From Prevotella sp. P6B1 (GTDB lineage Bacteria; Bacteroidota; Bacteroidia; Bacteroidales; Bacteroidaceae): a stretch of DNA of 64,000 nucleotides. Below the pieces are notes generated by a model. The model was not told the origin of the DNA. It did not search any database and worked only from the letters and a program-made list of their open reading frames with translations. Numbering within the stretch: position 1 is the first letter of the stretch; every line of letters begins with the position of its first letter. Shown here in pieces: positions 1 to 64,000 of this stretch. The position numbers and the translations under genes were made by a program. Location: assembly GCF_000702825.1 (NCBI RefSeq), contig NZ_JNKF01000012.1, positions 62,001 through 126,000 of the forward strand, read 5' to 3'.

Positions 1-278
1 GCTATATATTCATACCCGTCTTTGAAACATATATCAAGCAAATCATTAAGCACACAAGCCAAACCGCGATTCTCGTTAAACCTTACAATAGTAGTTTGTT
101 TTGAGTTTTCAATCTGTTGGAAGAATAAATTAATATCATCGCCAACAGGACCATCCACACCTACATAGATGTGATAATCCTTGTATGTCTGCATCACGAT
201 ACTCTCTATCGCTTTTCTCAAATAATCAACCCTATCCTTCTTATATACAGGAAGAAGCACAGCTACTCTATCTCTCAT
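1..278 (-). CDS. Family 2 glycosyltransferase, N-terminal part (runs off the left edge)
   Basis: The first 92 or so residues can be read from an ATG at 278 going left. They begin MRDRVAVLLPVYKKDR and contain a GT-A start (LLPVYK), a DGP motif at the nucleotide-sugar binding position, and NENRGLACVLND, all typical of GT2 enzymes that add a sugar to an undecaprenyl-linked repeat unit at the inner face of the cytoplasmic membrane. The ATG overlaps the stop of the upstream GT4 gene by four bases (ATGA), so the two are translationally coupled in the capsule operon. The C-terminal part lies outside the window, so donor and acceptor cannot be guessed. The family call is firm; specificity is unknown. 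Confidence 0.85.
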   Translation of the reverse strand, partial: MRDRVAVLLPVYKKDRVDYLRKAIESIVMQTYKDYHIYVGVDGPVGDDINLFFQQIENSKQTTIVRFNENRGLACVLNDLLDICFKDGYEYI

Positions 279-1408
279 TCTCTTTTCTTTTTATATTCGA
301 TTCCTAATTCCTTCATAAATGTCTCAACTGACTCCTGTGCAGAAAACTTATTAATCTGTGCCCAGCAATGATGAGACAATTCAACTTTTTGTTTCTCAAT
401 TCTTTTAAAACCACCTGCTATTTCATCTTCGTCAAGAGGATTAACACAAACACCTGCTGCCCCCACCACTTCCGGAAGACTTGTAGTATTAGAGACAAGT
501 GCAGGCTTATTGTATGCAAATCCTTCTAACGGAGGAATACCAAATCCCTCACAAAGAGATAATAAAACTACAGCTTGACAATTTTGCATCATCCACTCAA
601 CATTCTCTCTCGACTGATAGCCTAAATAATGAACATTGTTATTTCCATTTATTCTTTCAATAATCTCTTCCCCACTATTAGCAAGTTTGCCACTAATTAG
701 CAGATTATATTTAATATCACTATTTTGATTAAATATTCTAAATCCTTCTACCATTCTGACAATATTCTTGCCAGGGTGTATATTCCCCACGTATAGGAAG
801 AAAGGCATATTCAAATCAATCTCTTCGCCACCTATACCAGATAGTAGCGGCCGTTCCAGGCTATCAGCCCTTTTTTCACTATTCAAGAAATTGTATGTAA
901 TCGTAATATTTTCGGGCTTCACATGGAAATGCCGGATGATTTCCCTCTTGCTATATTCAGATACGGTCAACACCTTATCACACAATTTAAGATAAAGAGC
1001 AGTGATCAATTTCAGGTAATTTCTCTGTACAAAGCCATAGCGTTCTTTCTCTGTCAGAAAATAAACATCGTGGAGTGTAAAAATCTTCTTCGACCTCAGA
1101 AAAAAGGGCATCGAAGAACAATAACTGTAAAACACATCACAAGGTTTTATATATTTGTAGAATTTTGTTTGTTCGAATAAAATACGCTTGAAACCACGAC
1201 CCACATTCGGAACATCCACAAATTCAACATTTAAAGACTCGGGAATACCAATATACTCTTTTGATATGCATTGCTGCTTATATACAATAAGCTTGCTATC
1301 AAGCAGTTTGTAATTGCCCAACTCCTGCAACAAAAGCTTTATATATCTAAATGCCCCAGAACCCTGTTCTGAAAATAAGGGTATTAAGTTTATACCAATT
1401 GTCTTCAT
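275..1408 (-). CDS. GT4-family glycosyltransferase of the capsule locus
   Basis: 377 residues with GT-B architecture. The N-terminal half has a Rossmann-like acceptor domain (GINLIPLFSEQGSGAFRY near residue 5). The C-terminal half has the GT4 linker and donor region (LYVGNIHPGKNIVRMVEGF near 210) and the EX7E-type motif in LCEGFGIPPLEGF near 295, which binds the nucleotide sugar. It probably transfers one sugar of the capsular repeat unit in the cytoplasm. The start overlaps the acyltransferase stop by four bases and the stop overlaps the next start by four, so this is a tightly coupled operon gene. Base composition is AT-rich like its neighbours, suggesting it belongs to the exchangeable serotype cassette. 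Sugar specificity cannot be read from sequence. Confidence 0.88.
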   Translation of the reverse strand: MKTIGINLIPLFSEQGSGAFRYIKLLLQELGNYKLLDSKLIVYKQQCISKEYIGIPESLNVEFVDVPNVGRGFKRILFEQTKFYKYIKPCDVFYSYCSSMPFFLRSKKIFTLHDVYFLTEKERYGFVQRNYLKLITALYLKLCDKVLTVSEYSKREIIRHFHVKPENITITYNFLNSEKRADSLERPLLSGIGGEEIDLNMPFFLYVGNIHPGKNIVRMVEGFRIFNQNSDIKYNLLISGKLANSGEEIIERINGNNNVHYLGYQSRENVEWMMQNCQAVVLLSLCEGFGIPPLEGFAYNKPALVSNTTSLPEVVGAAGVCVNPLDEDEIAGGFKRIEKQKVELSHHCWAQINKFSAQESVETFMKELGIEYKKKRE

Positions 1409-2382
1409 TTACCCAATATTAATAAGGAACCCCATTTAGTCTTCTCCATGGCTCTTACGAGGTAATAAGAAACCACTAAAATCAAGAAACTGATTGCAAA
1501 TAGCATTATCAATGATTGAACTTCATTTAATTCTACATATTTATGAGCTTCATAATATATCCTATATAAAAAATAATGTACAACATAAATACCTAAAGAG
1601 CATTGACCAATTCTATTTAAAAATGCCCCCCCAACTGTCATTTTCAACCTGTTAGAAATCACAAGCCAAAACACGCATCCTGCCAGGTTTGTAACAAACC
1701 AGATTATAAAATCCAAATTTGAAGCTACATCCTTTATATATAGAATATAATATGTACCAAGTAACAAATACCCTACAGAAATAATAATAGATAGTTTACC
1801 ATCAACAATACTTCTTCCATTTCCGAACAATTTTAGCAAAACTCCACTTGCGAATATGAGATAATACCTTCGGAAACTTGCAAGACTAAAAAAATAAATA
1901 ATATCTTGATTAAGAATCTTAGCTAGAAGCACAACAACGACAAAAGGTAGCAATAGAATTAACAATACTTTTGCAAGGTTCCCCTTGTTTATATATTTTT
2001 TTAGCAATAGTAAGGATATTATAAATAAAAACAAAACAAACAAGAACCAATACCCTCCTTTAGGGTCCTGAAAAACAAAAGTAAATCCTGGAGGTGTTCC
2101 TGAAAGTAGATTTTGATAAAGGTTATATAAGCACCCGACAAAAAAGAAAGGTATTAACAGATGTTTCGCCTGCTTTAACAGATACTCCTTTATAGGTAAA
2201 TCATTGAAAGATTTTCCTATTGAAAAAAAACCACTTATGAAAAAAAATAAAGAAAGAAAATAGGTGTTTATAAAAGACCTAATCTCCTCATTTCCATGTA
2301 TAGCAGCAACATGATAAACAATAACTGAAAAGATTGCCCATCCTTTCGCTATATCGAAATACTCTATTCTACTTGTCTGCAT
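1405..2382 (-). CDS. Acyltransferase 3 family membrane protein (O-acetyltransferase of capsule sugar)
   Basis: 325 residues, almost entirely hydrophobic, with about ten predicted membrane helices. The start R-EYFDIAKGWAIFSVIVYHVAAIHG carries the conserved histidine of the acyltransferase 3 (AT3, OafA/NodX-like) family in helix 1, followed by FFFISGFF. Such proteins O-acetylate or O-succinylate surface polysaccharide on the periplasmic side. It overlaps its upstream neighbour by 19 bases and its downstream neighbour by four. The OafA-type SGNH domain is absent, so this is the short, membrane-only form. A modification role for the repeat unit is inferred from context. Confidence 0.85.
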   Translation of the reverse strand: MQTSRIEYFDIAKGWAIFSVIVYHVAAIHGNEEIRSFINTYFLSLFFFISGFFSIGKSFNDLPIKEYLLKQAKHLLIPFFFVGCLYNLYQNLLSGTPPGFTFVFQDPKGGYWFLFVLFLFIISLLLLKKYINKGNLAKVLLILLLPFVVVVLLAKILNQDIIYFFSLASFRRYYLIFASGVLLKLFGNGRSIVDGKLSIIISVGYLLLGTYYILYIKDVASNLDFIIWFVTNLAGCVFWLVISNRLKMTVGGAFLNRIGQCSLGIYVVHYFLYRIYYEAHKYVELNEVQSLIMLFAISFLILVVSYYLVRAMEKTKWGSLLILGK

Positions 2383-3530
2383 CTTTCTCTAATAAAATCC
2401 AATATCTTAGTCACTCTCTTCTCTATGGTCAATTCTGAAGCTTTCTTTAAAGCCCCTTCCCTCAAATTCTGCCTCAGAGGCTCATCATTTTTAAGTTTAA
2501 CTATTGCATCAGCTATCTCCTGTACACTCATAGGACTAACCAACATAGAATTTGATGAGTCAAGAATGTCATAATTAAATGGCAGATCTGAAGAGATAAT
2601 GGGAAGGCCGCATGCCATTGCTTCAATAACTGAATTCGGACAACCTTCAGCTAAAGAAGGGAGAACAAAAACATCAGCACAATTTAAATATCTCACTATT
2701 TCCGCATGAGGCAAGGTTCCCTTGAATAATATGCCTTCACAGTCCGGCTGGGCTGTCTCGTTATCAGCGACACTGCCGATGAAGATTGATTTAATTCGAG
2801 GGTCGTTCAACTGAGCAAGGGCTTCTGCTACTCGCATAGCACCCTTACGTTGGTTAAACCGTCCACAAAAACCCACAATGAATGCATCAGGAGGGAATCC
2901 CAACGATTTCCTGGCTTCCATCTTATCAATTGGATAAAACTCTTTGGGATCGTATGCATTGGGGAGTACAACACACTTGTCGGCGGTAGCAAGCCCTTGC
3001 TGTATACTTTCTTTCTTATTTTTAGTAGAAACACATATCACACCTGACACTCCATATTTTAGCCTGCTGATATCTCCTGCAGAAATATAATTATGAATGG
3101 TTATTTTGTCTTCACCCGTAGCTATAAATAGCGGTTTCCCCTCCTTATGTGCTATTCTTTCTGCATTGAAGCCATTAACCCAAAAATGCGAATAAAACAA
3201 ATCTGGCTTCATGCGGTTCCTCTTAAAAGTGAACTCTGTCGCCCATTTATTAAAACGAGCTGTCCATTTACCCAACAAACCTTCACCGAAAGTGAAAGTA
3301 ATTGGTCTATATACCTTTATGATTCTCATATCACCAGATACATCTACCTGATCCTCGAAATAACAGGGAGCAAGTTTACCACCTCTTAACAGATATTTAG
3401 TTATAGACTGGGGTGCAATCACCACAATCTTGCAGCCTTTTCGAGTCATTTCATGCGCAAGAACCTGAATAAAAGCTGAATAGGGCAACCCTTTTGATGG
3501 ATAACCATCCGTACAGATACAAATATTCAT
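2364..3530 (-). CDS. GT4-family glycosyltransferase of the capsule locus
   Basis: 388 residues with GT-B fold. The N terminus MNICICTDGYPSKGLPYSAF looks like an acceptor-domain glycine loop. The donor domain shows GFCGRFNQRKGAMRVAEAL near residue 220 and the EX7E motif in PSLAEGCPNSVIEAMACG near 295. It should act in the cytoplasm on the lipid-linked repeat unit. Its ATG shares one base with the stop of the polymerase gene upstream, so it is coupled to it. It is distinct in sequence from the GT4 at 275-1408, so the two probably add different sugars. Confidence 0.88.
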   Translation of the reverse strand: MNICICTDGYPSKGLPYSAFIQVLAHEMTRKGCKIVVIAPQSITKYLLRGGKLAPCYFEDQVDVSGDMRIIKVYRPITFTFGEGLLGKWTARFNKWATEFTFKRNRMKPDLFYSHFWVNGFNAERIAHKEGKPLFIATGEDKITIHNYISAGDISRLKYGVSGVICVSTKNKKESIQQGLATADKCVVLPNAYDPKEFYPIDKMEARKSLGFPPDAFIVGFCGRFNQRKGAMRVAEALAQLNDPRIKSIFIGSVADNETAQPDCEGILFKGTLPHAEIVRYLNCADVFVLPSLAEGCPNSVIEAMACGLPIISSDLPFNYDILDSSNSMLVSPMSVQEIADAIVKLKNDEPLRQNLREGALKKASELTIEKRVTKILDFIRERCRQVE

Positions 3531-5050
3531 TATTCAACGCTTTTGGGGGATATACAAGACTTAAACAAAGAAAACAACAAATTCAGCACTATATAAATAA
3601 TCACTATATATAAGATTCGACATAAGACGAAAGAAAAGGATGCCCTGGGTATATAGACTGACATTGAGGCATACTTTAAGAAAGTAATCATAACTAAAAA
3701 TGAAGAAATCGACCCATACACAAGTTTTTCATCAATTCGACGATACACCCAACCTACCAAAAACATACCAGCCATTATACCTAAAATACCAAAATCCAAG
3801 TAAAAATCCACCAACACAGTCGTACCAAGTCCAATCATGTAATCCTTACCAAAAAAGGAAATAGTAACATACTCATTTGTCGCTGTCCTATATAGATTCA
3901 AATCGAATAAGCTTGTTGTAACTCGATTCATAGCTGGAATCGCAGATAGTATTTCACACAAATTATAAAGACCATATTTATATTCCGTCTTATGCTCATC
4001 AATATCATGAATAGCTATAAAATTACAATTCACCGATTTAGACAATTCGTAAGTTAGTGGGCTTATTGATTTCACCTCAGAATCATCTCCCAGATCATTA
4101 AAACTTCGAGAAACTTTTTCAACAAAAGTTTCGTTAGGATTTCTATAATTACGGACAGTATTTAAAATAGTCATAGAAAACGCTCCTACTGCAACTAAAA
4201 GTACTATGACTGATAGTTTAAATTTTCTTTTTGACACCAGCAAATATGAATAAAAGAACATAAGTGCCGTATATATTACCGGACCTCTATCGCCACTAAC
4301 TAAACGCAATACAATATACAAAAGGACCGATATGAGAAAATAAAACGGAAAAGAAAGAAAATACCGTAATAGAGTAGAAGGTTTGTTATTATTAAGACAC
4401 TTTTCAGTTGTCAAGGCTACAGTTATAGTCATAAAAGTATCAAAAAGCGTCTCCCAAATAGCAAAAGGTGTTGTTTCTCTATCAGATGCGCCAGAACCTT
4501 CATAATCCACGCCTGTTAAAAAACTGACAAGATCAATATTGATTACAAATAGAACAAAAGCAACGCATGATAATAATGCCCATTTCTCTATACTTAGCTG
4601 AGAGAGCTTATAAATATGCTTATTAAATATATGTTTCAGTAAAGATGATTCTTTTACAAAAGAATATCCAAACAAATAAAAGACAAGCCCAATTAAACTA
4701 CAATAAAGGACCTTACCAATATAGCCCGAGTATTCCGTCGTTTCTAAATACGCATCAATTGTATCGTATTCTAACCATGAACTAATAATGACTTGGAAAT
4801 TTACGATAACGAAAGATAATAAAAAGATATTTGATGGTTTTACCCACGACCTAAATAATTGAGGATCGGATACATACTCCTTAAAGATGAAAGACATCAA
4901 CAATATGAGGACCCCTCCAAAAAGGAAAGGATAAGAGACGTTATCATCTTTTTCAAAGAAAAACAACATCAATAAAACAAATGTCAAATATATCAAACCA
5001 AATATATAGAATATTCGCTCTGAAAATATTTGCAATCTATCATTTTGCAT
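3530..5050 (-). CDS. wzy: Wzy-type O-antigen/capsule polymerase
   Basis: 506 residues with about a dozen hydrophobic segments and no soluble domain. Around residues 240-270 there is LVSGDRGPVIYTALMFFYSYLL, and a large extracytoplasmic loop follows near 300-400 (RNYRNPNETFVEKVSRSFNDL onward), the layout of Wzy polymerases and of the oligosaccharide repeat-unit polymerase family. Wzy joins undecaprenyl-linked repeat units in the periplasm. Wzy proteins are poorly conserved, so the call rests on topology plus position next to the flippase and Wzz genes. It overlaps the flippase gene by 11 bases. The coding strand is strongly AT-rich. Confidence 0.75.
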   Translation of the reverse strand: MQNDRLQIFSERIFYIFGLIYLTFVLLMLFFFEKDDNVSYPFLFGGVLILLMSFIFKEYVSDPQLFRSWVKPSNIFLLSFVIVNFQVIISSWLEYDTIDAYLETTEYSGYIGKVLYCSLIGLVFYLFGYSFVKESSLLKHIFNKHIYKLSQLSIEKWALLSCVAFVLFVINIDLVSFLTGVDYEGSGASDRETTPFAIWETLFDTFMTITVALTTEKCLNNNKPSTLLRYFLSFPFYFLISVLLYIVLRLVSGDRGPVIYTALMFFYSYLLVSKRKFKLSVIVLLVAVGAFSMTILNTVRNYRNPNETFVEKVSRSFNDLGDDSEVKSISPLTYELSKSVNCNFIAIHDIDEHKTEYKYGLYNLCEILSAIPAMNRVTTSLFDLNLYRTATNEYVTISFFGKDYMIGLGTTVLVDFYLDFGILGIMAGMFLVGWVYRRIDEKLVYGSISSFLVMITFLKYASMSVYIPRASFSFVLCRILYIVIIYIVLNLLFSLFKSCISPKSVE

Positions 5051-6509
5051 ATGATGATTTTCTTAAATATTTTAATGAATAATCCTTCAAATACAAATAA
5101 GTAGTCGTATTCAAATATCTGTTCAGAATAATAGCTAATATAATAAAAACCAAATTCATGAAGATCATATGATTAGCTATATCAAACTCACTCATCATCA
5201 AGCATACTATACAAGATAAAAATGCTGGCAAAAAAGCTTGTACATACACTTTTAAACTACCCCAAAAAGATATATCACATTTCCATTTCATTTCCATCAA
5301 AGAAAAAACAAAGCGTATTAATGAATACATGAGAAGGGCAAAGAGCAAATAGTTTATCCCCAAACCAAACAAAACCAATAAAAGCATCACAAAACAAATG
5401 AGTGTGCTTACAATTTCAAACCTAAGGATTGATGATGTATATGCCAAACTCTTCAACAGATTTCTATTAAGGGATGTACCCATCTGGATTAATCCCCAGC
5501 ACAATAGTATTTTCAGATACGGGGTAGTATCCATCCATTTTTCACCTAAAACAAGGTATACTATTATATCTGCATTTATAATTAATAAAAAAACAAAAGC
5601 AGACATAAGAGTGAACGAAAATGAAGATATTTTCATTGAATGATTTATAATTGAATTATCATCTTCTTTACTTAATAATGGGAATAATGCTCCATCGATA
5701 ACCGTATTAGAAATTGAGGTTATAACACTCTGAAGTTTATAACTTTGATTAAAGAAGCCAGTAATTGTCAAGGATGCTATTTTTGCAACAACATTAATAA
5801 AAATATTCTCACTTCCTCCTTTTAAGACATTAGCCATCGTTGTGTTAAAGCCAAATCCAAACATTTCATTAAAGGACTTCTTGGAGAAAGTAAAATTCAA
5901 TTTATATCTTGTTATGCAATATAACAAAACTGTCAAAATAGCCGAAGAAACAATATATTGACCTATCAGGCTGTACACACCCATCCCATAAACCGCCATA
6001 ACTATCGCCGTTGCCAAGCCCATAAAACCTGATATCAGTGTTACTAATGAATACTTCTTAAATTCAAGATTTCTGATAAGAATCGTTTTAGGCACAATAG
6101 AAAACGATTCTATAACAACAATTAATGCATATACCCTCAACAGATTTGATAAAATAGGAGTTTTATAAAACAAACCTATATAGGGCGCTGATATAAAAAT
6201 AATAATGTATAAAACAAATGAAAAACTAATGTTATATAAAGATAGCGTAGAAAAGTCCTCTTTACTAACATTTTTCTTTTTTATCAAAGCACCTGCAAGT
6301 CCAGCGTCTATCAATGACTCAGAAACAGATATAATAACAGCCATCATACCTATCAAGCCATAATCTTCTGGCTGCAAAAGTCGCGCCAGAATGATAGTAG
6401 CCAGGAAATTCAATCCTTGCCGGCCTACAGCTAACAAGGCATTCCAAAAAACGCCTAAAATGAAAGTAGTTCTTTTATCCTTCACTACAATATTACAAAA
6501 AGATGACAC
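5040..6509 (-). CDS. wzx: Wzx/WzxC-type polysaccharide flippase
   Basis: 489 residues with about 14 membrane segments, as in the MOP superfamily. The N terminus FWNALLAVGRQGLNFLATIILARLLQPEDYGLIGMM has the signature of the polysaccharide biosynthesis (WzxC-like) family, with LARLLxPxDYG typical. It should flip the lipid-linked repeat unit to the periplasmic leaflet for Wzy. It is the first gene of the AT-rich cassette; 24 bases separate it from the stop of the Wzz gene, whereas genes further downstream overlap. No defect seen. Confidence 0.88.
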   Translation of the reverse strand: MSSFCNIVVKDKRTTFILGVFWNALLAVGRQGLNFLATIILARLLQPEDYGLIGMMAVIISVSESLIDAGLAGALIKKKNVSKEDFSTLSLYNISFSFVLYIIIFISAPYIGLFYKTPILSNLLRVYALIVVIESFSIVPKTILIRNLEFKKYSLVTLISGFMGLATAIVMAVYGMGVYSLIGQYIVSSAILTVLLYCITRYKLNFTFSKKSFNEMFGFGFNTTMANVLKGGSENIFINVVAKIASLTITGFFNQSYKLQSVITSISNTVIDGALFPLLSKEDDNSIINHSMKISSFSFTLMSAFVFLLIINADIIVYLVLGEKWMDTTPYLKILLCWGLIQMGTSLNRNLLKSLAYTSSILRFEIVSTLICFVMLLLVLFGLGINYLLFALLMYSLIRFVFSLMEMKWKCDISFWGSLKVYVQAFLPAFLSCIVCLMMSEFDIANHMIFMNLVFIILAIILNRYLNTTTYLYLKDYSLKYLRKSSYAK

Positions 6510-6533
6510 TATATTTTTACAACTACAACATGA

Positions 6534-7604
6534 CTATAAACCGAAAAGGTTCTTAAGGTCATCTTCTTTGTAAAGCGCATAGATAGAAACGCAGATAAAA
6601 GCAAGAAAGAGGCATATCACACAAGAGGACGCACGCTTTGGGCCTGTTTTTTTTGCAGGAATAGTAGATGCCTGAATCACTGCAAAGGCTGGTGTATCCT
6701 CCTGGAGTTTCATCTCTGCCTGCTGGTACTGGGCTACCACCTGCTGATAAACGGTGCGCTGCAGCATCATCTCGGTTTCCAGCTCAGCCTTCCTCTGCAG
6801 GATACGCTCCTGGAAAGAATGCAAGTTAGCATCTGAAAATGATGCATAAGCACGACTGGCTTTCTCATAGTTCCGTTTGGCTTCAGCAAGGAGCTTTTTA
6901 TTATACTCCAAATCAACACGGGCTTTGCTGGTACGATAGTCCGTAATATATCGTTGGAGCAGGGCCATGGTTGAATCTGCCATGGTGGTACAAACAAGAG
7001 GATCATGGTCCTTGACACTGAGCGAGATAACCATCGTCTTCTTATCGACAAGGCACGTCACATTATCCTCAATGGCTTTGGCCATGACATACTGTTTCTT
7101 AGTCAGCTGGCGAGGATTAATCGTATCGGCGTCCTCTTCATCGCTTTTGAACAAAGCCATGAGAGATTTGACTGCCTGACTCCACCAAGGCTTCTTCTCT
7201 ATATTTTTCTTATAATCATAATAAGAATATTCCTGTGTAGCATCCTCTGGACGAACCTTGATTTTAAAGAGATCGGCCTTAAAATCTACCGAAGTCATCA
7301 GGTCGGGATAGAGTGTGGGGAACAGGGCCTCGGATGAGTTACCCATTCCAGAACCTAACTTGACACCGAAGCTACTCGCCAAAGAGGCTAAGCTACTGGT
7401 TGAAGTAGAGCGATTGGAGAGTTCCGGGCTCAACTTGACAGTACAGGTATAATAGTTGGGAATGGAAAGCATATATAATGCTGACAGTGCAAATGCCAAC
7501 GGTAAAACGATATAATACAGTCGTTTATGCTTCAACAGATCACGGTAAATCTTACCAAAATCTATTGGTTTTCTTTTCGGAGTTACAGTCTTATTCTCTG
7601 TCAT
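6534..7604 (-). CDS. wzz: Wzz-type polysaccharide co-polymerase (chain-length determinant)
   Basis: 356 residues. A short cytoplasmic tail is followed by a membrane helix near 32-52 (YYIVLPLAFALSALYML), a periplasmic region with a long helical stretch (residues 225-305, EYNKKLLAEAKRNYEKAS onward) and a second helix near 330-350 (CVICLFLAFICVSIYALY). The N-terminal sequence NYYTCTVKLSPEL fits the Wzz domain. A PxxP-like segment just before helix 2 (IPAKKTGPKR) also matches the family. It controls polymer length together with Wzy. It lacks the Wzc tyrosine-kinase domain, and no kinase is seen in the window. Its GC content is closer to the housekeeping genes than to the cassette that follows. 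It lies four bases after the export gene. Confidence 0.88.
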   Translation of the reverse strand: MTENKTVTPKRKPIDFGKIYRDLLKHKRLYYIVLPLAFALSALYMLSIPNYYTCTVKLSPELSNRSTSTSSLASLASSFGVKLGSGMGNSSEALFPTLYPDLMTSVDFKADLFKIKVRPEDATQEYSYYDYKKNIEKKPWWSQAVKSLMALFKSDEEDADTINPRQLTKKQYVMAKAIEDNVTCLVDKKTMVISLSVKDHDPLVCTTMADSTMALLQRYITDYRTSKARVDLEYNKKLLAEAKRNYEKASRAYASFSDANLHSFQERILQRKAELETEMMLQRTVYQQVVAQYQQAEMKLQEDTPAFAVIQASTIPAKKTGPKRASSCVICLFLAFICVSIYALYKEDDLKNLFGL

Positions 7605-7608
7605 AATC

Positions 7609-10044
7609 TTATTTCAGTATGTTAGCAATGGTGGCAAACATGGTGGCGAGGCTGGCGGCGCTGGTGCCGATGCCTAACCAGCGGGAGATGGCGTTGTTGT
7701 CGCGGGGTGCCTTAGAGGGCACAACGACCTCGCAGCCCGGCTCAATCTTGCCACCCTTCTTGGCGATAGCCATGGTGCCGTTCTGATACACGATATAGGT
7801 GTGGCTCTTCTTGGCACGGTTGCCAAAGCCACCTGCCTGCTTCACGTAGTACTTGTAGCCCTGACCTTCGTTGTAGGCAACGGTATTGGGCGCCTGCACA
7901 TCGCCACTGATACGGACGGTATGGTTGAAACGAGGCACAATGAGGCGGTCGCCATCCATCAGCTCGATATCCTGTGTACATCCAGGATTAGCCAGGGCCT
8001 CATCGAGATGGATACCCACGGTATAGTTATCAGACTGGGCAATCTTGTCGATAGCAATCGAGTCCTTACCATCGGCACTCTGGCGCGCCATGCGCAGCAC
8101 AGCCTGCATACGAGCCTTCTCATCATCGGTCATCTTACGTACCAGACGGGCGCCACGTACATCGCTGCCGGGGATAGCACCGCCAGCCGCCTTGATGACA
8201 TCGGAGAGGCGCTGGTTCTTGGTCTCCATGGTATAGGTTCCCTGGAAGGCTACCTCGCCCTCGACACTGACACGAACGGGCTTCTGGAAGACCGGGCTCT
8301 TACGGATCTGCACGATATCGTAGGGCTCGAGCACGAAGCTGCGGTCGCCATCGACCTTGAACTGATCCTTCAGCGGGAAGCTGAAGGTCTTGGCTATCTC
8401 CATGCCTGCCTCAGAGGCGTTGGGGTCGTAGATGCGGCGCGACACATCGACCTTCAGCGTAGAAGCCGCATCGGTCAGACCACCTGCCAACAGGATGAAA
8501 TCCTCAATGGTCATATTCTCAGCATACTCGTAGGTGCCGGGGAAGATCACCTCGCCATCGATGGTGAGGGTGCGCAGGTTCTGATGTTCGGCCAGGGTCG
8601 GAATGAAAATCACATCCTCGTTCTTCAAAGGCATATCAGCCTCGGAACCATTGAGGATGCCCTCGATATTCAGCGAGATGACCTCCTGGGTGCGGTTGGG
8701 CTTCATACGGCGCATCACCGCGCGTGAGGTCATCGCCTCTTCGGTCAGACCGGCAGCGGTCTCAATCAATGTGCGGACAGTGCTCACCTTATCGCCCAAC
8801 TGGTACATGCCGGGACGCCAGACAGCACCCTTGATCTCGACCATGTTCTTATAGCGGTCGTACACGGAATCAACAATCACTGAGTCGCCATCGGTCATCT
8901 TGAAGCTCGACAGATCAAACTCCTCGACATTATATACACTCTTCAGGTCCTCGCTCTTACGGAGCACACGGACCTGCTTCTTATAGGCATCGCCAGCGAA
9001 ACCGCCACTGTACTTCAACAGGGTGGCGAGACTCTCGTTGGCCTTCATCTCGTAAGCCATCGGACGTTTTACACGACCGGTGATATCCACTAAGCAGTCG
9101 TAAGCGCCTACCTGTACCACATCGTTGTCCTGCAAACGGATGTTACCAGCCAAGCGACCATTGAGGATGAACTCATAGACATCGACCGTGGTCACCAAGC
9201 GACCCTGACGGAACACCTTGATGGCACGCAGCGTACCCAAGTCGCTGATACCGCCTGCCATATACAGGGCATGGAACACCGTGGCAAAGGCACTCAGGGT
9301 ATAGGTGCCGGGCACCTTCACCTCGCCCATCACATTGACCATGATGGTGCGCGTCTGTCCGACGGTGACCTTGATATCCGAGCTCTGGTAGTAGCCACCC
9401 AACTTGTTGCGGATGCGCTTCTGGGCTGCAGTCACCGAAAGACCGCTCACATGGATGGGACCGAAATCAGGCACGGTGACATCGCCATCGGGGCTCACCG
9501 TGAGTGAATTGCTCTCCTGTGTGGCGCCATAGATATCGATAATAAGCTGGTCGCCAGGACCCAGCACATAGTTCTGGGGGGTGGCGATATTCATCTGGGG
9601 TTCGAACGACAGGTTGGTGCTGTTGAAGATGTCGCGACCAAACACTTTCTTACCCATGGATGCCTGATTGGCAGGCTCGGGCATAGAAGCGAAAGCACTC
9701 TCCTGCAGAGCGGTCTGACTGCCAGCGGTCTGGTTGGGGCGCACGGTTCTGTCGGCTTTCACCTCATTGTTCACACGCATGCGCTCCTTCGCACGGTCGA
9801 TAGAGTTATCGACACTGTTATCAAGACCACGCTCAGTGATCTGTTTGGCATACTGCTGGCGCAGGCGCTGAATCTGTTCAACAGTCGCGCCACGCTGGAT
9901 CAGTTGCTTCGCCATATCGGCATTTGAAACACCCGAATTTCTCAACTCAAGAGCATACTTCACAACCTCCTGATCAGACAAGGTCTGTGCTACCGCCAGA
10001 TGCACTGACAGTAACATCATCCAAAAAAGAACGAATTTTCTCAT
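7609..10044 (-). CDS. wza: SLBB-domain polysaccharide export protein (Wza-like, large form)
   Basis: 811 residues with a clear signal peptide (cleavage after VHLAVAQ). A Poly_export domain lies near residues 155-230 (YVLGPGDQLIIDIYG, a canonical Wza motif), followed by about five or six SLBB-type beta-grasp repeats spaced along 235-770 (for example VNVMGEVKVPGTYTL, VEIKGAVWRPGMYQL, LTIDGEVIFPGTYEY, VSVEGEVAFQGTYTM, VRISGDVQAPNTVAY). A hydrophobic C-terminal segment ends the protein. E. coli Wza is about 380 residues, so this is the long multi-SLBB form common in Bacteroidales. It forms the outer-membrane channel for capsule or exopolysaccharide. It is the promoter-proximal gene of the capsule operon. 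It is not AT-rich. Confidence 0.9.
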   Translation of the reverse strand: MRKFVLFWMMLLSVHLAVAQTLSDQEVVKYALELRNSGVSNADMAKQLIQRGATVEQIQRLRQQYAKQITERGLDNSVDNSIDRAKERMRVNNEVKADRTVRPNQTAGSQTALQESAFASMPEPANQASMGKKVFGRDIFNSTNLSFEPQMNIATPQNYVLGPGDQLIIDIYGATQESNSLTVSPDGDVTVPDFGPIHVSGLSVTAAQKRIRNKLGGYYQSSDIKVTVGQTRTIMVNVMGEVKVPGTYTLSAFATVFHALYMAGGISDLGTLRAIKVFRQGRLVTTVDVYEFILNGRLAGNIRLQDNDVVQVGAYDCLVDITGRVKRPMAYEMKANESLATLLKYSGGFAGDAYKKQVRVLRKSEDLKSVYNVEEFDLSSFKMTDGDSVIVDSVYDRYKNMVEIKGAVWRPGMYQLGDKVSTVRTLIETAAGLTEEAMTSRAVMRRMKPNRTQEVISLNIEGILNGSEADMPLKNEDVIFIPTLAEHQNLRTLTIDGEVIFPGTYEYAENMTIEDFILLAGGLTDAASTLKVDVSRRIYDPNASEAGMEIAKTFSFPLKDQFKVDGDRSFVLEPYDIVQIRKSPVFQKPVRVSVEGEVAFQGTYTMETKNQRLSDVIKAAGGAIPGSDVRGARLVRKMTDDEKARMQAVLRMARQSADGKDSIAIDKIAQSDNYTVGIHLDEALANPGCTQDIELMDGDRLIVPRFNHTVRISGDVQAPNTVAYNEGQGYKYYVKQAGGFGNRAKKSHTYIVYQNGTMAIAKKGGKIEPGCEVVVPSKAPRDNNAISRWLGIGTSAASLATMFATIANILK

Positions 10045-10073
10045 ATTTAATTATAGATCTTTCATACATACAT

Positions 10074-10094
10074 AAAAAACGTCTTCCTAACGTT
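10074..10094 (-). terminator. Possible attenuator hairpin in the capsule operon leader
   Basis: On the minus strand a 5-bp stem (AACGT/ACGTT) with a 7-nt loop is followed directly by six T residues, inside the roughly 145-nt untranslated leader of the wza-like gene. It could be a weak intrinsic terminator of the kind that UpxY-type antiterminators read through. The stem is short, so it may be chance. Confidence 0.25.
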
Positions 10095-10195
10095 CAGCGC
10101 AAAACATTGATTACCAGAACATTAGACATTTTATTAGCGTAATATCACCGTAACATGGAACAATTGATTGAACCGGTTCCACTCTTTTTCTTGCG

Positions 10196-10227
10196 CAAAA
10201 GTAACACAAATAAATGAAACATCCAAA
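10196..10227 (-). promoter_or_regulatory. Promoter of the capsule operon
   Basis: Minus-strand -7 box TACTTTTG (10196-10203) and -33 box TTTG (10224-10227) are separated by 20 nt, a full match to the Bacteroides primary promoter. It predicts a start near 10190 and a leader of about 145 nt before the wza-like gene, long enough for leader-based antitermination. A GGAAC/GTTCC inverted pair (10157-10161 and 10176-10180) lies just inside the leader. Confidence 0.75.
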
Positions 10228-10287
10228 GAAAAAGGCATAAAAATGAAGAAAACACCCAAAAACGTACAATATCTCAAAAAAAAAAAG

Positions 10288-10295
10288 TACCTTTG
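10288..10295 (+). promoter_or_regulatory. -7 promoter box of the UpxY gene
   Basis: TACCTTTG lies 17 nt before the ATG at 10313 and follows a run of A residues. No clear -33 TTTG is seen. It points away from the capsule promoter, so the two transcripts diverge. Confidence 0.65.
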
Positions 10296-10312
10296 CAGCC
10301 AAATAAAAGAAA

Positions 10313-11218
10313 ATGGATCAAGTGAGCGACATACAGCAGTGGTACAGCATAGGATGCCTCAGTAGCCTGAAGGAACTGAAGGTGCGCGACGATGCCCGAA
10401 ACTACGGGTTAGAGGCGTTTGTACCCCTGAAATACCAGATCAGAACCAGTCTGAAACAGAAGCAGCGCATCCTGGTGCCTGCCATCTCGGGGCTGCTGTT
10501 TGTGAAGGGTACCGAGGAGGAGGTGAAAGCGTATGTTGACAGAAGCCACTTCCAGGTATATATGCGTAAGTCCACTTTTTCGAACAAAGAGGATTATCTC
10601 ACCGTGCCCTGCAAGGCCATGGAGGCATTTATTGCGGTGACCGAGAACAACGAGCAGCATATCACTTATTACAGACCCGATGAGATCAAGCTCCAGGCTG
10701 GCGACCAGATCCGTGTGAAAGGCGGTATCTACGACGGTAAGGAGGGAATCATCATGCGTATCAAAGGCAAGCGCAACAAGCAGTTGGTGGTACAGATACC
10801 AGGACTGTTGGTGGCTGCCGTAGAGATGGCACCCGAGCTGATTGAGTTGAAAGCGCAGCAGCAGGAGATCATCGATGAGAAACCCTCGAAGAATATTGAC
10901 ACTGACAAGAAGTTCCTGTACGACACAGCGCATCGGTTGCTGTTCGACATCACAGGACCTTATAAAGAGAGCGCAGAGTACTTTCTGCTGCTGTCGGAAC
11001 TGAAGCGCTGTCGCGCCAGACTGCTGCCCATCAAGGGGTTTACGCCTGCTACCGAGGCTGAGTTGGCACTGCCCTTGTATATGGCGGCTGTCATCATCAA
11101 CGAAGACATTGAACCATGCCAGGAGCGACTCATCAAGGCGATGGCACGGCTGAAGGATTGCAGTAAGCTCAAGGCGAGATGCGAAGAGATGCTGAGGACA
11201 TTGAACTTTGAATATTGA
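10313..11218 (+). CDS. UpxY-family transcription antiterminator with C-terminal extension
   Basis: 301 residues. Residues 1-115 form a NusG N-terminal-like domain (WYSIGCLSSLKELKVRD, GLEAFVPLKYQIR). A KOW motif follows near 125-165 (KLQAGDQIRVKGGIYDGKEG, consensus GDxVRVxxGPFxGxxG). Such NusG paralogues load on RNA polymerase in capsule leaders and prevent early termination. Bacteroides UpxY is usually about 170-190 residues; here about 110 extra residues, largely helical and charged, extend the C terminus. In Bacteroides fragilis upxY is the first gene of the capsule operon, but here it is divergent from it. The last residues and stop are encoded in a 7-bp repeat tract. No UpxZ partner gene is visible. 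Confidence 0.82.
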   Translation: MDQVSDIQQWYSIGCLSSLKELKVRDDARNYGLEAFVPLKYQIRTSLKQKQRILVPAISGLLFVKGTEEEVKAYVDRSHFQVYMRKSTFSNKEDYLTVPCKAMEAFIAVTENNEQHITYYRPDEIKLQAGDQIRVKGGIYDGKEGIIMRIKGKRNKQLVVQIPGLLVAAVEMAPELIELKAQQQEIIDEKPSKNIDTDKKFLYDTAHRLLFDITGPYKESAEYFLLLSELKRCRARLLPIKGFTPATEAELALPLYMAAVIINEDIEPCQERLIKAMARLKDCSKLKARCEEMLRTLNFEY

Positions 11219-11235
11219 ACATTAAACATTTATAA
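11201..11235. repeat. Five-unit 7-bp repeat tract at the upxY/pgi junction
   Basis: Five consecutive heptads in strict register: TTGAACT, TTGAATA, TTGAACA, TTAAACA, TTTATAA. The tract encodes the last codons and stop of the UpxY gene and fills most of the gap to pgi. Confidence 0.8.
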
Positions 11236-11247
11236 TTTTAACTGATT

Positions 11248-12597
11248 ATGGAAATGATTAAGCTTGACATTACGAAGGCTGCATGCTTCCTGAAGGAAGG
11301 CGCAGTGGAGAGTTTTGAACCAAAGGTTGCTGAGGCACAGAAGGCACTTGAGGCTGGTACATGCCCTGGTAACGATTTCCTGGGTTGGCTGCACCTGCCC
11401 AGCAGCATCACACCTGCTTTCCTCGATGAGTTGCAGGCTTGCGCCGACACCCTGCGCGCCAACTGCGAGGCTATCGTCGTAGCTGGTATTGGTGGTTCGT
11501 ACTTAGGTGCACGTGCCGTGATCGAGGCACTGAGCAACGCTTTCAGCTGGTTGGTTAACGATCCTAAGAACCCCACCATCCTGTTTGCTGGTAACAACAT
11601 CGGTGAGGACTATCTGTTCGAACTGACCGAGTACCTGAAGGGTAAGAAGTTCGGTGTGATCAACATCTCGAAGAGTGGTACCACCACCGAGACTGCCCTC
11701 ACCTTCCGTCTGCTGAAGAAGCAGTGCGAGGCCCAGCGTGGCAAGGAAGAGGCAAAGAAGGTGATCGTAGCTGTGACCGACGCCAAGAAGGGTGCTGCAC
11801 GTACCTGCGCCGACAAGGAGGGTTATAAGAGCTTTATCATCCCCGATAACGTGGGTGGTCGTTTCTCTGTTCTTACACCAGTAGGCTTGCTGCCTATCGC
11901 CTGCGCTGGTTTCAGCATCAAGGATCTGGTAGCCGGTGCCCAGGACATGGAGAAGGCTTGCGCCCCAACCGTACCATTTGCCGAGAACCCCGCTGCCCAG
12001 TATGCTGCCGTACGTAACGGTCTCTACCAGAGCGGTAAGAAGATTGAGATCATGGTGAACTTCCAGCCCAAGCTGCACTTCTTCTCTGAGTGGTGGAAGC
12101 AGCTCTACGGCGAGAGCGAGGGTAAGGACCTGAAGGGTATCTTCCCTGCCAGCGTTGACTTCACTACCGACCTGCACTCAATGGGTCAGTGGATTCAGGA
12201 AGGTGAGCGCACTATCTTCGAGACCGTGATCAGCGTTGAGGAGCCCGAGAAGAAGCTGCTCTTCCCCAACGACGAAGAGAACCTGGACGGCCTGAACTTC
12301 CTGGCTGGCAAGCGTGTGGACGAGGTGAACAAGATGGCTGAGCTGGGTACACAGCTGGCTCACGTGGATGGTGGTGTGCCCAACATGCGCATCAGCGTGC
12401 CTAAGTTGAACGAGTACTACATCGGACAGCTCATCTACTTCTTCGAGATTGCCTGCGGCATCAGCGGCAACGTGCTGGGTGTGAACCCATTCAACCAGCC
12501 TGGTGTAGAGGCCTACAAGAAGAACATGTTCGCCCTCCTCGACAAGCCCGGATACGAGGCAGAGAGCGCTGCTATCAAAGCCCGCCTCGCGAAATAA
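11248..12597 (+). CDS. pgi: Glucose-6-phosphate isomerase
   Basis: 449 residues, the usual length of bacterial Pgi. It interconverts glucose 6-phosphate and fructose 6-phosphate in the cytoplasm. Sugar-phosphate binding motifs are seen at 80-87 (GIGGSYLG) and 140-150 ([11 protein letters not shown]). The PGI signature near the C terminus ([19 protein letters not shown]) contains the catalytic lysine. The start follows a heptad repeat tract; no own promoter box is evident, so it may be read from the UpxY promoter. A HAD phosphatase gene follows after 18 bases. Codon use is GC-rich and housekeeping-like. Confidence 0.97.
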
Positions 12598-12615
12598 AAT
12601 TGTTGCAAAAAACAT

Positions 12616-13290
12616 ATGATAAGAGCGGTGTTGTTTGACATGGACGGGGTGCTGTATGATTCCATGGGGAATCATGCAGTGGCCTGGGTCCAGTCGATGC
12701 AGAAGTTCGGTATCAATATGACAACCGATGATGCCTACGCCACTGAGGGAGCTCGTGGCGTAGACACCATCCGTTATATGGTAAAGCAACAACAAGGTCG
12801 CGACATCACCGAAGCAGAATCGCAGCTGATGTACGATGAGAAGACACGTATCTTTCACTCAATGCCAGAGGCGCCCATCATGCCGGGAATCTTATCGCTC
12901 ATGGAGCAGATACACGCAGCTGGCATCACCATTGGCGTGGTGACTGGCAGTGGTCAGCGCCCCCTCATCAACCGCATCCTGCGCGATTTCGGCAAATACG
13001 TGAGTATCGATAATATCACCACCGCCTACGATGTGAAACGAGGCAAGCCCAACCCCGATCCCTATCTCATGGGCCTTGAGAAGGCAGGTCATCTGCAACC
13101 GAGCGAAGCGATAGTCGTAGAAAACGCGCCACTCGGTGTTCGCGCTGGCATAGCTGCCGGTATCTATACCATAGCGGTAAATACTGGTCCGTTAGCAGAC
13201 AAGGTGCTCCTTGATGCCGGGGCTAGCATTCTTTTTCCTACCATGATTTCGTTAAGTGAAGCTTGGAAAGATTTGCTTTCTAAATTCTAA
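12616..13290 (+). CDS. HAD-superfamily phosphatase/phosphomutase (beta-phosphoglucomutase-like)
   Basis: 224 residues, soluble. HAD motif I is LFDMDGVLYDS (nucleophile D and acid/base D both present), motif II is VVTGSG, motif III lysine lies in KRGKPNPDPYL, and motif IV is VVENAPLGVRAG. The helical cap between motifs I and II and the DMDGVLYDS start are typical of subfamily IA enzymes such as beta-phosphoglucomutase and sugar-phosphate phosphatases. It lies 18 bases after pgi and is probably cotranscribed, so a sugar phosphate substrate is likely. The exact substrate is unknown. Confidence 0.88.
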   Translation: MIRAVLFDMDGVLYDSMGNHAVAWVQSMQKFGINMTTDDAYATEGARGVDTIRYMVKQQQGRDITEAESQLMYDEKTRIFHSMPEAPIMPGILSLMEQIHAAGITIGVVTGSGQRPLINRILRDFGKYVSIDNITTAYDVKRGKPNPDPYLMGLEKAGHLQPSEAIVVENAPLGVRAGIAAGIYTIAVNTGPLADKVLLDAGASILFPTMISLSEAWKDLLSKF

Positions 13291-13296
13291 TTTTTT

Positions 13297-13329
13297 TTGG
13301 TCTTTCGACCAATGGGGGATGCTCCCCCA
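13297..13329 (+). other. Two adjacent strong hairpins after the HAD gene
   Basis: A 6-bp stem TTGGTC/GACCAA with loop TTTC (13297-13312) is directly followed by a 7-bp stem TGGGGGA/TCCCCCA with a 3-nt loop (13313-13329). A run of T precedes rather than follows them, so they are not standard intrinsic terminators, but they may still end the pgi-HAD transcript. They abut structured element copy A. Confidence 0.5.
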
Positions 13330-13547
13330 CGGTGTTGAGCGTTCAACCCAAAAACGTCCTGAGCTCAGAGGCCGGAACACAAATTCTTTAAATCACTCAA
13401 AGAACTCGCTGCGCTCAAACAGCTTTTCGTATTTCGTTGTTCAGATTGCATTCCGCAATCCGAAACTCAATGTTGATTCAAAGAATTTGCATTCCTCTAA
13501 AGACCTCTTCGTGCGGAATGTTTTTGTGTCTGAACACTCAACACCGT
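13329..13547 (+). repeat. Structured element, copy A
   Basis: No gene is seen here. The copy is bounded by an inverted pair P1 (13329-13345 with 13531-13547, 16 of 17 pairing). Inside, in order, are conserved block 1 (13351-13376), stem P2 (13380-13394 with 13475-13489, 14 of 15), conserved block 2 (13399-13428), hairpin P3 (13444-13460, GATTGC/GCAATC) and conserved block 3 (13504-13525). The same order occurs on the opposite strand in copy B. The blocks are nearly identical between copies, while P1, P2 and P3 differ in sequence but keep pairing. This suggests selection for a folded RNA or single-stranded DNA. The family is not recognised. Confidence 0.8.
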
Positions 13548-13653
13548 CCCCTACTCACTATTGCTGATGACCACCTTTCCCCATTCGTCCTCACAACTAC
13601 CGACTGCCATCAAAGGCATCTTAAGTGAAGCAAAGATAAAACAAATAAATTTT

Positions 13654-13893
13654 CAAGGGCTGTATCCCTAAGAAAACATTCCGCACGAGGAGGCATTTAT
13701 AGGATGTACTATTATCGGAATCGTCTTCGATTCTTGTGTCGCGTAAGCGAGACAAGCAAATCGACATGAGAAGCTGTTTGAGCGGAGCGAGTTCTTTGCA
13801 AGCAAAGCGGCAAAGCCGAGCGCATCGAATGATTACGATAATATTACATCCGGCCTCTGAGCTCAGGACGTTTTATTAGGGATATAGCCCTTG
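13654..13893 (-). repeat. Structured element, copy B (inverted)
   Basis: Read on the minus strand: P1 (13876-13893 with 13654-13671, 17 of 18 pairing), block 1 (13849-13874, identical to copy A over 26 bases), P2 (13836-13848 with 13705-13717, 12 of 13), block 2 (13768-13797, 28 of 30 identical), P3 (13733-13756, a 10-bp stem with one mismatch and loop of 4) and block 3 (13672-13693, 20 of 22 identical). Two extra small hairpins (including CGGC/GCCG at 13808-13818) lie between P2 and block 2. The spacer 13548-13653 between the copies shows nothing recognisable. The left end of the copy lies 19 bases from the DUF4230 stop. Confidence 0.8.
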
Positions 13894-13912
13894 CAGTTGA
13901 TATAAGAGGACA

Positions 13913-14491
13913 CTACTCGAAGGTAAGGGTGATGGTTTTGTAGCCCAATTGGGTGAAGAGGTTGCGGAGTTGGGACTCGGCGTTGGATTGGGCGGTGGTG
14001 AGGTTTTCTTTGGTGAGGCAGTGGTGGAGCATCTGGCGGTGGGCCTTTTGGTAAAGGGCCTGGTGGGCTTGGGGGGGCCATTTGCCACTCTCGTAGAACG
14101 ACTTGGTTTTGGCTTCGTCGATGAAGTCTTTGTCCAGGAGGGTGACCTTGGGTAAGGTTACCTGGAGGGTGTCGCTTTGGACGCGTATCGCGTCCTCGCT
14201 TAGGTTTTGCATGTTGATGCCTAAACGAAGCGTTCCGTAATAGATACGCACCAACTCATCATCTGAGAAGAATCCCTTACGGACGGTATCAACCATTTCC
14301 TCGGCAGAGATGGACAGAAACTCCCACTCACCAATATCCCTGATGGACTGAATCTGTGTAGGGGTGGGCTCAATATTCTCATTGGAACCAATCTCGATAT
14401 AGTTGCTCTTCAGGGCACTCTTGACCCAGAAGAAAACCGCTATAACAGCGATGACTACAACTACACCTATGATGATATGAATCTTCTTCAT
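13913..14491 (-). CDS. DUF4230 family membrane-anchored protein
   Basis: 192 residues. An N-terminal membrane anchor (IHIIIGVVVVIAVIAVFFWV) is followed by a DUF4230-like domain: EWEFLSISAEEMVDT, FFSDDELVRIYYGTLRLGIN and DTLQVTLPKVTLLDKDFIDE. The C terminus ends LGYKTITLTFE, the same form as its neighbour (LGYEEQNITIAF), so the two are paralogues. The rest of the protein is probably in the periplasm. The function of the family is unknown. It is the last gene of a three-gene operon, four bases after the previous stop, and its end lies 19 bases from structured element copy B. Confidence 0.8.
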   Translation of the reverse strand: MKKIHIIIGVVVVIAVIAVFFWVKSALKSNYIEIGSNENIEPTPTQIQSIRDIGEWEFLSISAEEMVDTVRKGFFSDDELVRIYYGTLRLGINMQNLSEDAIRVQSDTLQVTLPKVTLLDKDFIDEAKTKSFYESGKWPPQAHQALYQKAHRQMLHHCLTKENLTTAQSNAESQLRNLFTQLGYKTITLTFE

Positions 14492-14495
14492 GACT

Positions 14496-15212
14496 TTAAT
14501 CCTCCATGCGTGTTAAGCCTTGGAACTTATGCTTGAAATCCAAATCTTTTCGGAAAGCAATGGTGATATTCTGCTCCTCGTAGCCCAACTGGGTAAGCAT
14601 GGGCACGAGCACCTTAGCCGCATTGGCACGGGCTGTTTCTTCGATACCCATATCAGGAATACTTTGCAGGATGGCCTCCCTACCCTGTTGCTGATAATTA
14701 GCAAGTTCCTCATCGCTAAAGTGTGCACGCGTCAAGCCTACATACTGCTTCACGTTCTGCTGATCAATCTTAGAACTGGTCATCACTACCTGTGGATCGG
14801 GCAGGATGATGGTAATCTTATCACCACTACGCTCGATATTCTTCTCAGAAAACTCAGAGAAATCGATATATGCCTTGATTTTAGCATCCATGGGGATGGC
14901 AATTTTACGGTCCGCCAAAGGCACCTTGAGGTTGAACTGCTTACTCATGAGCTGTCCCTTGAGGCGCAAAGCATCATCGTGAGTAATAATCTTATGCACG
15001 CGATATTCGGCCGTATAAAGTTTAGAGCACTTCTGCACCTGCATGATGAGCATGGGCACGGTATCGATGCCCGTGGCGGGAGACAGGTCCCTGGCACCGG
15101 AATCGGATGCCAGGGACCTGTCCCCTGGCAGGGAGCAACGGATGATGCCGAGCAACAACAGCAGCAACACCAACACACCACTTGCAACGAGAATGCTACG
15201 ACGCTGTTTCAT
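14496..15212 (-). CDS. DUF4230 family membrane-anchored protein with a palindrome-encoded linker
   Basis: 238 residues. A short basic start (MKQRRS) and a leucine-rich membrane anchor precede a DUF4230 domain (YTAEYRVHKIITHDDAL, KIAIPMDAKIKAYIDFSEFS, DKITIILPDPQVVMTSSKID, GLTRAHFSDEELANY). Residues about 26-48 (CSLPGDRSLASDSGARDLS) form a linker encoded by a near-perfect palindrome, which looks like an inserted repetitive element kept in frame. The gene lies five bases after the lipoprotein gene and four before its paralogue. Function unknown; a periplasmic envelope role is likely from topology. Confidence 0.8.
   Translation of the reverse strand: MKQRRSILVASGVLVLLLLLLGIIRCSLPGDRSLASDSGARDLSPATGIDTVPMLIMQVQKCSKLYTAEYRVHKIITHDDALRLKGQLMSKQFNLKVPLADRKIAIPMDAKIKAYIDFSEFSEKNIERSGDKITIILPDPQVVMTSSKIDQQNVKQYVGLTRAHFSDEELANYQQQGREAILQSIPDMGIEETARANAAKVLVPMLTQLGYEEQNITIAFRKDLDFKHKFQGLTRMED
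15082..15122. repeat. REP-like palindrome inside a DUF4230 gene
   Basis: GACAGGTCCCTGGCA (15082-15096) and its exact complement (15108-15122) flank an 11-base centre that also pairs (CCG/CGG). A related CCCTGGCAGGG hairpin follows at once. All of it lies in coding sequence and is translated as the linker between membrane anchor and domain. Confidence 0.8.
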
Positions 15213-15217
15213 ACCGC

Positions 15218-15739
15218 TTACTCCAAATCCTGATCGCGCGAAATGCCTACCTCACCAAAGTTGCTCACCGTCACAATGAGGGGAATATACTCATCGGTCT
15301 GGGGATGACATACGCTGGCGGCAAAGATCAACTGGTTGCCCTCAGCCTTATCGAACACAAAGCCTTCGAGTATACCCGTCTTACGATAATCATCATCCAA
15401 GCAACCATCGAAAGCAGCCTTGGTGAAGGTCTTGCTACAGAACACACTACCATCGGTACGGATGACCTTCAGCGTGATGCGGTTATCGACAAACTTCTGA
15501 CCGTTCTCGTCCTTTACCATACGCAAAGAGTCATCGGCTGTTCGCGATACCTCAATCTGATACTGCTTACCCAACCACTGCACATCCTTTACATCCTGAT
15601 AATCCTGCATACGGATGGGAGCCTGAGGCTTGGGAGCCTCGGTATGCTGTACGATGATGTCATCGTGTTGTTTCTTCTGACCGCAGCTTGCCAATAAACA
15701 GGGCACTGCTATAAGGGCTAAAAATACTTTCTTATTCAT
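15218..15739 (-). CDS. Small lipoprotein, possibly DUF4738 family
   Basis: 173 residues. The signal peptide MNKKVFLALIAVPCLLASC has a lipobox (LLASC, Cys19), so the mature protein is a lipidated envelope protein. The rest is polar with a beta-rich pattern (QYQIEVSRTADDSLRMVKDE, NRITLKVIRTDGSVFCSKTF). I believe it resembles DUF4738 proteins of Prevotella and Bacteroides, but that is from memory and not secure. It is the first gene of the DUF4230 operon and has its own -7 promoter box. Function unknown. Confidence 0.75.
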   Translation of the reverse strand: MNKKVFLALIAVPCLLASCGQKKQHDDIIVQHTEAPKPQAPIRMQDYQDVKDVQWLGKQYQIEVSRTADDSLRMVKDENGQKFVDNRITLKVIRTDGSVFCSKTFTKAAFDGCLDDDYRKTGILEGFVFDKAEGNQLIFAASVCHPQTDEYIPLIVTVSNFGEVGISRDQDLE

Positions 15740-15760
15740 CTCGCTTTCTTAAATTTGCTG

Positions 15761-15768
15761 CAAAGATA
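15761..15768 (-). promoter_or_regulatory. -7 promoter box of the lipoprotein/DUF4230 operon
   Basis: Minus-strand TATCTTTG, 21 nt before the lipoprotein start codon. No good -33 box is seen. Confidence 0.6.
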
Positions 15769-15787
15769 CTATTTTTTTCGAAAAATA

Positions 15788-15818
15788 TTTGGTAATTATG
15801 AAATAATTTGTACTTTTG
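15788..15818 (+). promoter_or_regulatory. Promoter of the histidine kinase gene
   Basis: -33 TTTG (15788-15791) and -7 TACTTTTG (15811-15818) are separated by 19 nt. An in-frame TTG lies inside the -7 box, so it cannot be the translation start; the ATG at 15849 is. Confidence 0.8.
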
Positions 15819-15848
15819 CAGAAAAGAATACCGACTAACCTAAGATTT

Positions 15849-17600
15849 ATGAATATAGGACGAATCCTTTTGGCTACAGCGCTATTACTTGGAACGAGTG
15901 CCAGCCACGCAAATATAGATTTTAAGAAAGACGCGAAATACATAGAACTTCGCGACTCGATGAGTCATGCGTTTAACGACGGCGACAGTGCCCGCTTTTA
16001 CACGCACCTGAAAAACCTGCAGCAATACCTGTTGGACCACAACGACCTGCACGGCTACTACACGCAGCGGTGCAACGACATCGTGTTTGAGATGAACCGT
16101 CAGCATATCTTCGAGGCTTATACCAAAGCCCAGGAGCTGTCGAAGGAGTTGCGCGAAAAGAAGTTGACCAAGGAGATGTATATGGCCGTGAACATGATGG
16201 GGCATATCAACCGCTACTGTGGTAACAAGGAGGCTGCCAAGAAATGTTGGTACGAGGTAGTAGAGATGATGGAGAAGAACGGCTACTTCGAGAGTATCCC
16301 GCCCATCTACATGAATATCATCAATGTGGCCTTAGACGATGACGCTCAGGAGGCATTAGACCTGATGGATAAGGCCAAGGAGATTGCCGAGAAATACTCG
16401 CCCGAACGGGTGTTCGACATCGAGACCCGCAAGACCCTGACCTACTATAACAGTGGGGACATCCAGCAGTTCTTAGAGGGCTACAAGGTGTACAAGGAGG
16501 GCGAGAAGAAAGGGCTCTCATCCGTTCACGGCCGTAGCATGGAGGCCTACTATCTGGCGTGCATGGGACAGGTGGACGAGGCCATCGCCTATGCCAAGCG
16601 CGAACTGGGCGACGAGGGTGCTGAAGCTATCCCGCTGATCTACGAGCGCGCGGGCCGCTGGAAGGAGGCCTACGAGTCGTTCAAGAAAGAGTCGCTCATC
16701 AGCGACTCGATCGACAATGTGGTGCTGACCAACAGCATGCAGGGTATTCAGGACCAGTTGAAGCTGTATGAAACCGAAAAGAAAGCCGCTACCGACCGTA
16801 CCTATGGCCTGTTAGGCGCCATCTTCCTGCTGACGCTGCTGCTGGGTCTGAGCTTCTATATCGTGCGCAGTCGCAAGAGACACCTGCAGGAGCTGACGAA
16901 AGCCTATAACAAGGCGCTGGAGTCGGACAAGATGAAGACCGCCTTTATCCAGAACGTGAGTCATGAGGTGCGCACGCCGCTGAACATCATCACCGGGTTT
17001 GCCCAGGTGATCTCCGACCCGCAGTTGGACGCCAACCCGGACGAGCGCAGCCATATCGCCCTGATGATGCAGCGCAGCACCCGACAGGTGACGATGCTCA
17101 TCGACGAGATACTGGGGCTGTCGCTCATCGACTCGACGGAGCAGTGGCCCAAGGACGACCTGTGCCGCGTGAACGACCAGTTGCGCACGATGCAGGAAGA
17201 ATACCGCAACCTGACGGGAGACGGGGTGACGCTGCAGTTGGACACCACCCTACCCGACGACCTGACGCTGCGCACCAATGAGAACATGCTGCGCCGCCTG
17301 GTGAGCTGTCTGCTCGACAATGCAGTGAAATATACCACGGCGGGCCATATCACCCTGCGTGCCCGCCAGACCGACAGCACGCTGGAGCTGACGGTGGAAG
17401 ATACGGGTAGCGGTATTCCTGCCGAAGAAGCAGAACATATCTTCGACCGTTTCGTGAAGCTCGACAACTTTAAGGAAGGTATCGGCCTGGGACTGCCGTT
17501 AAGTCGCAAGCTGGCAGAACAGTTAGGTGGAAAAGTAGAACTGGACACCACCTATACAGATGGTGCCCGGTTTATCGTTACACTGCCAATAAGCGAATAA
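15849..17600 (+). CDS. Membrane-bound sensor histidine kinase with helical-repeat sensor domain
   Basis: 583 residues from the ATG at 15849, preceded by a full promoter. A signal peptide (ILLATALLLGTSASHA) leads into a periplasmic alpha-helical, TPR-like domain (about 25-310), a membrane helix near 320-340 (LLGAIFLLTLLLGLSFYIV), a HisKA domain with phospho-acceptor His372 (QNVSHEVRTPLN), and a HATPase domain with N box LLDNAVKYT, G1 DTGSGIP, F box IFDRFVKLDN and G2 GIGLGLPLS. It should autophosphorylate in response to an envelope signal. No response regulator is next to it. It is convergent with rpoD (5-base gap). The signal is unknown. Confidence 0.9.
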   Translation: MNIGRILLATALLLGTSASHANIDFKKDAKYIELRDSMSHAFNDGDSARFYTHLKNLQQYLLDHNDLHGYYTQRCNDIVFEMNRQHIFEAYTKAQELSKELREKKLTKEMYMAVNMMGHINRYCGNKEAAKKCWYEVVEMMEKNGYFESIPPIYMNIINVALDDDAQEALDLMDKAKEIAEKYSPERVFDIETRKTLTYYNSGDIQQFLEGYKVYKEGEKKGLSSVHGRSMEAYYLACMGQVDEAIAYAKRELGDEGAEAIPLIYERAGRWKEAYESFKKESLISDSIDNVVLTNSMQGIQDQLKLYETEKKAATDRTYGLLGAIFLLTLLLGLSFYIVRSRKRHLQELTKAYNKALESDKMKTAFIQNVSHEVRTPLNIITGFAQVISDPQLDANPDERSHIALMMQRSTRQVTMLIDEILGLSLIDSTEQWPKDDLCRVNDQLRTMQEEYRNLTGDGVTLQLDTTLPDDLTLRTNENMLRRLVSCLLDNAVKYTTAGHITLRARQTDSTLELTVEDTGSGIPAEEAEHIFDRFVKLDNFKEGIGLGLPLSRKLAEQLGGKVELDTTYTDGARFIVTLPISE

Positions 17601-17605
17601 GCCTA

Positions 17606-18478
17606 TTAGCCTAAGTATTTCATCAAGATGCGAGCATAACCGCTGTCGTGCAGTTTGGTGATGCTCTTTTCACGGATCTGACGGACACGCTCACGGGTGA
17701 GACCCATCTCGGCGCCAATCTCCTCAAGGCCACGCTCCTGACAGCCGATGCCAAAGCACTCCTTGACAATCTTCAGTTCGCGATCCTTCAGCACATTGCG
17801 CAATACATTATCCAGGTCGGAGGTGAGCGACTCGTAATCCACTAATTTATCGGTACGGGTATCCTCACCACTGCTCAGCATGTCGGCCATTGAGTTGTCG
17901 TCGTCCTCACCGAAGGGGGCATCGATACTCATGTGGTGACTGTCGGCCTTGGCGGTCTGCTCAATCTTCGACTCCTCAATCTGGGTGAGCTCAGCCAACT
18001 CGCTCACAGATGGACGACGCTGGTGCTGCTGCTCGAACTTATTGATCTCCTGATTGATCTTGCTCAGAGCACCACTCTGGTTCAGGGGCAAGCGCACAAT
18101 ACGACTCTGCTCGGCAATAGCCTGCAGGATGCTCTGACGAATCCACCATACGGCGTAAGAGATAAACTTAAATCCGCGGGTCTCATCAAACTTCTCTGCT
18201 GCTTTCACCAGGCCAATATTGCCTTCGTCGATCAAGTCGGTCAGTGTCAAACCCTGATGCTGGTACTGTTTCGCTACAGACACCACAAAACGCAGATTGG
18301 CTGTTACTAAGCGTTCCTTAGCCTTTTCGCCCTCTGGACCACCACGACGGATGGCCTGAGCCAGCTCAATCTCTTCATCAATTGTGACAAGGGGTTGACG
18401 ACCAATCTCAACAAGATACTTATCCAGTGCCTCACTTGATCGGTTGGTAATACTTTTTTGAATCTTTAATTGCCTCAT
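17606..18478 (-). CDS. rpoD: Primary RNA polymerase sigma factor (RpoD/SigA type)
   Basis: 290 residues, the length of the Bacteroidota primary sigma factor, which lacks region 1.1 and the long non-conserved region. Region 1.2 is SSEALDKYLVEIGRQPLVT. Region 2 contains LVTANLRFVVSVAKQY, DLIDEGNIGLVKAAEKFD and the promoter-melting FKFISYAVWWIRQSI. Region 3 follows, and region 4 has the helix-turn-helix RGLEEIGAEMGLTRERVRQI. It recognises TAnnTTTG promoters, which are abundant in this window. It is transcribed alone from a -7 box just downstream of the GH2 operon terminator. Confidence 0.96.
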   Translation of the reverse strand: MRQLKIQKSITNRSSEALDKYLVEIGRQPLVTIDEEIELAQAIRRGGPEGEKAKERLVTANLRFVVSVAKQYQHQGLTLTDLIDEGNIGLVKAAEKFDETRGFKFISYAVWWIRQSILQAIAEQSRIVRLPLNQSGALSKINQEINKFEQQHQRRPSVSELAELTQIEESKIEQTAKADSHHMSIDAPFGEDDDNSMADMLSSGEDTRTDKLVDYESLTSDLDNVLRNVLKDRELKIVKECFGIGCQERGLEEIGAEMGLTRERVRQIREKSITKLHDSGYARILMKYLG

Positions 18479-18506
18479 ATTTCTATCGTTACTCTGAAAA
18501 AGTGTG

Positions 18507-18538
18507 CAAAAGTACTAAAAAAAACGATACGTTGCAAT
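18507..18538 (-). promoter_or_regulatory. Promoter of rpoD
   Basis: Minus-strand -7 box TACTTTTG (18507-18514) lies about 28 nt before the start codon. A weak -33 match ATTG (18535-18538) is 20 nt upstream and falls in the loop of the preceding terminator hairpin. Confidence 0.6.
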
Positions 18539-18549
18539 CAACGCATCGT
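18516..18549 (-). terminator. Terminator of the LacI-GH31-GH2 operon
   Basis: An 11-bp stem with one mismatch (ACGATACGTTG with CAACGCATCGT, 18524-18549) and a 4-nt loop is followed on the minus strand by eight T residues. It ends the leftward transcript from GH2 and overlaps the rpoD promoter region. Confidence 0.8.
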
Positions 18550-18577
18550 CTTTTTAGTGTATTTTAACAACCTTTGA

Positions 18578-20929
18578 CTACATTCTCAGAGAAGCGGGCT
18601 TCAAATCAATCGCCTCGGCCTTTAAAACGCCATTTCCACGTACCACCACCATGCACTTGCCGGAGAAGGCTTTGCGGCGCGGCGCCTGGAAACGTTCCAT
18701 CGACGTCTGACAGCCATTATCGGTTCCGATGATCTGTGCATCGCCTGTGGTAGAGAACTCAACCTGGTTCTCTGCCCACGGACAGAGATGTCCCTCCTCA
18801 TCCACCACCTCAACGGTGACGAAGGTGAGTTCCTGACCGGCATAGTCGACAGAGAGGCGGAGGTGATCGGGTTGACTGGCAGTATGTATCGTCTGTGTGC
18901 AGACGGGTTGGCCGTTCTTACGGGTGACAGCCTTGATCTCGCCTGGTTCGAACTGTACGCGCCACATCACATGGTAATCGTGTTCACCCTTACGACGGAT
19001 GCCCTGACTACGGCCATTGATGAAGAGTTCCACCTCGTCGGCCTGGTTATAGTAGGCCCAGAGATCGATGGTCTGACCAGGGAGCCAGTTCCAATGGGGA
19101 AAGAGATGGAGCATGGGTTTGGCGGTCCACTCGCTCTGGTACATATAATAGCTGTCCTTGGGGAAGCCCGCCAGATCGATGAGACCGAAATAGCTACTAC
19201 GTGCCGGGAAGCCATAGGGCGTGGGTTCGCCGATATAGTCGAAACCGGTCCAGATGAACTGTCCACCCACGAAGGCATGGTGCTTGACCACATCCCACAG
19301 CTGTTCGTGGGTGCTCGACCACGAGGCATGCATGTTATCGTAGGCAGAGCATTTGAACGACGGGTCGGTATAGGGCAGCCACCACTGTTTGGGCGCCTTA
19401 TAGATACTGTCGGAAGGCATCATATAATAGCCGCGCGACTGGAGCGCCGACACACTCTCGGAGAAGATGAAGGGCTTGCCGGGGAAGTTCCTGGGCACGT
19501 CGGCCACATGCTCGTGGTGATAGTTGAAGCCAATCAGGTCGATAGCCCCACTCTTGAAGAGGTGGTTATTGGGCGAAGGCTCATTACAACCGGCTGTAAT
19601 AGGACGGGTGGTATCATAACGCTTCACGATTTCAGCCAGATGCCGGGTGAGCAGGCTCTGTACCGACAGTTCGCCATCCTTGGCGAGGGTCGAGGCATCA
19701 TGACCGGCATTCAGGATGAGGTTAGCCTGTTCGAGGGTCAGCGTGTCGGCCTCAGCCGAAGACCACTGCTCGAGTACCTCGTTGCCGATAGACCACATGA
19801 GGATGCTGGGATGATTGCGGTCGCGCAGCACCAGATCGGTGAGATCGCGCTCATGCCACTCATCGAAGAAGCGGGCATAGTCGTTCTGGGTCTTCTTGCG
19901 GCGCCACATATCGAAGCTCTCATCCATCACGATGAGTCCCATGGTGTCGCACATGTTCAGGAGTTCGGGTGCCGGTGGGTTATGCGAACTGCGGATGGCG
20001 TTCACACCCATGGCCTTGAGTTTGGTGAGTTTGCGATGCAAGGCATCCTCGTACAAGGCTGCTCCTAAGCAACCGAAGTCGTGATGCTCGCACACACCAT
20101 TGAGCTTGAAGTTCTTGCCATTGAGCCAGAAGCCCGTCTTGGCATCGAACTTAAAGTCGCGGAAGCCCGTGGTGGTCTCTACCTCATCCACCACCTGACC
20201 CTTGACAAGCAGTTGCGTGCGTACCTTATATATATAAGGATCCTCACAACTCCATTTACGGGGTTTCCGGATGGAGGTGGGGCGCCCCTGGGCATCCAAC
20301 CATGTATTGCGAACGGTGACCTTCTGACGGGTGGGATTCACGTAATCGACCTCCACCTTACCATCGTGAACATACACACCCCAGTGTTTGATGTGGATGG
20401 GGTTGGTACGGGTGAGCCACACGTGACGATAGATGCCGCAACCGGAATACCAACGCGAGTTGGGCTGGTCGGAGTTATCCACACGGACCGCCACCACGTT
20501 GGTGCCCTCATGCACATAAGGCGTGATATCATATTCGAAACTGGAGTAGCCATAGGGGCGGAAGCCTACCTTCTGACCATTGACATACACGGTGGCATTC
20601 ATATAGACGCCATCGAACGCTAAGAAGAAGTTGGACAGATCGGCCGACTGCAGATCAGGGATATCGAAGTGCTTGCGGTACCAGCCGATGCCACCGGGTA
20701 AGGCACCTCCACCGGCACCACTGGGGTTACTGGCATAGAAGTCGCCCTCGATCGCCCAGTCGTGGGGCACATCGAGGCGGCGCCACTGACTATCGTCGTA
20801 ATCCACCAAAGCCATCTTAGCATCATCGCCCAGACGGAAACGCCAGTCACTATCAAAACAAACACGCTCCCTGGCTGAACAAGCCAGAGAGCTGAGTATG
20901 GCCATCACGGCGAGCAATAGTTTTCTCAT
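18578..20929 (-). CDS. Glycoside hydrolase family 2 (beta-galactosidase type)
   Basis: 783 residues with a signal peptide (cleavage near ACSA). Domains are an N-terminal sugar-binding jelly roll (30-180), a shortened Ig-like domain (185-260), the TIM barrel (265-570) and C-terminal beta domains (580-783). Acid/base Glu384 is in MWSIGNEV and nucleophile Glu491 in FIFSESVS. GH2 enzymes of this form are periplasmic or surface beta-galactosidases. The Ig-like domain is shorter than usual, with WLDAQGRPTSIRKPRKW joining strands directly, which suggests an internal deletion. It lies 24 bases after the GH31 gene; together they would remove galactose and xylose from xyloglucan side chains. Substrate is inferred. 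Confidence 0.88.
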   Translation of the reverse strand: MRKLLLAVMAILSSLACSARERVCFDSDWRFRLGDDAKMALVDYDDSQWRRLDVPHDWAIEGDFYASNPSGAGGGALPGGIGWYRKHFDIPDLQSADLSNFFLAFDGVYMNATVYVNGQKVGFRPYGYSSFEYDITPYVHEGTNVVAVRVDNSDQPNSRWYSGCGIYRHVWLTRTNPIHIKHWGVYVHDGKVEVDYVNPTRQKVTVRNTWLDAQGRPTSIRKPRKWSCEDPYIYKVRTQLLVKGQVVDEVETTTGFRDFKFDAKTGFWLNGKNFKLNGVCEHHDFGCLGAALYEDALHRKLTKLKAMGVNAIRSSHNPPAPELLNMCDTMGLIVMDESFDMWRRKKTQNDYARFFDEWHERDLTDLVLRDRNHPSILMWSIGNEVLEQWSSAEADTLTLEQANLILNAGHDASTLAKDGELSVQSLLTRHLAEIVKRYDTTRPITAGCNEPSPNNHLFKSGAIDLIGFNYHHEHVADVPRNFPGKPFIFSESVSALQSRGYYMMPSDSIYKAPKQWWLPYTDPSFKCSAYDNMHASWSSTHEQLWDVVKHHAFVGGQFIWTGFDYIGEPTPYGFPARSSYFGLIDLAGFPKDSYYMYQSEWTAKPMLHLFPHWNWLPGQTIDLWAYYNQADEVELFINGRSQGIRRKGEHDYHVMWRVQFEPGEIKAVTRKNGQPVCTQTIHTASQPDHLRLSVDYAGQELTFVTVEVVDEEGHLCPWAENQVEFSTTGDAQIIGTDNGCQTSMERFQAPRRKAFSGKCMVVVRGNGVLKAEAIDLKPASLRM

Positions 20930-20953
20930 CGCTATAGTCGTTATGTGGATGGA

Positions 20954-23929
20954 TTACAACTTAACAGATACCGCCTTGCCGTTATACTGAACCAGTTTGC
21001 CTGCGGGGGTATCGAGATTCAGCGGCTGGGCGTTGTCCTTCGAGATCAGCACCACATTGAAGCGGCGGTTCTTGAGCATACCAGCGAACTGACCCTTACG
21101 GGCACCGAACGAGATGGTGCGGGTGGCGTCATCGTAGGTGATATCGATGGTGGCATATTTGCCCTTCTCGTAGTTATAGTTGGTACCTTCGTCCTCATAG
21201 AGTTGGAAGCTGCCATTCTGACCAGCATAGACATAGAGGTGGATGAGCTCAGCGGGTTTCTCGTCGCTCCACTCCATCTCAGGACCGAATGGGATGATGG
21301 CACCCTCGCGAACGAATACCGGGATCTGCTCGTATGGAGCCTCTACGATGAGGCGCTGGCCACCCTCGGTATATTCACCTGTGTAGAGGTTGTACCAGCC
21401 GCACTGGGCGGGGAAGTAAACCGAGCGGTTGCGGGCTTTGTAGTAGCCTACGGGACAAGCCATGAGGGCTGGACCGAACATCCACTGGTTACCGATATTC
21501 TCTACCTCACGATCGCCATTGAAGTCCATCACCAAGGGGCGCATCAGGGTGTAATCCTTGAAGTGTGCCCATCCTGCTAACGAGTAGAGGTATGGCATGA
21601 GGCGATAGCGCAGTTTATCGTAATAGACGAACGACTTGTAGGCAGGATGCTCATCGGGAGCGATGTTCCAGATTTCGCGCAATGGCCACTGACCATGCGA
21701 GCGGAACAACGGAATGAAGGTGCCGAACTGGTTCCAACGGGTCTGCAGCTCACGCCACTCCTTCAGGTCCTCGTTCTCTACCCCACTCTTGTCGAAGAGC
21801 TGTTGGGCAGCCACATAACGGTTCTCTACACAGAAGCCGCCCTGGTCCATACCCCAGAAAGGAATACCAGAGATAGAGTAATTCAGACCAGCCGTCATCT
21901 GGGCACGCATATCCTCCCAACGGGTACCGATATCACCACTCCAGGTGGCGGTAGAGAAGCGCTGCTCACCAGCGAAGCCGCTACGAGTGAGCAAGAATAC
22001 ACGTGGCTCATTGAGCTTACCCTTCCATACTGAACGCTGACCATTGTAGATGGCATCAGCATTCATGGTACTATAAGCATTAAAGTATTCAGTAGATGTG
22101 CCTAAAGCAGTTGGGCCAGAGAGAGCCTTGCGATACCACATAGGGGTACAGTCGCGTACGTTGGGCTCCGAGGCATCCATCCACCAGGCATCGACGCCCT
22201 TACCGAGGGCGGAATAGAGATTCTCATCCATCTGGCGCCAGAACATCTTGCGGGCACCGGGATCGTAGGCATCATAGAAACCATTTGTATAACCAGGACC
22301 AACCCAATCGTGGATATCGTCGGTGGGACTCTGGATATACATCCAGCCCTTGGCATCGAGTTCCTTGTAGTTGTCGGTATTGCAATAGAACTTTGGCCAT
22401 ACACTGATCATGAAGCGACCATGCATCTGGTGCACATTGTCGAGCATCTGCTGGGGATTAGGATAGCGTGAAGCCTCGAACTGGTGAGAGCCCCACTGGT
22501 CCTCGGGCCAGTAGTTCCAGTCCTGTACGATATTGTCGATAGGGATATGACGCTTACGGAACTCAGCGAGGGTGCCCTCAATCTCGTCCTGTGTCTTATA
22601 ACGCTCACGACTCTGCCAGAAGCCTAACACCCATTTGGGATAGAGCGAAGCCTTACCCGTGAGAGTGCGATAACCGCTGACCACCTGGTCGAGGTTCTCA
22701 CCTGCGATGAAGTAGTAGTCCATATCCTTGGCCATCTCGCTCCATACGCTCAGTTGTTCACGCTCCTGCTTGCTGCGGGGTTCCGATACACGCAGACCGC
22801 AATATGCCTCGCCACCATCGGGGCGCCACTCGATACGCAACTGTACACGTTTGCCCTTCTGCAGTTCGGTTGAGAACTTATAGGTGTTGGGGTTCCAGGC
22901 TGTGCGCCAACGCTCGGGCACCACCTCCTGACCATCGATATACACTTTTACATAACCTGAATAGTACAATATAAATTGAGCATTGAACATTGAACATTGA
23001 ACATTGAATGTTCGGGGTTCAATGAACCCCTCATAGACTACGCTGGCACCGGCGAGCTGGAAGCCTTTGGGGAAATTCTTGATACCGCCATTGTCGGTCT
23101 TCAGGGCAATCGCCGATTTCTCAGGCGTACCATATTCATAATAGATGCTATCCTCATCGCGCACCAACTTCTTACCACGGGCATCGACATAAGTACCCGT
23201 GAGATGACCTGCACGTCCCTGTTTATCGTAGAGTTTAAAAGCCCGGTTGAGTTGGAGATAGTCGTTAGGATTACCAAAACGACAGTAGCTGTAAGAGTCC
23301 CACAGCAGACCGTAGTTCTTGTTGGAGAGCACGAAAGGAATGCTCACCTTGGTGTTATACTGGAAGAGGTCCTCGTTCTTTCCCTTCATGTTGAACTCCT
23401 CGCTCTGGTGCTGACCCAAGCCATAGAAAGCCTCATCATCGGGAGAGTCGAACTTCATCTGCCATGACAAGCCATGTTTCTGTTCCTCGGGAACGGTATA
23501 GCCTGTCTTCATACCTAATTCGCGCTCTGGCACGGTGAAGTCCCAGAACTTCTTGCCGTCCTGTGCCTCTTTGAGCAACTGCTTGCCAGCGGCATCGAAG
23601 AACGTGATGGCGCCAGTGGCCTTGGCGACCACGGCCTTGACCTTAGCGGTCTTGACCACGATGGCGGCCCCTTCGTCGGTAATGGTGTAGCTACCCTTCT
23701 GTGGAGCCTTCTGAGGGACAATCATCAGTGAGGCCGGCTTCTCAGGGAGGGCCTCCTTACTAGTGGCACGCACACGGATAATCTGGTTGTTCATCACCTC
23801 TAAACGGATAACCTTGGCCTGACCACCATCAGGACGGATGGTTACGTAGTTCCCATTTGTCTGCACCTCGGCTGCCAGCATGGTTGAAGATAGCAGCAAG
23901 GCTGACACTAAAATCTTTATTCGTTTCAT
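20954..23929 (-). CDS. Glycoside hydrolase family 31 with PA14 insert (alpha-xylosidase type)
   Basis: 991 residues. After a signal peptide come the N-terminal beta domain, the motif FYGLGQHQSEEF near 168-179, and a PA14-like insert at about 225-390 (YYSGYVKVYIDGQEV). The catalytic barrel has nucleophile Asp585 (WWMDASEPN) and acid/base Asp666 (TWSGDIGTRW). The length and the PA14 insert match GH31 alpha-xylosidases that act on xyloglucan oligosaccharides. The PA14 region contains TFNVQCSMFNAQF, encoded by a 7-bp repeat tract, a likely late insertion. It lies between a propeller sensor and a GH2 in one operon. Alternative activity: alpha-glucosidase. Confidence 0.9.
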   Translation of the reverse strand: MKRIKILVSALLLSSTMLAAEVQTNGNYVTIRPDGGQAKVIRLEVMNNQIIRVRATSKEALPEKPASLMIVPQKAPQKGSYTITDEGAAIVVKTAKVKAVVAKATGAITFFDAAGKQLLKEAQDGKKFWDFTVPERELGMKTGYTVPEEQKHGLSWQMKFDSPDDEAFYGLGQHQSEEFNMKGKNEDLFQYNTKVSIPFVLSNKNYGLLWDSYSYCRFGNPNDYLQLNRAFKLYDKQGRAGHLTGTYVDARGKKLVRDEDSIYYEYGTPEKSAIALKTDNGGIKNFPKGFQLAGASVVYEGFIEPRTFNVQCSMFNAQFILYYSGYVKVYIDGQEVVPERWRTAWNPNTYKFSTELQKGKRVQLRIEWRPDGGEAYCGLRVSEPRSKQEREQLSVWSEMAKDMDYYFIAGENLDQVVSGYRTLTGKASLYPKWVLGFWQSRERYKTQDEIEGTLAEFRKRHIPIDNIVQDWNYWPEDQWGSHQFEASRYPNPQQMLDNVHQMHGRFMISVWPKFYCNTDNYKELDAKGWMYIQSPTDDIHDWVGPGYTNGFYDAYDPGARKMFWRQMDENLYSALGKGVDAWWMDASEPNVRDCTPMWYRKALSGPTALGTSTEYFNAYSTMNADAIYNGQRSVWKGKLNEPRVFLLTRSGFAGEQRFSTATWSGDIGTRWEDMRAQMTAGLNYSISGIPFWGMDQGGFCVENRYVAAQQLFDKSGVENEDLKEWRELQTRWNQFGTFIPLFRSHGQWPLREIWNIAPDEHPAYKSFVYYDKLRYRLMPYLYSLAGWAHFKDYTLMRPLVMDFNGDREVENIGNQWMFGPALMACPVGYYKARNRSVYFPAQCGWYNLYTGEYTEGGQRLIVEAPYEQIPVFVREGAIIPFGPEMEWSDEKPAELIHLYVYAGQNGSFQLYEDEGTNYNYEKGKYATIDITYDDATRTISFGARKGQFAGMLKNRRFNVVLISKDNAQPLNLDTPAGKLVQYNGKAVSVKL
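22975..23030. repeat. Heptad repeat plus hairpin inside the GH31 gene
   Basis: Five 7-bp units (ATTGAGC, three ATTGAAC, ATTGAAT; 22975-23009) are followed by a perfect 7-bp hairpin GGGGTTC/GAACCCC with a 3-nt loop (23014-23030). The tract is translated within the PA14-like domain. Confidence 0.8.
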
Positions 23930-23942
23930 TGTTTATATTATT

Positions 23943-23970
23943 GGTTGAACTCTTCACTATTCACTAATCA
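23943..23970. repeat. Heptad repeat at the sensor/GH31 junction
   Basis: TTCACTA units followed by degenerate copies fill the 38-base gap and reach the stop of the propeller sensor gene. Confidence 0.55.
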
Positions 23971-26900
23971 ATCTTCATCCAGCATCACTGCCTCTTCGGC
24001 AGCTGCCTCAACGGGCAGGGTGATGGTGAATACCGAACCGCCACTCGGGTTGTTCTCGGCCGTGATGGTACCACCATGCATCTCGACGATGGCCTTTACG
24101 AAGAACAGACTGATACCAGAGTCGTCATCGCTCACCATGGGGTCGAAGATGGTGTCTTCGCCACCCTCAGGGATGCCGACACCATTGTCGGAGATACGGA
24201 TAGAGCCCGAGGTAGAGGTCTTATCGACAAACACCTTGATCTTACACTCGGTGGGTGAGAACAGCGCACAGCTGTTGAGCAGCATCTGCACAGCCTGTGC
24301 CATCTGCTCGTGGTCGAAGTCGACGGTGAGATCCTGTGCCAGCGGGAAGAACGAGAACTTGACATGCTTGCCAAGCGGCGCCTTGAACTGGGCGCACTGC
24401 TCCTTCATGAAGTGCTGGAGGTCGTGCGGCTTCTTGACCGTGGCCTCGATGCTCCAGGCGGCATTATAGAGCTCCTCGGCCTGTGCCTTCTGGTCGCTCT
24501 CCTGCTGTTTCTGCAGCTCGGCGCGCATCTCGGCCATCCACTGTTTCTTCATCACCTCCATACGCAGATAGTCGCGCTCGGTCTTCTCGGCCTGCTGTTT
24601 CAGGAATTTCCTGCGCCAGAAGAAGACGCCTAAGGCTACCAACGACAGGAAGACGAGCATGATCCAACGGTTACGCAACAACGGTGGGGTGACGGTAATC
24701 TTCAGGACAGCCTCGTTCTGACCCATCGTACCATCCTCGTTCAGCATACGCACATGGAGGATGTACTCACCATGCTTGAGCGACATATACGTGATGTTAG
24801 GATCGTTCTCCTCGGTACGGATCCACTTATCGCTTGAACCTTCCAGCTGGTAAACGAAGCGTGAGGTGTTATGCATCTCGCCCTTATCGGTTGCCAACTG
24901 AATGGTGAACTGATTCTCGTAATAGCGCAGCACCAGTTCCTTGCTGGTGTTGAGATCCTCGGTCATAATGACACGACCGTCGTAAGCCTCACCCACACCT
25001 AACTGATGACCGAACAACTTCAGACCGCTGAATACGGGGGTCTCGTTATTATCACCACTGGTCACGAGTTTCGGATTGATCACATCCACGCCACCAACAC
25101 CGCCTATCAGGATCAAACCATCAGGTGTGAGGCAAGCAGAGCGCTGGTTGTAGGGTCCCTGTTGCAGACCATCCTTACTGGTGAAGCTGCGCACATTAAA
25201 GGTCCAGTTGCCCTGCGCATCCTTCTTGGGAACCACATTCGACACGCCATGTTCGGTGATGACCCACATGTTGTGCAGCTGATCCTCAACCAGACCAACG
25301 ACACTGGAGCCAATCAGACCGCTGTTCATATCGAGCATGGTCTGTTTGTTGGCTTTCCAATCGACCACGCAACAGCCTGATGTAGAGCCATGCCATACCA
25401 GTCCACGACTATCCTCCATCACACAGGTGGTGGTAGCCATAGCGGCAACCTGGCCGTTGACCACAGGGATGGTCATCGTTGCCACCTTGCCGCTAACGGG
25501 GTTTATGAGCGAATAGAACTGCGAGTGACCAACCATCAGCCAGCCTTTAGCAGTCCAGCTGGCAGAGGTCACGAAGTCCCCTGGCAGTGAGGAGTTATGT
25601 GAGTTGATGGAACGGAACTTGCCCGTCTTAGGTGAGAAGCGCTGTACGCCGCTACCCAATGTGCCCAACCAGATATCGCCCCACTTATCCTCGGTAACCG
25701 ACCAGATGTTATTGTTCAGCAACTGCCCATTGGTGTTCGACATGAGGTAGTTCTTAACCTTTCCGTTGGCAATATGGATCAGACCACCATTATACGTACC
25801 GAACCATACCGAGCCATCCTTGGCACCATAGCTCGACACCATGATATCAGATGCGAAGCCACAACGGGCCCTATCGTAAGTCTCAGTCTCACCAGTATCC
25901 TTCAGATATTTGATAATACCACGGTTATCGGTACCGAACCAGTAGTTGCCACTGGCATCGACCGTGGCGGTATTGATATCGCCCAACTCCAAAGTATTGA
26001 AGCCTAAGAGCTTCTCGATATACTGGTTCAAGCCGTTGCGGTAGCAGCCAATCCACATGTTGCCCGACTTGTCGAGCATCAGGCGTTTCTGGGTATTCTC
26101 GCTCACGGAGGTGGCATCGAACTTATTGTTGACGAAGTTCCTGACCTGACCGCCCTTGGTATCAATCACATAGAGTCCCATGTGGTCGGTAGCCAGCCAT
26201 ATCCAGCCTCGCTGGTCCATGCACACATCCCATACCTGTATGTCGGCTGGTAACGGGGCTATGCCGCAAGAAGCCAGATAGTCATTCAGCGAGCCATACC
26301 AGGTCTTGTCCTTCTGACTGAACACAAACACATGACCAGTGGTGAGCACCCAGTAGTTGCAATGTTTATCGACATAGATATCATAGCCCTGACTGCTCTG
26401 GGCGCCACTGCGCTTCATAAAGTCCTCGCGCCACAGCACCTTACCATTGTCGCCATCGAGTGCCATCAGGTCGCCATCGCTCGATGTCACCAACAGTTTA
26501 TCGTTCCACTCGGCAAAGTTGGAGAAGTTGTACTCCTTGGGAATCTGATTCTGTTCATAGCCGTATTTGATCAGCTTATAGGTCTTCTTACGAGGATTAT
26601 AGCAATACAAGCCCTCGTCGTAGGTCTTGATCCAGAAACGTTTCTGCGAGTCGATATAGAAACGGTCGATATTGCCCTTGATGCCCCATTTTGACAAGAT
26701 GTTGGACGGATTGCGGTTGACACGCTCGGTGACAGGATCGAACACGCTGTAGTTCATGCCCTGTTTCAGCCACAGCTTACCTTCGCCATCCTCCCATATC
26801 TGATCGACATAGTTGTTGCGGAGGGTGGTGGTATCGTTAGGATCGGAGTAATAGGTACGGAAGCGGTAACCGTCGTAGCGGTTCAGACCGTAGGAAGTAC

Positions 26901-27066
26901 CAATCCAGACGAAGCCATGCGAATCCTGGAACATATAGTTGATCTGCGAGTTGGACAAACCATCGCGTGCATCCAACCTGCGGAATTTCATATCAGGAAT
27001 CACTGCCGTGGCTGCACTCACGGTGAGGCAGCACATACAAATGATAGAAGCAATCAGTTGTCTCAT
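23968..27066 (-). CDS. Two-component propeller sensor with degenerate kinase core and no output domain
   Basis: 1032 residues. A signal peptide (ASIICMCCLTVSAATA) precedes about 14 Reg_prop propeller repeats (25-690; for example YMFQDSHGFVWIGTSYGL, VTEDKWGDIWLGTLGSG), a Y_Y_Y domain (about 700-785), a membrane helix (790-810) and a C-terminal HATPase-like domain (about 900-1020; DNGVGIP at 960-966, IFDPMVS). This is the sensor half of a Bacteroides hybrid two-component regulator of glycan use. Unlike those, no HisKA motif (SHExRTPL) is seen in the helix at 820-880, the G2 box is altered (DSGISLFFVK), and there is no receiver or AraC domain. It lies 12 bases after the LacI gene and should sense a glycan in the periplasm; how it signals is unclear. 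Confidence 0.85.
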   Translation of the reverse strand: MRQLIASIICMCCLTVSAATAVIPDMKFRRLDARDGLSNSQINYMFQDSHGFVWIGTSYGLNRYDGYRFRTYYSDPNDTTTLRNNYVDQIWEDGEGKLWLKQGMNYSVFDPVTERVNRNPSNILSKWGIKGNIDRFYIDSQKRFWIKTYDEGLYCYNPRKKTYKLIKYGYEQNQIPKEYNFSNFAEWNDKLLVTSSDGDLMALDGDNGKVLWREDFMKRSGAQSSQGYDIYVDKHCNYWVLTTGHVFVFSQKDKTWYGSLNDYLASCGIAPLPADIQVWDVCMDQRGWIWLATDHMGLYVIDTKGGQVRNFVNNKFDATSVSENTQKRLMLDKSGNMWIGCYRNGLNQYIEKLLGFNTLELGDINTATVDASGNYWFGTDNRGIIKYLKDTGETETYDRARCGFASDIMVSSYGAKDGSVWFGTYNGGLIHIANGKVKNYLMSNTNGQLLNNNIWSVTEDKWGDIWLGTLGSGVQRFSPKTGKFRSINSHNSSLPGDFVTSASWTAKGWLMVGHSQFYSLINPVSGKVATMTIPVVNGQVAAMATTTCVMEDSRGLVWHGSTSGCCVVDWKANKQTMLDMNSGLIGSSVVGLVEDQLHNMWVITEHGVSNVVPKKDAQGNWTFNVRSFTSKDGLQQGPYNQRSACLTPDGLILIGGVGGVDVINPKLVTSGDNNETPVFSGLKLFGHQLGVGEAYDGRVIMTEDLNTSKELVLRYYENQFTIQLATDKGEMHNTSRFVYQLEGSSDKWIRTEENDPNITYMSLKHGEYILHVRMLNEDGTMGQNEAVLKITVTPPLLRNRWIMLVFLSLVALGVFFWRRKFLKQQAEKTERDYLRMEVMKKQWMAEMRAELQKQQESDQKAQAEELYNAAWSIEATVKKPHDLQHFMKEQCAQFKAPLGKHVKFSFFPLAQDLTVDFDHEQMAQAVQMLLNSCALFSPTECKIKVFVDKTSTSGSIRISDNGVGIPEGGEDTIFDPMVSDDDSGISLFFVKAIVEMHGGTITAENNPSGGSVFTITLPVEAAAEEAVMLDED

Positions 27067-27078
27067 ATGCCTGTGTTT

Positions 27079-28098
27079 TTATTTCTTAGCCGAAGTCTCA
27101 CGAATCACGAGTTTCTGCGGCACGATTTTCTTGTAAACCTTGGTGTCGCCATTGATCGTATTCATCAACAGGCGACAGGCCTCGATACCCATCTCATGGC
27201 TCTGATCCACGATGGCAGAGAGCCGAGGCGTCACGTAGCCGGCGTGTACATCGTCGGTGAAACCGATGAGCGCCACATCCTCCGGGATACGCAGTCCTAA
27301 CTGCTTGATAGCCGTGAAGGCAGCAAAAGTGATGATATCATTGAAGGCCAGGATGGCATCGGGGCGGTTCTCCATCTGCAGCAATCGGGTGGTAGCCTCC
27401 AACGCCCAGTCGTAATCAATCTTCTCGCAGACCACGAGTTCACGCTCAATGGGCATGCGGTTCTCGCGGAGCGCCTCGAGATAGCCGTGCTTACGACGGA
27501 TGACCATGTCGAGGTGGTTAGGACCACCGATAAAGGCAATACGTTTGCTGCCCGTATCAATCAGGTGCTGGGTGGCCATCTGAGCAGCCACATCGCCATT
27601 GGCAGTCACACAAGAGAAACGGTCAGACAAACAGGTACGACCGAAGAACACCAAGGGAATAGACATGCTTGACAGTTCTTCGAAATGACTATAATCGCGG
27701 GTGTTCTGCGACAGGCAGGCGATGATGCCCTCCACATGCAGATTGATAAAATTGTCGATGGCCTTCACTTCTGCCTCACTATCTTCGTGGGTATTGGCAC
27801 TAATCACCGAATAGCCAGCCTTACGCGCCTCATCCTCGATACCATCGAGAACGGCTGCATAGTAATGAGTCACCAGGTTAGGCACCACCACACCAATCAC
27901 CCTCGGAGCCTCTTTACGCAAGCTCTGAGCAAAGGGGTTGGGACGGTAGTTCATCTCCTTAGCCAAGGCCTTCACCTTCTTCTGCATCTCCTGTCCTATC
28001 TCGGGCGAACTGCGCAGTGCCCTGCTGACAGTAGCTATACTGACACCCAGTTTCAGAGCGAGATCTTTCAACGATGTCCGACGTTTAGTAGTACCCAT
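27079..28098 (-). CDS. LacI-family transcriptional regulator
   Basis: 339 residues from the ATG at 28098. A further upstream in-frame start would lie in the promoter and is rejected. The N-terminal helix-turn-helix is TSLKDLALKLGVSIATVSRAL followed by the hinge MNYRPNPFAQSLRKE. The rest is a periplasmic-binding-like effector domain (VIGVVVPNLVTHYYAAVLDG, GIIACLSQN, RIAFIGGPNHLDMVIRRKHGY). It probably binds a sugar released by the GH31/GH2 pair and controls this operon, of which it is the first gene. A LacI-type palindrome overlaps its own promoter, suggesting autoregulation. Confidence 0.92.
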   Translation of the reverse strand: MGTTKRRTSLKDLALKLGVSIATVSRALRSSPEIGQEMQKKVKALAKEMNYRPNPFAQSLRKEAPRVIGVVVPNLVTHYYAAVLDGIEDEARKAGYSVISANTHEDSEAEVKAIDNFINLHVEGIIACLSQNTRDYSHFEELSSMSIPLVFFGRTCLSDRFSCVTANGDVAAQMATQHLIDTGSKRIAFIGGPNHLDMVIRRKHGYLEALRENRMPIERELVVCEKIDYDWALEATTRLLQMENRPDAILAFNDIITFAAFTAIKQLGLRIPEDVALIGFTDDVHAGYVTPRLSAIVDQSHEMGIEACRLLMNTINGDTKVYKKIVPQKLVIRETSAKK

Positions 28099-28125
28099 AT
28101 TGTTAATAGTAAAAAAGTGACGATG

Positions 28126-28156
28126 CAAAGGTACATCTTTTTTTGAAATTTGCAAA
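28126..28156 (-). promoter_or_regulatory. Promoter of the LacI-sensor-GH31-GH2 operon
   Basis: Minus-strand -7 TACCTTTG (28126-28133) and -33 TTTG (28153-28156), 19 nt apart. It places the start near 28120, supporting the ATG at 28098. Confidence 0.8.
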
Positions 28157-28163
28157 CGTTTAC
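28152..28163. promoter_or_regulatory. Probable LacI operator
   Basis: GCAAACGTTTAC, an almost perfect palindrome around AAACGTTT with the central CG usual for LacI-family operators. It covers the -33 box, so binding would block transcription of the operon, including lacI itself. Confidence 0.6.
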
Positions 28164-28208
28164 GTGTGTTTTTTCACTATAAACCACTGATTTCAAACAA
28201 AATCGTCG

Positions 28209-28216
28209 TACCTTTG
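28209..28216 (+). promoter_or_regulatory. Rightward -7 promoter box with no gene downstream
   Basis: TACCTTTG followed by GCAGC. The -33 position is poor. It is divergent from the LacI promoter and leads into a short region ended by a terminator. Confidence 0.5.
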
Positions 28217-28312
28217 CAGCAGCAAAATCAGAAATGAGTAATGAATAGTTGATAATAAGTTAGTTAGAAAATGAGGGGTAGGCTGTCGTGATGACAGCCT
28301 ATCTTTTTTATG
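28217..28312 (+). ncRNA. Candidate small RNA between the LacI operon and DUF5686
   Basis: From the -7 box to the terminator a transcript of roughly 90-95 nt is predicted. It contains no open frame longer than a few codons, a heptad-like tract (28231-28262) and ends in a hairpin TAGGCTGTC/GACAGCCTA with a 5-nt loop followed by six T. Both flanking genes are on the other strand, so the terminator does not serve a known plus-strand gene. Promoter quality is moderate. Confidence 0.4.
28283..28312 (+). terminator. Rightward intrinsic terminator
   Basis: A nine-bp stem around GTGAT followed by TCTTTTTT on the plus strand. On the minus strand there is no T run, so it serves rightward transcription, although it may also slow the leftward DUF5686 transcript. 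Confidence 0.65.
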
Positions 28313-28321
28313 TTTTCCCAC

Positions 28322-30982
28322 TTAGAAGGTGGCACGCACCATGAACCTGATGCCCCACTTGTTTGCCGTCGGCAACTCGTTGTAATTGAGGCGACGCACA
28401 TATTCCACATGCACAATCTTGAAGATGTTATGCACACCTAAGCTCAGCTCCATGTAGGGACGGTTCTTATCGATGACATAGCAGCCCTCGGGGAAGTACA
28501 TCACGATGGAATTGCCCACGTTGTGTGCCAGATAAGGATTGTTCTTATCGCTCAACTCACCCCAGAGTACACGGAAGGCCACCCACTCGCGCCACTTCAG
28601 CTTACGGATCAGCGGGATGCGGTTCAGGATCTTACCGTTCATATCCCAGCTCACCTGTCCCCACAGCATACGGTCGGTGGGGAACTCCATATTGTTGATG
28701 AGCTCGAAGGTGTTGTCCTGGATGATATAGGAGAGGTTAGTCTCGGGCATGATGAGCAATGGGAATGGTACTTTCTCCCACTGGATGCCACCCTTTACAT
28801 ACCAGTCCATCTTACCCCATGACTTCAGCCAGAAGCGCTTATAGAGCGACGCCTCGGTGTAGTTATAGCTATACTGACCACCCAGCACGCCCTTCAATCC
28901 CAAGGTATGACTCACTGTCAGCACCGGTGCATCGAGGTTGATGGGCAGTCGGCGCTGCTTGGTGTTGATAAAGGTCTCACCAGGCGCGAAACGCAGTTCT
29001 GCGCGGAGCTCGGTGGTACGGATCTTCTGCGAGGGAGCAGGAGTGACAAAACGATATTCCGAGTCGTTGATGCGCGGAAGAGGATGAGACCAGTTGGTCC
29101 AATCGTCAGGATTCGCGGACATCGTCATGGGAACGAAGAACAGATTACCAGCCGCCTCGTTCTCTTCGACTTTCATTGACAAGGTGGTGCGGAAGCCCCA
29201 GTCCTCCTCGCGTTCGAAGGTGAGCGACTGACGGTTGTAGAACATCATCTTATCGACTTTCGACCACTTGATACCGGTGAACACATTATCCTTATCGGTA
29301 TGCATGAACTTATCCGAAGGCGACATCACATCGTAGGTCGATGAGAAGGTGAGCGTGCGCTTGGGGAACTCGCGTGGCAGATACTCCTTCTTATTGAACG
29401 ACCAGATGACATCACCTTTATAATACCACTTATGAGAGTCCCAGCCACGGGCCACGTAACCACTCAGGAAGAGGTTTGAATCCAGGTTGGCGGTGGTCTG
29501 CGCCGAGATACGGGTACGGATACCATCGATGAAATTCTTGGTGATCATGGTGTTGATAGGACCAATATCCACCTTGCTCGGATGGCCCTTGCTACCTGTC
29601 TCCACAAAGTTCTCGACAAAAGCCTTCAGACCGAAGATAATCCACTTGAAGCCCTTAATATTCTGCAATCCGCTGATAAACGAGTCCATCTGACTCTCGC
29701 CCTTAGTCAGCTCCACCTGACGATACTGATTCCAGAACTCATCGCTTCGCATCATGGCATTCACATCCTTCACCTCCTTCTTCGAGCCCTTGAACAGTTG
29801 TCGGGGCAGTTCGTCGAAGGCATAATCATTGATACGGGTATTACGGATGACCGCGAACTTCTGCAGGAAGCTGGCCAGCTTGAGCTCGGTGAACATGTCA
29901 TCGACACTGAGCACCCACTCGCCATCGGGCAACTGCGTGAACTCCTGCACCACCTGCATGTTCTCCACCCAGTTCACATCGCTCTTCTTGGGGATGGTCA
30001 TCTCGCAACGCTTCACCTGCCAGCTTGAGTCGGCCAGGATATACAAGTCGCCACGGAAACCAAAGTCCTGCTGGTTGTTGGGCAGGAAATGCAGATGGTA
30101 GCACAGATCGCGGTCGACCATCAGCGTGTCCTCGATATAATAGCGGTAGAACCCGATGGCATCCTTACCGATAGGCGACGTGAAGGGGTACTGCAACAAA
30201 CGGATCTGGTCGTCGTAGATGTTCACATCGGTAAACACCTCCTTCATCACCGTATTCAGGATGTCACCTGTCTGGAACAGGTCGTTGATACCCTGCGAGT
30301 TCATGCCTTTGATGATGGTCTTCTCGTCGTGCGGTTTCTTACGGTAGATCTTCTGCGACACCGTCTCATCCACACTGATAGGCAGGATGAGCTTGTTGTT
30401 ATACGGGCAAGCCTCTATCTGGTCGATCAGCCACTGTTTCTTCTTGAACTTAGGCGAGTCGAGGACCTCCGGACGGAAATCGTTGAGTGCCAGGGTAATC
30501 TTCTGATATTTGTTGTACTGATAGAAGTCGCGATTATCCAGATCGGTCTTCTTCTTAGCGGCAATCACCTTGCGCATCATCTCGACCGCCGGGTTGTTCT
30601 TACGACTATAGCGGCCACGCTTGGTCTTGATGGTCACCTCCTTCAGCATACGGTTATCCGTTTTCAGGGCAATCTTGATGACACTCTTGATGCCCGAGTT
30701 CACCTGTATGGTATGGGCTACGTAACCCACGGAGGTGAACGTCAGTTGCCAACCGTTATGACGGGCTATGGAGAAATTACCATCGATATCCGATGCCACT
30801 CCTACCCCGTGACCCAGATACTGGGCACTGGCAAATGGTATCGGTTCACCGGTCTTCGCATCCACGATCTGACCGCTGATCACATGCTGTGCATGTGCAG
30901 TGAACAGTGAACAGTGAATAGTGAATAGTATCACTATCACCCTCAGCATCCACTGCGTTTTCCAATCAATATTTCTCTTCAT
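28322..30982 (-). CDS. DUF5686 outer-membrane protein with carboxypeptidase-regulatory-like domain
   Basis: 886 residues from the ATG at 30982. A signal peptide (VIVILFTIHCSLFTAHA) is followed by a CarboxypepD_reg-like domain (VISGQIVDAKTGEPIPFASA, residues about 33-110) and a DUF5686 region (RYSRKNNPAVEMMRKVIAAK near 135). The last 400 or so residues look like a transmembrane beta-barrel ending in an aromatic residue (RFMVRATF). Such proteins sit in the outer membrane of Bacteroidota; their role is unknown. The signal peptide core is encoded by a 7-bp repeat tract. It lies 77 bases after the HAD gene and may be in the same operon, though a REP-like hairpin is between them. Confidence 0.85.
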   Translation of the reverse strand: MKRNIDWKTQWMLRVIVILFTIHCSLFTAHAQHVISGQIVDAKTGEPIPFASAQYLGHGVGVASDIDGNFSIARHNGWQLTFTSVGYVAHTIQVNSGIKSVIKIALKTDNRMLKEVTIKTKRGRYSRKNNPAVEMMRKVIAAKKKTDLDNRDFYQYNKYQKITLALNDFRPEVLDSPKFKKKQWLIDQIEACPYNNKLILPISVDETVSQKIYRKKPHDEKTIIKGMNSQGINDLFQTGDILNTVMKEVFTDVNIYDDQIRLLQYPFTSPIGKDAIGFYRYYIEDTLMVDRDLCYHLHFLPNNQQDFGFRGDLYILADSSWQVKRCEMTIPKKSDVNWVENMQVVQEFTQLPDGEWVLSVDDMFTELKLASFLQKFAVIRNTRINDYAFDELPRQLFKGSKKEVKDVNAMMRSDEFWNQYRQVELTKGESQMDSFISGLQNIKGFKWIIFGLKAFVENFVETGSKGHPSKVDIGPINTMITKNFIDGIRTRISAQTTANLDSNLFLSGYVARGWDSHKWYYKGDVIWSFNKKEYLPREFPKRTLTFSSTYDVMSPSDKFMHTDKDNVFTGIKWSKVDKMMFYNRQSLTFEREEDWGFRTTLSMKVEENEAAGNLFFVPMTMSANPDDWTNWSHPLPRINDSEYRFVTPAPSQKIRTTELRAELRFAPGETFINTKQRRLPINLDAPVLTVSHTLGLKGVLGGQYSYNYTEASLYKRFWLKSWGKMDWYVKGGIQWEKVPFPLLIMPETNLSYIIQDNTFELINNMEFPTDRMLWGQVSWDMNGKILNRIPLIRKLKWREWVAFRVLWGELSDKNNPYLAHNVGNSIVMYFPEGCYVIDKNRPYMELSLGVHNIFKIVHVEYVRRLNYNELPTANKWGIRFMVRATF
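30898..30929. repeat. Heptad repeat encoding a signal peptide
   Basis: Three CAGTGAA units and one TAGTGAA, plus part of another, in strict 7-bp register. On the minus strand they encode LFTIHCSLFTA, the hydrophobic core of the DUF5686 signal peptide. Confidence 0.85.
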
Positions 30983-31025
30983 CACTATTCATTATTGATA
31001 CTTTGTATCGAGCCCTCTCACGCTC

Positions 31026-31054
31026 GGCATAGCCCAAGCGAGCTTGGCTCTGCC
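31026..31054. repeat. REP-like hairpin downstream of the HAD gene
   Basis: An imperfect stem closes on CCAAGC/GCTTGG (31034-31047) and extends outward through GGCA/TGCC with small bulges. No T run follows on either strand, so it is more like an intergenic palindromic repeat than a terminator. Confidence 0.5.
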
Positions 31055-31059
31055 CTCGC

Positions 31060-31764
31060 TTAATCGAGGCCTTCACTATTCACTATCTGACGCAAGTCTG
31101 TTATTACTTTCCCGGCGGCTGACTCATCGACGGGATCGTCCGTCCAGCCTTCGCCTTTAAACCATATCGTGTGACATCCCGCCTTACCAGCTGGGATGAT
31201 ATCCTTATCCATGCTGTCGCCTACGACCACCACCTCGTCGGGCTGCAGCCCCAAGGCCTCGACGCCTAAGGTAAAAATCTGCGGGTCGGGCTTGCGCACA
31301 CCTACGACGGCACTCTCAATAATCGATTCAAAAATGCCATCGAGCTTAAACTCCTTCAGTACAGTGGCGATATTACCATAGAAATTGCTCACCAGCACCA
31401 GGGGGAACTGCTGCTTCAGCTGTAACAGCACCTCGCGACTCTTGTCGGTCTCTGCAAGTGTCCGAGCATAGAGATCATCCACTACCGCCTGCTCATAGGC
31501 CTTGCCACAAGCTTCACTCCACTTGTCGCGGAAGCACTCGAACTGAATGCGGATTTTCTCCTCCAGCGTCCGACGGAACGTGAAATCGGACTTGATAATG
31601 GGATTCTTGCCCAAAGTACGCTCACCTACCACGTAAGCATCACGGAACTCCGACTCGCTTACAGGTACCTGCTGACGCTCGTAGGCGTGCCAGATGACCT
31701 TACCCCAGTGGTGTCCACCGGTATCCAAGGTCCCACCGTAATCAAATATATAACCCTTTATCAT
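31060..31764 (-). CDS. HAD-superfamily protein with altered motif I
   Basis: 234 residues from the ATG at 31764 (a GTG three bases upstream is also in frame). Motif I reads IFDYGGTLDTGG: the nucleophile Asp is present but the usual second Asp, which acts as acid/base in HAD phosphatases, is Gly. Motif II is VLVSN, motif III lies in GVRKPDPQIF, and motif IV is VVGDSMDKDI. Loss of the second Asp is seen in HAD enzymes that are not simple phosphatases. It is 16 bases after a CDP-alcohol phosphotransferase gene, so a headgroup-related substrate is possible. The last residues (IVNSE) come from a heptad tract. Confidence 0.85.
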   Translation of the reverse strand: MIKGYIFDYGGTLDTGGHHWGKVIWHAYERQQVPVSESEFRDAYVVGERTLGKNPIIKSDFTFRRTLEEKIRIQFECFRDKWSEACGKAYEQAVVDDLYARTLAETDKSREVLLQLKQQFPLVLVSNFYGNIATVLKEFKLDGIFESIIESAVVGVRKPDPQIFTLGVEALGLQPDEVVVVGDSMDKDIIPAGKAGCHTIWFKGEGWTDDPVDESAAGKVITDLRQIVNSEGLD

Positions 31765-31791
31765 CACTATTCACTCTTCACTAATCACTAA
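31764..31791. repeat. Heptad repeat at the HAD/CDP-alcohol transferase junction
   Basis: Four units in register: TCACTAT, TCACTCT, TCACTAA, TCACTAA. It contains the stop of the transferase gene and touches the start codon of the HAD gene. Confidence 0.8.
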
Positions 31792-32686
31792 TCTCCTTAC
31801 AGAGGGCCTCGTGCTTGCTGTGCATGTACATATACATGGCCTGGAAGACCGTGATCTCCACCAGAGGATATACCCAGGGGCAATCCAGCAGACAGGTGAC
31901 ATAGATGGTGATGGCGCGCGTATTGAACGTGAGCAGATTGGTGTACTTCATCAACGGACGACTGCCTGCCAACAAGCGCTGACGGACCTCCTCAGAGGGC
32001 TGTGCCTTCCAACGGGCGAAGAACTGCTGAAACTGCGGGGTGCGCTGTTCCTGACTCTTACAGTAGTTGGCGTAGTTGTAGAAGAACAAACGCGACAGCC
32101 AGTCGCTCTTGGGCAACGACTCGTAGTGGGCACGCTGCTGCTTGTAGTTATCGAGTTCGCTACCCTCCTTACCCAACAGGAAGAAGAGGTGGATCTGACG
32201 GTAGTAATCGGCCAGCGAACTCTGTTTGGCATGCAAGCCAATACCTGCAATCGCACAGAGCACAAAAGCCCAGAAGCCCCACTCGATATCCGTTCCCGGG
32301 ATGTGCTGGTTCCACAGACGGGCGATGATACCGATATAGATACTGGTGAACCACAGATCGCCTGAGAAACCATCCAGCATACGACCAATCAGGGTCTTCT
32401 TGCCGGTGATACGTGCCATCTGACCGTCGGTACTATCGCAGAAGTTGGCAAACATCAGCAACAGTACACCATAGATGTTATGCAGCAGGTCGGTGTAATG
32501 GAACATCCAACCAGCGCCCACGCCTAAGAAGATGGATACGATGGTAATGACATTGGGGTGGATGTCCAGTTTGTTCCACAACAGGGCAAACACCAATCCT
32601 ATAGGACGTGTAAAGTGCACGTCCAACCACTCTTCAGTATCCTCTGACTTAAATGATAATTTTAGTAATTCCTTAAAACTTGACAT
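31781..32686 (-). CDS. CDP-alcohol phosphatidyltransferase family membrane protein
   Basis: 301 residues from the ATG at 32686 (a GTG at 32728 would lie within the upstream gene's repeat tract). Several membrane helices are seen. The CDP-alcohol motif is DSTDGQMARITGKKTLIGRM then LDGFSGD: DGxxAR, eight residues, GxxxD are exact, but the last Asp is one position further on than in the common DxxxD form. The family joins a CDP-activated alcohol to an acceptor alcohol with loss of CMP at the membrane. With a nucleotidyltransferase gene two places upstream, the enzyme may use a locally made CDP-headgroup or CDP-polyol. Substrates are unknown. Confidence 0.88.
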   Translation of the reverse strand: MSSFKELLKLSFKSEDTEEWLDVHFTRPIGLVFALLWNKLDIHPNVITIVSIFLGVGAGWMFHYTDLLHNIYGVLLLMFANFCDSTDGQMARITGKKTLIGRMLDGFSGDLWFTSIYIGIIARLWNQHIPGTDIEWGFWAFVLCAIAGIGLHAKQSSLADYYRQIHLFFLLGKEGSELDNYKQQRAHYESLPKSDWLSRLFFYNYANYCKSQEQRTPQFQQFFARWKAQPSEEVRQRLLAGSRPLMKYTNLLTFNTRAITIYVTCLLDCPWVYPLVEITVFQAMYMYMHSKHEALCKEISD

Positions 32687-32720
32687 TATTTTAGTTTGCA
32701 ATTTAATACTTCGTATAGAA

Positions 32721-33500
32721 CTAATCACTATTCACTAACCCCGCGATAGCTTCAGCGGCTTCGTCACGACAACGCGAAAAACTGGGCCAGTCGTTAAAGT
32801 CGATGACACAGAACGAGCCATCCTCACGTACGATACAGTCGCCTCCATACACCTGGATACCCACAGCCTGAGCGAGGGTCTCAGCCGTATGCTGCAGCAC
32901 AACCTCCTGGAACGGATAGTGACGGGCTGAGCCATTACGCGCCTCATCGCCGAATTTGGTATCACCATCGTCGGTGGGATAGTAATAGCGGAAGAAACCG
33001 GAACCGCTCACTCCATAGAACTTCACCAGATCGCCAGGTACATGCGCACTCACCGTATAGGCCGTGATGCCACGCTGTTCGAAAGCAGCTATCTTCGCAG
33101 CCAGTTCTGTTTTATCGGCCACATACTGCACATCATCCTTGCTCTGTGCAGCTGCATCGCCACGCTTCAGCCAGTAGCCATGGCTGCCCTCCTGTGGAGG
33201 TACAGGCGTATCGGACAGTTGCATGATGGTTGCCAGCTGACAACGCCCGCAGTTACGGATAGCCGCAGAGGTGTTGATCACGCCAGCTTTGCTCTGCAGT
33301 TTCTCCAGTGTCTCAGGCAAGCGCCCCATGGTCAGCACCCAGTCGTAGCCATCGACATGGGTGAGTTGCTGTTCACCAATGGCATCCACCTGATGCCCGG
33401 CTGCCACGAGCTTAGTACCCACAGCATCCAGTATCGCCCGGTCCTTCTCTACAGAGTTAGGAGAGAACTGCTCTGCTCTATATATCAACAGTATCTTCAT
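32721..33500 (-). CDS. ATP-grasp-like protein
   Basis: 259 residues, soluble. The C-terminal third resembles the ATP-grasp metal-binding strand pair (IQVYGGDCIVREDGSFCVID followed by FNDWPSFSRCRDEA). The middle has a lysine-bearing segment (DLVKFYGVSGSGFFRYYYP) and an N-terminal alpha/beta domain (MKILLIYRAEQFSPNSVEKD). ATP-grasp enzymes join a carboxylate to an amine or kinase-like acceptor. It overlaps the NTP-transferase gene by four bases, so they likely work together. The family match is by eye and moderately secure; the substrate is unknown. The last five residues are encoded by a heptad tract. Confidence 0.7.
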   Translation of the reverse strand: MKILLIYRAEQFSPNSVEKDRAILDAVGTKLVAAGHQVDAIGEQQLTHVDGYDWVLTMGRLPETLEKLQSKAGVINTSAAIRNCGRCQLATIMQLSDTPVPPQEGSHGYWLKRGDAAAQSKDDVQYVADKTELAAKIAAFEQRGITAYTVSAHVPGDLVKFYGVSGSGFFRYYYPTDDGDTKFGDEARNGSARHYPFQEVVLQHTAETLAQAVGIQVYGGDCIVREDGSFCVIDFNDWPSFSRCRDEAAEAIAGLVNSD

Positions 33501-34204
33501 TTCAAAAAGTCTTCCGCTTTCTCAATATCGCTGGCATGGTCGATGTCGAGCACCTTCGAGAAGGCATAGGCCTTCAGCTGCAGGCCTTCGTTCACCAAGG
33601 CACGCTGGAAGTTACGCATACGACTCTCGCCACGGGCTATGCAGCGCTCCAGTACAGGGATAGCCTTAGGGGTGAGTCCATAGATGCCGCCGCTGATATA
33701 CTGTGGATGGTCGCAACTATCCAGGAACGCGGTGATGCGCTGCGCCTCATCAACAGCCACATGAAGTGGTTTCTCGTCGTCGATATAGTCGGTCACGCCC
33801 ATCAGGCCATCTACCTCGTTGGTATCGACCAGCTGTTCGAATGTCTTTACATACGTTGAGAATTCCTTTTCACGGAAGATGGTATCCACGGTAGTCAGTA
33901 CAAAAGGCTCATCCTTCAACCAAGCACTCAGTTCCCACATGCTATGCATTGAGCTGGGGGTGCTCTTCACCTTATATCTCAAGGGTACCTGCCCTGCCTC
34001 GGCAACAGCCTTCAGGTGAGCAGCCACATCGGTCATCTGTTCATTACATATCACACATATCTCGCTGGCACCTTGCGCCATAAACACACGAATCAGGCGG
34101 TCGATCAGCTGTTCACCCCCCACTTTCACCAGTGGTTTCGGCGCAGCTACGCCCTCCTGAGCCAGTCGCGAGCCCTCGCCCGCTGCTATTATCGCATACT
34201 TCAT
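33497..34204 (-). CDS. Sugar- or headgroup-phosphate nucleotidyltransferase
   Basis: 235 residues. The N terminus YAIIAAGEGSRLAQEGVAAP with PKPLVKVGGEQLIDRL is the nucleotide-binding signature GxGxR...PKxL of NTP transferases such as LicC, RmlA and inositol-phosphate cytidylyltransferases. LTTVDTIF near 104-111 holds the metal-binding Asp. It should activate a phosphorylated alcohol or sugar with CTP or another NTP. It is first in an operon followed by ATP-grasp, CDP-alcohol transferase and HAD genes and has its own promoter box. The pairing with a CDP-alcohol transferase favours CTP, but that is inference. Confidence 0.85.
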   Translation of the reverse strand: MKYAIIAAGEGSRLAQEGVAAPKPLVKVGGEQLIDRLIRVFMAQGASEICVICNEQMTDVAAHLKAVAEAGQVPLRYKVKSTPSSMHSMWELSAWLKDEPFVLTTVDTIFREKEFSTYVKTFEQLVDTNEVDGLMGVTDYIDDEKPLHVAVDEAQRITAFLDSCDHPQYISGGIYGLTPKAIPVLERCIARGESRMRNFQRALVNEGLQLKAYAFSKVLDIDHASDIEKAEDFLK

Positions 34205-34253
34205 ACTTAAATATCCTAACCTGATTTTCCTGTTTTTGTCCCATTTCTGGCTG

Positions 34254-34261
34254 CAAAATTA
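34254..34261 (-). promoter_or_regulatory. -7 promoter box of the headgroup-type operon
   Basis: Minus-strand TAATTTTG, about 50 nt before the NTP-transferase start. A weak -33 (TTTC, 34283-34286) lies 21 nt upstream. Confidence 0.6.
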
Positions 34262-34328
34262 CGCATTTTTGTTGAAAGTACGGAAACTTCGGCTATATAT
34301 TTAGGTTTTATTTGCTTAAAAAGACCCT

Positions 34329-35189
34329 TCACTGGGTGGTATAAGCCATCAATGCCTGATGGGTTTTCTGGTGACCGACAGCGATAATTTTTTCTGACTT
34401 ATCGTAGTCGAATCCACTAAAACGACTCATCTGGATATCGACCAGGACATCAGGATGGGTCAGCTGCGCCATCAGCAACGAGTTCTGACGAATCATGATG
34501 GAGCTGGTGCGCGAGAGCATGGTGTAATAGTTGAAATCGAGGTTATCAGGTAATAAACGGTTCAGGATCTGCTGCGACAGCGAGGTGCTGCGCTTGCGCT
34601 TCTCATGGAGTTCCTGATGCATCAGCCATTGCGCCTTGTAATCATGCCCACTCACATCGATACCAATCAACAGGTCGCCTTCCTGGCGCACGACCCGATT
34701 GAGGGGAATGGGATTGGTGACACCACCATCGATCAGGAGCATATCGCCACGACGCACGGGCTCGTAGAAGGTAGGCAACGAGATAGAGGCACGGATAGCC
34801 TCGAACAGACTGCCTTCACGGATGACCACTTCCTGCCCCGACAGATAGTCGGTAGCCACGGCACAATAAGGAATGGGTAGCTGTTCGATGGGCACATCGG
34901 GCACAAACTCCATGATGGCCTCAATAATGCGGGAGCCCTTGACCAAGTGGTTAAGACTGAACGAGAAATCTGTCAGCTCGAGCATTTTCTTACGGTCGAT
35001 AGTCTTCATCCACTCGCGGAAATCATCGAGTTTACCAGCAGCATAGACGCCCCCAATGAGGGCGCCCATAGAACAACCGGCAACAGAGGTGATGCGGTAA
35101 TCCTGCGACAGCAGTTCCTGGATAGCACCGATATGCGCCAATCCACGGGCGCCGCCACTGGACAGCACCAAGGCTACATCACGACTCAT
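34329..35189 (-). CDS. Patatin-like phospholipase
   Basis: 286 residues. The oxyanion loop is LSSGGARGLAHIGA, the nucleophile Ser40 is in GCSMG (GxSxG), and the catalytic Asp154 is in LLIDGGVTNPIP (DGG). This is the complete patatin Ser-Asp dyad, so lipid acyl hydrolase activity is expected. No signal peptide is seen, so it may act in the cytoplasm or on the inner membrane. It overlaps the upstream GIN-domain gene by four bases, and a kinase gene lies further upstream in the same direction. Confidence 0.92.
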   Translation of the reverse strand: MSRDVALVLSSGGARGLAHIGAIQELLSQDYRITSVAGCSMGALIGGVYAAGKLDDFREWMKTIDRKKMLELTDFSFSLNHLVKGSRIIEAIMEFVPDVPIEQLPIPYCAVATDYLSGQEVVIREGSLFEAIRASISLPTFYEPVRRGDMLLIDGGVTNPIPLNRVVRQEGDLLIGIDVSGHDYKAQWLMHQELHEKRKRSTSLSQQILNRLLPDNLDFNYYTMLSRTSSIMIRQNSLLMAQLTHPDVLVDIQMSRFSGFDYDKSEKIIAVGHQKTHQALMAYTTQ

Positions 35190-35965
35190 GGGGCAACTAT
35201 TTTTAAGCCATCGGTGTCGATATCGCCCGAACCACGTTTGTGCTTACTCATCGTACGTACACTGCCTTTGAGCGAGATATCGCCCGAACCCATCAGTTCG
35301 GCATTCACAAAGCCACAGCCATCGCGAAAATCCACTACAATATCACCCGAACCACGGAGCGAGAGATTAGTAGTATCGACCTGGTGCTGACGGATATCCA
35401 CGTCGCCTGATCCAACCAGACTGACATCGGTCCGGCGTCCTTCAAGGCGCTCGATATCCACATCGCCAGAACCTACTAATTCAATGTCGGCACGGTCGCA
35501 AAGGAGGTCAGCGAAATCAATATTACCGGAACCTTTCAGGCGAATCGTCATCACATCGGTATCAACACGGCCCTCACTCAAGAAATCGCCAGAGCCATTG
35601 AGCGTCACACCAATCAGATCGGGTGAAGAAATACGGACACAGAGTTCGTCATCGCCACCAAAGCGCACATTGAACAATCCATGTTTGCCACGGTTACGGA
35701 TTGTAAGGGTGTTCCCCGACATTTCGGTGAGAATATCAGAAACCAGTTCCTTAGGACCACTGACACGTACAGAGAACGAATCGGCCTGGGTATAATAGAC
35801 CGTGGGCGAACCATTGATCTCAACACGTTCGAACCCCTTGAGCGAACGCGACTCCATGGCCTGCTCGCCACTCAGTTGGATGGAACCATTAAACCCATTG
35901 GTATTACAAGCACACGAGGTGATACCCAACAGCACACACATCGATAGAAATAACTTCATTTTCAT
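35186..35965 (-). CDS. GIN-domain (DUF2807) lipoprotein
   Basis: 259 residues. The signal peptide MKMKLFLSMCVLLGITSCAC has a lipobox (GITSC). The mature protein is a parallel beta-helix-like GIN domain built of short repeats: LNGSGDFLSEG, LKGSGNIDFAD, LVGSGDVDIE twice, LRGSGDIVVD, LMGSGDISLKG, KRGSGDIDTDG. Such lipoproteins are common in the Bacteroidota envelope, with unknown function. It is coupled to a patatin gene by a four-base overlap. The repeats are nearly identical at protein level, so the count may vary between strains. Confidence 0.9.
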   Translation of the reverse strand: MKMKLFLSMCVLLGITSCACNTNGFNGSIQLSGEQAMESRSLKGFERVEINGSPTVYYTQADSFSVRVSGPKELVSDILTEMSGNTLTIRNRGKHGLFNVRFGGDDELCVRISSPDLIGVTLNGSGDFLSEGRVDTDVMTIRLKGSGNIDFADLLCDRADIELVGSGDVDIERLEGRRTDVSLVGSGDVDIRQHQVDTTNLSLRGSGDIVVDFRDGCGFVNAELMGSGDISLKGSVRTMSKHKRGSGDIDTDGLKIVAP

Positions 35966-36050
35966 AACAGTAAATACGCTTTATATGTTTCAACTTATAC
36001 CCGTTAGACGCAAACAAACAGGAAAAAGTTGCAAACACAACCTAAAAAAA

Positions 36051-37301
36051 TCAACCTAACGGCAGTTCAACCCAGAAACGAGAGCCCTCGCCCAGGATAG
36101 AGTCGACACCAATAGAGCCACCTAAGCTCTCTGCATGACTCTTGGCCACCGACAAGCCCAGACCCGTACCAGGAATATACTCATCGACCTTGACGAAACG
36201 CTCGAAGATACGCTGACGGTCGGCCTCGGCAATACCCTTACCGGTATCGAGAACCCACAGACAGAGACGATCGCCTTGAGGCAGATCGAAGCCAAGGGTG
36301 ATAGAACCTTGCGTGGTGAACTTGACAGCATTCTGAACGAGATTGGACATAATCTCCTTGAGCTTGCCTATATCGGTATTCATCATCAGCTCGGGAATCG
36401 GGAACTGGGTGACCAGTGTGACAGCCGACGAATCGACCATCGGTGCAAAGGAGTCGGCAATCTGACGAAGCACAGGCACCACATCGGTCTGCGACTTAAC
36501 CAGACTCTTAGCCTCAGCCTCAACCTTCGACATGCTTACCAGACCATCGATAATATTAAGCAGCTTATAGTTGTTCTTCTGGATTTCGGTGATAATCTGA
36601 TTACGTTCCTCGGCATCCTCAATCATCGGTAACAAATCGGCAAAGCCCACGATGGCGTTGAGCGGCGTACGAATCTCATGACCCATATTTGCCAAGAAAG
36701 CCGTCTTCAAGCGGTCGCTCTCCTCAGCCTTATTACGTGCAGTAATCAGTGCCGCCTCCATCTCCTTCTGGGCATCGATACGCATGGAAGTGCCCACAAC
36801 ACGCAAAGGCAGACCTTCCTCATCGCGAGCTGCGATGGTACCGAAACTCTCCTCCCAATAATAAAGCGCACCTTTACCTAACGACACACGATAGACCTCG
36901 TGGTACGACTGTGTCTTTCCCAAGCACACATTCTCAAGGGCCATCTTGACACGTTGACCATCACTCTTATCAAGAATCTCAGGGAGAACATCGAGGGGGA
37001 AATCGGGAGGGCCTACCAGACCACCCTTGGTCTCACGATAATCGGCATCCACATACAGTATCCTGCTGGGCACATCGATATGCCACGTACTGAGTTTCAT
37101 GGCCTTGAGCACGAACTCCGATTCAATATTATTCTGACGGACCTTGGTCAGTTCCTCAAGCTCAGTCTGCAAACGACGACGTGTGCGACGCTGATAGACA
37201 ATCATCACCATGAGCCACAACACCACCAAGACGCTGCCAATCCACAACGCCTGAATGAGATACGGATTATCCGACTGAGTATAGAGCAACAATCTAACCA
37301 T
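36051..37301 (-). CDS. PAS-domain sensor histidine kinase
   Basis: 416 residues. One membrane helix near 17-36 (QALWIGSVLVVLWLMVMIVY) anchors a cytoplasmic PAS-like domain (about 60-178, with YWEESFGTIAARDEEG), a HisKA domain with His208 (LANMGHEIRTPLNAIVG) and a HATPase domain (LVQNAVKFT, DTGKGIAE, IFERFVKVDE, GTGLGLSVAKSH). All catalytic boxes are intact. There is no adjacent response regulator. It is followed at 85 bases by the GIN lipoprotein and patatin genes on the same strand, so they may be cotranscribed. Confidence 0.92.
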   Translation of the reverse strand: MVRLLLYTQSDNPYLIQALWIGSVLVVLWLMVMIVYQRRTRRRLQTELEELTKVRQNNIESEFVLKAMKLSTWHIDVPSRILYVDADYRETKGGLVGPPDFPLDVLPEILDKSDGQRVKMALENVCLGKTQSYHEVYRVSLGKGALYYWEESFGTIAARDEEGLPLRVVGTSMRIDAQKEMEAALITARNKAEESDRLKTAFLANMGHEIRTPLNAIVGFADLLPMIEDAEERNQIITEIQKNNYKLLNIIDGLVSMSKVEAEAKSLVKSQTDVVPVLRQIADSFAPMVDSSAVTLVTQFPIPELMMNTDIGKLKEIMSNLVQNAVKFTTQGSITLGFDLPQGDRLCLWVLDTGKGIAEADRQRIFERFVKVDEYIPGTGLGLSVAKSHAESLGGSIGVDSILGEGSRFWVELPLG

Positions 37302-37320
37302 AGGTTCTTAATTTCATGTG

Positions 37321-37328
37321 CAAAAGTA
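37321..37328 (-). promoter_or_regulatory. -7 promoter box of the PAS kinase gene
   Basis: Minus-strand TACTTTTG, 19 nt before the start codon. It is divergent from the methyltransferase promoter at 37434. Confidence 0.6.
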
Positions 37329-37433
37329 ACCATAAAAATTAAAAAACGAACATTTTTAGGCTGATTTTTCATAAAAACAAAGCTTTTTTATTAGATTAAC
37401 AGAAAAAAAGTACATTTTTAGGCCGATTTGCAT

Positions 37434-37441
37434 TAACTTTG
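37434..37441 (+). promoter_or_regulatory. -7 promoter box of the methyltransferase gene
   Basis: TAACTTTG followed by CAGCC, 21 nt before the ATG at 37463. A TTG in the box is in frame but cannot be the start. Confidence 0.6.
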
Positions 37442-37462
37442 CAGCCTGTAAACATTAATGTA

Positions 37463-38950
37463 ATGGAACAAAAGTATGAATTGATCGCCAAAACGTTTAT
37501 GGGACTGGAACCTGTACTGGCGAAAGAGCTGACCCAACTGGGGGCTAATGATGTAGTGATCGGTAGACGAATGGTATCGTTTACGGGTGATAAGGAAATG
37601 ATGTATCGTGCCAACTTTCAGTTGCACACGGCTATCAGGATTCTGAAGCCGATACGTCACTTTAAAGCGAAAAGCGCTGACGATGTGTATGAGGAAATCA
37701 AGAAGATTGACTGGACCGAATATCTGGGAACGGACAAGACATTCACCGTTGACTCAGTAGTCTTCTCAGAAGAATTCCGCCACTCCAAGTTTGTTTCGTA
37801 TAAGGTAAAGGATGCTATCGTGGACCAGTTCCGCGAGAAGACCGGCAAACGCCCCAATATCTCGGTGGCCAACCCCGACATCCGTCTGAATATGCACATT
37901 GCCGAGGACAAGTGTACACTGAGTCTGGACTCGAGCGGTGAGAGTCTGCATCGTCGTGGTTACCGACAGGAGAGTGTAGAGGCACCCCTCAACGAGGTGC
38001 TGGCTGCAGGTATGATCCTGTTGAGCGGCTGGCAGGGCGATACCGACTTTATCGACCCGATGTGTGGTAGCGGTACCCTGTTGATTGAGGCTGCCCTGAT
38101 TGCCAAGAACATGGCACCAGGACTCTTCCGCAAGGAGTTTGCCTTTGAGAAGTGGCCCGACTTCGATGCCGACCTGTTTGATGAGATCTACAACGACGAG
38201 AGTCATGAGCGTGAGTTCAACCACAAGATCTACGGATACGATATTGACATCAAGGCTGTCAACACTGCCCGTATGAACGTCAAAGCAGCTGGACTGAGCG
38301 ACGTGATCACGGTTGAGGAGCAGGACTTCAAGAACTTCACCCAGCCTGCCAACAAGAGTATCATGATTTCGAATCCCCCCTATGGCGAGCGTATCTCAAC
38401 GCCCGACCTGTTAGGCACCTATAAGATGATTGGTGAGCGTCTGAAGCATCAGTTCAAGGGCAACGACGCCTGGATTCTGAGCTATCGCGAGGAGTGTTTC
38501 GACCAGATTGGTCTGAAGCCCAGTATCAAGATTCCCCTTTACAACGGCAGTCTGGAGTGCGAGTTCCGCAAGTATCAGATGTTTGACGGTAAGTTGAAGG
38601 ACTTCCGCTCGGAAGGTGGTGTTGTGAAGACCGAAGAAGAGAAGCGCCAGATGGCTGAGAAGCATCGTTTCAAGAAGGAGCGCGAGTTCAAGAAGCGTCT
38701 GGAGGAGAAAGAAGAGAATGAAGAGGCCGACATTCTGAACTTCACATTCCACAAACACGATATCAACAGAAACCGTGGTGGACACGAGAGCTTTGACCGC
38801 AGCGGCAAGGACCGCAAGGAGTTCAACAGAGCCCGTAAGGACTTCGGCAAAGGCGGCAGAGACCGTAAGGACTTCAAACGCGGCGGCAAAAGAGAATTCG
38901 GCAAAAAGGACTTCGGCAAGAAAAAGAGATTCGACGATGATGAGGATTAA
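37463..38950 (+). CDS. THUMP-domain 23S rRNA (guanine-N2) methyltransferase, RlmL-N type
   Basis: 495 residues from the ATG at 37463. A THUMP domain (about 40-160) is followed by a class I SAM methyltransferase domain: DFIDPMCGSGTLLIEAALIA (SAM loop) and ISNPPYGERIS with N304PPY, the N6/N2 catalytic signature. It resembles the N-terminal half of RlmL and the YpsC/Trm14 family and should modify a guanine in 23S rRNA. The last 110 residues are a charged low-complexity tail rich in K, R, D and G with repeats such as RKDFGKGGRDRKDFKRGG, probably disordered and RNA binding. Its end overlaps the next gene by 14 bases. Confidence 0.92.
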   Translation: MEQKYELIAKTFMGLEPVLAKELTQLGANDVVIGRRMVSFTGDKEMMYRANFQLHTAIRILKPIRHFKAKSADDVYEEIKKIDWTEYLGTDKTFTVDSVVFSEEFRHSKFVSYKVKDAIVDQFREKTGKRPNISVANPDIRLNMHIAEDKCTLSLDSSGESLHRRGYRQESVEAPLNEVLAAGMILLSGWQGDTDFIDPMCGSGTLLIEAALIAKNMAPGLFRKEFAFEKWPDFDADLFDEIYNDESHEREFNHKIYGYDIDIKAVNTARMNVKAAGLSDVITVEEQDFKNFTQPANKSIMISNPPYGERISTPDLLGTYKMIGERLKHQFKGNDAWILSYREECFDQIGLKPSIKIPLYNGSLECEFRKYQMFDGKLKDFRSEGGVVKTEEEKRQMAEKHRFKKEREFKKRLEEKEENEEADILNFTFHKHDINRNRGGHESFDRSGKDRKEFNRARKDFGKGGRDRKDFKRGGKREFGKKDFGKKKRFDDDED

Positions 38951-41093
38951 ACAGATGGTGGCCACCATGGCCATGATGGCAATCGCAATAACCATGAGTG
39001 CTCAGGATAAACTTTTCACATTGGAGGACCTTAACTTCGGCGGTAGGAACTACGCAAACCTTCGACCACAGAACATGTGGTTGACATGGTGGGGTGAGCA
39101 GTTGATTCAGACCGATGTGGAGGCATGCTATAAGATTGACACGAAGACAGGCAAGAAGAGCACCCTTTTTACCCTCGACGACATCAACAAATGGGCAGGC
39201 AGCAACGACACCAAGTACGTACGCCACCTGATGAACGCCTCGTTCCCCTACCCCAACAAGTCGCTGGTCCTGTTAGGCAACCGCAAGTCGGTGATCCTGT
39301 TAGACTTTGTCCAGAAGAAGATTGTATGGCAAGACAGTATCGCTGGTCAGCAGGCCAACGACTGGCATGCCGCATCGCGCGCCACAGCCTACGTAGAGGC
39401 TGATCAGCTGTTCGTGGTTGACGGACAAGGCAAGAAGCACCAGCTATCAACTGACGGTAGCCGTGAAATCGTCTATGGTCAGAGCGTACATCGCAATGAG
39501 TTCGGCATCCGCAAGGGTACCTTCTGGAGTCCCGACGGTCAGAAGCTGGCTTTCTACCGCATGGACCAGCGCATGGTAACCGACTATCCACAGGTGAACA
39601 TCTTCCCTCGCAATGCCCAGCACGAGCCTGACAAATATCCGATGGCAGGCATGACATCGCACAAGGTGACGGTGGGAGTGTACGACCTGAAGACAGACAA
39701 GACCGTCTATCTGCAAGCCGGCGATCCTACTGACCGCTATTTCACCAATATCACCTGGAGTCCCGATGCCAAGACCGTTTACATGTTCGAACTGAACCGC
39801 AAGCAGAACGACTGCCGGTTGGTAGCGTATGATGCAGCAACGGGTCAGAAGACTGCCGAGTTGTATCGTGAGACCTCGAACAAATATGTGGAGCCTCAGA
39901 ACCCCATTGTGTTCCTGCCCTGGGATGCCTCTAAGTTCGTCATGCAGAGCCAGAAGGACGGTTACAACCACCTCTACCTCTTTGATCAGAGCGGCAAGGA
40001 GCTGAAACAGCTGACCAGTGGTACATGGGTAATGATGGAGCTGGTGGGATTCAACGAGAAGACTAAGAGCATTGTCTATACCAGCAACGAGGTAGATCCA
40101 CGCTATTGCAACCTGTGGAGTCTGAACCTGAAGACAGGCAAGCGCCAGTTGTTGGACCGTGGCATCGGTGTGATTCAGCGCGCCCAACTGTCGGCCACAG
40201 GTCAGAAAGCCTGTCTGACGCTCTCGACACCCAACAAGCCCCGTCTGATTGACATCGTGACAACCGGCAAACAGTCATCTCTGAATCTGCTGGATGCCCC
40301 CGACCCCTGGAAGGACTACCAGCAGCCCATCTATACCAGCGGCAGTATCAAGGCAGCCGATGGCGTGACCGACCTCTATTATAGAATGGTGAAGCCCCAC
40401 GATTTCGATCCCAACAAGAAATACCCCACCGTGGTTTATGTCTATGGTGGTCCTCATGCCCACAACGTAGATGCCTCATGGCACTGGCTGAGTCGTCCAT
40501 GGGAGACCTACATGGCACAGAAGGGTTATATCTGCTTCATCATCGACAACCGTGGTTCGGAAAACCGTGGTCGTGACTTTGAGCAGGCCACCTGGCACCA
40601 GTTAGGTCAGATTGAGATGCAGGACCAGATGAAAGGTGTGGATTTCCTGCGCCAGCAGCCCTATGTAGATATGAACCGCCTGGGTGTGCATGGCTGGAGC
40701 TTCGGCGGATTCATGACCATCTCGCTGATGACCAACTATCCCGACGTGTTCAAGGTGGGTGTGGCAGGTGGACCTGTCATCGACTGGAAGTGGTACGAGG
40801 TGATGTACGGCGAGCGTTATATGGGCACCCCACAGGACAATCCTGAGGGCTATGCCAAGAGCAGCCTCATCAGCAAGGCCAAGAACCTGAAAGGCAAGCT
40901 GCAGATTATCACCGGCTATAATGACAACACGGTGGTACCACAGCATTGTCTCTCGTTCCTCGATGCCTGCATCAAAGCCGGTACCCAGCCCGACTTCTTT
41001 GCCTACCCCGGCGAGGAGCATAACATGCGAGGGCATGCCTCAGTGCATCTGCATGAGCGCATCACCCAATACTTCGAAGACTATTTAAAGTAA
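38937..41093 (+). CDS. S9 family dipeptidyl peptidase (DPP-IV-like)
   Basis: 718 residues from the ATG pair at 38937/38940; the open frame extends further upstream, but only inside the methyltransferase tail. A signal peptide ([18 protein letters not shown]) leads into a beta-propeller (about 40-440) and an alpha/beta-hydrolase domain. The catalytic triad is Ser588 (GWSFGGFM), Asp663 (GYNDNTV) and His695 (GEEHNMRG). It should cleave dipeptides from periplasmic peptides, often after proline, for nutrition. It is coupled to the upstream gene by overlap and followed 22 bases later by purD. Confidence 0.93.
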
Positions 41094-41097
41094 TCAT

Positions 41098-41115
41098 AAA
41101 GTTCAAAGTTCAAAG
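41098..41115. repeat. Heptad repeat just before purD
   Basis: AAAGTTC, AAAGTTC, AAAG directly abuts the purD start codon, so the ribosome-binding region of purD is made of the repeat. Confidence 0.7.
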
Positions 41116-42402
41116 ATGAAAATCTTACTGTTAGGAAGCGGCGGACGTGAGCACGCCTTAGCTTGGAAAATTGCTCAGAGTGATAAATGCGAGAAACTCT
41201 ACATCGCACCAGGTAATGCCGGTACAGGCCAGTGTGGCGAGAACGTTGCCATGAAGGCCGACGACTTCGAAGCCATCAAGGCTTTCGTGGTAGAGAAAGG
41301 CATCAACATGGTGGTGGTGGGTCCTGAGGATCCATTGGTCAAGGGCATCTACGACAATCTGAAGACTGACGAGCGTACCAAAGACATCCCTGTCATCGGT
41401 CCGTCAAAGGCCGGTGCCGTACTTGAAGGCTCGAAGGATTTTGCCAAGGCCTTCATGGAGCGCCACAACATCCCTACCGCACGTTATCAGACTTTCGACG
41501 GAGAGCATCTGGAAGAAGGCTTGAAGTTCCTGGAGACACTCGAAGCTCCTTACGTGCTGAAAGCCGATGGTCTCTGCGCTGGTAAGGGCGTACTGATCCT
41601 GCCTACCCTCGACGAGGCCAAGAAAGAGCTGAAGGAGATGTTAGGCGGTATGTTTGGCAATGCTTCAAGTCGCGTGGTCATCGAGGAGTTCATGAGTGGT
41701 ATCGAGTGCTCGGTATTTGTACTGACCGACGGCAAGAACTACAAGATTCTGCCCGAGGCCAAGGACTACAAGCGTATCGGTGAGCACGACACTGGTTTGA
41801 ACACTGGTGGAATGGGTAGCGTTACACCCGTGCCTTTTGCCACCAAGGAGTGGATGCAGAAGGTAGAGGACCGTATCATCCGTCCTACCGTAGAGGGACT
41901 GGCCGCTGATGGCATCGACTACAAAGGATTTATTTTCTTCGGACTCATCAACCGTACTAACACCCCCAGCAAAGAGGCTGAGCCATATGTCATCGAGTAT
42001 AACTGCCGTATGGGCGACCCAGAGACAGAGAGCGTCATGCTGCGCCTGAAGAGCGACATCGTCGACCTGTTTGAAGGTGTGGCTGAGGGCAACCTGAACG
42101 AGCGTGCCATCGCATTCGATGAGCGTGCCGCCGTCTGCGTGATGCTGGTTTCCGGCGGTTATCCCCAGGAGTACAAGAAAGGCTACCCCATCAAGGGTAT
42201 TGAGGACGTAGAAGGCTCTATGGTGTTCCACGCAGGCACCGCGATGAAGGATGGTGAGGTTGTAACCAATGGTGGACGCGTCATTGCCGTATCATCATAT
42301 GGTAAGGATAAGGCCGAAGCCCTGCAGAAATCATTCGAGGAGGCTCAGAAGGTTGGATTTACCGACAAGTATTTCCGTCGTGATATCGGAGCAGATCTGT
42401 AA
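41116..42402 (+). CDS. purD: Phosphoribosylamine-glycine ligase
   Basis: 428 residues, full length. It makes glycinamide ribonucleotide from phosphoribosylamine, glycine and ATP in purine synthesis. The N-terminal domain starts [18 protein letters not shown], a PurD signature. The ATP-grasp core has [17 protein letters not shown], and the conserved [14 protein letters not shown] and [12 protein letters not shown] motifs are intact. It sits in a run of plus-strand genes after the peptidase; no other pur genes are near, so the linkage is not functional. Confidence 0.97.
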
Positions 42403-42412
42403 GATATAAATA

Positions 42413-43339
42413 GTGAAAAGATTACAGAATAGAATAGCAGAAAGTCGCCGCACGTTGCCGATAGCCATCCTGTATGGCATCGGCATCTGGCTGGCGTCAG
42501 GGATGGTACAGCACCATTGGTGGTTTCAGTTCGCCTGTTTCTTCACCGCAGTCTATGCGATGATTCATCTGAACAACATCAACATGCTGATACGCGTCTA
42601 TAGCCGCATGGTATCAGTAGCTTATATCATGCTGGGCTGTTCGGCTGTATGGCTTTTTTCTTCGGTCCACGCCAGCATTGTGCAGGTATGCACCATCCTC
42701 ATCCTACTGCTACTGTTTGCCAGTTATCAGGACACAAGGGCTATCGGAAAGATGTACTACGTCTTCCTGCTCATCAGTCTGGTGAGCTTGGCTGAGCCTT
42801 ACTTCCTGCTATTCACCCCGATCATCTATCTGCTCATGGGCACCACGGTCTACTCCATGAGTATCCGTTCCTTCCTGGCCACGGTGTTAGGCCTGATCAC
42901 CCCCTATTGGTTCTACATGGGGTGGCAGCTGTTCACTCATATCAAGGAACCCAGCACCATGCTGAGTTTCCTGTCGCATTTCAAGGATATGAGCTGGAGT
43001 CCGGACTATACAGCACTGACACTTCCACAGCTCATCTATTTCGGTCTGCTGGTGGTGCTGTTCGTGGTAGGAGCCATCCATTTCTGGTTGACCAGTTATA
43101 TGGATAAGATCCGTGTACGTAATATCTATGCCAGTCTGAACCTGCTCACTCTCTACAGCTTTGTCATGATGGCCATTCAGCCACAGGCATACGAGGTGTG
43201 GATACAGGTGCTCACCATTACCGTAAGCCCCATTATCGCCCACTTCATCTCACTCACCAGAACCCGCATGTCGAACATCTTCTTTATCGTGGTGACAGCG
43301 GTTGTTCTGTTCCTAACCGGCATGAACCTATGGATGTAA
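42413..43339 (+). CDS. Polytopic membrane protein of unknown function
   Basis: 308 residues with about nine membrane segments and no recognised motif. The start is a GTG (KRLQNRIAESRRTLPIAILY), 10 bases after the purD stop; no ATG serves better. Its end overlaps the next membrane protein gene by 10 bases, so the two are translationally coupled. The pattern (aromatic-rich helices, few charges) is like Bacteroidales proteins annotated only as hypothetical. Function not guessed. Confidence 0.8.
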   Translation: MKRLQNRIAESRRTLPIAILYGIGIWLASGMVQHHWWFQFACFFTAVYAMIHLNNINMLIRVYSRMVSVAYIMLGCSAVWLFSSVHASIVQVCTILILLLLFASYQDTRAIGKMYYVFLLISLVSLAEPYFLLFTPIIYLLMGTTVYSMSIRSFLATVLGLITPYWFYMGWQLFTHIKEPSTMLSFLSHFKDMSWSPDYTALTLPQLIYFGLLVVLFVVGAIHFWLTSYMDKIRVRNIYASLNLLTLYSFVMMAIQPQAYEVWIQVLTITVSPIIAHFISLTRTRMSNIFFIVVTAVVLFLTGMNLWM

Positions 43340-43782
43340 TCATCAGTTTTCTCACACAGTACGGCTATTGGGGCATGTTGTTGGCAGCATTCCTGGCCGG
43401 CAGTTTCTTCCCGTTCTCAAGCGAGGCCGTGATGGTTGGTCTGATGGCTACCGGACTGGACCCCTGGCTGCTGATGATCTATGGCACTATAGGAAATGTA
43501 CTGGGCTCGGTATTCAATTACGGCGTGGGCCGAATGGGTAAGTTGGAGTGGATTGAGACCTATCTGCACGTGAAGAAGGAAGATCTGGACAAAGCCCACC
43601 GTTTTCTGGCAGGACATGGCGCCTGGATGGGCTTCTTTGCCTTTCTGCCTGTACTGGGTAGCGCCATCACGATAGCCTTGGGACTGATGCGATCGAACGT
43701 CATCATCACGTTTATCGCCATCACATTAGGCAAGTTATTCCGTTATGTGGTCTTAATCTATGGTGCAGGATTGTTTATGTAA
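43330..43782 (+). CDS. YqaA/DedA-like (VTT domain) membrane protein
   Basis: 150 residues from the ATG at 43330. The pattern FLTQYGYWGMLLAAFLAGSF with FPFSSEAVMVGLMATGLDPW, a central GNVLGSVFNYGVGR and FFAFLPVLGSAITIALGLMR is typical of the YqaA subfamily of SNARE-associated/DedA proteins, which are linked to lipid or undecaprenyl-phosphate handling at the inner membrane. The pore-like glycine and proline motifs are present. It is the last gene before a promoter. Confidence 0.85.
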   Translation: MDVIISFLTQYGYWGMLLAAFLAGSFFPFSSEAVMVGLMATGLDPWLLMIYGTIGNVLGSVFNYGVGRMGKLEWIETYLHVKKEDLDKAHRFLAGHGAWMGFFAFLPVLGSAITIALGLMRSNVIITFIAITLGKLFRYVVLIYGAGLFM

Positions 43783-43825
43783 GTTAATTATCAATTGTCG
43801 ATTGTAAATTATCAATTATAATTTG

Positions 43826-43833
43826 TACCTTTG
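43826..43833 (+). promoter_or_regulatory. Promoter of the DUF2723-deacetylase-GH3 operon
   Basis: -7 TACCTTTG 44 nt before the ATG at 43878; an upstream ATTG (43801-43804) lies 21 nt away as a possible -33. The region just before it (43785-43825) is an AT-rich near-repeat of ATTATCAATT-like units. Confidence 0.65.
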
Positions 43834-43877
43834 CACCACCAAACTCGAATTTTAACGTTAAAGAAAATATTTGTGTA

Positions 43878-46800
43878 ATGAAACAATTCAGGTTAGTAGA
43901 CAACGCATTGGGCTGGTTCGCTTTTTTAGTGGCTGCCATTGTCTATTGTTCTACCATTGAACCGACAGCCAGTTTCTGGGACTGTCCGGAATTTATCACC
44001 ACGGGGTATAAATTGGAGATCGGTCACCCACCAGGGGCACCTTTCTTCATGCTCACAGCTAATCTGTTCTCACACTTTGCAAGCGATCCAACGCAAGTGG
44101 CACGCATGGTCAACACCATGAGCGCCCTTTTGTCGGCCACTTGTATTCTGTTCCTGTTCTGGACCATCACGCATCTGACGCGTCGATTGCTCATCAGCAA
44201 CTGGAACGAGTTGACATGGCCCAAGACGATTGCCATCGAGGCCTCAGGATTGGTTGGAGCACTCATCTATACCTTCAGCGACACCTTCTGGTTCTCGGCT
44301 GTTGAGGGTGAGGTCTATGCTTACTCTTCAGCATTCACCGCTGTGGTATTCTGGTTGATTCTGAAATGGGAAGATCACGCCGACGAGCCTCATAGCGACC
44401 GTTGGCTGATCCTGATCATGTATATGACAGGTCTGTCTATCGGCGTTCACCTGTTGAACCTGCTCTGTGTACCAGCCATCGTATTGGTTTACTACTACCG
44501 TCGTTTCCCCGATGCCAACCTCAAGGGTTCACTCATTGCATTGGCTGTGTCGATAGTCATCCTGGCCGCCGTGCTCTATGGTGTCGTTCCCGGCATCATC
44601 ACCGTGGGAGGCTGGTTCGAGCTGTTCTTCGTGAACACCCTCGGCATGCCATTCAATACGGGCGAGATCATCTATCTCATCCTGTTGGTAGCCTGTGTAA
44701 TCTGGGCTGTTTATGAAACCCAGACACAGCAGCACTCGCTCACCATCCAGAACATAGCCTTCCTGCTGTCGGTAGGCATGCTGGGTATCCCCTTCTACGG
44801 TTGGGGATGGTCGGCATTCTTCATCGGTGTCATCGTACTGGCTGCCCTTTGGTTCCTGCTGAAGTACACGGTGAACAAGCAGGCACTCATCACTGCCCGT
44901 ATGAAGAACACCATGTTGCTCTGCATGCTGATGCTGATGATTGGCTATTCAAGCTATGCCCTCATCGTGATCCGTTCATCGGCCAACCCGCCTATGGACC
45001 AGAACTCACCTGAGGATATCTTCACACTGGGCGACTACCTGGGACGTGAGCAGTACGGTCAGCGTCCTCTGTTCTATGGTCAGGCCTATACCTCACAGGT
45101 AGCTCTGGAGCAGGAAGGCAACTACTGCAAACCCGTCATGACGAAGGGTAAGCCCGTTTACCAGCGTAAAGAGAAAGCCTCGGCCGAAGAGAAGGACTCT
45201 TACTTTGTTGTACGCACCAAAGATGAATATAAGTATGCTCAGAACATGCTCTTCCCACGTATGTATGATGCCGGTCATGCCCAGGCTTATGAGTCGTGGA
45301 TGGGCGGTGTAGATGGCACAGAAGTGCCTTACGACCGTTGTGGTGAGCAGATGACCGTGAAGGTTCCTACACAGCTGGAGAACCTCCGCTTCTTCCTGAG
45401 CTATCAGTGCAACTTCATGTACTGGCGCTACTTCATGTGGAACTTTGCCGGTCGACAGAATGATATCCAAGGCAACGGCGAACTGGAGCACGGCAACTGG
45501 ATTACCGGTTTCTCGTTTATCGACGATGCACGTCTGGGCGACCAGAGTCTGCTTCCTACCGATCTGAAGGAGAACAAGGGTCACAATGTGTTCTACTGCA
45601 TGCCTCTGATACTCGGTCTGCTGGGTCTTTTCTGGCAGGCATGGTACACCCGCAAGCGTAAGGCGATGGTGAATGGTCAGGAGAAGTTAGTCGATGAGCC
45701 GATAGGCATCCAGCAGTTCTGGGTGGTATTCTTCCTGTTCTTCATGACAGGACTGGCCATCGTGATCTATCTGAACCAGACACCTATGCAGCCCCGTGAG
45801 CGTGACTATGCGTATGCCGGTTCATTCTATGCCTTCGCCATCTGGTGTGGTATGGGTGTAGCAGCCATCATCGACTGGCTGAACCGCAAGCTGAAGAAGG
45901 AGAACCTGGTGGTAGCTGCCGTTGTCGGCATCGTTTGTCTGCTGGTTCCTGTTCAGATGGCATCACAGACCTGGGACGACCACGACCGTTCAGGCCGTTA
46001 CTGCTGTCGCGACTTCGGACAGAACTACCTCATGACCCTGCAGGAAGAGGGCAACCCCATCATCTTCACCAATGGTGACAACGATACCTTCCCGCTCTGG
46101 TACAATCAGGATACTGAGGGATTCCGTACCGACGCACGCGTCTGCAACCTCTCTTACCTGCAGACCGACTGGTATATCGACCAGATGCGCCGTCCTGCGT
46201 TTAAGTCGCCTTCAGTCCCCATCACCTGGAGCCGTCTGGAGTATTGTGCAGGCACCAACGAGTATGTGCAGATTGATCCCTCACTGAAGAGCGAAGTGGA
46301 GAAATTGTACCGCGAGAATCCAGAGGAAGCCAAGAAGAACTTCGGCGAGCACCCATTCGAACTGAAGAACATCCTGAAGTACTGGGTTCGCAACACTAAT
46401 AAGGAGCTCCACGTCATTCCTACCGACACGGTCTACATGACCATCGACAAAGAGGCGGTACGCAAGAGCGGTATGATGATGGCAGCTGACAGTATCCCTG
46501 ACCGGATGGTCATCTCACTGAAAGGCAAGAGCGCGCTCTATAAGGGCGACCTGATGATGCTCGAGATGATTGATCAGTGCAACTGGACACGTCCTATCTA
46601 CGTAGCCACCACCGTAGGTGCTGAGAACTACATGAACCTGGGCGACAACTTTATCCAGGAGGGCTTGGCCAACCGTATCTCACCCTTCACCACCAACGCC
46701 CCAGGTGCAAAGAACTTCGACACAGAGAAGACTTATAATAACGTGATGAAGAAGTTTAAGTTCGGTGGTGTGGATAAGCCCGGCATCTATCTCGACGAGA

Positions 46801-47243
46801 CCGTGATGCGCATGTGTTACACCCACCGTCGCCTGATGTCGCTGCTGGCCATGAACCTCATTCAGGAGGGTAAGGACAAGCAAGCCAAGGAGGTACTCGA
46901 CAAGGCAGAGAAGGAATTGCCAAGTTACAATATCCCTCACGATTATCAGAGCGGTTCGATGGAGCTGGCCCGTGCCTATGCCCTGATTGGCCAGACCAAG
47001 AAGGCTCAGGAACTGATCGACCAGCTGTGGAAGAAGTCGGCCGAATACATGATCTTCTATTGTTCGCTCGATGGTCAGCGCTTCGCCAGCTCACAGCAGG
47101 ATTGTCTGCTCCATATGTACATCCTGAATCAGGTACTCAACCTGCAGCAGGTTGTAGATGAGAAGAAGGGCAAGGAGAAGGAGCAGCAGTTCCAAGGCAT
47201 CAGCAAGATTTACGAAGCTAAGGGAGGAACTTACGGAAATTAA
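43878..47243 (+). CDS. DUF2723 (GT117-type) membrane glycosyltransferase-like protein
   Basis: 1121 residues. About a dozen membrane helices fill the first 350 residues and a few more lie near 560-700. The N terminus is DUF2723: VYCSTIEPTASFWDCPEFIT with IGHPPGAPFFML, where the acidic residues after the first helix are typical of GT-C transferases. The C-terminal 420 residues are soluble with TPR-like helices (ARAYALIGQTKKAQELIDQL). From memory the eukaryotic homologue TMEM260 is a protein O-mannosyltransferase, so a role in protein O-glycosylation at the membrane is possible. It leads a three-gene operon. Confidence 0.85.
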   Translation: MKQFRLVDNALGWFAFLVAAIVYCSTIEPTASFWDCPEFITTGYKLEIGHPPGAPFFMLTANLFSHFASDPTQVARMVNTMSALLSATCILFLFWTITHLTRRLLISNWNELTWPKTIAIEASGLVGALIYTFSDTFWFSAVEGEVYAYSSAFTAVVFWLILKWEDHADEPHSDRWLILIMYMTGLSIGVHLLNLLCVPAIVLVYYYRRFPDANLKGSLIALAVSIVILAAVLYGVVPGIITVGGWFELFFVNTLGMPFNTGEIIYLILLVACVIWAVYETQTQQHSLTIQNIAFLLSVGMLGIPFYGWGWSAFFIGVIVLAALWFLLKYTVNKQALITARMKNTMLLCMLMLMIGYSSYALIVIRSSANPPMDQNSPEDIFTLGDYLGREQYGQRPLFYGQAYTSQVALEQEGNYCKPVMTKGKPVYQRKEKASAEEKDSYFVVRTKDEYKYAQNMLFPRMYDAGHAQAYESWMGGVDGTEVPYDRCGEQMTVKVPTQLENLRFFLSYQCNFMYWRYFMWNFAGRQNDIQGNGELEHGNWITGFSFIDDARLGDQSLLPTDLKENKGHNVFYCMPLILGLLGLFWQAWYTRKRKAMVNGQEKLVDEPIGIQQFWVVFFLFFMTGLAIVIYLNQTPMQPRERDYAYAGSFYAFAIWCGMGVAAIIDWLNRKLKKENLVVAAVVGIVCLLVPVQMASQTWDDHDRSGRYCCRDFGQNYLMTLQEEGNPIIFTNGDNDTFPLWYNQDTEGFRTDARVCNLSYLQTDWYIDQMRRPAFKSPSVPITWSRLEYCAGTNEYVQIDPSLKSEVEKLYRENPEEAKKNFGEHPFELKNILKYWVRNTNKELHVIPTDTVYMTIDKEAVRKSGMMMAADSIPDRMVISLKGKSALYKGDLMMLEMIDQCNWTRPIYVATTVGAENYMNLGDNFIQEGLANRISPFTTNAPGAKNFDTEKTYNNVMKKFKFGGVDKPGIYLDETVMRMCYTHRRLMSLLAMNLIQEGKDKQAKEVLDKAEKELPSYNIPHDYQSGSMELARAYALIGQTKKAQELIDQLWKKSAEYMIFYCSLDGQRFASSQQDCLLHMYILNQVLNLQQVVDEKKGKEKEQQFQGISKIYEAKGGTYGN

Positions 47244-47246
47244 GAT

Positions 47247-47858
47247 ATGTTTATAGAGCAACCGGCAAAATTTCTACGCTGGCTCTACCCTAGAGCATAC
47301 TGGCGAATGGACCGTCGTGTGAAGGCAGTGTACCTGACCTTCGACGACGGCCCTATCCCAGAGGCTACGCCTTTTATCCTCGACACGCTGAAGGAATTTG
47401 GTGTGCGCGCCACCTTCTTCATGGTAGGCGATAATGTACGCAAATACCCCGAACTCTACCAACGCATTCTGGCCGAAGGGCATCAGGTGGGCAATCACAC
47501 CCACAACCATATTGGCGGTCTGCGTCACTCCATCAAGGAATACAGCTATAATGTGGAGAAGGCCAACGCCTATATCCACAGTCATTATGTACGTCCGCCA
47601 CATGGCTGGATGCGTATGGCACAGTATGCCTGGCTGAGCAGGAAATACAAGATTGTGATGTGGGACCTCGTGACACGCGACTACTCCAAGTGGCTGACCG
47701 CCGAAGATGTGGTCTATAATATAAAGAGGTACGCGCGAAACGGTTCGATCATCACCTTCCACGACTCGCTGAAGAGTATCGACAAACTGAAGACCGCCCT
47801 ACCCGAGAGTCTGCAATGGCTCAAGGACCAAGGCTACGAGTTCAGGATATTCCCTTAG
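47247..47858 (+). CDS. Polysaccharide deacetylase (NodB domain)
   Basis: 203 residues forming a minimal CE4 domain. Motif 1 is TFDDGP (31-36, with Asp33 and Asp34), motif 2 is H84xxxH88 in NHTHNH, motif 3 is RPPHGW, and motif 5 is TFHDS. All metal and catalytic positions are there. It would remove acetyl or other acyl groups from glycans such as peptidoglycan or a surface polysaccharide. No signal peptide is obvious, though the N terminus is hydrophobic and basic (KFLRWLYPRAYWR). It lies three bases after the DUF2723 gene, suggesting a shared glycan task. Confidence 0.9.
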   Translation: MFIEQPAKFLRWLYPRAYWRMDRRVKAVYLTFDDGPIPEATPFILDTLKEFGVRATFFMVGDNVRKYPELYQRILAEGHQVGNHTHNHIGGLRHSIKEYSYNVEKANAYIHSHYVRPPHGWMRMAQYAWLSRKYKIVMWDLVTRDYSKWLTAEDVVYNIKRYARNGSIITFHDSLKSIDKLKTALPESLQWLKDQGYEFRIFP

Positions 47859-47876
47859 AACCCCAAAATAATAACA

Positions 47877-50225
47877 ATGAAACGAATTCTAACCACTTGC
47901 TTATTAGCAACAACATTCGCAATGACGACAAATGCCCAACCCCAGCTCCGTCCCGATAATATCGACGAGGTGCTCAAGGCAATGACCCTTGAAGAGAAAG
48001 CCAAACTACTGGTTGGCGGTGCAAACAATTTCTTTAGTGACAATGCCGTGGTTGGTGGCGAGGCCGACCTGGTAGCTGGAGCTGCCGGCACGTCGCCTGC
48101 CATCCCCCGATTGGGCATTCCTGCAACTGTGCTCACCGACGGACCTGCCGGTGTACGTATCGATCCCACCCGTAAGGGAACCACTAAGACATACTATGCC
48201 ACAGCCTTCCCTATCGGCTCGTGTCTGGCTTCAACCTGGAACACCGACTTGGTAAACAAAGTAGGTCAGGCCATTGGTAACGAGACCAAGGAGTACCGCT
48301 GCGACGTGATTTTAGGTCCTGGCATGAATCTGCACCGCAATCCCTTGTGTGGACGTAACTTCGAGTACTACTCTGAAGACCCGCTGCTCACCGGAAAGAT
48401 TGCCGCAGCCTATATCCAGGGCGTACAGAGCCAGGGTGCCGGCGTATCAGCTAAGCACTATGCCATCAACTCACAGGAGACAGATCGTACTGCTGTAGAC
48501 GAGCGTGTCAGCCAGCGCGCTGCTCGCGAACTCTATCTGCGTGGTTTCGAGATTGCCGTCCGTGAGAGCGATCCTTGGACTATCATGGCTTCATACAATC
48601 AGGTGAACGGTCAGTACTCAATGGGTAACCACGACCTGCTCACCAAGATTCTGCGCGACGACTGGGGCTTCAAGGGCATTGTGATGACCGACTGGATTGG
48701 CATCCGCGATGGTCTGACCACTATCAGCGAGGTACATGCCGGCAACGACCTGATGGAGCCAGGACAGCCTGCTCAGGTGAACGAGATCATAGAAGGCGTG
48801 AAGAGTGGCAAACTCGATATCAAGGATGTGGATCGCAACGTGCGCCGTATGCTTGAGTATATCGTCAAGACCCCCAGCTTCCATCAGTACCCAGCATCTA
48901 ACAATCCCGACTTCAAGGCCCATGCAGCCATCACCCGTCAGAGTGCCAACGAGGGTATTGTACTGCTCAAGAACAATGGCTCGCTGCCCTGGAAGAACGG
49001 TGCCATCAAGACCGTTGCCCTGTTTGGCGAGAACTCGTACGACTTCCTGTCGGGTGGTACCGGTTCTGGTTGCGTTCACCCACCTTACGTGGTTGACATG
49101 CTCGAGGGTCTGAAGAATGCCGGCATCAGCTCATCACCCGTACTCACCGATATCTATCGTAAGTACATCGAGTTTGCCCGTGTCAAGTTCCAGGCCGAGC
49201 GTCATCCTGCCAAGTGGTATCAGCGTGAATACTTCGGACAGCAGAAATATCCAGAGATCGGTATCGATCCTATCGCTATCAACAACGAGGTGAAGACTAC
49301 CGATGCAGCCATCATCACCATTGGCCGTCAGGCTGGCGAGGGTGTAGACCGCGACCTGAACACCGAATTCAACCTCATCCCCGAGGAGCGCGCACTCATC
49401 ACCGACGTATGCAATGCCTTCCATGCAGAGGGTAAGCCCGTCATCGTCATCATCAACTCGGGCAGTGTCATCGAGACAGCCTCTTGGAGTGGCTACCCCG
49501 ATGCTATCCTGTGTGCATGGCAGCCTGGTATGGAGGGCGGTAACTCGATTGCCGACCTGCTGACCGGTAAGGTTAATCCTTCGGGTAAGCTCACCATGAC
49601 ATGGCCTATCGCTGCTACCGATCATGCTTCGACCAAGAACTTCCCTGGTCAGATAGACGACTACTCGCTGCAGATGATGATTGGCAGCAAGGCGCCCATC
49701 CCCGGACATGCCTATACCAACCACGAGGAGGACATCTACGTTGGCTATCGCTATTTCGACAGCTTTGGTCGCGATGTTGCCTACCCCTTCGGCTTCGGTC
49801 TGAGCTATACCACCTTCACCTTCACAAAACCCGTGGTTAAGGCCAAGGGCAAGGAGGCTGTCGAGGTCAGCATCACCGTCAAGAACACTGGAAGCGTCAG
49901 CGGTAAGGAGGTAGCTCAGGTTTACGTGCAGGCCCCCAACGGCAAGCTTGAAAAGCCCGCTCAGGAGCTGAAAGCCTTTGCCAAGACCCGTGAGTTGCAG
50001 CCCGGTGAGAGTCAGGTACTCACCATGACTATCCCCGTTCGCATGCTGGCCAGCTTCGACGAGGCTGGTAGCCAGTGGCTCACCGAGGCAGGCACCTATA
50101 CCTTCCGTATAGGAAATAGCAGCCGCAACATTGCTGCGACTGCTACTCTCAAATTGGGTGAATATACCGAAAAGACCAGTAACGCTTTGGCACCTCAGCA
50201 CAAACTGAATCTGCTCAAGAAGTAA
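47877..50225 (+). CDS. bglX: Glycoside hydrolase family 3 beta-glucosidase
   Basis: 782 residues with a signal peptide (LLATTFAMTTNA). The GH3 N-terminal barrel carries KHYAINSQETDRTAVDERVS and nucleophile Asp272 in VMTDWIG. The C-terminal alpha/beta domain has GENSYDFLSGGTGSG, and a fibronectin III-like domain ends the protein (PFGFGLSYTTFTFTKPVV onward). It is a periplasmic beta-glucosidase or related beta-glycosidase. With the GH31/GH2 pair elsewhere it could complete the breakdown of xyloglucan oligosaccharides, but it is in a different operon, 18 bases after the deacetylase gene. Confidence 0.92.
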   Translation: MKRILTTCLLATTFAMTTNAQPQLRPDNIDEVLKAMTLEEKAKLLVGGANNFFSDNAVVGGEADLVAGAAGTSPAIPRLGIPATVLTDGPAGVRIDPTRKGTTKTYYATAFPIGSCLASTWNTDLVNKVGQAIGNETKEYRCDVILGPGMNLHRNPLCGRNFEYYSEDPLLTGKIAAAYIQGVQSQGAGVSAKHYAINSQETDRTAVDERVSQRAARELYLRGFEIAVRESDPWTIMASYNQVNGQYSMGNHDLLTKILRDDWGFKGIVMTDWIGIRDGLTTISEVHAGNDLMEPGQPAQVNEIIEGVKSGKLDIKDVDRNVRRMLEYIVKTPSFHQYPASNNPDFKAHAAITRQSANEGIVLLKNNGSLPWKNGAIKTVALFGENSYDFLSGGTGSGCVHPPYVVDMLEGLKNAGISSSPVLTDIYRKYIEFARVKFQAERHPAKWYQREYFGQQKYPEIGIDPIAINNEVKTTDAAIITIGRQAGEGVDRDLNTEFNLIPEERALITDVCNAFHAEGKPVIVIINSGSVIETASWSGYPDAILCAWQPGMEGGNSIADLLTGKVNPSGKLTMTWPIAATDHASTKNFPGQIDDYSLQMMIGSKAPIPGHAYTNHEEDIYVGYRYFDSFGRDVAYPFGFGLSYTTFTFTKPVVKAKGKEAVEVSITVKNTGSVSGKEVAQVYVQAPNGKLEKPAQELKAFAKTRELQPGESQVLTMTIPVRMLASFDEAGSQWLTEAGTYTFRIGNSSRNIAATATLKLGEYTEKTSNALAPQHKLNLLKK

Positions 50226-50244
50226 GCGTCAGCAGAAGTCTTTT

Positions 50245-52008
50245 TTAGAACGATATGGTTAAAGAGCCGCCAATTACGAAAGTATGGCGGTTCTTTTTTA
50301 CATGTGTGGTAAGAGGCACTAAATTGGCACGAGCTTCCGCTGCTGCCTCAGCAGCCTCCTTCAACTCCATATCAGTTGGATCTGACTGGTATGCCTCATC
50401 CAGAAAATCCAGGAAATCAAAGAATGATGGCATCGCTGATTTCATGAACTGGGCGGGGTTATACTCCAGCGTATAGGTCTTGCGACTCATATCGTAGTCG
50501 ATAAACAAACGCCAGGCATAGTTCTCCTTGTAGGCATAGGTCAAGGAAATACCTGTTCCCCACTTATTACTGTTATTAGCACTAAGCGTGAAGTAATCCC
50601 ACTTCGTATCGTATGTCTTACCAGCATCAACAAACATATTGTCACTGAACAGGTCAACTTCTTTCACTCTACCCTGATAACGCGCCGACAGATTCAGTTC
50701 CTGCATGATGCTACGACCAGCCACCAGCTTAGCACCTAAGGCAAAACGTTTTGAAAGGGGCAGATTGAAGTACAAACCCAAATCAGCAGCAAACTCCGTC
50801 AGGTGATCACTCTCAATATTAAACTCCGGTCTCTTATCTGGTGTATTGAACACGATATCATTCAGAGAACTCAGATCGGCATCACTTGACAGACCAGCAA
50901 ACATCTCCTTCACATCCTGGTCGGCAAAGTCGAGTACACGGTCCCAGCCTTTGATAGGCGAGCTGTTCACACGCAGACGACCACCGAAACCGATGTACTT
51001 ATTGAAGAAGTAGGCACCTTCGGCCGATACAGCGGTTGAAGCACCGAACTTCAGATTAAAGTTATCGTGGGCATCGTTGGTTTCAACACCGAAATCCAGA
51101 TTACGCGAACCGAGTCCCAGTCCCATTGAAATCGAGAAGAACGACGGATGGTAGATGATACTACGCTCGCTCACGGCATCGCCACGGAGCAGTCCTTTTC
51201 CTTTGAAGATCAAGTCGCTCAAGGCATAACCTAACTCTCCCGACATGATACCGATACCGGCTCCCGAGAGTACATCGCTCACCCAGTGGCGGTTGTTCAA
51301 CACACGCATCACTCCAGTGGCCGTTGCCACGCCATAACCAGCTACCGAGTACCAGGGCGAACGGGTCAGTCCATACTCCTTATGCAGCACAGTAGCACCT
51401 ACGAACGCTGTTGCAGTATGTCCGCTGGGCCATGAATTACGGGTCGAACCGTCGGGACGCATCTCCTTTGCGGTATATTTAATACTGTTCACAAATAAAG
51501 CCATAAATCCGTACGACATACCTGTCGATGCCAGATAACGTCCCCAATCACTACGGCCTTCTACACCGGCTATCTTCAAGCCTGTCGATAATACAGGACC
51601 AAAGAACTGGGTGTAGTTATCTATCTCGGTCTTGAAATCGGTCACCAGTGTATGACGGTTCAACTTCGTATTCTGGCGGAAGGATTTCTTCTCACTCTTG
51701 GCTATGATACCAGCCAGGAACAAAGGCACGCCGGCAAACGTCAGGTCGTCCATCACCTGATAGGGCTTCACGTCGGAATTGGTACGCATCCATGTCAGCT
51801 GGTACTTCTGACTTCCGGATAGCAAGGGCGCCATAGGCAGTTCCAACTCAGGCCGGTAGGTATAGGCTGCCTTCATATCCAGTTTCATATCAATGGATGG
51901 AGTCACCAGTTTCAGGGGTTCCTGATTGGTATAATCCCTGTTTTCTGCCCTGACCTGACTGCATACTGTCAGCATGGCCATCAAAGCAAATAAAGTTTTC
52001 ATTTTCAT
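50245..52008 (-). CDS. PAP2 phosphatase fused to an outer-membrane beta-barrel
   Basis: 587 residues with a signal peptide (LFALMAMLTVCSQVRA). The PAP2 domain spans about 90-265 with all three motifs: K177 to R184-P185 (KYTAKEMRP), PSGH (194-197) and R235 with H241 and D245 (RVLNNRHWVSD). The remaining 300 residues alternate as beta strands and end in an aromatic residue (GGSLTISF), a barrel of the outer-membrane type. So a lipid phosphatase seems to be tied to the outer membrane. It is the last gene of an envelope operon, four bases after a phosphoesterase lipoprotein gene. Its 3-prime end contains the terminator of the convergent GH3 gene. Confidence 0.88.
   Translation of the reverse strand: MKMKTLFALMAMLTVCSQVRAENRDYTNQEPLKLVTPSIDMKLDMKAAYTYRPELELPMAPLLSGSQKYQLTWMRTNSDVKPYQVMDDLTFAGVPLFLAGIIAKSEKKSFRQNTKLNRHTLVTDFKTEIDNYTQFFGPVLSTGLKIAGVEGRSDWGRYLASTGMSYGFMALFVNSIKYTAKEMRPDGSTRNSWPSGHTATAFVGATVLHKEYGLTRSPWYSVAGYGVATATGVMRVLNNRHWVSDVLSGAGIGIMSGELGYALSDLIFKGKGLLRGDAVSERSIIYHPSFFSISMGLGLGSRNLDFGVETNDAHDNFNLKFGASTAVSAEGAYFFNKYIGFGGRLRVNSSPIKGWDRVLDFADQDVKEMFAGLSSDADLSSLNDIVFNTPDKRPEFNIESDHLTEFAADLGLYFNLPLSKRFALGAKLVAGRSIMQELNLSARYQGRVKEVDLFSDNMFVDAGKTYDTKWDYFTLSANNSNKWGTGISLTYAYKENYAWRLFIDYDMSRKTYTLEYNPAQFMKSAMPSFFDFLDFLDEAYQSDPTDMELKEAAEAAAEARANLVPLTTHVKKNRHTFVIGGSLTISF
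50263..50299 (+). terminator. Terminator of the GH3 operon inside the PAP2 coding sequence
   Basis: A 10-bp stem (AGAGCCGCCA with TGGCGGTTCT, one G-T pair) and 12-nt loop is followed by a run of six T on the plus strand. It is 38 bases past the GH3 stop and inside the last codons of the opposite PAP2 gene. Confidence 0.75.
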
Positions 52009-52012
52009 ATCG

Positions 52013-53059
52013 TTACTTTTTAGTATAGTTCATTCTGACCTTCTCCCAGCTGATGGTACCGTCTTTCTTCACATGCACACGTATCAGATAATCGCCTGGA
52101 TTGGGATTATTGGCCTCACACATCGAGTCGAGAGTCAGATACTCTGTATTGCCCACTTTCTGATAGTCCCATTTATGCACATGCCCCAAGAACACCATAT
52201 CCGTTTCCCACTCCGTAAACTTGTTCAACAGGAAGAACATCTCCTCACGAGGGAAAGTAGAGGCAAACTCTACCGACCGTGGACGGAAGATATTGGTATG
52301 ACTGAAAACAAAGGTATGACGGATAATTCGCTCACCTGATTCATGATGATAATCATTCAATACACCTTGTTCCAACAGCTTGACCTGTTCACGTCCCAAT
52401 GTACCACTGGCAGAGTCAAGGAAAATAAAATGATCCAACTGAGGAGGATAGAGATTTACTAAGACGTAAACATCATAGAACGATGAGTGGAATATACTCG
52501 ACCACAAAGCCCACCCGTTGTGTGTAATGTCGTGATTACCCACCACAGGATAAAAAGGATACTTCACCTGATTAAGGAGGTAGTCTTTATGATATACCGT
52601 ATCTTCATATACAAAATAATCCGGCAGATCCTTCAGATATTCGTAATCTTCTTCATTGCCCTTGAAATGCTCTACGAAATTTTTCCTGGCATATTTCCAT
52701 CGATACTCATCTATCAGGTCTTCGAGCGTGATATAGTATTCTGCTTTGGTATCGGCAATATCTCCCAAATGCGCCATCAGCAGATCGTTGTTATCGAGTG
52801 CAATCTGCAGCATTTCCCGCATACGCCCATCGTCAGTTGTCAGATGACTGTCGGCTCCCACTAAGAAGGTGTATTCATCCCCATCATAACCAGCGAGCAT
52901 AGAACCTTCACCCTTATGATCCTGATAATAGGCATTCGACATTTTGACACGGTCCTCAACACCCGTGCCACTTACCAACACTCCTATCGGACTCACTTTA
53001 TCGCAAGCCGAAAGCAATAGCAGGACAGTTCCTGATAATATATAATGTGTAGTCTTCAT
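52013..53059 (-). CDS. Calcineurin-like metallophosphoesterase lipoprotein
   Basis: 348 residues from the ATG at 53059 (MKTTHYILS); an ATG three codons upstream (53068) overlaps the previous gene by seven bases and is possible. The signal peptide has a lipobox (LLLLSAC). Metal motifs are in order: GADSHLT (DxH), HLGDIAD (GDxxD), VVGNHD (GNHD), VFSHTN and LGHVHKWD (GHxH). It is a lipid-anchored phosphoesterase, probably in the periplasm. The neighbours are a barrel protein and a PAP2-barrel fusion, suggesting phosphate-ester turnover in the envelope. Confidence 0.88.
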   Translation of the reverse strand: MKTTHYILSGTVLLLLSACDKVSPIGVLVSGTGVEDRVKMSNAYYQDHKGEGSMLAGYDGDEYTFLVGADSHLTTDDGRMREMLQIALDNNDLLMAHLGDIADTKAEYYITLEDLIDEYRWKYARKNFVEHFKGNEEDYEYLKDLPDYFVYEDTVYHKDYLLNQVKYPFYPVVGNHDITHNGWALWSSIFHSSFYDVYVLVNLYPPQLDHFIFLDSASGTLGREQVKLLEQGVLNDYHHESGERIIRHTFVFSHTNIFRPRSVEFASTFPREEMFFLLNKFTEWETDMVFLGHVHKWDYQKVGNTEYLTLDSMCEANNPNPGDYLIRVHVKKDGTISWEKVRMNYTKK

Positions 53060-53061
53060 GG

Positions 53062-53772
53062 TTACCATACGTATTTAAGTCCTAATTTCCCTGATGTCTC
53101 ATATTTACTGGCCAACTGGCTCATACTACCTGCTGGACGCACATTAAACTCACCGAAGAGATACATCTGTTTGTTCAGGCGCCCGTAAAAGTTCAATCCC
53201 CAGTTGATGTTCCAGTTCTCATAATAGAAATCGTCGTAGTTACGGAAGAAGAGGCCTACATTCCACGAATTTGTACGCGGACGTATCATGGCTCCGAATC
53301 CGAAAGTAACAGTAAGTGGTTCGGTATAGCCGAAGTCACCCGTATGCCAATGAATATACGACTCACCCACACGCAGATAGAAATAAGGCATTTCCCAGGT
53401 AACCGAGAGATTGCCAATGGTCTCATTGGCATTCCAACGGTGATAACGATTGTACATCAGTTTAGCATCAAAATAGAGGTCGCCCCACCATACGGGCAGT
53501 CGATAACCACCCTGCACATCGTTCGAGTAGAGCTGCTTACCCCACTGCTGCTGTACATCAGCACCTATATGCCAGCGATCAGTCAGATGGCGCTTGTACG
53601 AAAGACCTATGCCGCCATAGCCACTAACAACAACGTTATGTCCCGCCATCACATAACCCGACACCTCGTTTCGATGCTTGCCATCGTAACGATGCTGCCC
53701 CACAAAAGCGTTCTGCGCAGAAACAGAGAGTCCACCTATCAGGAGTCCAAGGATAATGATTAGTCTGTTCAT
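53062..53772 (-). CDS. Outer-membrane beta-barrel protein of unknown function
   Basis: 236 residues. A signal peptide (LIIILGLLIGGLSVSAQ) is followed by alternating aromatic and polar strands (GIGLSYKRHLTDRWHIGADV, WWGDLYFDAKLMYNRYHRW) and a C-terminal aromatic residue (GKLGLKYVW), which predicts an outer-membrane barrel of about 10-12 strands. No family is recognised. It is the first gene of the operon with the phosphoesterase and PAP2-barrel genes and has its own -7 box. Confidence 0.82.
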   Translation of the reverse strand: MNRLIIILGLLIGGLSVSAQNAFVGQHRYDGKHRNEVSGYVMAGHNVVVSGYGGIGLSYKRHLTDRWHIGADVQQQWGKQLYSNDVQGGYRLPVWWGDLYFDAKLMYNRYHRWNANETIGNLSVTWEMPYFYLRVGESYIHWHTGDFGYTEPLTVTFGFGAMIRPRTNSWNVGLFFRNYDDFYYENWNINWGLNFYGRLNKQMYLFGEFNVRPAGSMSQLASKYETSGKLGLKYVW

Positions 53773-53795
53773 ATAATAGTTTTAAGTTACTTTTG

Positions 53796-53803
53796 CAAAT
53801 TTA
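53796..53803 (-). promoter_or_regulatory. -7 promoter box of the outer-membrane phosphatase operon
   Basis: Minus-strand TAAATTTG, 23 nt before the start codon. A TACTTTTG in the other direction overlaps it (53788-53795), but no plus-strand gene follows. Confidence 0.55.
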
Positions 53804-53870
53804 GGCAATTTTCATCATTTAAAGAGGTTTTTACTCTTAATTATTGTTAATCCAATCCTTTATAGCTATA

Positions 53871-53903
53871 AAAAGAGGCTCGTAGTAGTAATACGAGCCT
53901 CTT
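53871..53903 (-). terminator. Leftward terminator of the small-transcript candidate
   Basis: A perfect 12-bp stem (AAGAGGCTCGTA with TACGAGCCTCTT, 7-nt loop) continues into a short T run on the minus strand. The only promoter feeding it without another terminator in between is the one at 54064. Confidence 0.75.
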
Positions 53904-54058
53904 ATTGCAGATGTTGCTACAACTTGTGTGCGCACTGCGTCACTATTGTCAAAAGGTATTAGAATTATTATTCGAAAGTAATCTAACTTTCACGACGTTG
54001 GCGCCGTAGTTCTTTTCATTATGTTCCAAAATCAAATTCACTCATTATTTTTCTTTCT
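53871..54058 (-). ncRNA. Candidate small transcript with tiny reading frames
   Basis: A -7 box at 54064-54071 and the terminator at 53871-53903 bound a leftward transcript of about 185-190 nt that fits no gene. It holds coupled very short frames, including MSEFDFGT (ATG at 54045) whose stop overlaps the start of MKRTTAPTS, and a 30-codon frame from a GTG at 54041 to a stop at 53949 (ending KVRLLSNNNSNTF). It might be a small RNA, a leader-peptide type RNA or a small-protein gene. The rest of the gap 53773-54271 (54072-54220) is AT-rich with no feature seen. Confidence 0.45.
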
Positions 54059-54063
54059 GAGTG

Positions 54064-54071
54064 CAAAGTTA
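54064..54071 (-). promoter_or_regulatory. -7 promoter box of the small-transcript candidate
   Basis: Minus-strand TAACTTTG followed by CACTC. No clear -33. It lies between two leftward terminators, so it drives a separate unit. Confidence 0.55.
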
Positions 54072-54217
54072 ATACAAAATAATCAAACTCCGTAGAATTT
54101 AACATAAAATATCTTAAAACGATGAAATTTTTAGGCTTTCGTCAATAAAATCGATACAAACAAGTCGAATTAAACCCATTTTTTATATTCAGTTTTGAAA
54201 AAACAGCGCATTAAACA

Positions 54218-54250
54218 AATCAAGGCTCGCAGCAAATGCGAGCCTTGATT
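54218..54250 (-). terminator. Terminator of the small OMP gene
   Basis: A 14-bp stem including CAAGGCTCGCA with TGCGAGCCTTG (54221-54247) and a 5-nt loop, 22 bases past the stop, followed on the minus strand by GTTTAA. The T run is weak. Confidence 0.65.
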
Positions 54251-54271
54251 CTATAACAAAATAAGGATTGA

Positions 54272-54829
54272 TCAGAATGGAATCTTGTAACCCAGAGTCA
54301 GCATGATAACACTGTTCTTGTAGCTCTCATCAGTGTAGTCCTTCTTAACAATCTTAGACAGACCAAAGTTATAACGAGCATCAATCACAAAGTCGCCGAA
54401 CTCATAAGCAGCACCCAGAGGAATAGAGATATCAGTCTTATTGCAATACTCCTTGAAATCAACATTAGAATTCTTAGCCTTTGTCATGAAACCGAATTGT
54501 ACACCAGCCTTCAGGGCAAAACCAGGAGCTACATAGCAGTTAGCCAATATTGGAACATTGACATACTCTAATTTAAAGTCTCCTACATTATTTTTACCCT
54601 TTTCACCTTGCATGGTATAGAGAGCACCAACAGAGAGACCGAAGTTGTCGCTTAGCATATAGCCCAACTCAGCACCAGCCACTTCACCAAACTTCATCTT
54701 ACCTTCAATTTTGGTAACGTTAGTCAATGTAGCACCAACCATTGGCTTCAAGAATACCTGACCTGCCTCCTGGGCACTTACTGTAACTGCTGCGAGCATC
54801 ATTGCTGCAATCATCATTAGTTTTTTCAT
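54272..54829 (-). CDS. Porin-family outer-membrane beta-barrel protein
   Basis: 185 residues. A signal peptide (MMIAAMMLAAVTVSAQ) is followed by an eight-stranded barrel pattern typical of the OmpW/OmpA-like beta_barrel family: VFLKPMVGATLTNVT, GAELGYMLSDNFGLSVGALY, GFALKAGVQFGFMTKAKN and the C-terminal LTLGYKIPF. It is transcribed alone between its own promoter and terminator. Many Bacteroidales have several such small OMPs; the ligand or role is unknown. Confidence 0.88.
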   Translation of the reverse strand: MKKLMMIAAMMLAAVTVSAQEAGQVFLKPMVGATLTNVTKIEGKMKFGEVAGAELGYMLSDNFGLSVGALYTMQGEKGKNNVGDFKLEYVNVPILANCYVAPGFALKAGVQFGFMTKAKNSNVDFKEYCNKTDISIPLGAAYEFGDFVIDARYNFGLSKIVKKDYTDESYKNSVIMLTLGYKIPF

Positions 54830-54894
54830 AATCGTTCTGTTTTAAATTAATAAATTCTGTTTCAGTTAATAGAGAGTGTTTTAAAATTCATTTG

Positions 54895-54902
54895 CAAAAT
54901 TA
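54895..54902 (-). promoter_or_regulatory. -7 promoter box of the small OMP gene
   Basis: Minus-strand TAATTTTG, about 65 nt before the OMP start codon, which leaves a moderately long A-rich leader. Confidence 0.55.
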
Positions 54903-54975
54903 CACATTTTTTCAATACATGACTTGTTTTTCAAGTTAAATAATATTAAATCAGTGAAAATATGTAGATTTTTTG

Positions 54976-54983
54976 TAATTTTG
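54976..54983 (+). promoter_or_regulatory. -7 promoter box of the dipeptidase gene
   Basis: TAATTTTG followed by CAGCA, 47 nt before the ATG at 55031. Confidence 0.55.
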
Positions 54984-55030
54984 CAGCATAAAAATAGCAA
55001 CTTACATTAACAATTTAAAACTATTACCAC

Positions 55031-55807
55031 ATGAAAAAATTGATTTTGACAGTAGTCGCCGCCTTGATGATGTGCTTCGTGGCAGTATCCACCACCAGCT
55101 GTAAACGTCAGGTTGCCGAACCAACCATCGCAGCCACCGAAGATGCGAGCAACTTTGTCAGACTGACAGATGTCGTACCCGACGCCATCCTCGAAATCCG
55201 TTACTATGGCACCTACAACTTTGTGGGCACACGTATCGACGGCTATTTAGCACCTACGGCATGGCTCACGAAGCCTGCCGCCGACAGTTTGAAGGCTGTC
55301 AGCGACGATGTCATCCAACAGGGATACCGGTTGAAGATATACGATGCCTATCGTCCACAGAAAGGTGTCGATCACTTTGTACGCTGGGCCCAGAACATAC
55401 CCGACACGGTGATGAAACGCTACTTCTATCCCGATTTGGACAAGAGCGTACTGTTCGAGCAGGAGTACATCTATGAGAAGAGCGGTCATACCCGTGGCAG
55501 CACGGTCGACCTGACGCTGTTTGATATGAACACGGAGAAAGAGTTGGATATGGGTGGGACATTCGACTGGTTCGGTCCCGAGAGTCACCCCGACTTCTGC
55601 GGTAATCCCGAAACAGGCGAATATACTGGCAACAACAAACCGTCGCCTCAAGGTCGCAGTATCACCGCCGAGCAGTTTAAGAACCGCATGATACTGCGCG
55701 CAGCCATGCTACGCCACGGCTTTAAACCGTTAGACAGCGAGTGGTGGCACTTCACACTGAAGGACGAGCCCTATCCCGACACGTACTTTACATTCGATGT
55801 GAAGTAA
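55031..55807 (+). CDS. ddpX: VanX-type D-alanyl-D-alanine dipeptidase lipoprotein
   Basis: 258 residues, family M15D. The lipobox VSTTSC (Cys24) anchors it to the envelope. Zinc and catalytic residues are visible: H153 and D160 in SGHTRGSTVDLT, Glu237 and His240 in SEWWHF, and the substrate-binding YDAYRPQ. It should cleave D-Ala-D-Ala in the periplasm for cell-wall recycling rather than for vancomycin resistance; no VanH or VanA partners are seen. It is transcribed alone from its own promoter and is convergent with the Lrp gene. Confidence 0.93.
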   Translation: MKKLILTVVAALMMCFVAVSTTSCKRQVAEPTIAATEDASNFVRLTDVVPDAILEIRYYGTYNFVGTRIDGYLAPTAWLTKPAADSLKAVSDDVIQQGYRLKIYDAYRPQKGVDHFVRWAQNIPDTVMKRYFYPDLDKSVLFEQEYIYEKSGHTRGSTVDLTLFDMNTEKELDMGGTFDWFGPESHPDFCGNPETGEYTGNNKPSPQGRSITAEQFKNRMILRAAMLRHGFKPLDSEWWHFTLKDEPYPDTYFTFDVK

Positions 55808-55827
55808 CCACTCTCATTAATAAACAC

Positions 55828-56319
55828 TTAATCGGTATCCTCGCTGTCGTTATCTGCAGTGAGGATATCTTGTATAGGCAGCTGACGATCTATCTCGGTA
55901 TGAAACGAGATGAGCGTCTGACTACTGCTCAGTCCAAGTGGCTGAAGCTTGTCATGGATGATGGTGAGCAGATGGTGGTTATTGCGTGCATAGATCTTGA
56001 TAAACATATCGAAATTACCCGTTGTGTAATGGCACTCCACCACCTCAGGTATCTGCTTGAGCTGTTCGAGCACCTCGTCGAATGCGGCGGGGTCCTTCAG
56101 GTTTAGTCCGATGTAGGCACAGGTCTCATAACCTATCTTCTCTGGATCAATCACAAACTGTGAGCCCTTGAGCACCCCCAGTGTATTCAACTTCTGAATG
56201 TGCTGATGAATGGCAGCTCCACTCACATTACAGGCACGAGCCACCTCAAGGAACGGGATGCGTGCATCGGCGGCTACCAGACTCAAAATCTGTCGGTCGA
56301 GTTCATCAATTTTTACCAT
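55828..56319 (-). CDS. Lrp/AsnC-family transcriptional regulator
   Basis: 163 residues. The N-terminal winged helix-turn-helix (VKIDELDRQILSLVAADARI, then EVARACNVSGAAIHQHIQKL) is followed by the RAM ligand domain (YIGLNLKDPAAFDEVLEQLK, VVECHYTTGNFDMFIKIYA). Such proteins respond to amino acids. It lies seven bases after the second ExbD gene on the same strand and so is likely the last gene of that operon, an unusual position for a regulator. Confidence 0.92.
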   Translation of the reverse strand: MVKIDELDRQILSLVAADARIPFLEVARACNVSGAAIHQHIQKLNTLGVLKGSQFVIDPEKIGYETCAYIGLNLKDPAAFDEVLEQLKQIPEVVECHYTTGNFDMFIKIYARNNHHLLTIIHDKLQPLGLSSSQTLISFHTEIDRQLPIQDILTADNDSEDTD

Positions 56320-56326
56320 ATCGTCG

Positions 56327-56779
56327 TTATTTATTTAATTCTGTTGCACTATAATTGATTTTCAAGGCATAGGCCTGCTGCAGTTGGCGTTTCACCTCAG
56401 CCACCAGTCCCATAGGCGCCTTTCGGTCTACACGCAGGTTGACGGTAAGTCGCTGCTGATTTTCAGTCGAGAGACCGCCACGGATATGTTCAATGAGCGC
56501 AGGGATATCGGCAGGCTGTACCAAGTCGCCATTCAGCTGCACTCCCCAGGCACCATGATGATGACCGATATACAGGTTCACCACCGCCTGCTTATTAGTC
56601 AGTTTCTGCACCTCGCTACCCTGAGGCACCTCCAGACGCACCTTCACCTCGTCGCTACGCATGTGGGTCACAATCATAAAGAAGAAGAGCACCGTAAAGA
56701 TGAGATCAGGCATCGACGCCACGTTGAGCGACGGTACACTGCGACGGCTCTGATGGAACATGCTACGCATGGGTCTCAT
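56327..56779 (-). CDS. exbD: ExbD/TolR-type biopolymer transport protein (second copy)
   Basis: 150 residues. A short basic cytoplasmic tail, one helix with the conserved Asp (NVASMPDLIFTVLFFFMIVTH) and a periplasmic domain fit ExbD/TolR. The Asp in the helix (here in MPDLIF) is needed for proton coupling. It overlaps its paralogue by four bases. With ExbB it would energise TonB-dependent transport or another envelope task. Confidence 0.9.
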   Translation of the reverse strand: MRPMRSMFHQSRRSVPSLNVASMPDLIFTVLFFFMIVTHMRSDEVKVRLEVPQGSEVQKLTNKQAVVNLYIGHHHGAWGVQLNGDLVQPADIPALIEHIRGGLSTENQQRLTVNLRVDRKAPMGLVAEVKRQLQQAYALKINYSATELNK

Positions 56780-57300
56780 TGGTCACCTCCTTTCTCTGCG
56801 ATGGGCACTTCACTGATACGCTGTGGATAGTATTCGTTGATCAGGGCTCGTTGCTCGGCAGTACAGGTCTCGTAGCTATGACCGTAGTGTTTCTGCGCAT
56901 ACTCATTGCGCAAGGCGTGATAAGCCTCAACCACAGCATCCTGCATACGGAAGTAAGCCTCGTAGGTGGTGGCGGGATCGGCCTCGATCGACACCACATG
57001 CCCCGTGCGATTCACAAATGCCAATGCGTGGACCTCGGCTGTCAACTGCTCAAACGTGATGATTTTGCCATCGCATGAGAGTTGGTTATGGGCATCGAGT
57101 TTCACCTGCATTACGTTGTCGCGGTTGATATCCTTCGGCTGTTCGTGCTCCAGGGGAGGCGGAGCCATTTGGCGCAGCAATCCCTTCTCCGTGTCCATCG
57201 ACGAGGTCACGAGGAAGAAAATCAACAGCATAAACGAGATGTCGGCTGTCGATGTGGTGTTCAGCTCCGGAATCTGCTGACGATAGCGCTTACGAAACAT
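56776..57300 (-). CDS. exbD: ExbD/TolR-type biopolymer transport protein (first copy)
   Basis: 174 residues. The helix TTSTADISFMLLIFFLVTSSM carries the conserved Asp (ADISF) of the family. The periplasmic part is longer than in the second copy and ends with an unusual charged stretch (HYGHSYETCTAEQRALINEY). Its start lies inside the 3-prime end of the preceding membrane-protein gene (40-base overlap), so they are tightly coupled. Confidence 0.92.
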   Translation of the reverse strand: MFRKRYRQQIPELNTTSTADISFMLLIFFLVTSSMDTEKGLLRQMAPPPLEHEQPKDINRDNVMQVKLDAHNQLSCDGKIITFEQLTAEVHALAFVNRTGHVVSIEADPATTYEAYFRMQDAVVEAYHALRNEYAQKHYGHSYETCTAEQRALINEYYPQRISEVPIAEKGGDQ

Positions 57301-57620
57301 CCGATAATCAGTATAATAGAAGTATAGATAAACATATCAGCCACCCGCAGCCACAGCGGGTCGGTAAGCCAGATGCCATTGGTAAGGATGGGTTTGGTAG
57401 AACCCAAGGCAAAGGTGAGCGCCATGACCAGTACCAGTCCTGTGAGCACCAGCCAACCAATACGCCCGGCGGGCACACCGTTCACCACATCGTCACCCTT
57501 ACGACGGAAGCGTAGTCCATGCCATACGGAATAGGCAGTCACGCTCATAGCTACGGCCAGTGTAATATACATCAGCCAGAGCATGACATCAGCAATTGCG
57601 GGCGATACGAAATTATTCAT
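57261..57620 (-). CDS. Small membrane protein of the ExbB/ExbD operon
   Basis: 119 residues from the ATG at 57620, which shares one base with the ExbB stop. Three membrane segments are predicted (MLWLMYITLAVAMSVTAYSV, LVLTGLVLVMALTFALG, FIYTSIILIIGCFVSAIV). It overlaps the first ExbD gene by 40 bases. No family is recognised, but its fixed place between exbB and exbD suggests a partner of the complex. Confidence 0.8.
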   Translation of the reverse strand: MNNFVSPAIADVMLWLMYITLAVAMSVTAYSVWHGLRFRRKGDDVVNGVPAGRIGWLVLTGLVLVMALTFALGSTKPILTNGIWLTDPLWLRVADMFIYTSIILIIGCFVSAIVSRFRS

Positions 57621-58465
57621 CACTCTTCACTCTTCGTTTTCCATTCGGCAATCATATCGAGGAGCATGATAGCAGCTTCTTCCATCTGGGCAGTCAAACG
57701 CTCAATCTTCGAGAGGATATAGCTGTAAAACAGCTGCAGTACCAGCGCCACCACGATACCGAAGATGGTTGTAATCAGTGCTACCTTCATACCTTGTGCC
57801 ACGATGGTAGGACCGATATCACCGGCCTGCTGAATCTGGTCGAACGCCATCACCATACCAATCACCGTGCCTAAGAATCCGAGCGACGGTGCCATGGCAA
57901 TGAAGAGCTTAATCCACGAGCAACCTTTTTCGAGGTTAGCCGTCTGCAGACCACCGAAATTCGTGATGCTACGCTCGATGGCATCCATAGGCTGCTTGAT
58001 ATGTAATAGTCCCTGATAGCATACCGAGGCCACAGGACCGCGCGTATTGCGGCAGAGGGTCTTTGCCCCTTCCACATCATCGGCTTTCAGGCGTTTCTCT
58101 ATATCGTCCATCAACTGATGGGTTTTGATTTCCGAGAGTGTCAGGTAGATGATACGCTCAATGCAGAACGCCAGTCCCAACACGAGGGCCAGTGCTACAA
58201 GCGACATGAAGGATACATTACCATCCACGAACTTGGTCTTGAGCTGCTTGTGCAGACCACCATCCTCCTCGCTGGCATCGTCGGCCAGCAGACCATCGAG
58301 TTCGGTATTAAGGGCTGCCAACGAATCGGCTACCGCAGCAGAATCCTGAGGCAGGATACATTCTGCGTTCTTGACCGTATCGGGCACAACTTTCTCCTGA
58401 GCAATACTGGTTTGCGAGAAACTGAGCAAACCTATCAGTGTGAATAGAAAAAACAGTCGTTTCAT
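57620..58465 (-). CDS. exbB: MotA/TolQ/ExbB proton channel protein
   Basis: 281 residues. An N-terminal signal-like helix (FFLFTLIGLLSFSQTSIAQ) and an extra polar region precede the TolQ core: a helix near 80-105 (NVSFMSLVALALVLGLAFCI), a cytoplasmic loop, and the paired helices near 185-205 (FIAMAPSLGFLGTVIGMVMA) and 230-255 (LITTIFGIVVALVLQLFYSY). The LGFLGTVIGM motif is diagnostic. It forms the proton-driven motor with the two ExbD proteins. It is the first gene of the operon; no own -7 box is seen, and transcription may come through the tRNA upstream. The last codons are made from a heptad repeat. Confidence 0.93.
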   Translation of the reverse strand: MKRLFFLFTLIGLLSFSQTSIAQEKVVPDTVKNAECILPQDSAAVADSLAALNTELDGLLADDASEEDGGLHKQLKTKFVDGNVSFMSLVALALVLGLAFCIERIIYLTLSEIKTHQLMDDIEKRLKADDVEGAKTLCRNTRGPVASVCYQGLLHIKQPMDAIERSITNFGGLQTANLEKGCSWIKLFIAMAPSLGFLGTVIGMVMAFDQIQQAGDIGPTIVAQGMKVALITTIFGIVVALVLQLFYSYILSKIERLTAQMEEAAIMLLDMIAEWKTKSEE

Positions 58466-58482
58466 ACCTCTTTGTTCTTCGC

Positions 58483-58498
58483 GGCGGAGAGAACAGGA
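58483..58498. repeat. Direct repeat of the tRNA-Ser 3-prime end
   Basis: GGCGGAGAGAACAGGA is identical to 58547-58562, the 3-prime end of the adjacent tRNA-Ser gene, 64 bases away and in the same orientation. It may be the trace of an integration into the tRNA or of a lost second tRNA. Confidence 0.55.
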
Positions 58499-58545
58499 AA
58501 CCTCGGCACTATGCCTCGGTGCTTTGAATCCTCATTCCTCCCCCC

Positions 58546-58636
58546 TGGCGGAGAGAACAGGATTCGAACCTGCGAGCCGGTTTTGCCGGCTACACGCTTT
58601 CCAGGCGTGCCTCTTCAACCACTCGAGCACCTCTCC
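58546..58636 (-). tRNA. tRNA-Ser (anticodon GGA)
   Basis: The minus-strand sequence folds as a class II tRNA: acceptor GGAGAGG with TCTCTCC, anticodon stem CACGC/GCGTG around CTGGAAA (anticodon GGA, reads UCC/UCU), a long variable arm (AGCCGG/CCGGCT) and T arm with GGTTCGAATCC. The 3-prime end has discriminator G and an encoded CCA. 91 nt including CCA. Confidence 0.97.
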
Positions 58637-58653
58637 CCATTGTTAAGCGGATG

Positions 58654-58661
58654 CAAAGGTA
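58654..58661 (-). promoter_or_regulatory. -7 promoter box of tRNA-Ser
   Basis: Minus-strand TACCTTTG 17 nt before the mature tRNA 5-prime end. It could also drive the ExbB operon, which lacks an evident box of its own. Confidence 0.65.
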
Positions 58662-58686
58662 AGATTTTTACCGCATAATCCGCAGG

Positions 58687-59469
58687 TTAAACATTGATAT
58701 TTAATACTTTTTTGCAGTTTTCATTAGTCGCTCGTTCCAGCTCTTCTTCACTCACGCCATAAGCTTCGGCCAGGCGCTTCAACACGTAGGCCACAAAGGC
58801 TGGTTCGTTTCTTTCGCCACGCTTAGGCACAGGAGCCATATACGGAGCGTCGGTCTCAAGCACCAGACGGTCGAGTGGAACCACAGCAGGCAGTACCTCA
58901 GGTAGGTGCGACTTCTTAAAAGTTGACACCCCACCGACACCTAACACAAAACGATCGAACTGTAACAGTTCCTGAGCTTCGAGCTCATTACCGGTGAAAC
59001 AGTGGAACACGCCACCTGGCAATTGGTCTTTATAGCGTTTCAGGATAGCCACCATCTCGTTCTGTGCCTTACGGCAGTGAATCATCAATGGCAACTGCAA
59101 CTCTACCGACCAGCGTACCTGTTCCTCAAAAGCCAACAGCTGCTCCTGCTCAAACTCACGGCTCCAATAGAAGTCCAGTCCTACCTCACCGATAGCCACC
59201 GGTCTTGGAGAACAGGCAGCATCCAAGCGAGGTCTTATCTGCGCCAGCACCTCCTGCCAGTCGGTCTTCACGTCCTCGGGATGAAGTCCCAACATGGGGT
59301 AGCAATAACCGGGATAGCGCTGGCATACAGCCATCACAGTATCAAGCGACGACAAGTTGATGCCTGGCACACCGATGGCCTGCACCCCTGCCTCACGGGC
59401 ACGGGTTATCACGGCATCGATATCCTCGACAAACTCCTCACCATCAATATGACAATGCGTATCAATCAT
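58687..59469 (-). CDS. TatD-family metal-dependent hydrolase/DNase
   Basis: 260 residues. The amidohydrolase-like barrel motifs are visible: DTHCHI (His5, His7), AIGEVGLDFYW with the metal Glu, MIHCRKA with His, VFHCFTG with His and ETDAPY with Asp. TatD proteins act as 3-prime exonucleases or related hydrolases in the cytoplasm. The start shares one base with the stop of the prenyl synthase gene, so it is cotranscribed with it. Confidence 0.93.
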   Translation of the reverse strand: MIDTHCHIDGEEFVEDIDAVITRAREAGVQAIGVPGINLSSLDTVMAVCQRYPGYCYPMLGLHPEDVKTDWQEVLAQIRPRLDAACSPRPVAIGEVGLDFYWSREFEQEQLLAFEEQVRWSVELQLPLMIHCRKAQNEMVAILKRYKDQLPGGVFHCFTGNELEAQELLQFDRFVLGVGGVSTFKKSHLPEVLPAVVPLDRLVLETDAPYMAPVPKRGERNEPAFVAYVLKRLAEAYGVSEEELERATNENCKKVLNINV

Positions 59470-60443
59470 CAGCTCTGACGTTTCATCATATCGGCAGCAT
59501 ATGCCTTCAGGATGGTCTTGCGCTCCTCGCTGACGTTCACCTTAGCCAGATACACCAGACTTTCCTGATAAAATTCCTCTATCTTCTGCTCGCAGAGTTC
59601 ACGGATACCTATCTCATTATAGAGGGCAGTCACGGCAGCCACCTTCTCGTTGCGGTCGAACTGCTCAGCCTCAATCCATTTCATCAGCTCAGCACGCTGC
59701 TCGGCATTGGCACGGTTCACAGCATTGATGAGCATATAGGTCTTCTTATTCGAGGTGATGTCGCCACCGATGTTCTTTCCAAACACAGCAGGATTGCCAT
59801 ACACATCGAGCAGATCGTCCTGCAGCTGGAAGGCCAGTCCTAACTTCTCGCCGAACTTGTAGAGGTTGTCGATATCATCCTGACTGGCATCGGCCATGAT
59901 GGCACCAACCTTACAGGCACAGGCCAGCAGCACACTGGTCTTCAGACGGATCATCTCGATATATTCCTCTTCAGTCACATCGTTACGCTGTTCGAACTCA
60001 ACATCAAACTGCTGTCCCTCACCAATCTCGAGCGTGGTCTGGATAAACACCTGGAACACAGCAGGCAGATACTTGGAATCGCAGTCCTCTACACGTTCGA
60101 ACGCCTGCAACAGCATGGTATCACCCGAGAGGATAGCACGGTTGGCATCCCACTTCTTGTGCACCGTCTCATGCCCACGACGCATGTCAGCGTGATCCAT
60201 CAGATCATCATGCAACAGGGTGAAGTTATGGTAAGTCTCGAGTCCGATAGCCTGCGACATGATGCTCAGGGGATCGTCCTTATAGAGGTTATAAGCCAAC
60301 AAGGTCAGTACGGGACGTACACGCTTGCCGCCGATAGATAGTACGTACTTGATAGGGGCGTACAACGAGGCTGGTTTGCGATCGTAAACCAGATGGTCGA
60401 GCGCCTCATTCACTTTCTTGAGAAGTTCTTCTGATGTATACAT
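59469..60443 (-). CDS. Polyprenyl (trans-isoprenyl) diphosphate synthase
   Basis: 324 residues from the ATG at 60443 (MYTSEELLKK); upstream in-frame codons fall in the TonB gene. First Asp-rich motif DDLMD (79-83) after LLH, second DDLLD (209-213), and GGKRVRP near 38 for allylic binding are all intact. It condenses isopentenyl diphosphate onto an allylic chain; product length is not evident, but geranylgeranyl or farnesyl is likely, or the octaprenyl-type chain of menaquinone. It lies between a TonB-family gene (4 bases) and TatD. Confidence 0.92.
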   Translation of the reverse strand: MYTSEELLKKVNEALDHLVYDRKPASLYAPIKYVLSIGGKRVRPVLTLLAYNLYKDDPLSIMSQAIGLETYHNFTLLHDDLMDHADMRRGHETVHKKWDANRAILSGDTMLLQAFERVEDCDSKYLPAVFQVFIQTTLEIGEGQQFDVEFEQRNDVTEEEYIEMIRLKTSVLLACACKVGAIMADASQDDIDNLYKFGEKLGLAFQLQDDLLDVYGNPAVFGKNIGGDITSNKKTYMLINAVNRANAEQRAELMKWIEAEQFDRNEKVAAVTALYNEIGIRELCEQKIEEFYQESLVYLAKVNVSEERKTILKAYAADMMKRQS

Positions 60444-60447
60444 ATAC

Positions 60448-61143
60448 TTATAAGTTAAATACAACTGGTATGCAGACCATGGTGCGACACGGCTTGGCAT
60501 CCATCATGCCAGCCTTCCACTGGGGCATGGTCTTGAGTACTCGCAGCACCTCGGCATCGCAGGCAGGCTCCAAAGGCTGAACCACCTGCAGGTCGGTCAC
60601 CGAGCCATCCTTGTTAACCACAAACTGTGCCACTACCCTCCCCTTGATCTTGCGCTGCTGCGCCGAAGGGGGATATCTTAAGTTTTTAGTGAGCCACTTC
60701 ATAAACTCTGCCGCGCCACCGGGAAACTGCGGCAGGTCCTCGACTACACGGAAGTCGATTGGCTCATCGTACATATCCACCACCTGCGGTTTCTCTTCCT
60801 CCGCCTTCAAGGTGGGTTCTTCTTGTTCTGTCTCCTCCTGCAGGATGGGCTCTGGTGCAAGCTCCACATCATTATCAACCAGATGGAGCTGTTGCGACTC
60901 CTGTTTCTCCACTTTCCGTTCCTGTGGCATCATCATCGGCACCTCGTCCTTATCGCGTTTCAGCGGCGAGAGCTCCACCTCGGCATCCAGGCTGTCGTCA
61001 TCGTCGAAAAATGACCAGCCGCTACCGCCGCTGTTCCATTCAAGTGCCACGAACAGCGAAGCCAGCACCACAATCAGTCCCAACAGGAACCCCTGTGTGC
61101 GCTTTTGTTCCAAATCCGCTTCGCGGCTCTTCTTGACTTCCAT
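60448..61143 (-). CDS. TonB-family energy-transducing protein
   Basis: 231 residues from the ATG at 61143 (MEVKKSREADLEQ); an upstream ATG (61188) lies before the -7 box and is rejected. A membrane helix near 19-37 (GFLLGLIVVLASLFVALEW) is followed by an acidic linker (LEEETEQEEPTLKAEEEKP-like, about 60-130) and a TonB C-terminal domain (GGAAEFMKWLTKNLRYPPSA, GRVVAQFVVNKDGSVTDLQV). It passes proton-motive energy from ExbB/ExbD to outer-membrane receptors. The ExbB/ExbD operon is 2 kb away on the same strand. Confidence 0.9.
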   Translation of the reverse strand: MEVKKSREADLEQKRTQGFLLGLIVVLASLFVALEWNSGGSGWSFFDDDDSLDAEVELSPLKRDKDEVPMMMPQERKVEKQESQQLHLVDNDVELAPEPILQEETEQEEPTLKAEEEKPQVVDMYDEPIDFRVVEDLPQFPGGAAEFMKWLTKNLRYPPSAQQRKIKGRVVAQFVVNKDGSVTDLQVVQPLEPACDAEVLRVLKTMPQWKAGMMDAKPCRTMVCIPVVFNL

Positions 61144-61166
61144 CCTGAATATATTAAAACCGACTG

Positions 61167-61174
61167 CAAAGATA
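61167..61174 (-). promoter_or_regulatory. -7 promoter box of the TonB operon
   Basis: Minus-strand TATCTTTG, 24 nt before the start codon at 61143. It is divergent from the porQ box at 61218. Confidence 0.6.
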
Positions 61175-61217
61175 GTGATTTTTTCCATATAATGCGGAAT
61201 ATATTAAGTTTTTTTGC

Positions 61218-61225
61218 TATCTTTG
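61218..61225 (+). promoter_or_regulatory. -7 promoter box of porQ-cmk
   Basis: TATCTTTG 18 nt before the ATG at 61243. A rare good ribosome-binding site (AGGAG, 61236-61240) precedes this ATG, which supports the choice of start. Confidence 0.65.
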
Positions 61226-61242
61226 CGACCAAAATAGGAGAA

Positions 61243-62193
61243 ATGAACATCAGAAGCATCGTAATAACCACCCTGTTAGCTTGTGCATCGACAGCAGTCG
61301 AAGCGCAAGAGAGCGAGACGGTGTACAACTTCCTGCGACTGCCAGTTAGTGCCCATGTGGCAGCGCTGGGCGGCGAGAACATATCGCTGATAGCCGACGA
61401 TGTCACCCTGATATTCCATAACCCGGCGCTGATTAGCGGTGTCAGCGATAAGACGCTGAACCTGAACTACATGACCTATATGGAAGGCGCCAAGACAGTG
61501 AGCGCCTCGTTTGTGCGTCTGGCTGGCGAACGGGCCTCGTGGGGCGTATCGGCACAGCTCATGGACTACGGCAGCATCAGACAGACAACCCGCTTTAATG
61601 AGGACTTAGGCGATTTCAAGGCCCACGACATAGCCATCGGTGGCACCTTTGCCTACGAGCTCACCAACCGTATCAGCGGTGGTATTACAGCTAAGTTCAT
61701 CACCTCGACTATCGCCGGCTACAACTCGCTGGGTGTGGGTGTCGACTTAGGTGTGAACTACCTCGACGACGCCCATGGCTGGAGTCTCTCGGCTGTAGCG
61801 CGTAACTTAGGCGGACAGGTCAAGGCTTACGATGATAAGTTTGAGCGCATCCCCTTCGACCTACAGGTAGGTGTCAGCAAACGCCTCATCAACTCACCCT
61901 TCCGGTTCCACGCCACCCTGAGCCGTCTGACCAACTGGGACGAAGGTTTCGGGCGCCACTTAGCCGTCGGTGCCGACGTGCTGATAGGCGACAACATCTA
62001 TCTGGCAGCAGGTTATAACTTCCGCCGTTCACAACAGATGAAGATTACCGACGACGAAGGTGCAGCTGCCCACGGTGCAGGCCTCTCGCTGGGAGCCGGT
62101 CTGTCGCTCCAGCGGTTCAAGCTCCATTTAGGCTGGGGCAAATACCACGTCAGCACCTCATCACTACTGATTAACATATCATACACATTATGA
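61243..62193 (+). CDS. porQ: Type IX secretion system protein PorQ
   Basis: 316 residues from the ATG at 61243. A signal peptide ([16 protein letters not shown]) precedes a barrel of the PorV/PorQ family: [20 protein letters not shown], where the PxSAxxxALGG pattern is the family mark, and [10 protein letters not shown]. PorQ is an outer-membrane component of the type IX system that handles cargo with a C-terminal domain, so the strain probably has a T9SS. It overlaps cmk by four bases, an arrangement also known elsewhere in the phylum. Confidence 0.88.
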
Positions 62194-62879
62194 AGAAGAT
62201 AACAATTGCAATCGACGGCCACAGTTCGTGCGGTAAAAGCACGATGGCCAAAGACCTGGCCCGCGAGGTGGGCTATGTATATGTAGACACAGGCGCCATG
62301 TACCGTAGCGTAACACTCTACGCCCTGCGCCATAACCTGTTTAACGAAGACGGTAGCGTGAAGACCGCCGAACTGGAACAGGAAATGCCCAACATCCAGA
62401 TTTCGTTCAAGTTCAACCCCGAGACCGGTCGCCCCGACACCTATCTTAATAATGAGTGCGTGGAGCAGGAGATCCGCAGTCTTGAGGTGAGCAGCCACGT
62501 CAGCCCCATAGCAGCTGTAGGTTTCGTACGCACAGCCATGGTAGCCCAACAACAGCAGATGGGTAAGGACAAAGGCGTGGTGATGGACGGACGTGACATC
62601 GGTACCACGGTATTCCCCGATGCCGAACTGAAGATTTTTGTCACAGCCTCGGCCGAGGTTCGTGCCCAGCGTCGTTTCGACGAGCTGAAAGCCAAAGGCA
62701 TGCCTGCCGACTATGAGGACATCCTGAAGAACGTTCAGGAACGCGATTATATCGACTCACACCGTGAGGTAAGTCCACTACGCAAAGCCGACGATGCCCT
62801 TGAGTTGGATAACAGTCACATGACCATTGCAGAACAGAAACAGTGGCTTTTGGACCGTTTTAACGAACGAGCCGTATAA
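62190..62879 (+). CDS. cmk: Cytidylate kinase
   Basis: 229 residues, full length. It phosphorylates CMP and dCMP. The P-loop is [19 protein letters not shown], followed by [16 protein letters not shown], a Cmk signature, and the catalytic [21 protein letters not shown]. It overlaps porQ by four bases, so it shares its transcript. Confidence 0.97.
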
Positions 62880-62938
62880 AAATTGTTCTTTTTGCGTATT
62901 TTTCTCGTCATTTTTTCGCTTTTCTATATTTTTTTGGC

Positions 62939-62946
62939 TACCTTTG
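62939..62946 (+). promoter_or_regulatory. -7 promoter box of the FadL-type porin gene
   Basis: TACCTTTG followed by CAGCC, 29 nt before the ATG at 62976; a TTTC 21 nt upstream may be a poor -33. Confidence 0.65.
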
Positions 62947-62975
62947 CAGCCGAAATTCATTAGAATCTGAAGAAA

Positions 62976-64000
62976 ATGACGAGAAAATTATTTATTTTAG
63001 CCTTATTGGCTATGGCTACAACAGCCACTGTCCACGCTGGTGGACTCATGACCAACACAAATTATCACATAGCATTCGACCGTATGTTTGCACGTGGAGC
63101 ATCAACCGAAATTGATGCAGCCTACAGCAACCCTGCTGGCCTGGCTTGGGGCCACGAGGGATTCCAGTTTTCCCTGAACTTCCAGAAGCCTTGGCAGTAT
63201 CGTAACATCGAGGCAGTAACAACAGCTGGCAGTCAGAAGTTTGAAGGTAAAGCCTCTGCCCCCATCGTGCCTGCTCTGTTCGCCTCATACAAAAAAGGAA
63301 ACTGGGCATTCTCTACCATGATTGGTATCGTGGGAAGTGGCGGTTTCGTAGAGTACAAAGAGGGTGTACCCATGTTCAACATGCTCGTACAAGGCATGTT
63401 AGGTCAGATGAACATCGCCCCGAACAGCTATAAGATTGACTCTGAGATGAAGGGCAAACAATACATCTACGGCGGTCAGGTTAACATCACCCGCAAGATC
63501 AACGACAACTTCTCGGCTTCAATCGGACTGCGTGCCAACTACTACGACGGTTACTACCGTGGTCACGTATTAGCCAACGAGCATGCTCAGTTAGGCGATC
63601 TGACCACACTCGCACTCGATGTTGATCAGCGTGGTTGGGGTTTCGCGCCCATCGTAAGCTTCGACTACCACAACGGTCCACTCACTATCGGTGCCCGCTA
63701 CGAGTTCCGCACCAAGATTGAGACCGAGAACAAGACCAACACCCTGAACGCTGGTCTTGGCACAAACCTTCAGGCCATGTTGATGCAGAGCAATCCTGCT
63801 GCGTTGCAACAGATTGCCACTACCCTCGGCACCTACACAGCCGAATACCAGGACGGTGTGAAGACCCGCTACGATATGCCCTCGCTCTTTGTAGCTGCAG
63901 TAGGTTATGAATTCTCGCCCAAACTGCGCGGTGCAGTAGAATACCACTTCTTCGATGACAAGCACGCCAAGATGGCAGGCAACCGTCAGAAGGAGCTGGA
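62976..64000 (+). CDS. FadL/OmpP1-type outer-membrane transport protein (3-prime end beyond window)
   Basis: About 341 residues are visible. A signal peptide (LFILALLAMATTATVHAGG) is followed by the FadL-type start FARGASTEIDAAYSNPAGLA, where the NPAGLA motif forms the luminal plug. Beta strands of a barrel follow (VNITRKINDNFSASIGLRAN, PLTIGARYEFRT, GAVEYHFFDDKHAKM). It transports hydrophobic molecules such as fatty acids across the outer membrane. The gene runs off the right edge, so its C terminus and partners are unknown. Confidence 0.88.
   Translation, partial: MTRKLFILALLAMATTATVHAGGLMTNTNYHIAFDRMFARGASTEIDAAYSNPAGLAWGHEGFQFSLNFQKPWQYRNIEAVTTAGSQKFEGKASAPIVPALFASYKKGNWAFSTMIGIVGSGGFVEYKEGVPMFNMLVQGMLGQMNIAPNSYKIDSEMKGKQYIYGGQVNITRKINDNFSASIGLRANYYDGYYRGHVLANEHAQLGDLTTLALDVDQRGWGFAPIVSFDYHNGPLTIGARYEFRTKIETENKTNTLNAGLGTNLQAMLMQSNPAALQQIATTLGTYTAEYQDGVKTRYDMPSLFVAAVGYEFSPKLRGAVEYHFFDDKHAKMAGNRQKEL

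Follow-up and report, generated by a model that had tools for sequence, protein, structure and literature searches.

What kind of element is kept as two inverted, structured copies side by side in a Prevotella genome? The locus lies in a window of 64,000 nt (the whole stretch of DNA analysed) from Prevotella sp. P6B1, and its initial annotation left two readings: a structured RNA family, or a non-autonomous mobile element recognised as folded DNA. The answer depends on which strand folds, on how the copies are distributed among related genomes, and on whether the sites they occupy are empty elsewhere.

The pair in the window and its folding strand

All parts of the two inverted copies were found where the initial annotation had placed them, at 13329-13547 and 13654-13893 (Table 1). 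The left blocks, 13351-13376 and 13849-13874, are complementary at 26 of 26 positions, and the middle block is 94% complementary between the copies over 31 nt. The inner part, in a correction to the scheme first drawn, is a three-way junction of P2, P3, and P4. Both copies are indeed structured: on the strand first chosen, each beats 200 of 200 dinucleotide shuffles, with z scores of -7.2 (copy 1) and -8.6 (copy 2) for the RNA fold and -5.8 and -6.9 for the DNA fold. The RNA fold of the opposite strand is stronger, at -96.4 versus -76.8 kcal/mol for copy 1 (z -9.9) and -103.8 versus -91.9 kcal/mol for copy 2 (z -8.7). Besides this pair, the P6B1 genome holds one 58-nt copy on another contig.

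Copy 2 contains a 29-nt insertion that is missing from its MA2016 orthologue, where the core measures 173 nt rather than 202. The inserted sequence corresponds to a separate motif (GCGCTCGGCTTTGCCGC.., whose paired end varies), which is also inserted beside the P4 loop in L095 and L143; short matches to this motif are scattered through many genomes of the genus. Many short hits to the window sequence were rejected as family members, as their query positions mark most of them as this separate motif; among the neighbouring loci L010-L026, L023 alone has the P4 loop.

Table 1. Parts of the two elements, by position in the window; sense denotes the folding strand.
Feature	Position	Strand	Remark
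Element copy 1, inner type A, with P1 stem	13329..13547	-	folding (sense) strand minus
Copy 1 P1 arm, 3' arm in sense	13329..13350	-	pairs with 13525-13547
Copy 1 P1 arm, 5' arm in sense	13525..13547	-	
Copy 1 conserved core block L	13351..13376	-	
Copy 1 conserved core block R	13504..13524	-	sense AAAACATTCCGCACGAAGAGG
Copy 1 P2 arm	13374..13395	-	
Copy 1 P2 arm	13474..13495	-	
Copy 1 P3 hairpin region	13428..13471	-	
Copy 1 P4 loop	13403..13422	-	sense CTGTTTGAGCGCAGCGAGTT; common to distant Bacteroidota elements
Spacer between divergent sense 5' ends of the pair	13548..13653		
Element copy 2, inner type B, with P1 stem	13654..13893	+	folding (sense) strand plus
Copy 2 P1 5' arm	13654..13672	+	
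Copy 2 P1 3' arm	13875..13893	+	
Copy 2 conserved core block R	13673..13693	+	
Copy 2 conserved core block L	13849..13874	+	
Copy 2 P2 5' arm	13702..13722	+	
Copy 2 P2 3' arm	13831..13851	+	
Copy 2 P3 hairpin	13727..13764	+	
Copy 2 P4 loop	13774..13793	+	CTGTTTGAGCGGAGCGAGTT
Copy 2 29-nt insertion	13796..13824	+	matches separate dispersed motif of genus; MA2016 orthologue without it

The element is modular. At its centre is a conserved bulged core hairpin of 36-42 nt, in sense AAAACATTCCGCACGA..CGAGC..CAGGACGTTTT, enclosed by a variable P1 stem. The loop of this hairpin can hold a long three-way-junction module made of a long P2, a hairpin P3, and a hairpin P4 with a well conserved 20-nt loop. 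Read along the folding strand, the order is P1, AAAACATTCCGCACGARGAGG, the optional module, CCTCYGAGC..CAGGACGTTTT, and P1'.

Pairing is maintained through sequence change. The figures for an alignment of twenty diverse elements are uncorrected for relatedness and so are not probabilities, and the structure was partly derived from the same alignment: 92.9% of pair cells are paired versus 80.1% in shuffled alignments (0 of 500 reach it) and 36-47% in slid controls; both sides have changed in 27 of 56 pairs (again 0 of 500); and the covariation score is 0.359, versus 0.136 shuffled (0 of 500) and 0.04-0.09 slid. One of five covariation measures, the number of further pair types, is not above the shuffles (47 versus 48.6; 406 of 500 reach it). 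Two core pairs, read on the strand first chosen across 98 elements, illustrate the pattern. One is G-C in 47, A-T in 35, A/C in 3, G/T in 1, and C/T in 1, with 11 unread; the other reads A-T in 75 elements and G-C in 11, and 12 are unread.

The strand selected in the initial annotation was reversed by the family as a whole. Its complement folds better in 84 of 92 elements and, in alignment A1, contains 55 G.U cells versus 2 A.C cells, in 10 and 2 pair columns; correspondingly, P2 read on the strand first chosen has 122 A.C versus 10 G.T cells in 62 elements. The elements are related, so the cells behind these strand counts are not independent. In P1 the bias is weak (54 versus 32, p 0.02), and P1 pairing could thus come from template switching alone. 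With copy 1 folding on the minus strand and copy 2 on the plus strand, the two elements of the window point apart.

A dispersed family and its probable distant relatives

Both copies are members of a family of short DNA repeats, folded and mobile and so far without a name, in rumen Prevotella. Homologues extend well beyond the window, and their stems vary yet remain paired, the outcome that the initial annotation had named as support. Exact matching to a pattern of the right core block gave 56 places in 22 of the 398 genomes sampled from the genus, 1-5 in each positive genome; the reversed pattern gave no hit in the same 398 genomes. The pattern also occurs in 81 stretches of named genomes. 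Among the 80 matches listed, 76 are titled Prevotella, Xylanibacter, Prevotellaceae, Bacteroidaceae, or Bacteroidales, and many of these 76 come from ruminants; the other 4, from unrelated taxa, are without the left block and were taken as chance. Across 170 loci, the right block was found at 110 places, and at 98 of these the left block is present as well. These 98 full elements represent 92 different cores at about 32 loci, and their cores span 42-204 nt before P1 (72 at 170-174 nt, nine at 42 nt, and one at 58 nt). One partial copy, seen in the comparison of an addB-like gene, has a 36-nt core. Because some loci are common to several species and copies per genome are few, many copies may be ancient and have ceased to move.

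Searches of known families gave no name to these elements. Rfam has no family at gathering level for the window elements, with two chance-level snoRNA family hits below it, and none that overlaps the elements in six further loci. An origin in phages or plasmids was rejected, as neither window copy matches plasmid or phage records at E 0.01; one viral contig carries an element (L170). Among the openly licensed papers searched, no title or abstract describes the family.

P1 is strong in about half of the copies (45 distinct copies, averaging 20.0 Watson-Crick pairs). Own arms pair at a mean of -15.2 kcal/mol versus -6.8 kcal/mol for arms taken from different copies, and own-arm pairing lies beyond the 2.5% tail in 44 of 97, one L098 P1 being counted three times. 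Many other copies have, in place of P1, a common outer module on the sense 3' side.

Close pairing of copies is a recurrent arrangement. The 96 mapped positions include 17 close pairs within single records, separated by spacers of 53-172 nt, and all 17 have the same orientation, with right blocks facing and sense strands diverging. Inner types A and B are equally common (38 each), and 16 of the pairs are A/B and one is B/B. This bias probably arises because two identical inverted 170-nt copies would make a long, unstable palindrome prone to deletion by the cell. With respect to the terminal inverted repeats by which MITEs are recognised, an outer TTCATTT..TTTC module flanks some pairs on either side (L044, L142); one variant of this module is absent from the window's genome, and another precedes its 58-nt copy.

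Further modules accompany particular copies. A U-rich stretch and a terminal hairpin of similar plan (TTCTTTTnG..CnAAAAGAA) follow the fold on the sense 3' side in Prevotella and distant families, for example in elements without P1 (such as L152 and L079) and in L252 and L260-L264. A recurrent module, ATGGCGAACCC..GGGCAAAGGCT..AGCCAT, resembles, by eye, a small three-way junction and is found downstream of the L030, L041, L051, and L159 elements and beside the L123 element. In two B copies (L168 and L105), the outer part of block L is replaced by a CTTGCGTCCCTTCGGTAGCAAGCG.. module, seen in full in L168.

A covariance model found 3 genomes besides the window's own among 218 genomes of the order, with E-values that are rough after a short calibration; the exact P4 loop was found in 3 besides the window's own among 198 genomes of the phylum, alongside one hit in the reversed control. 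When up to 3 mismatches were allowed, 12 stretches with the loop were obtained from five genomes, and a sixth (G426) has a more diverged loop. In 9 of the 12 lowest-energy folds the loop sits on a P4-like stem, the stem letters being unlike except among the G540 copies, and 10 of the 12 stretches fold better in sense. The loop GUUUGAGCGNAGCGAGUU reappears, carried by different paired stems, in a few families of Bacteroidota, and these distant elements, which are without the Prevotella core, are probably related to the family. A Flavo-1 RNA (RF01705) at L252:1145-1236 lies about 265 nt from one distant P4-loop element, with no overlap.

Occupied sites, empty sites, and gene context

Elements can be present at sites that are empty in relatives, in one clear case together with P1. 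Of the two readings in the initial annotation, it is the non-autonomous, mobile element that these sites bear out, both after queF and in an addB-like gene. Eleven queF regions with elements were compared, and in 10 of them a copy directly follows queF; L030 has only the other copy. P1 in the queF copies is paired despite changes, and the inner type is A or B: L079 and L152 share the same upstream flank, yet the one has A and the other B. Simple inversion of the whole pair was not adopted as the cause, since an A/B swap with an unchanged upstream P1 arm would need two exchanges or conversion. Among the best 30 loci, nine queF loci are element-free, including that of the window's own genome, and these have only a short terminator-like hairpin ahead of the same next gene. 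QueF and the neighbouring queuosine precursor transporter score above NCBIfam cut-offs, and the gene after queF is pyruvate carboxylase subunit B-like, below the curated cut-off. At the start of the transporter gene, before queF, L152:4105-4148 gives a sub-threshold match to the PreQ1 riboswitch (31.5 bits; gathering 39).

In the addB-like gene, five sites (a-e) differ in occupancy among three species. At site a, one species has a 90-nt insertion, with which the P1 arms arrived, and the other two are empty. At site b two species share the same P1 around a core that is inverted between them, and the third is empty. Site c is filled in two species and empty in one; in L130, its core is broken by a module similar to CTTGCGTCCCTTCGGTAGCAAGCG... 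Of the two records that reach site d, one is filled and the other empty, the third ending before it. Site e holds a 42-nt core in one species and a 171-nt element in another, while the third species has no core there. A copy in an addA-like gene lengthens a variable linker, and orthologues are without the insertion. The in-frame copies (three species for the addB-like gene, one for the addA-like gene) leave the reading frames open. The gene products are AddB-like (PDDEXK nuclease) and AddA/RecB-like (UvrD helicase), below curated cut-offs. The loci concerned are L098:4405-7080, L130, L028:14895-17444, and L165, and the L098 sense frame reads about RKHSARGGTTSQDVFERK. Two more minimal copies lie in ORFs with DUF6371 matches.

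No target-site duplication is clear at the addB and queF junctions compared, and neither an excised form, a transposition event, nor an enzyme was seen. Insertion into the loops of existing hairpins was considered and rejected: two species have no palindrome at addB site a, and the empty queF sites hold an unrelated terminator.

Elements are commoner downstream of genes than between divergent genes, and they can sit in frame inside genes. Of the 98, 23 lie between convergent, 38 between codirectional, and 4 between divergent genes, 15 are at a contig edge, and 18 are inside an ORF of at least 120 aa, counts in which three identical 42-nt L098 copies were assigned the flanks of one of them. Eight of the 18 are in addA-, addB-, or DUF6371-type genes; the other 10 (ORFs of 123-218 aa) are likely in chance ORFs. 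A scan for one Bacteroidetes promoter motif placed it ahead of the sense strand in 2 of 89 elements, where shuffling gives 0.32, and downstream in 8 of 89. Both in the window and in the queF regions, the sense strand lies antisense to the gene before the element. A role as 3' UTR terminator is weakened, as the strand present in the mRNA of the upstream gene folds worse.

Interpretation and comparison with known systems

We consider it probable that the two copies form one inverted A/B heterodimer of a low-copy, non-autonomous, modular, REP/RPE-like mobile palindrome whose fold is recognised strand-specifically. A candidate host or trans-acting enzyme would recognise the core and the P4 loop on the folded sense strand, presented as single-stranded DNA or as RNA. 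Recognition of the fold would leave the stem letters free while pairing is kept, and template switching could refresh the arms and flip the core.

Two other explanations address the same pairing. The functional product might be a structured non-coding RNA or a cis-acting 3' UTR element, repeated through duplication of an RNA gene. Speaking for such a product are strong covariation with its G.U pairs on a single strand, conserved loops in a three-way junction, the P4 loop kept on other stems in distant families, and the excess of convergent over divergent sites (23 versus 4). We nevertheless hold it to be unlikely, given the scarcity of the promoter motif upstream (2 of 89, with 0.32 expected and 8 of 89 on the other side), a sense strand that, in the window as at queF, runs antisense to the gene before it, and copies in both orientations inside the addB-like gene. 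Support for an independent RNA gene is so far lacking: no Rfam family matches, and the promoter motif is seldom present ahead of the elements.

The other explanation, of ordinary quasi-palindromes whose pairing is kept mainly by replication template switching and not by selection on the fold, concerns the weight of compensatory change itself. The initial annotation took such change as the mark of selection on folding, an argument that does not suffice alone, since switching can create palindrome arms and homogenise them, as described in PMC8794818 and PMC8604942. The weak strand bias of P1 agrees with this process, and the core inverted within the same P1 at addB site b fits inversion of a spacer. 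Strand-symmetric switching does not, however, predict G.U over A.C (55 versus 2, and 122 versus 10 in P2), nor conserved loops and core amid free stems, and it does not explain filled versus empty sites. Switching could be strand-biased relative to replication or transcription, according to PMC8794818, but the elements occur in both orientations relative to genes. Template switching may therefore explain part of the covariation but hardly the strand bias, and it is this bias that argues for selection on the fold here. It is the chief caution when covariation is taken for selection. As a full account we regard switching as quite improbable: the core inversion in the addB-like gene fits it, and the strand bias does not.

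The mobile palindrome that we favour has several implications. It provides a clean bacterial case of covarying stems in mobile repeats, in which selection on the fold is separable from template switching through strand bias, filled and empty sites, and core inversions. It also carries a caution, since covariation tools can label such repeats RNA genes. In other phyla, REPs have intragenic copies in recombination-repair genes including recBCD, according to PMC3733652; the AddA- and AddB-like genes extend this unexplained habit of in-frame repeats to Bacteroidota, with a seemingly different palindrome. A broader proposal is tentative and, in our judgement, doubtful: a Bacteroidota-wide class of mobile folded nucleic acids may bear the loop GUUUGAGCGNAGCGAGUU on free but paired stems, spread via a strand-specific folded intermediate (single-stranded DNA or RNA) and a putative enzyme, and accumulate within the reading frames of the AddAB-like recombination nuclease, much as RecBCD and Uvr genes of other phyla collect REPs and RPEs.

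Among the known systems close to the family are the GTAG/CGTC REPs and their BIME/REPIN dimers, which, according to PMC3733652, likewise form inverted heterodimers, occupy convergent and unidirectional intergenic sites, and have copies in repair genes. A classical REP family moved by a RAYT (TnpA-REP) would account for these likenesses, possibly one of Bacteroidetes subclass 2.6, whose genes are flanked by atypical structures according to PMC6006769. We regard it as very improbable. The unpaired terminal GTAG or CGTC is absent by inspection: ends with P1 vary, the other type ends ..ATGAA, and the ACGTCC of block L sits in the core stem. Cores of 42-204 nt plus P1 exceed the 20-40 bp of REPs, and the stem letters are not conserved here. 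Nor was RAYT linkage found. A PF01797 (Y1) search covered 22 genomes that have the right core block and 22 that lack it, and gave no hit in the window's own genome. Of 33 Y1-transposase regions, some overlapping, none has a convincing copy nearby: 14 regions, chosen from a larger set of Y1 hits and scanned for the core blocks, the P4 loop, and one extra motif, gave two weak matches (block L with 6 mismatches, the extra motif with 4), and 19 Y1 loci from six distant genomes, several overlapping and scanned for the P4 loop only, gave three 4-mismatch matches, two of them one place; all were judged chance.

Integron attC sites have the core boxes RYYYAAC..GTTRRRY; the cores here end instead in AAAAC..GTTTT in 19 of 20 aligned elements. 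The covarying three-way junction is RNA-like and recalls the structured RNAs of Rfam, but no Rfam family matches the window elements at gathering level or overlaps those of the six further loci. Pneumococcal BOX elements are modular in their stem-loop make-up. Like the present elements, they are clustered repeats that insert into one another (PMC10969869); the organism is unrelated, and the likeness is one of described organisation. Rickettsia palindromic elements (RPEs) are palindromes of about 150 bp, many of them in frame inside genes, according to PMC10969869, and their intragenic copies are also found in repair genes, according to PMC3733652. They belong to a different phylum, and the Prevotella elements have a modular core with an optional three-way junction, strand-biased covariation, and A/B pairs; the two are likened by behaviour. 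The family is best read as a modular, strand-biased new addition to the REP/RPE kind of mobile palindrome.
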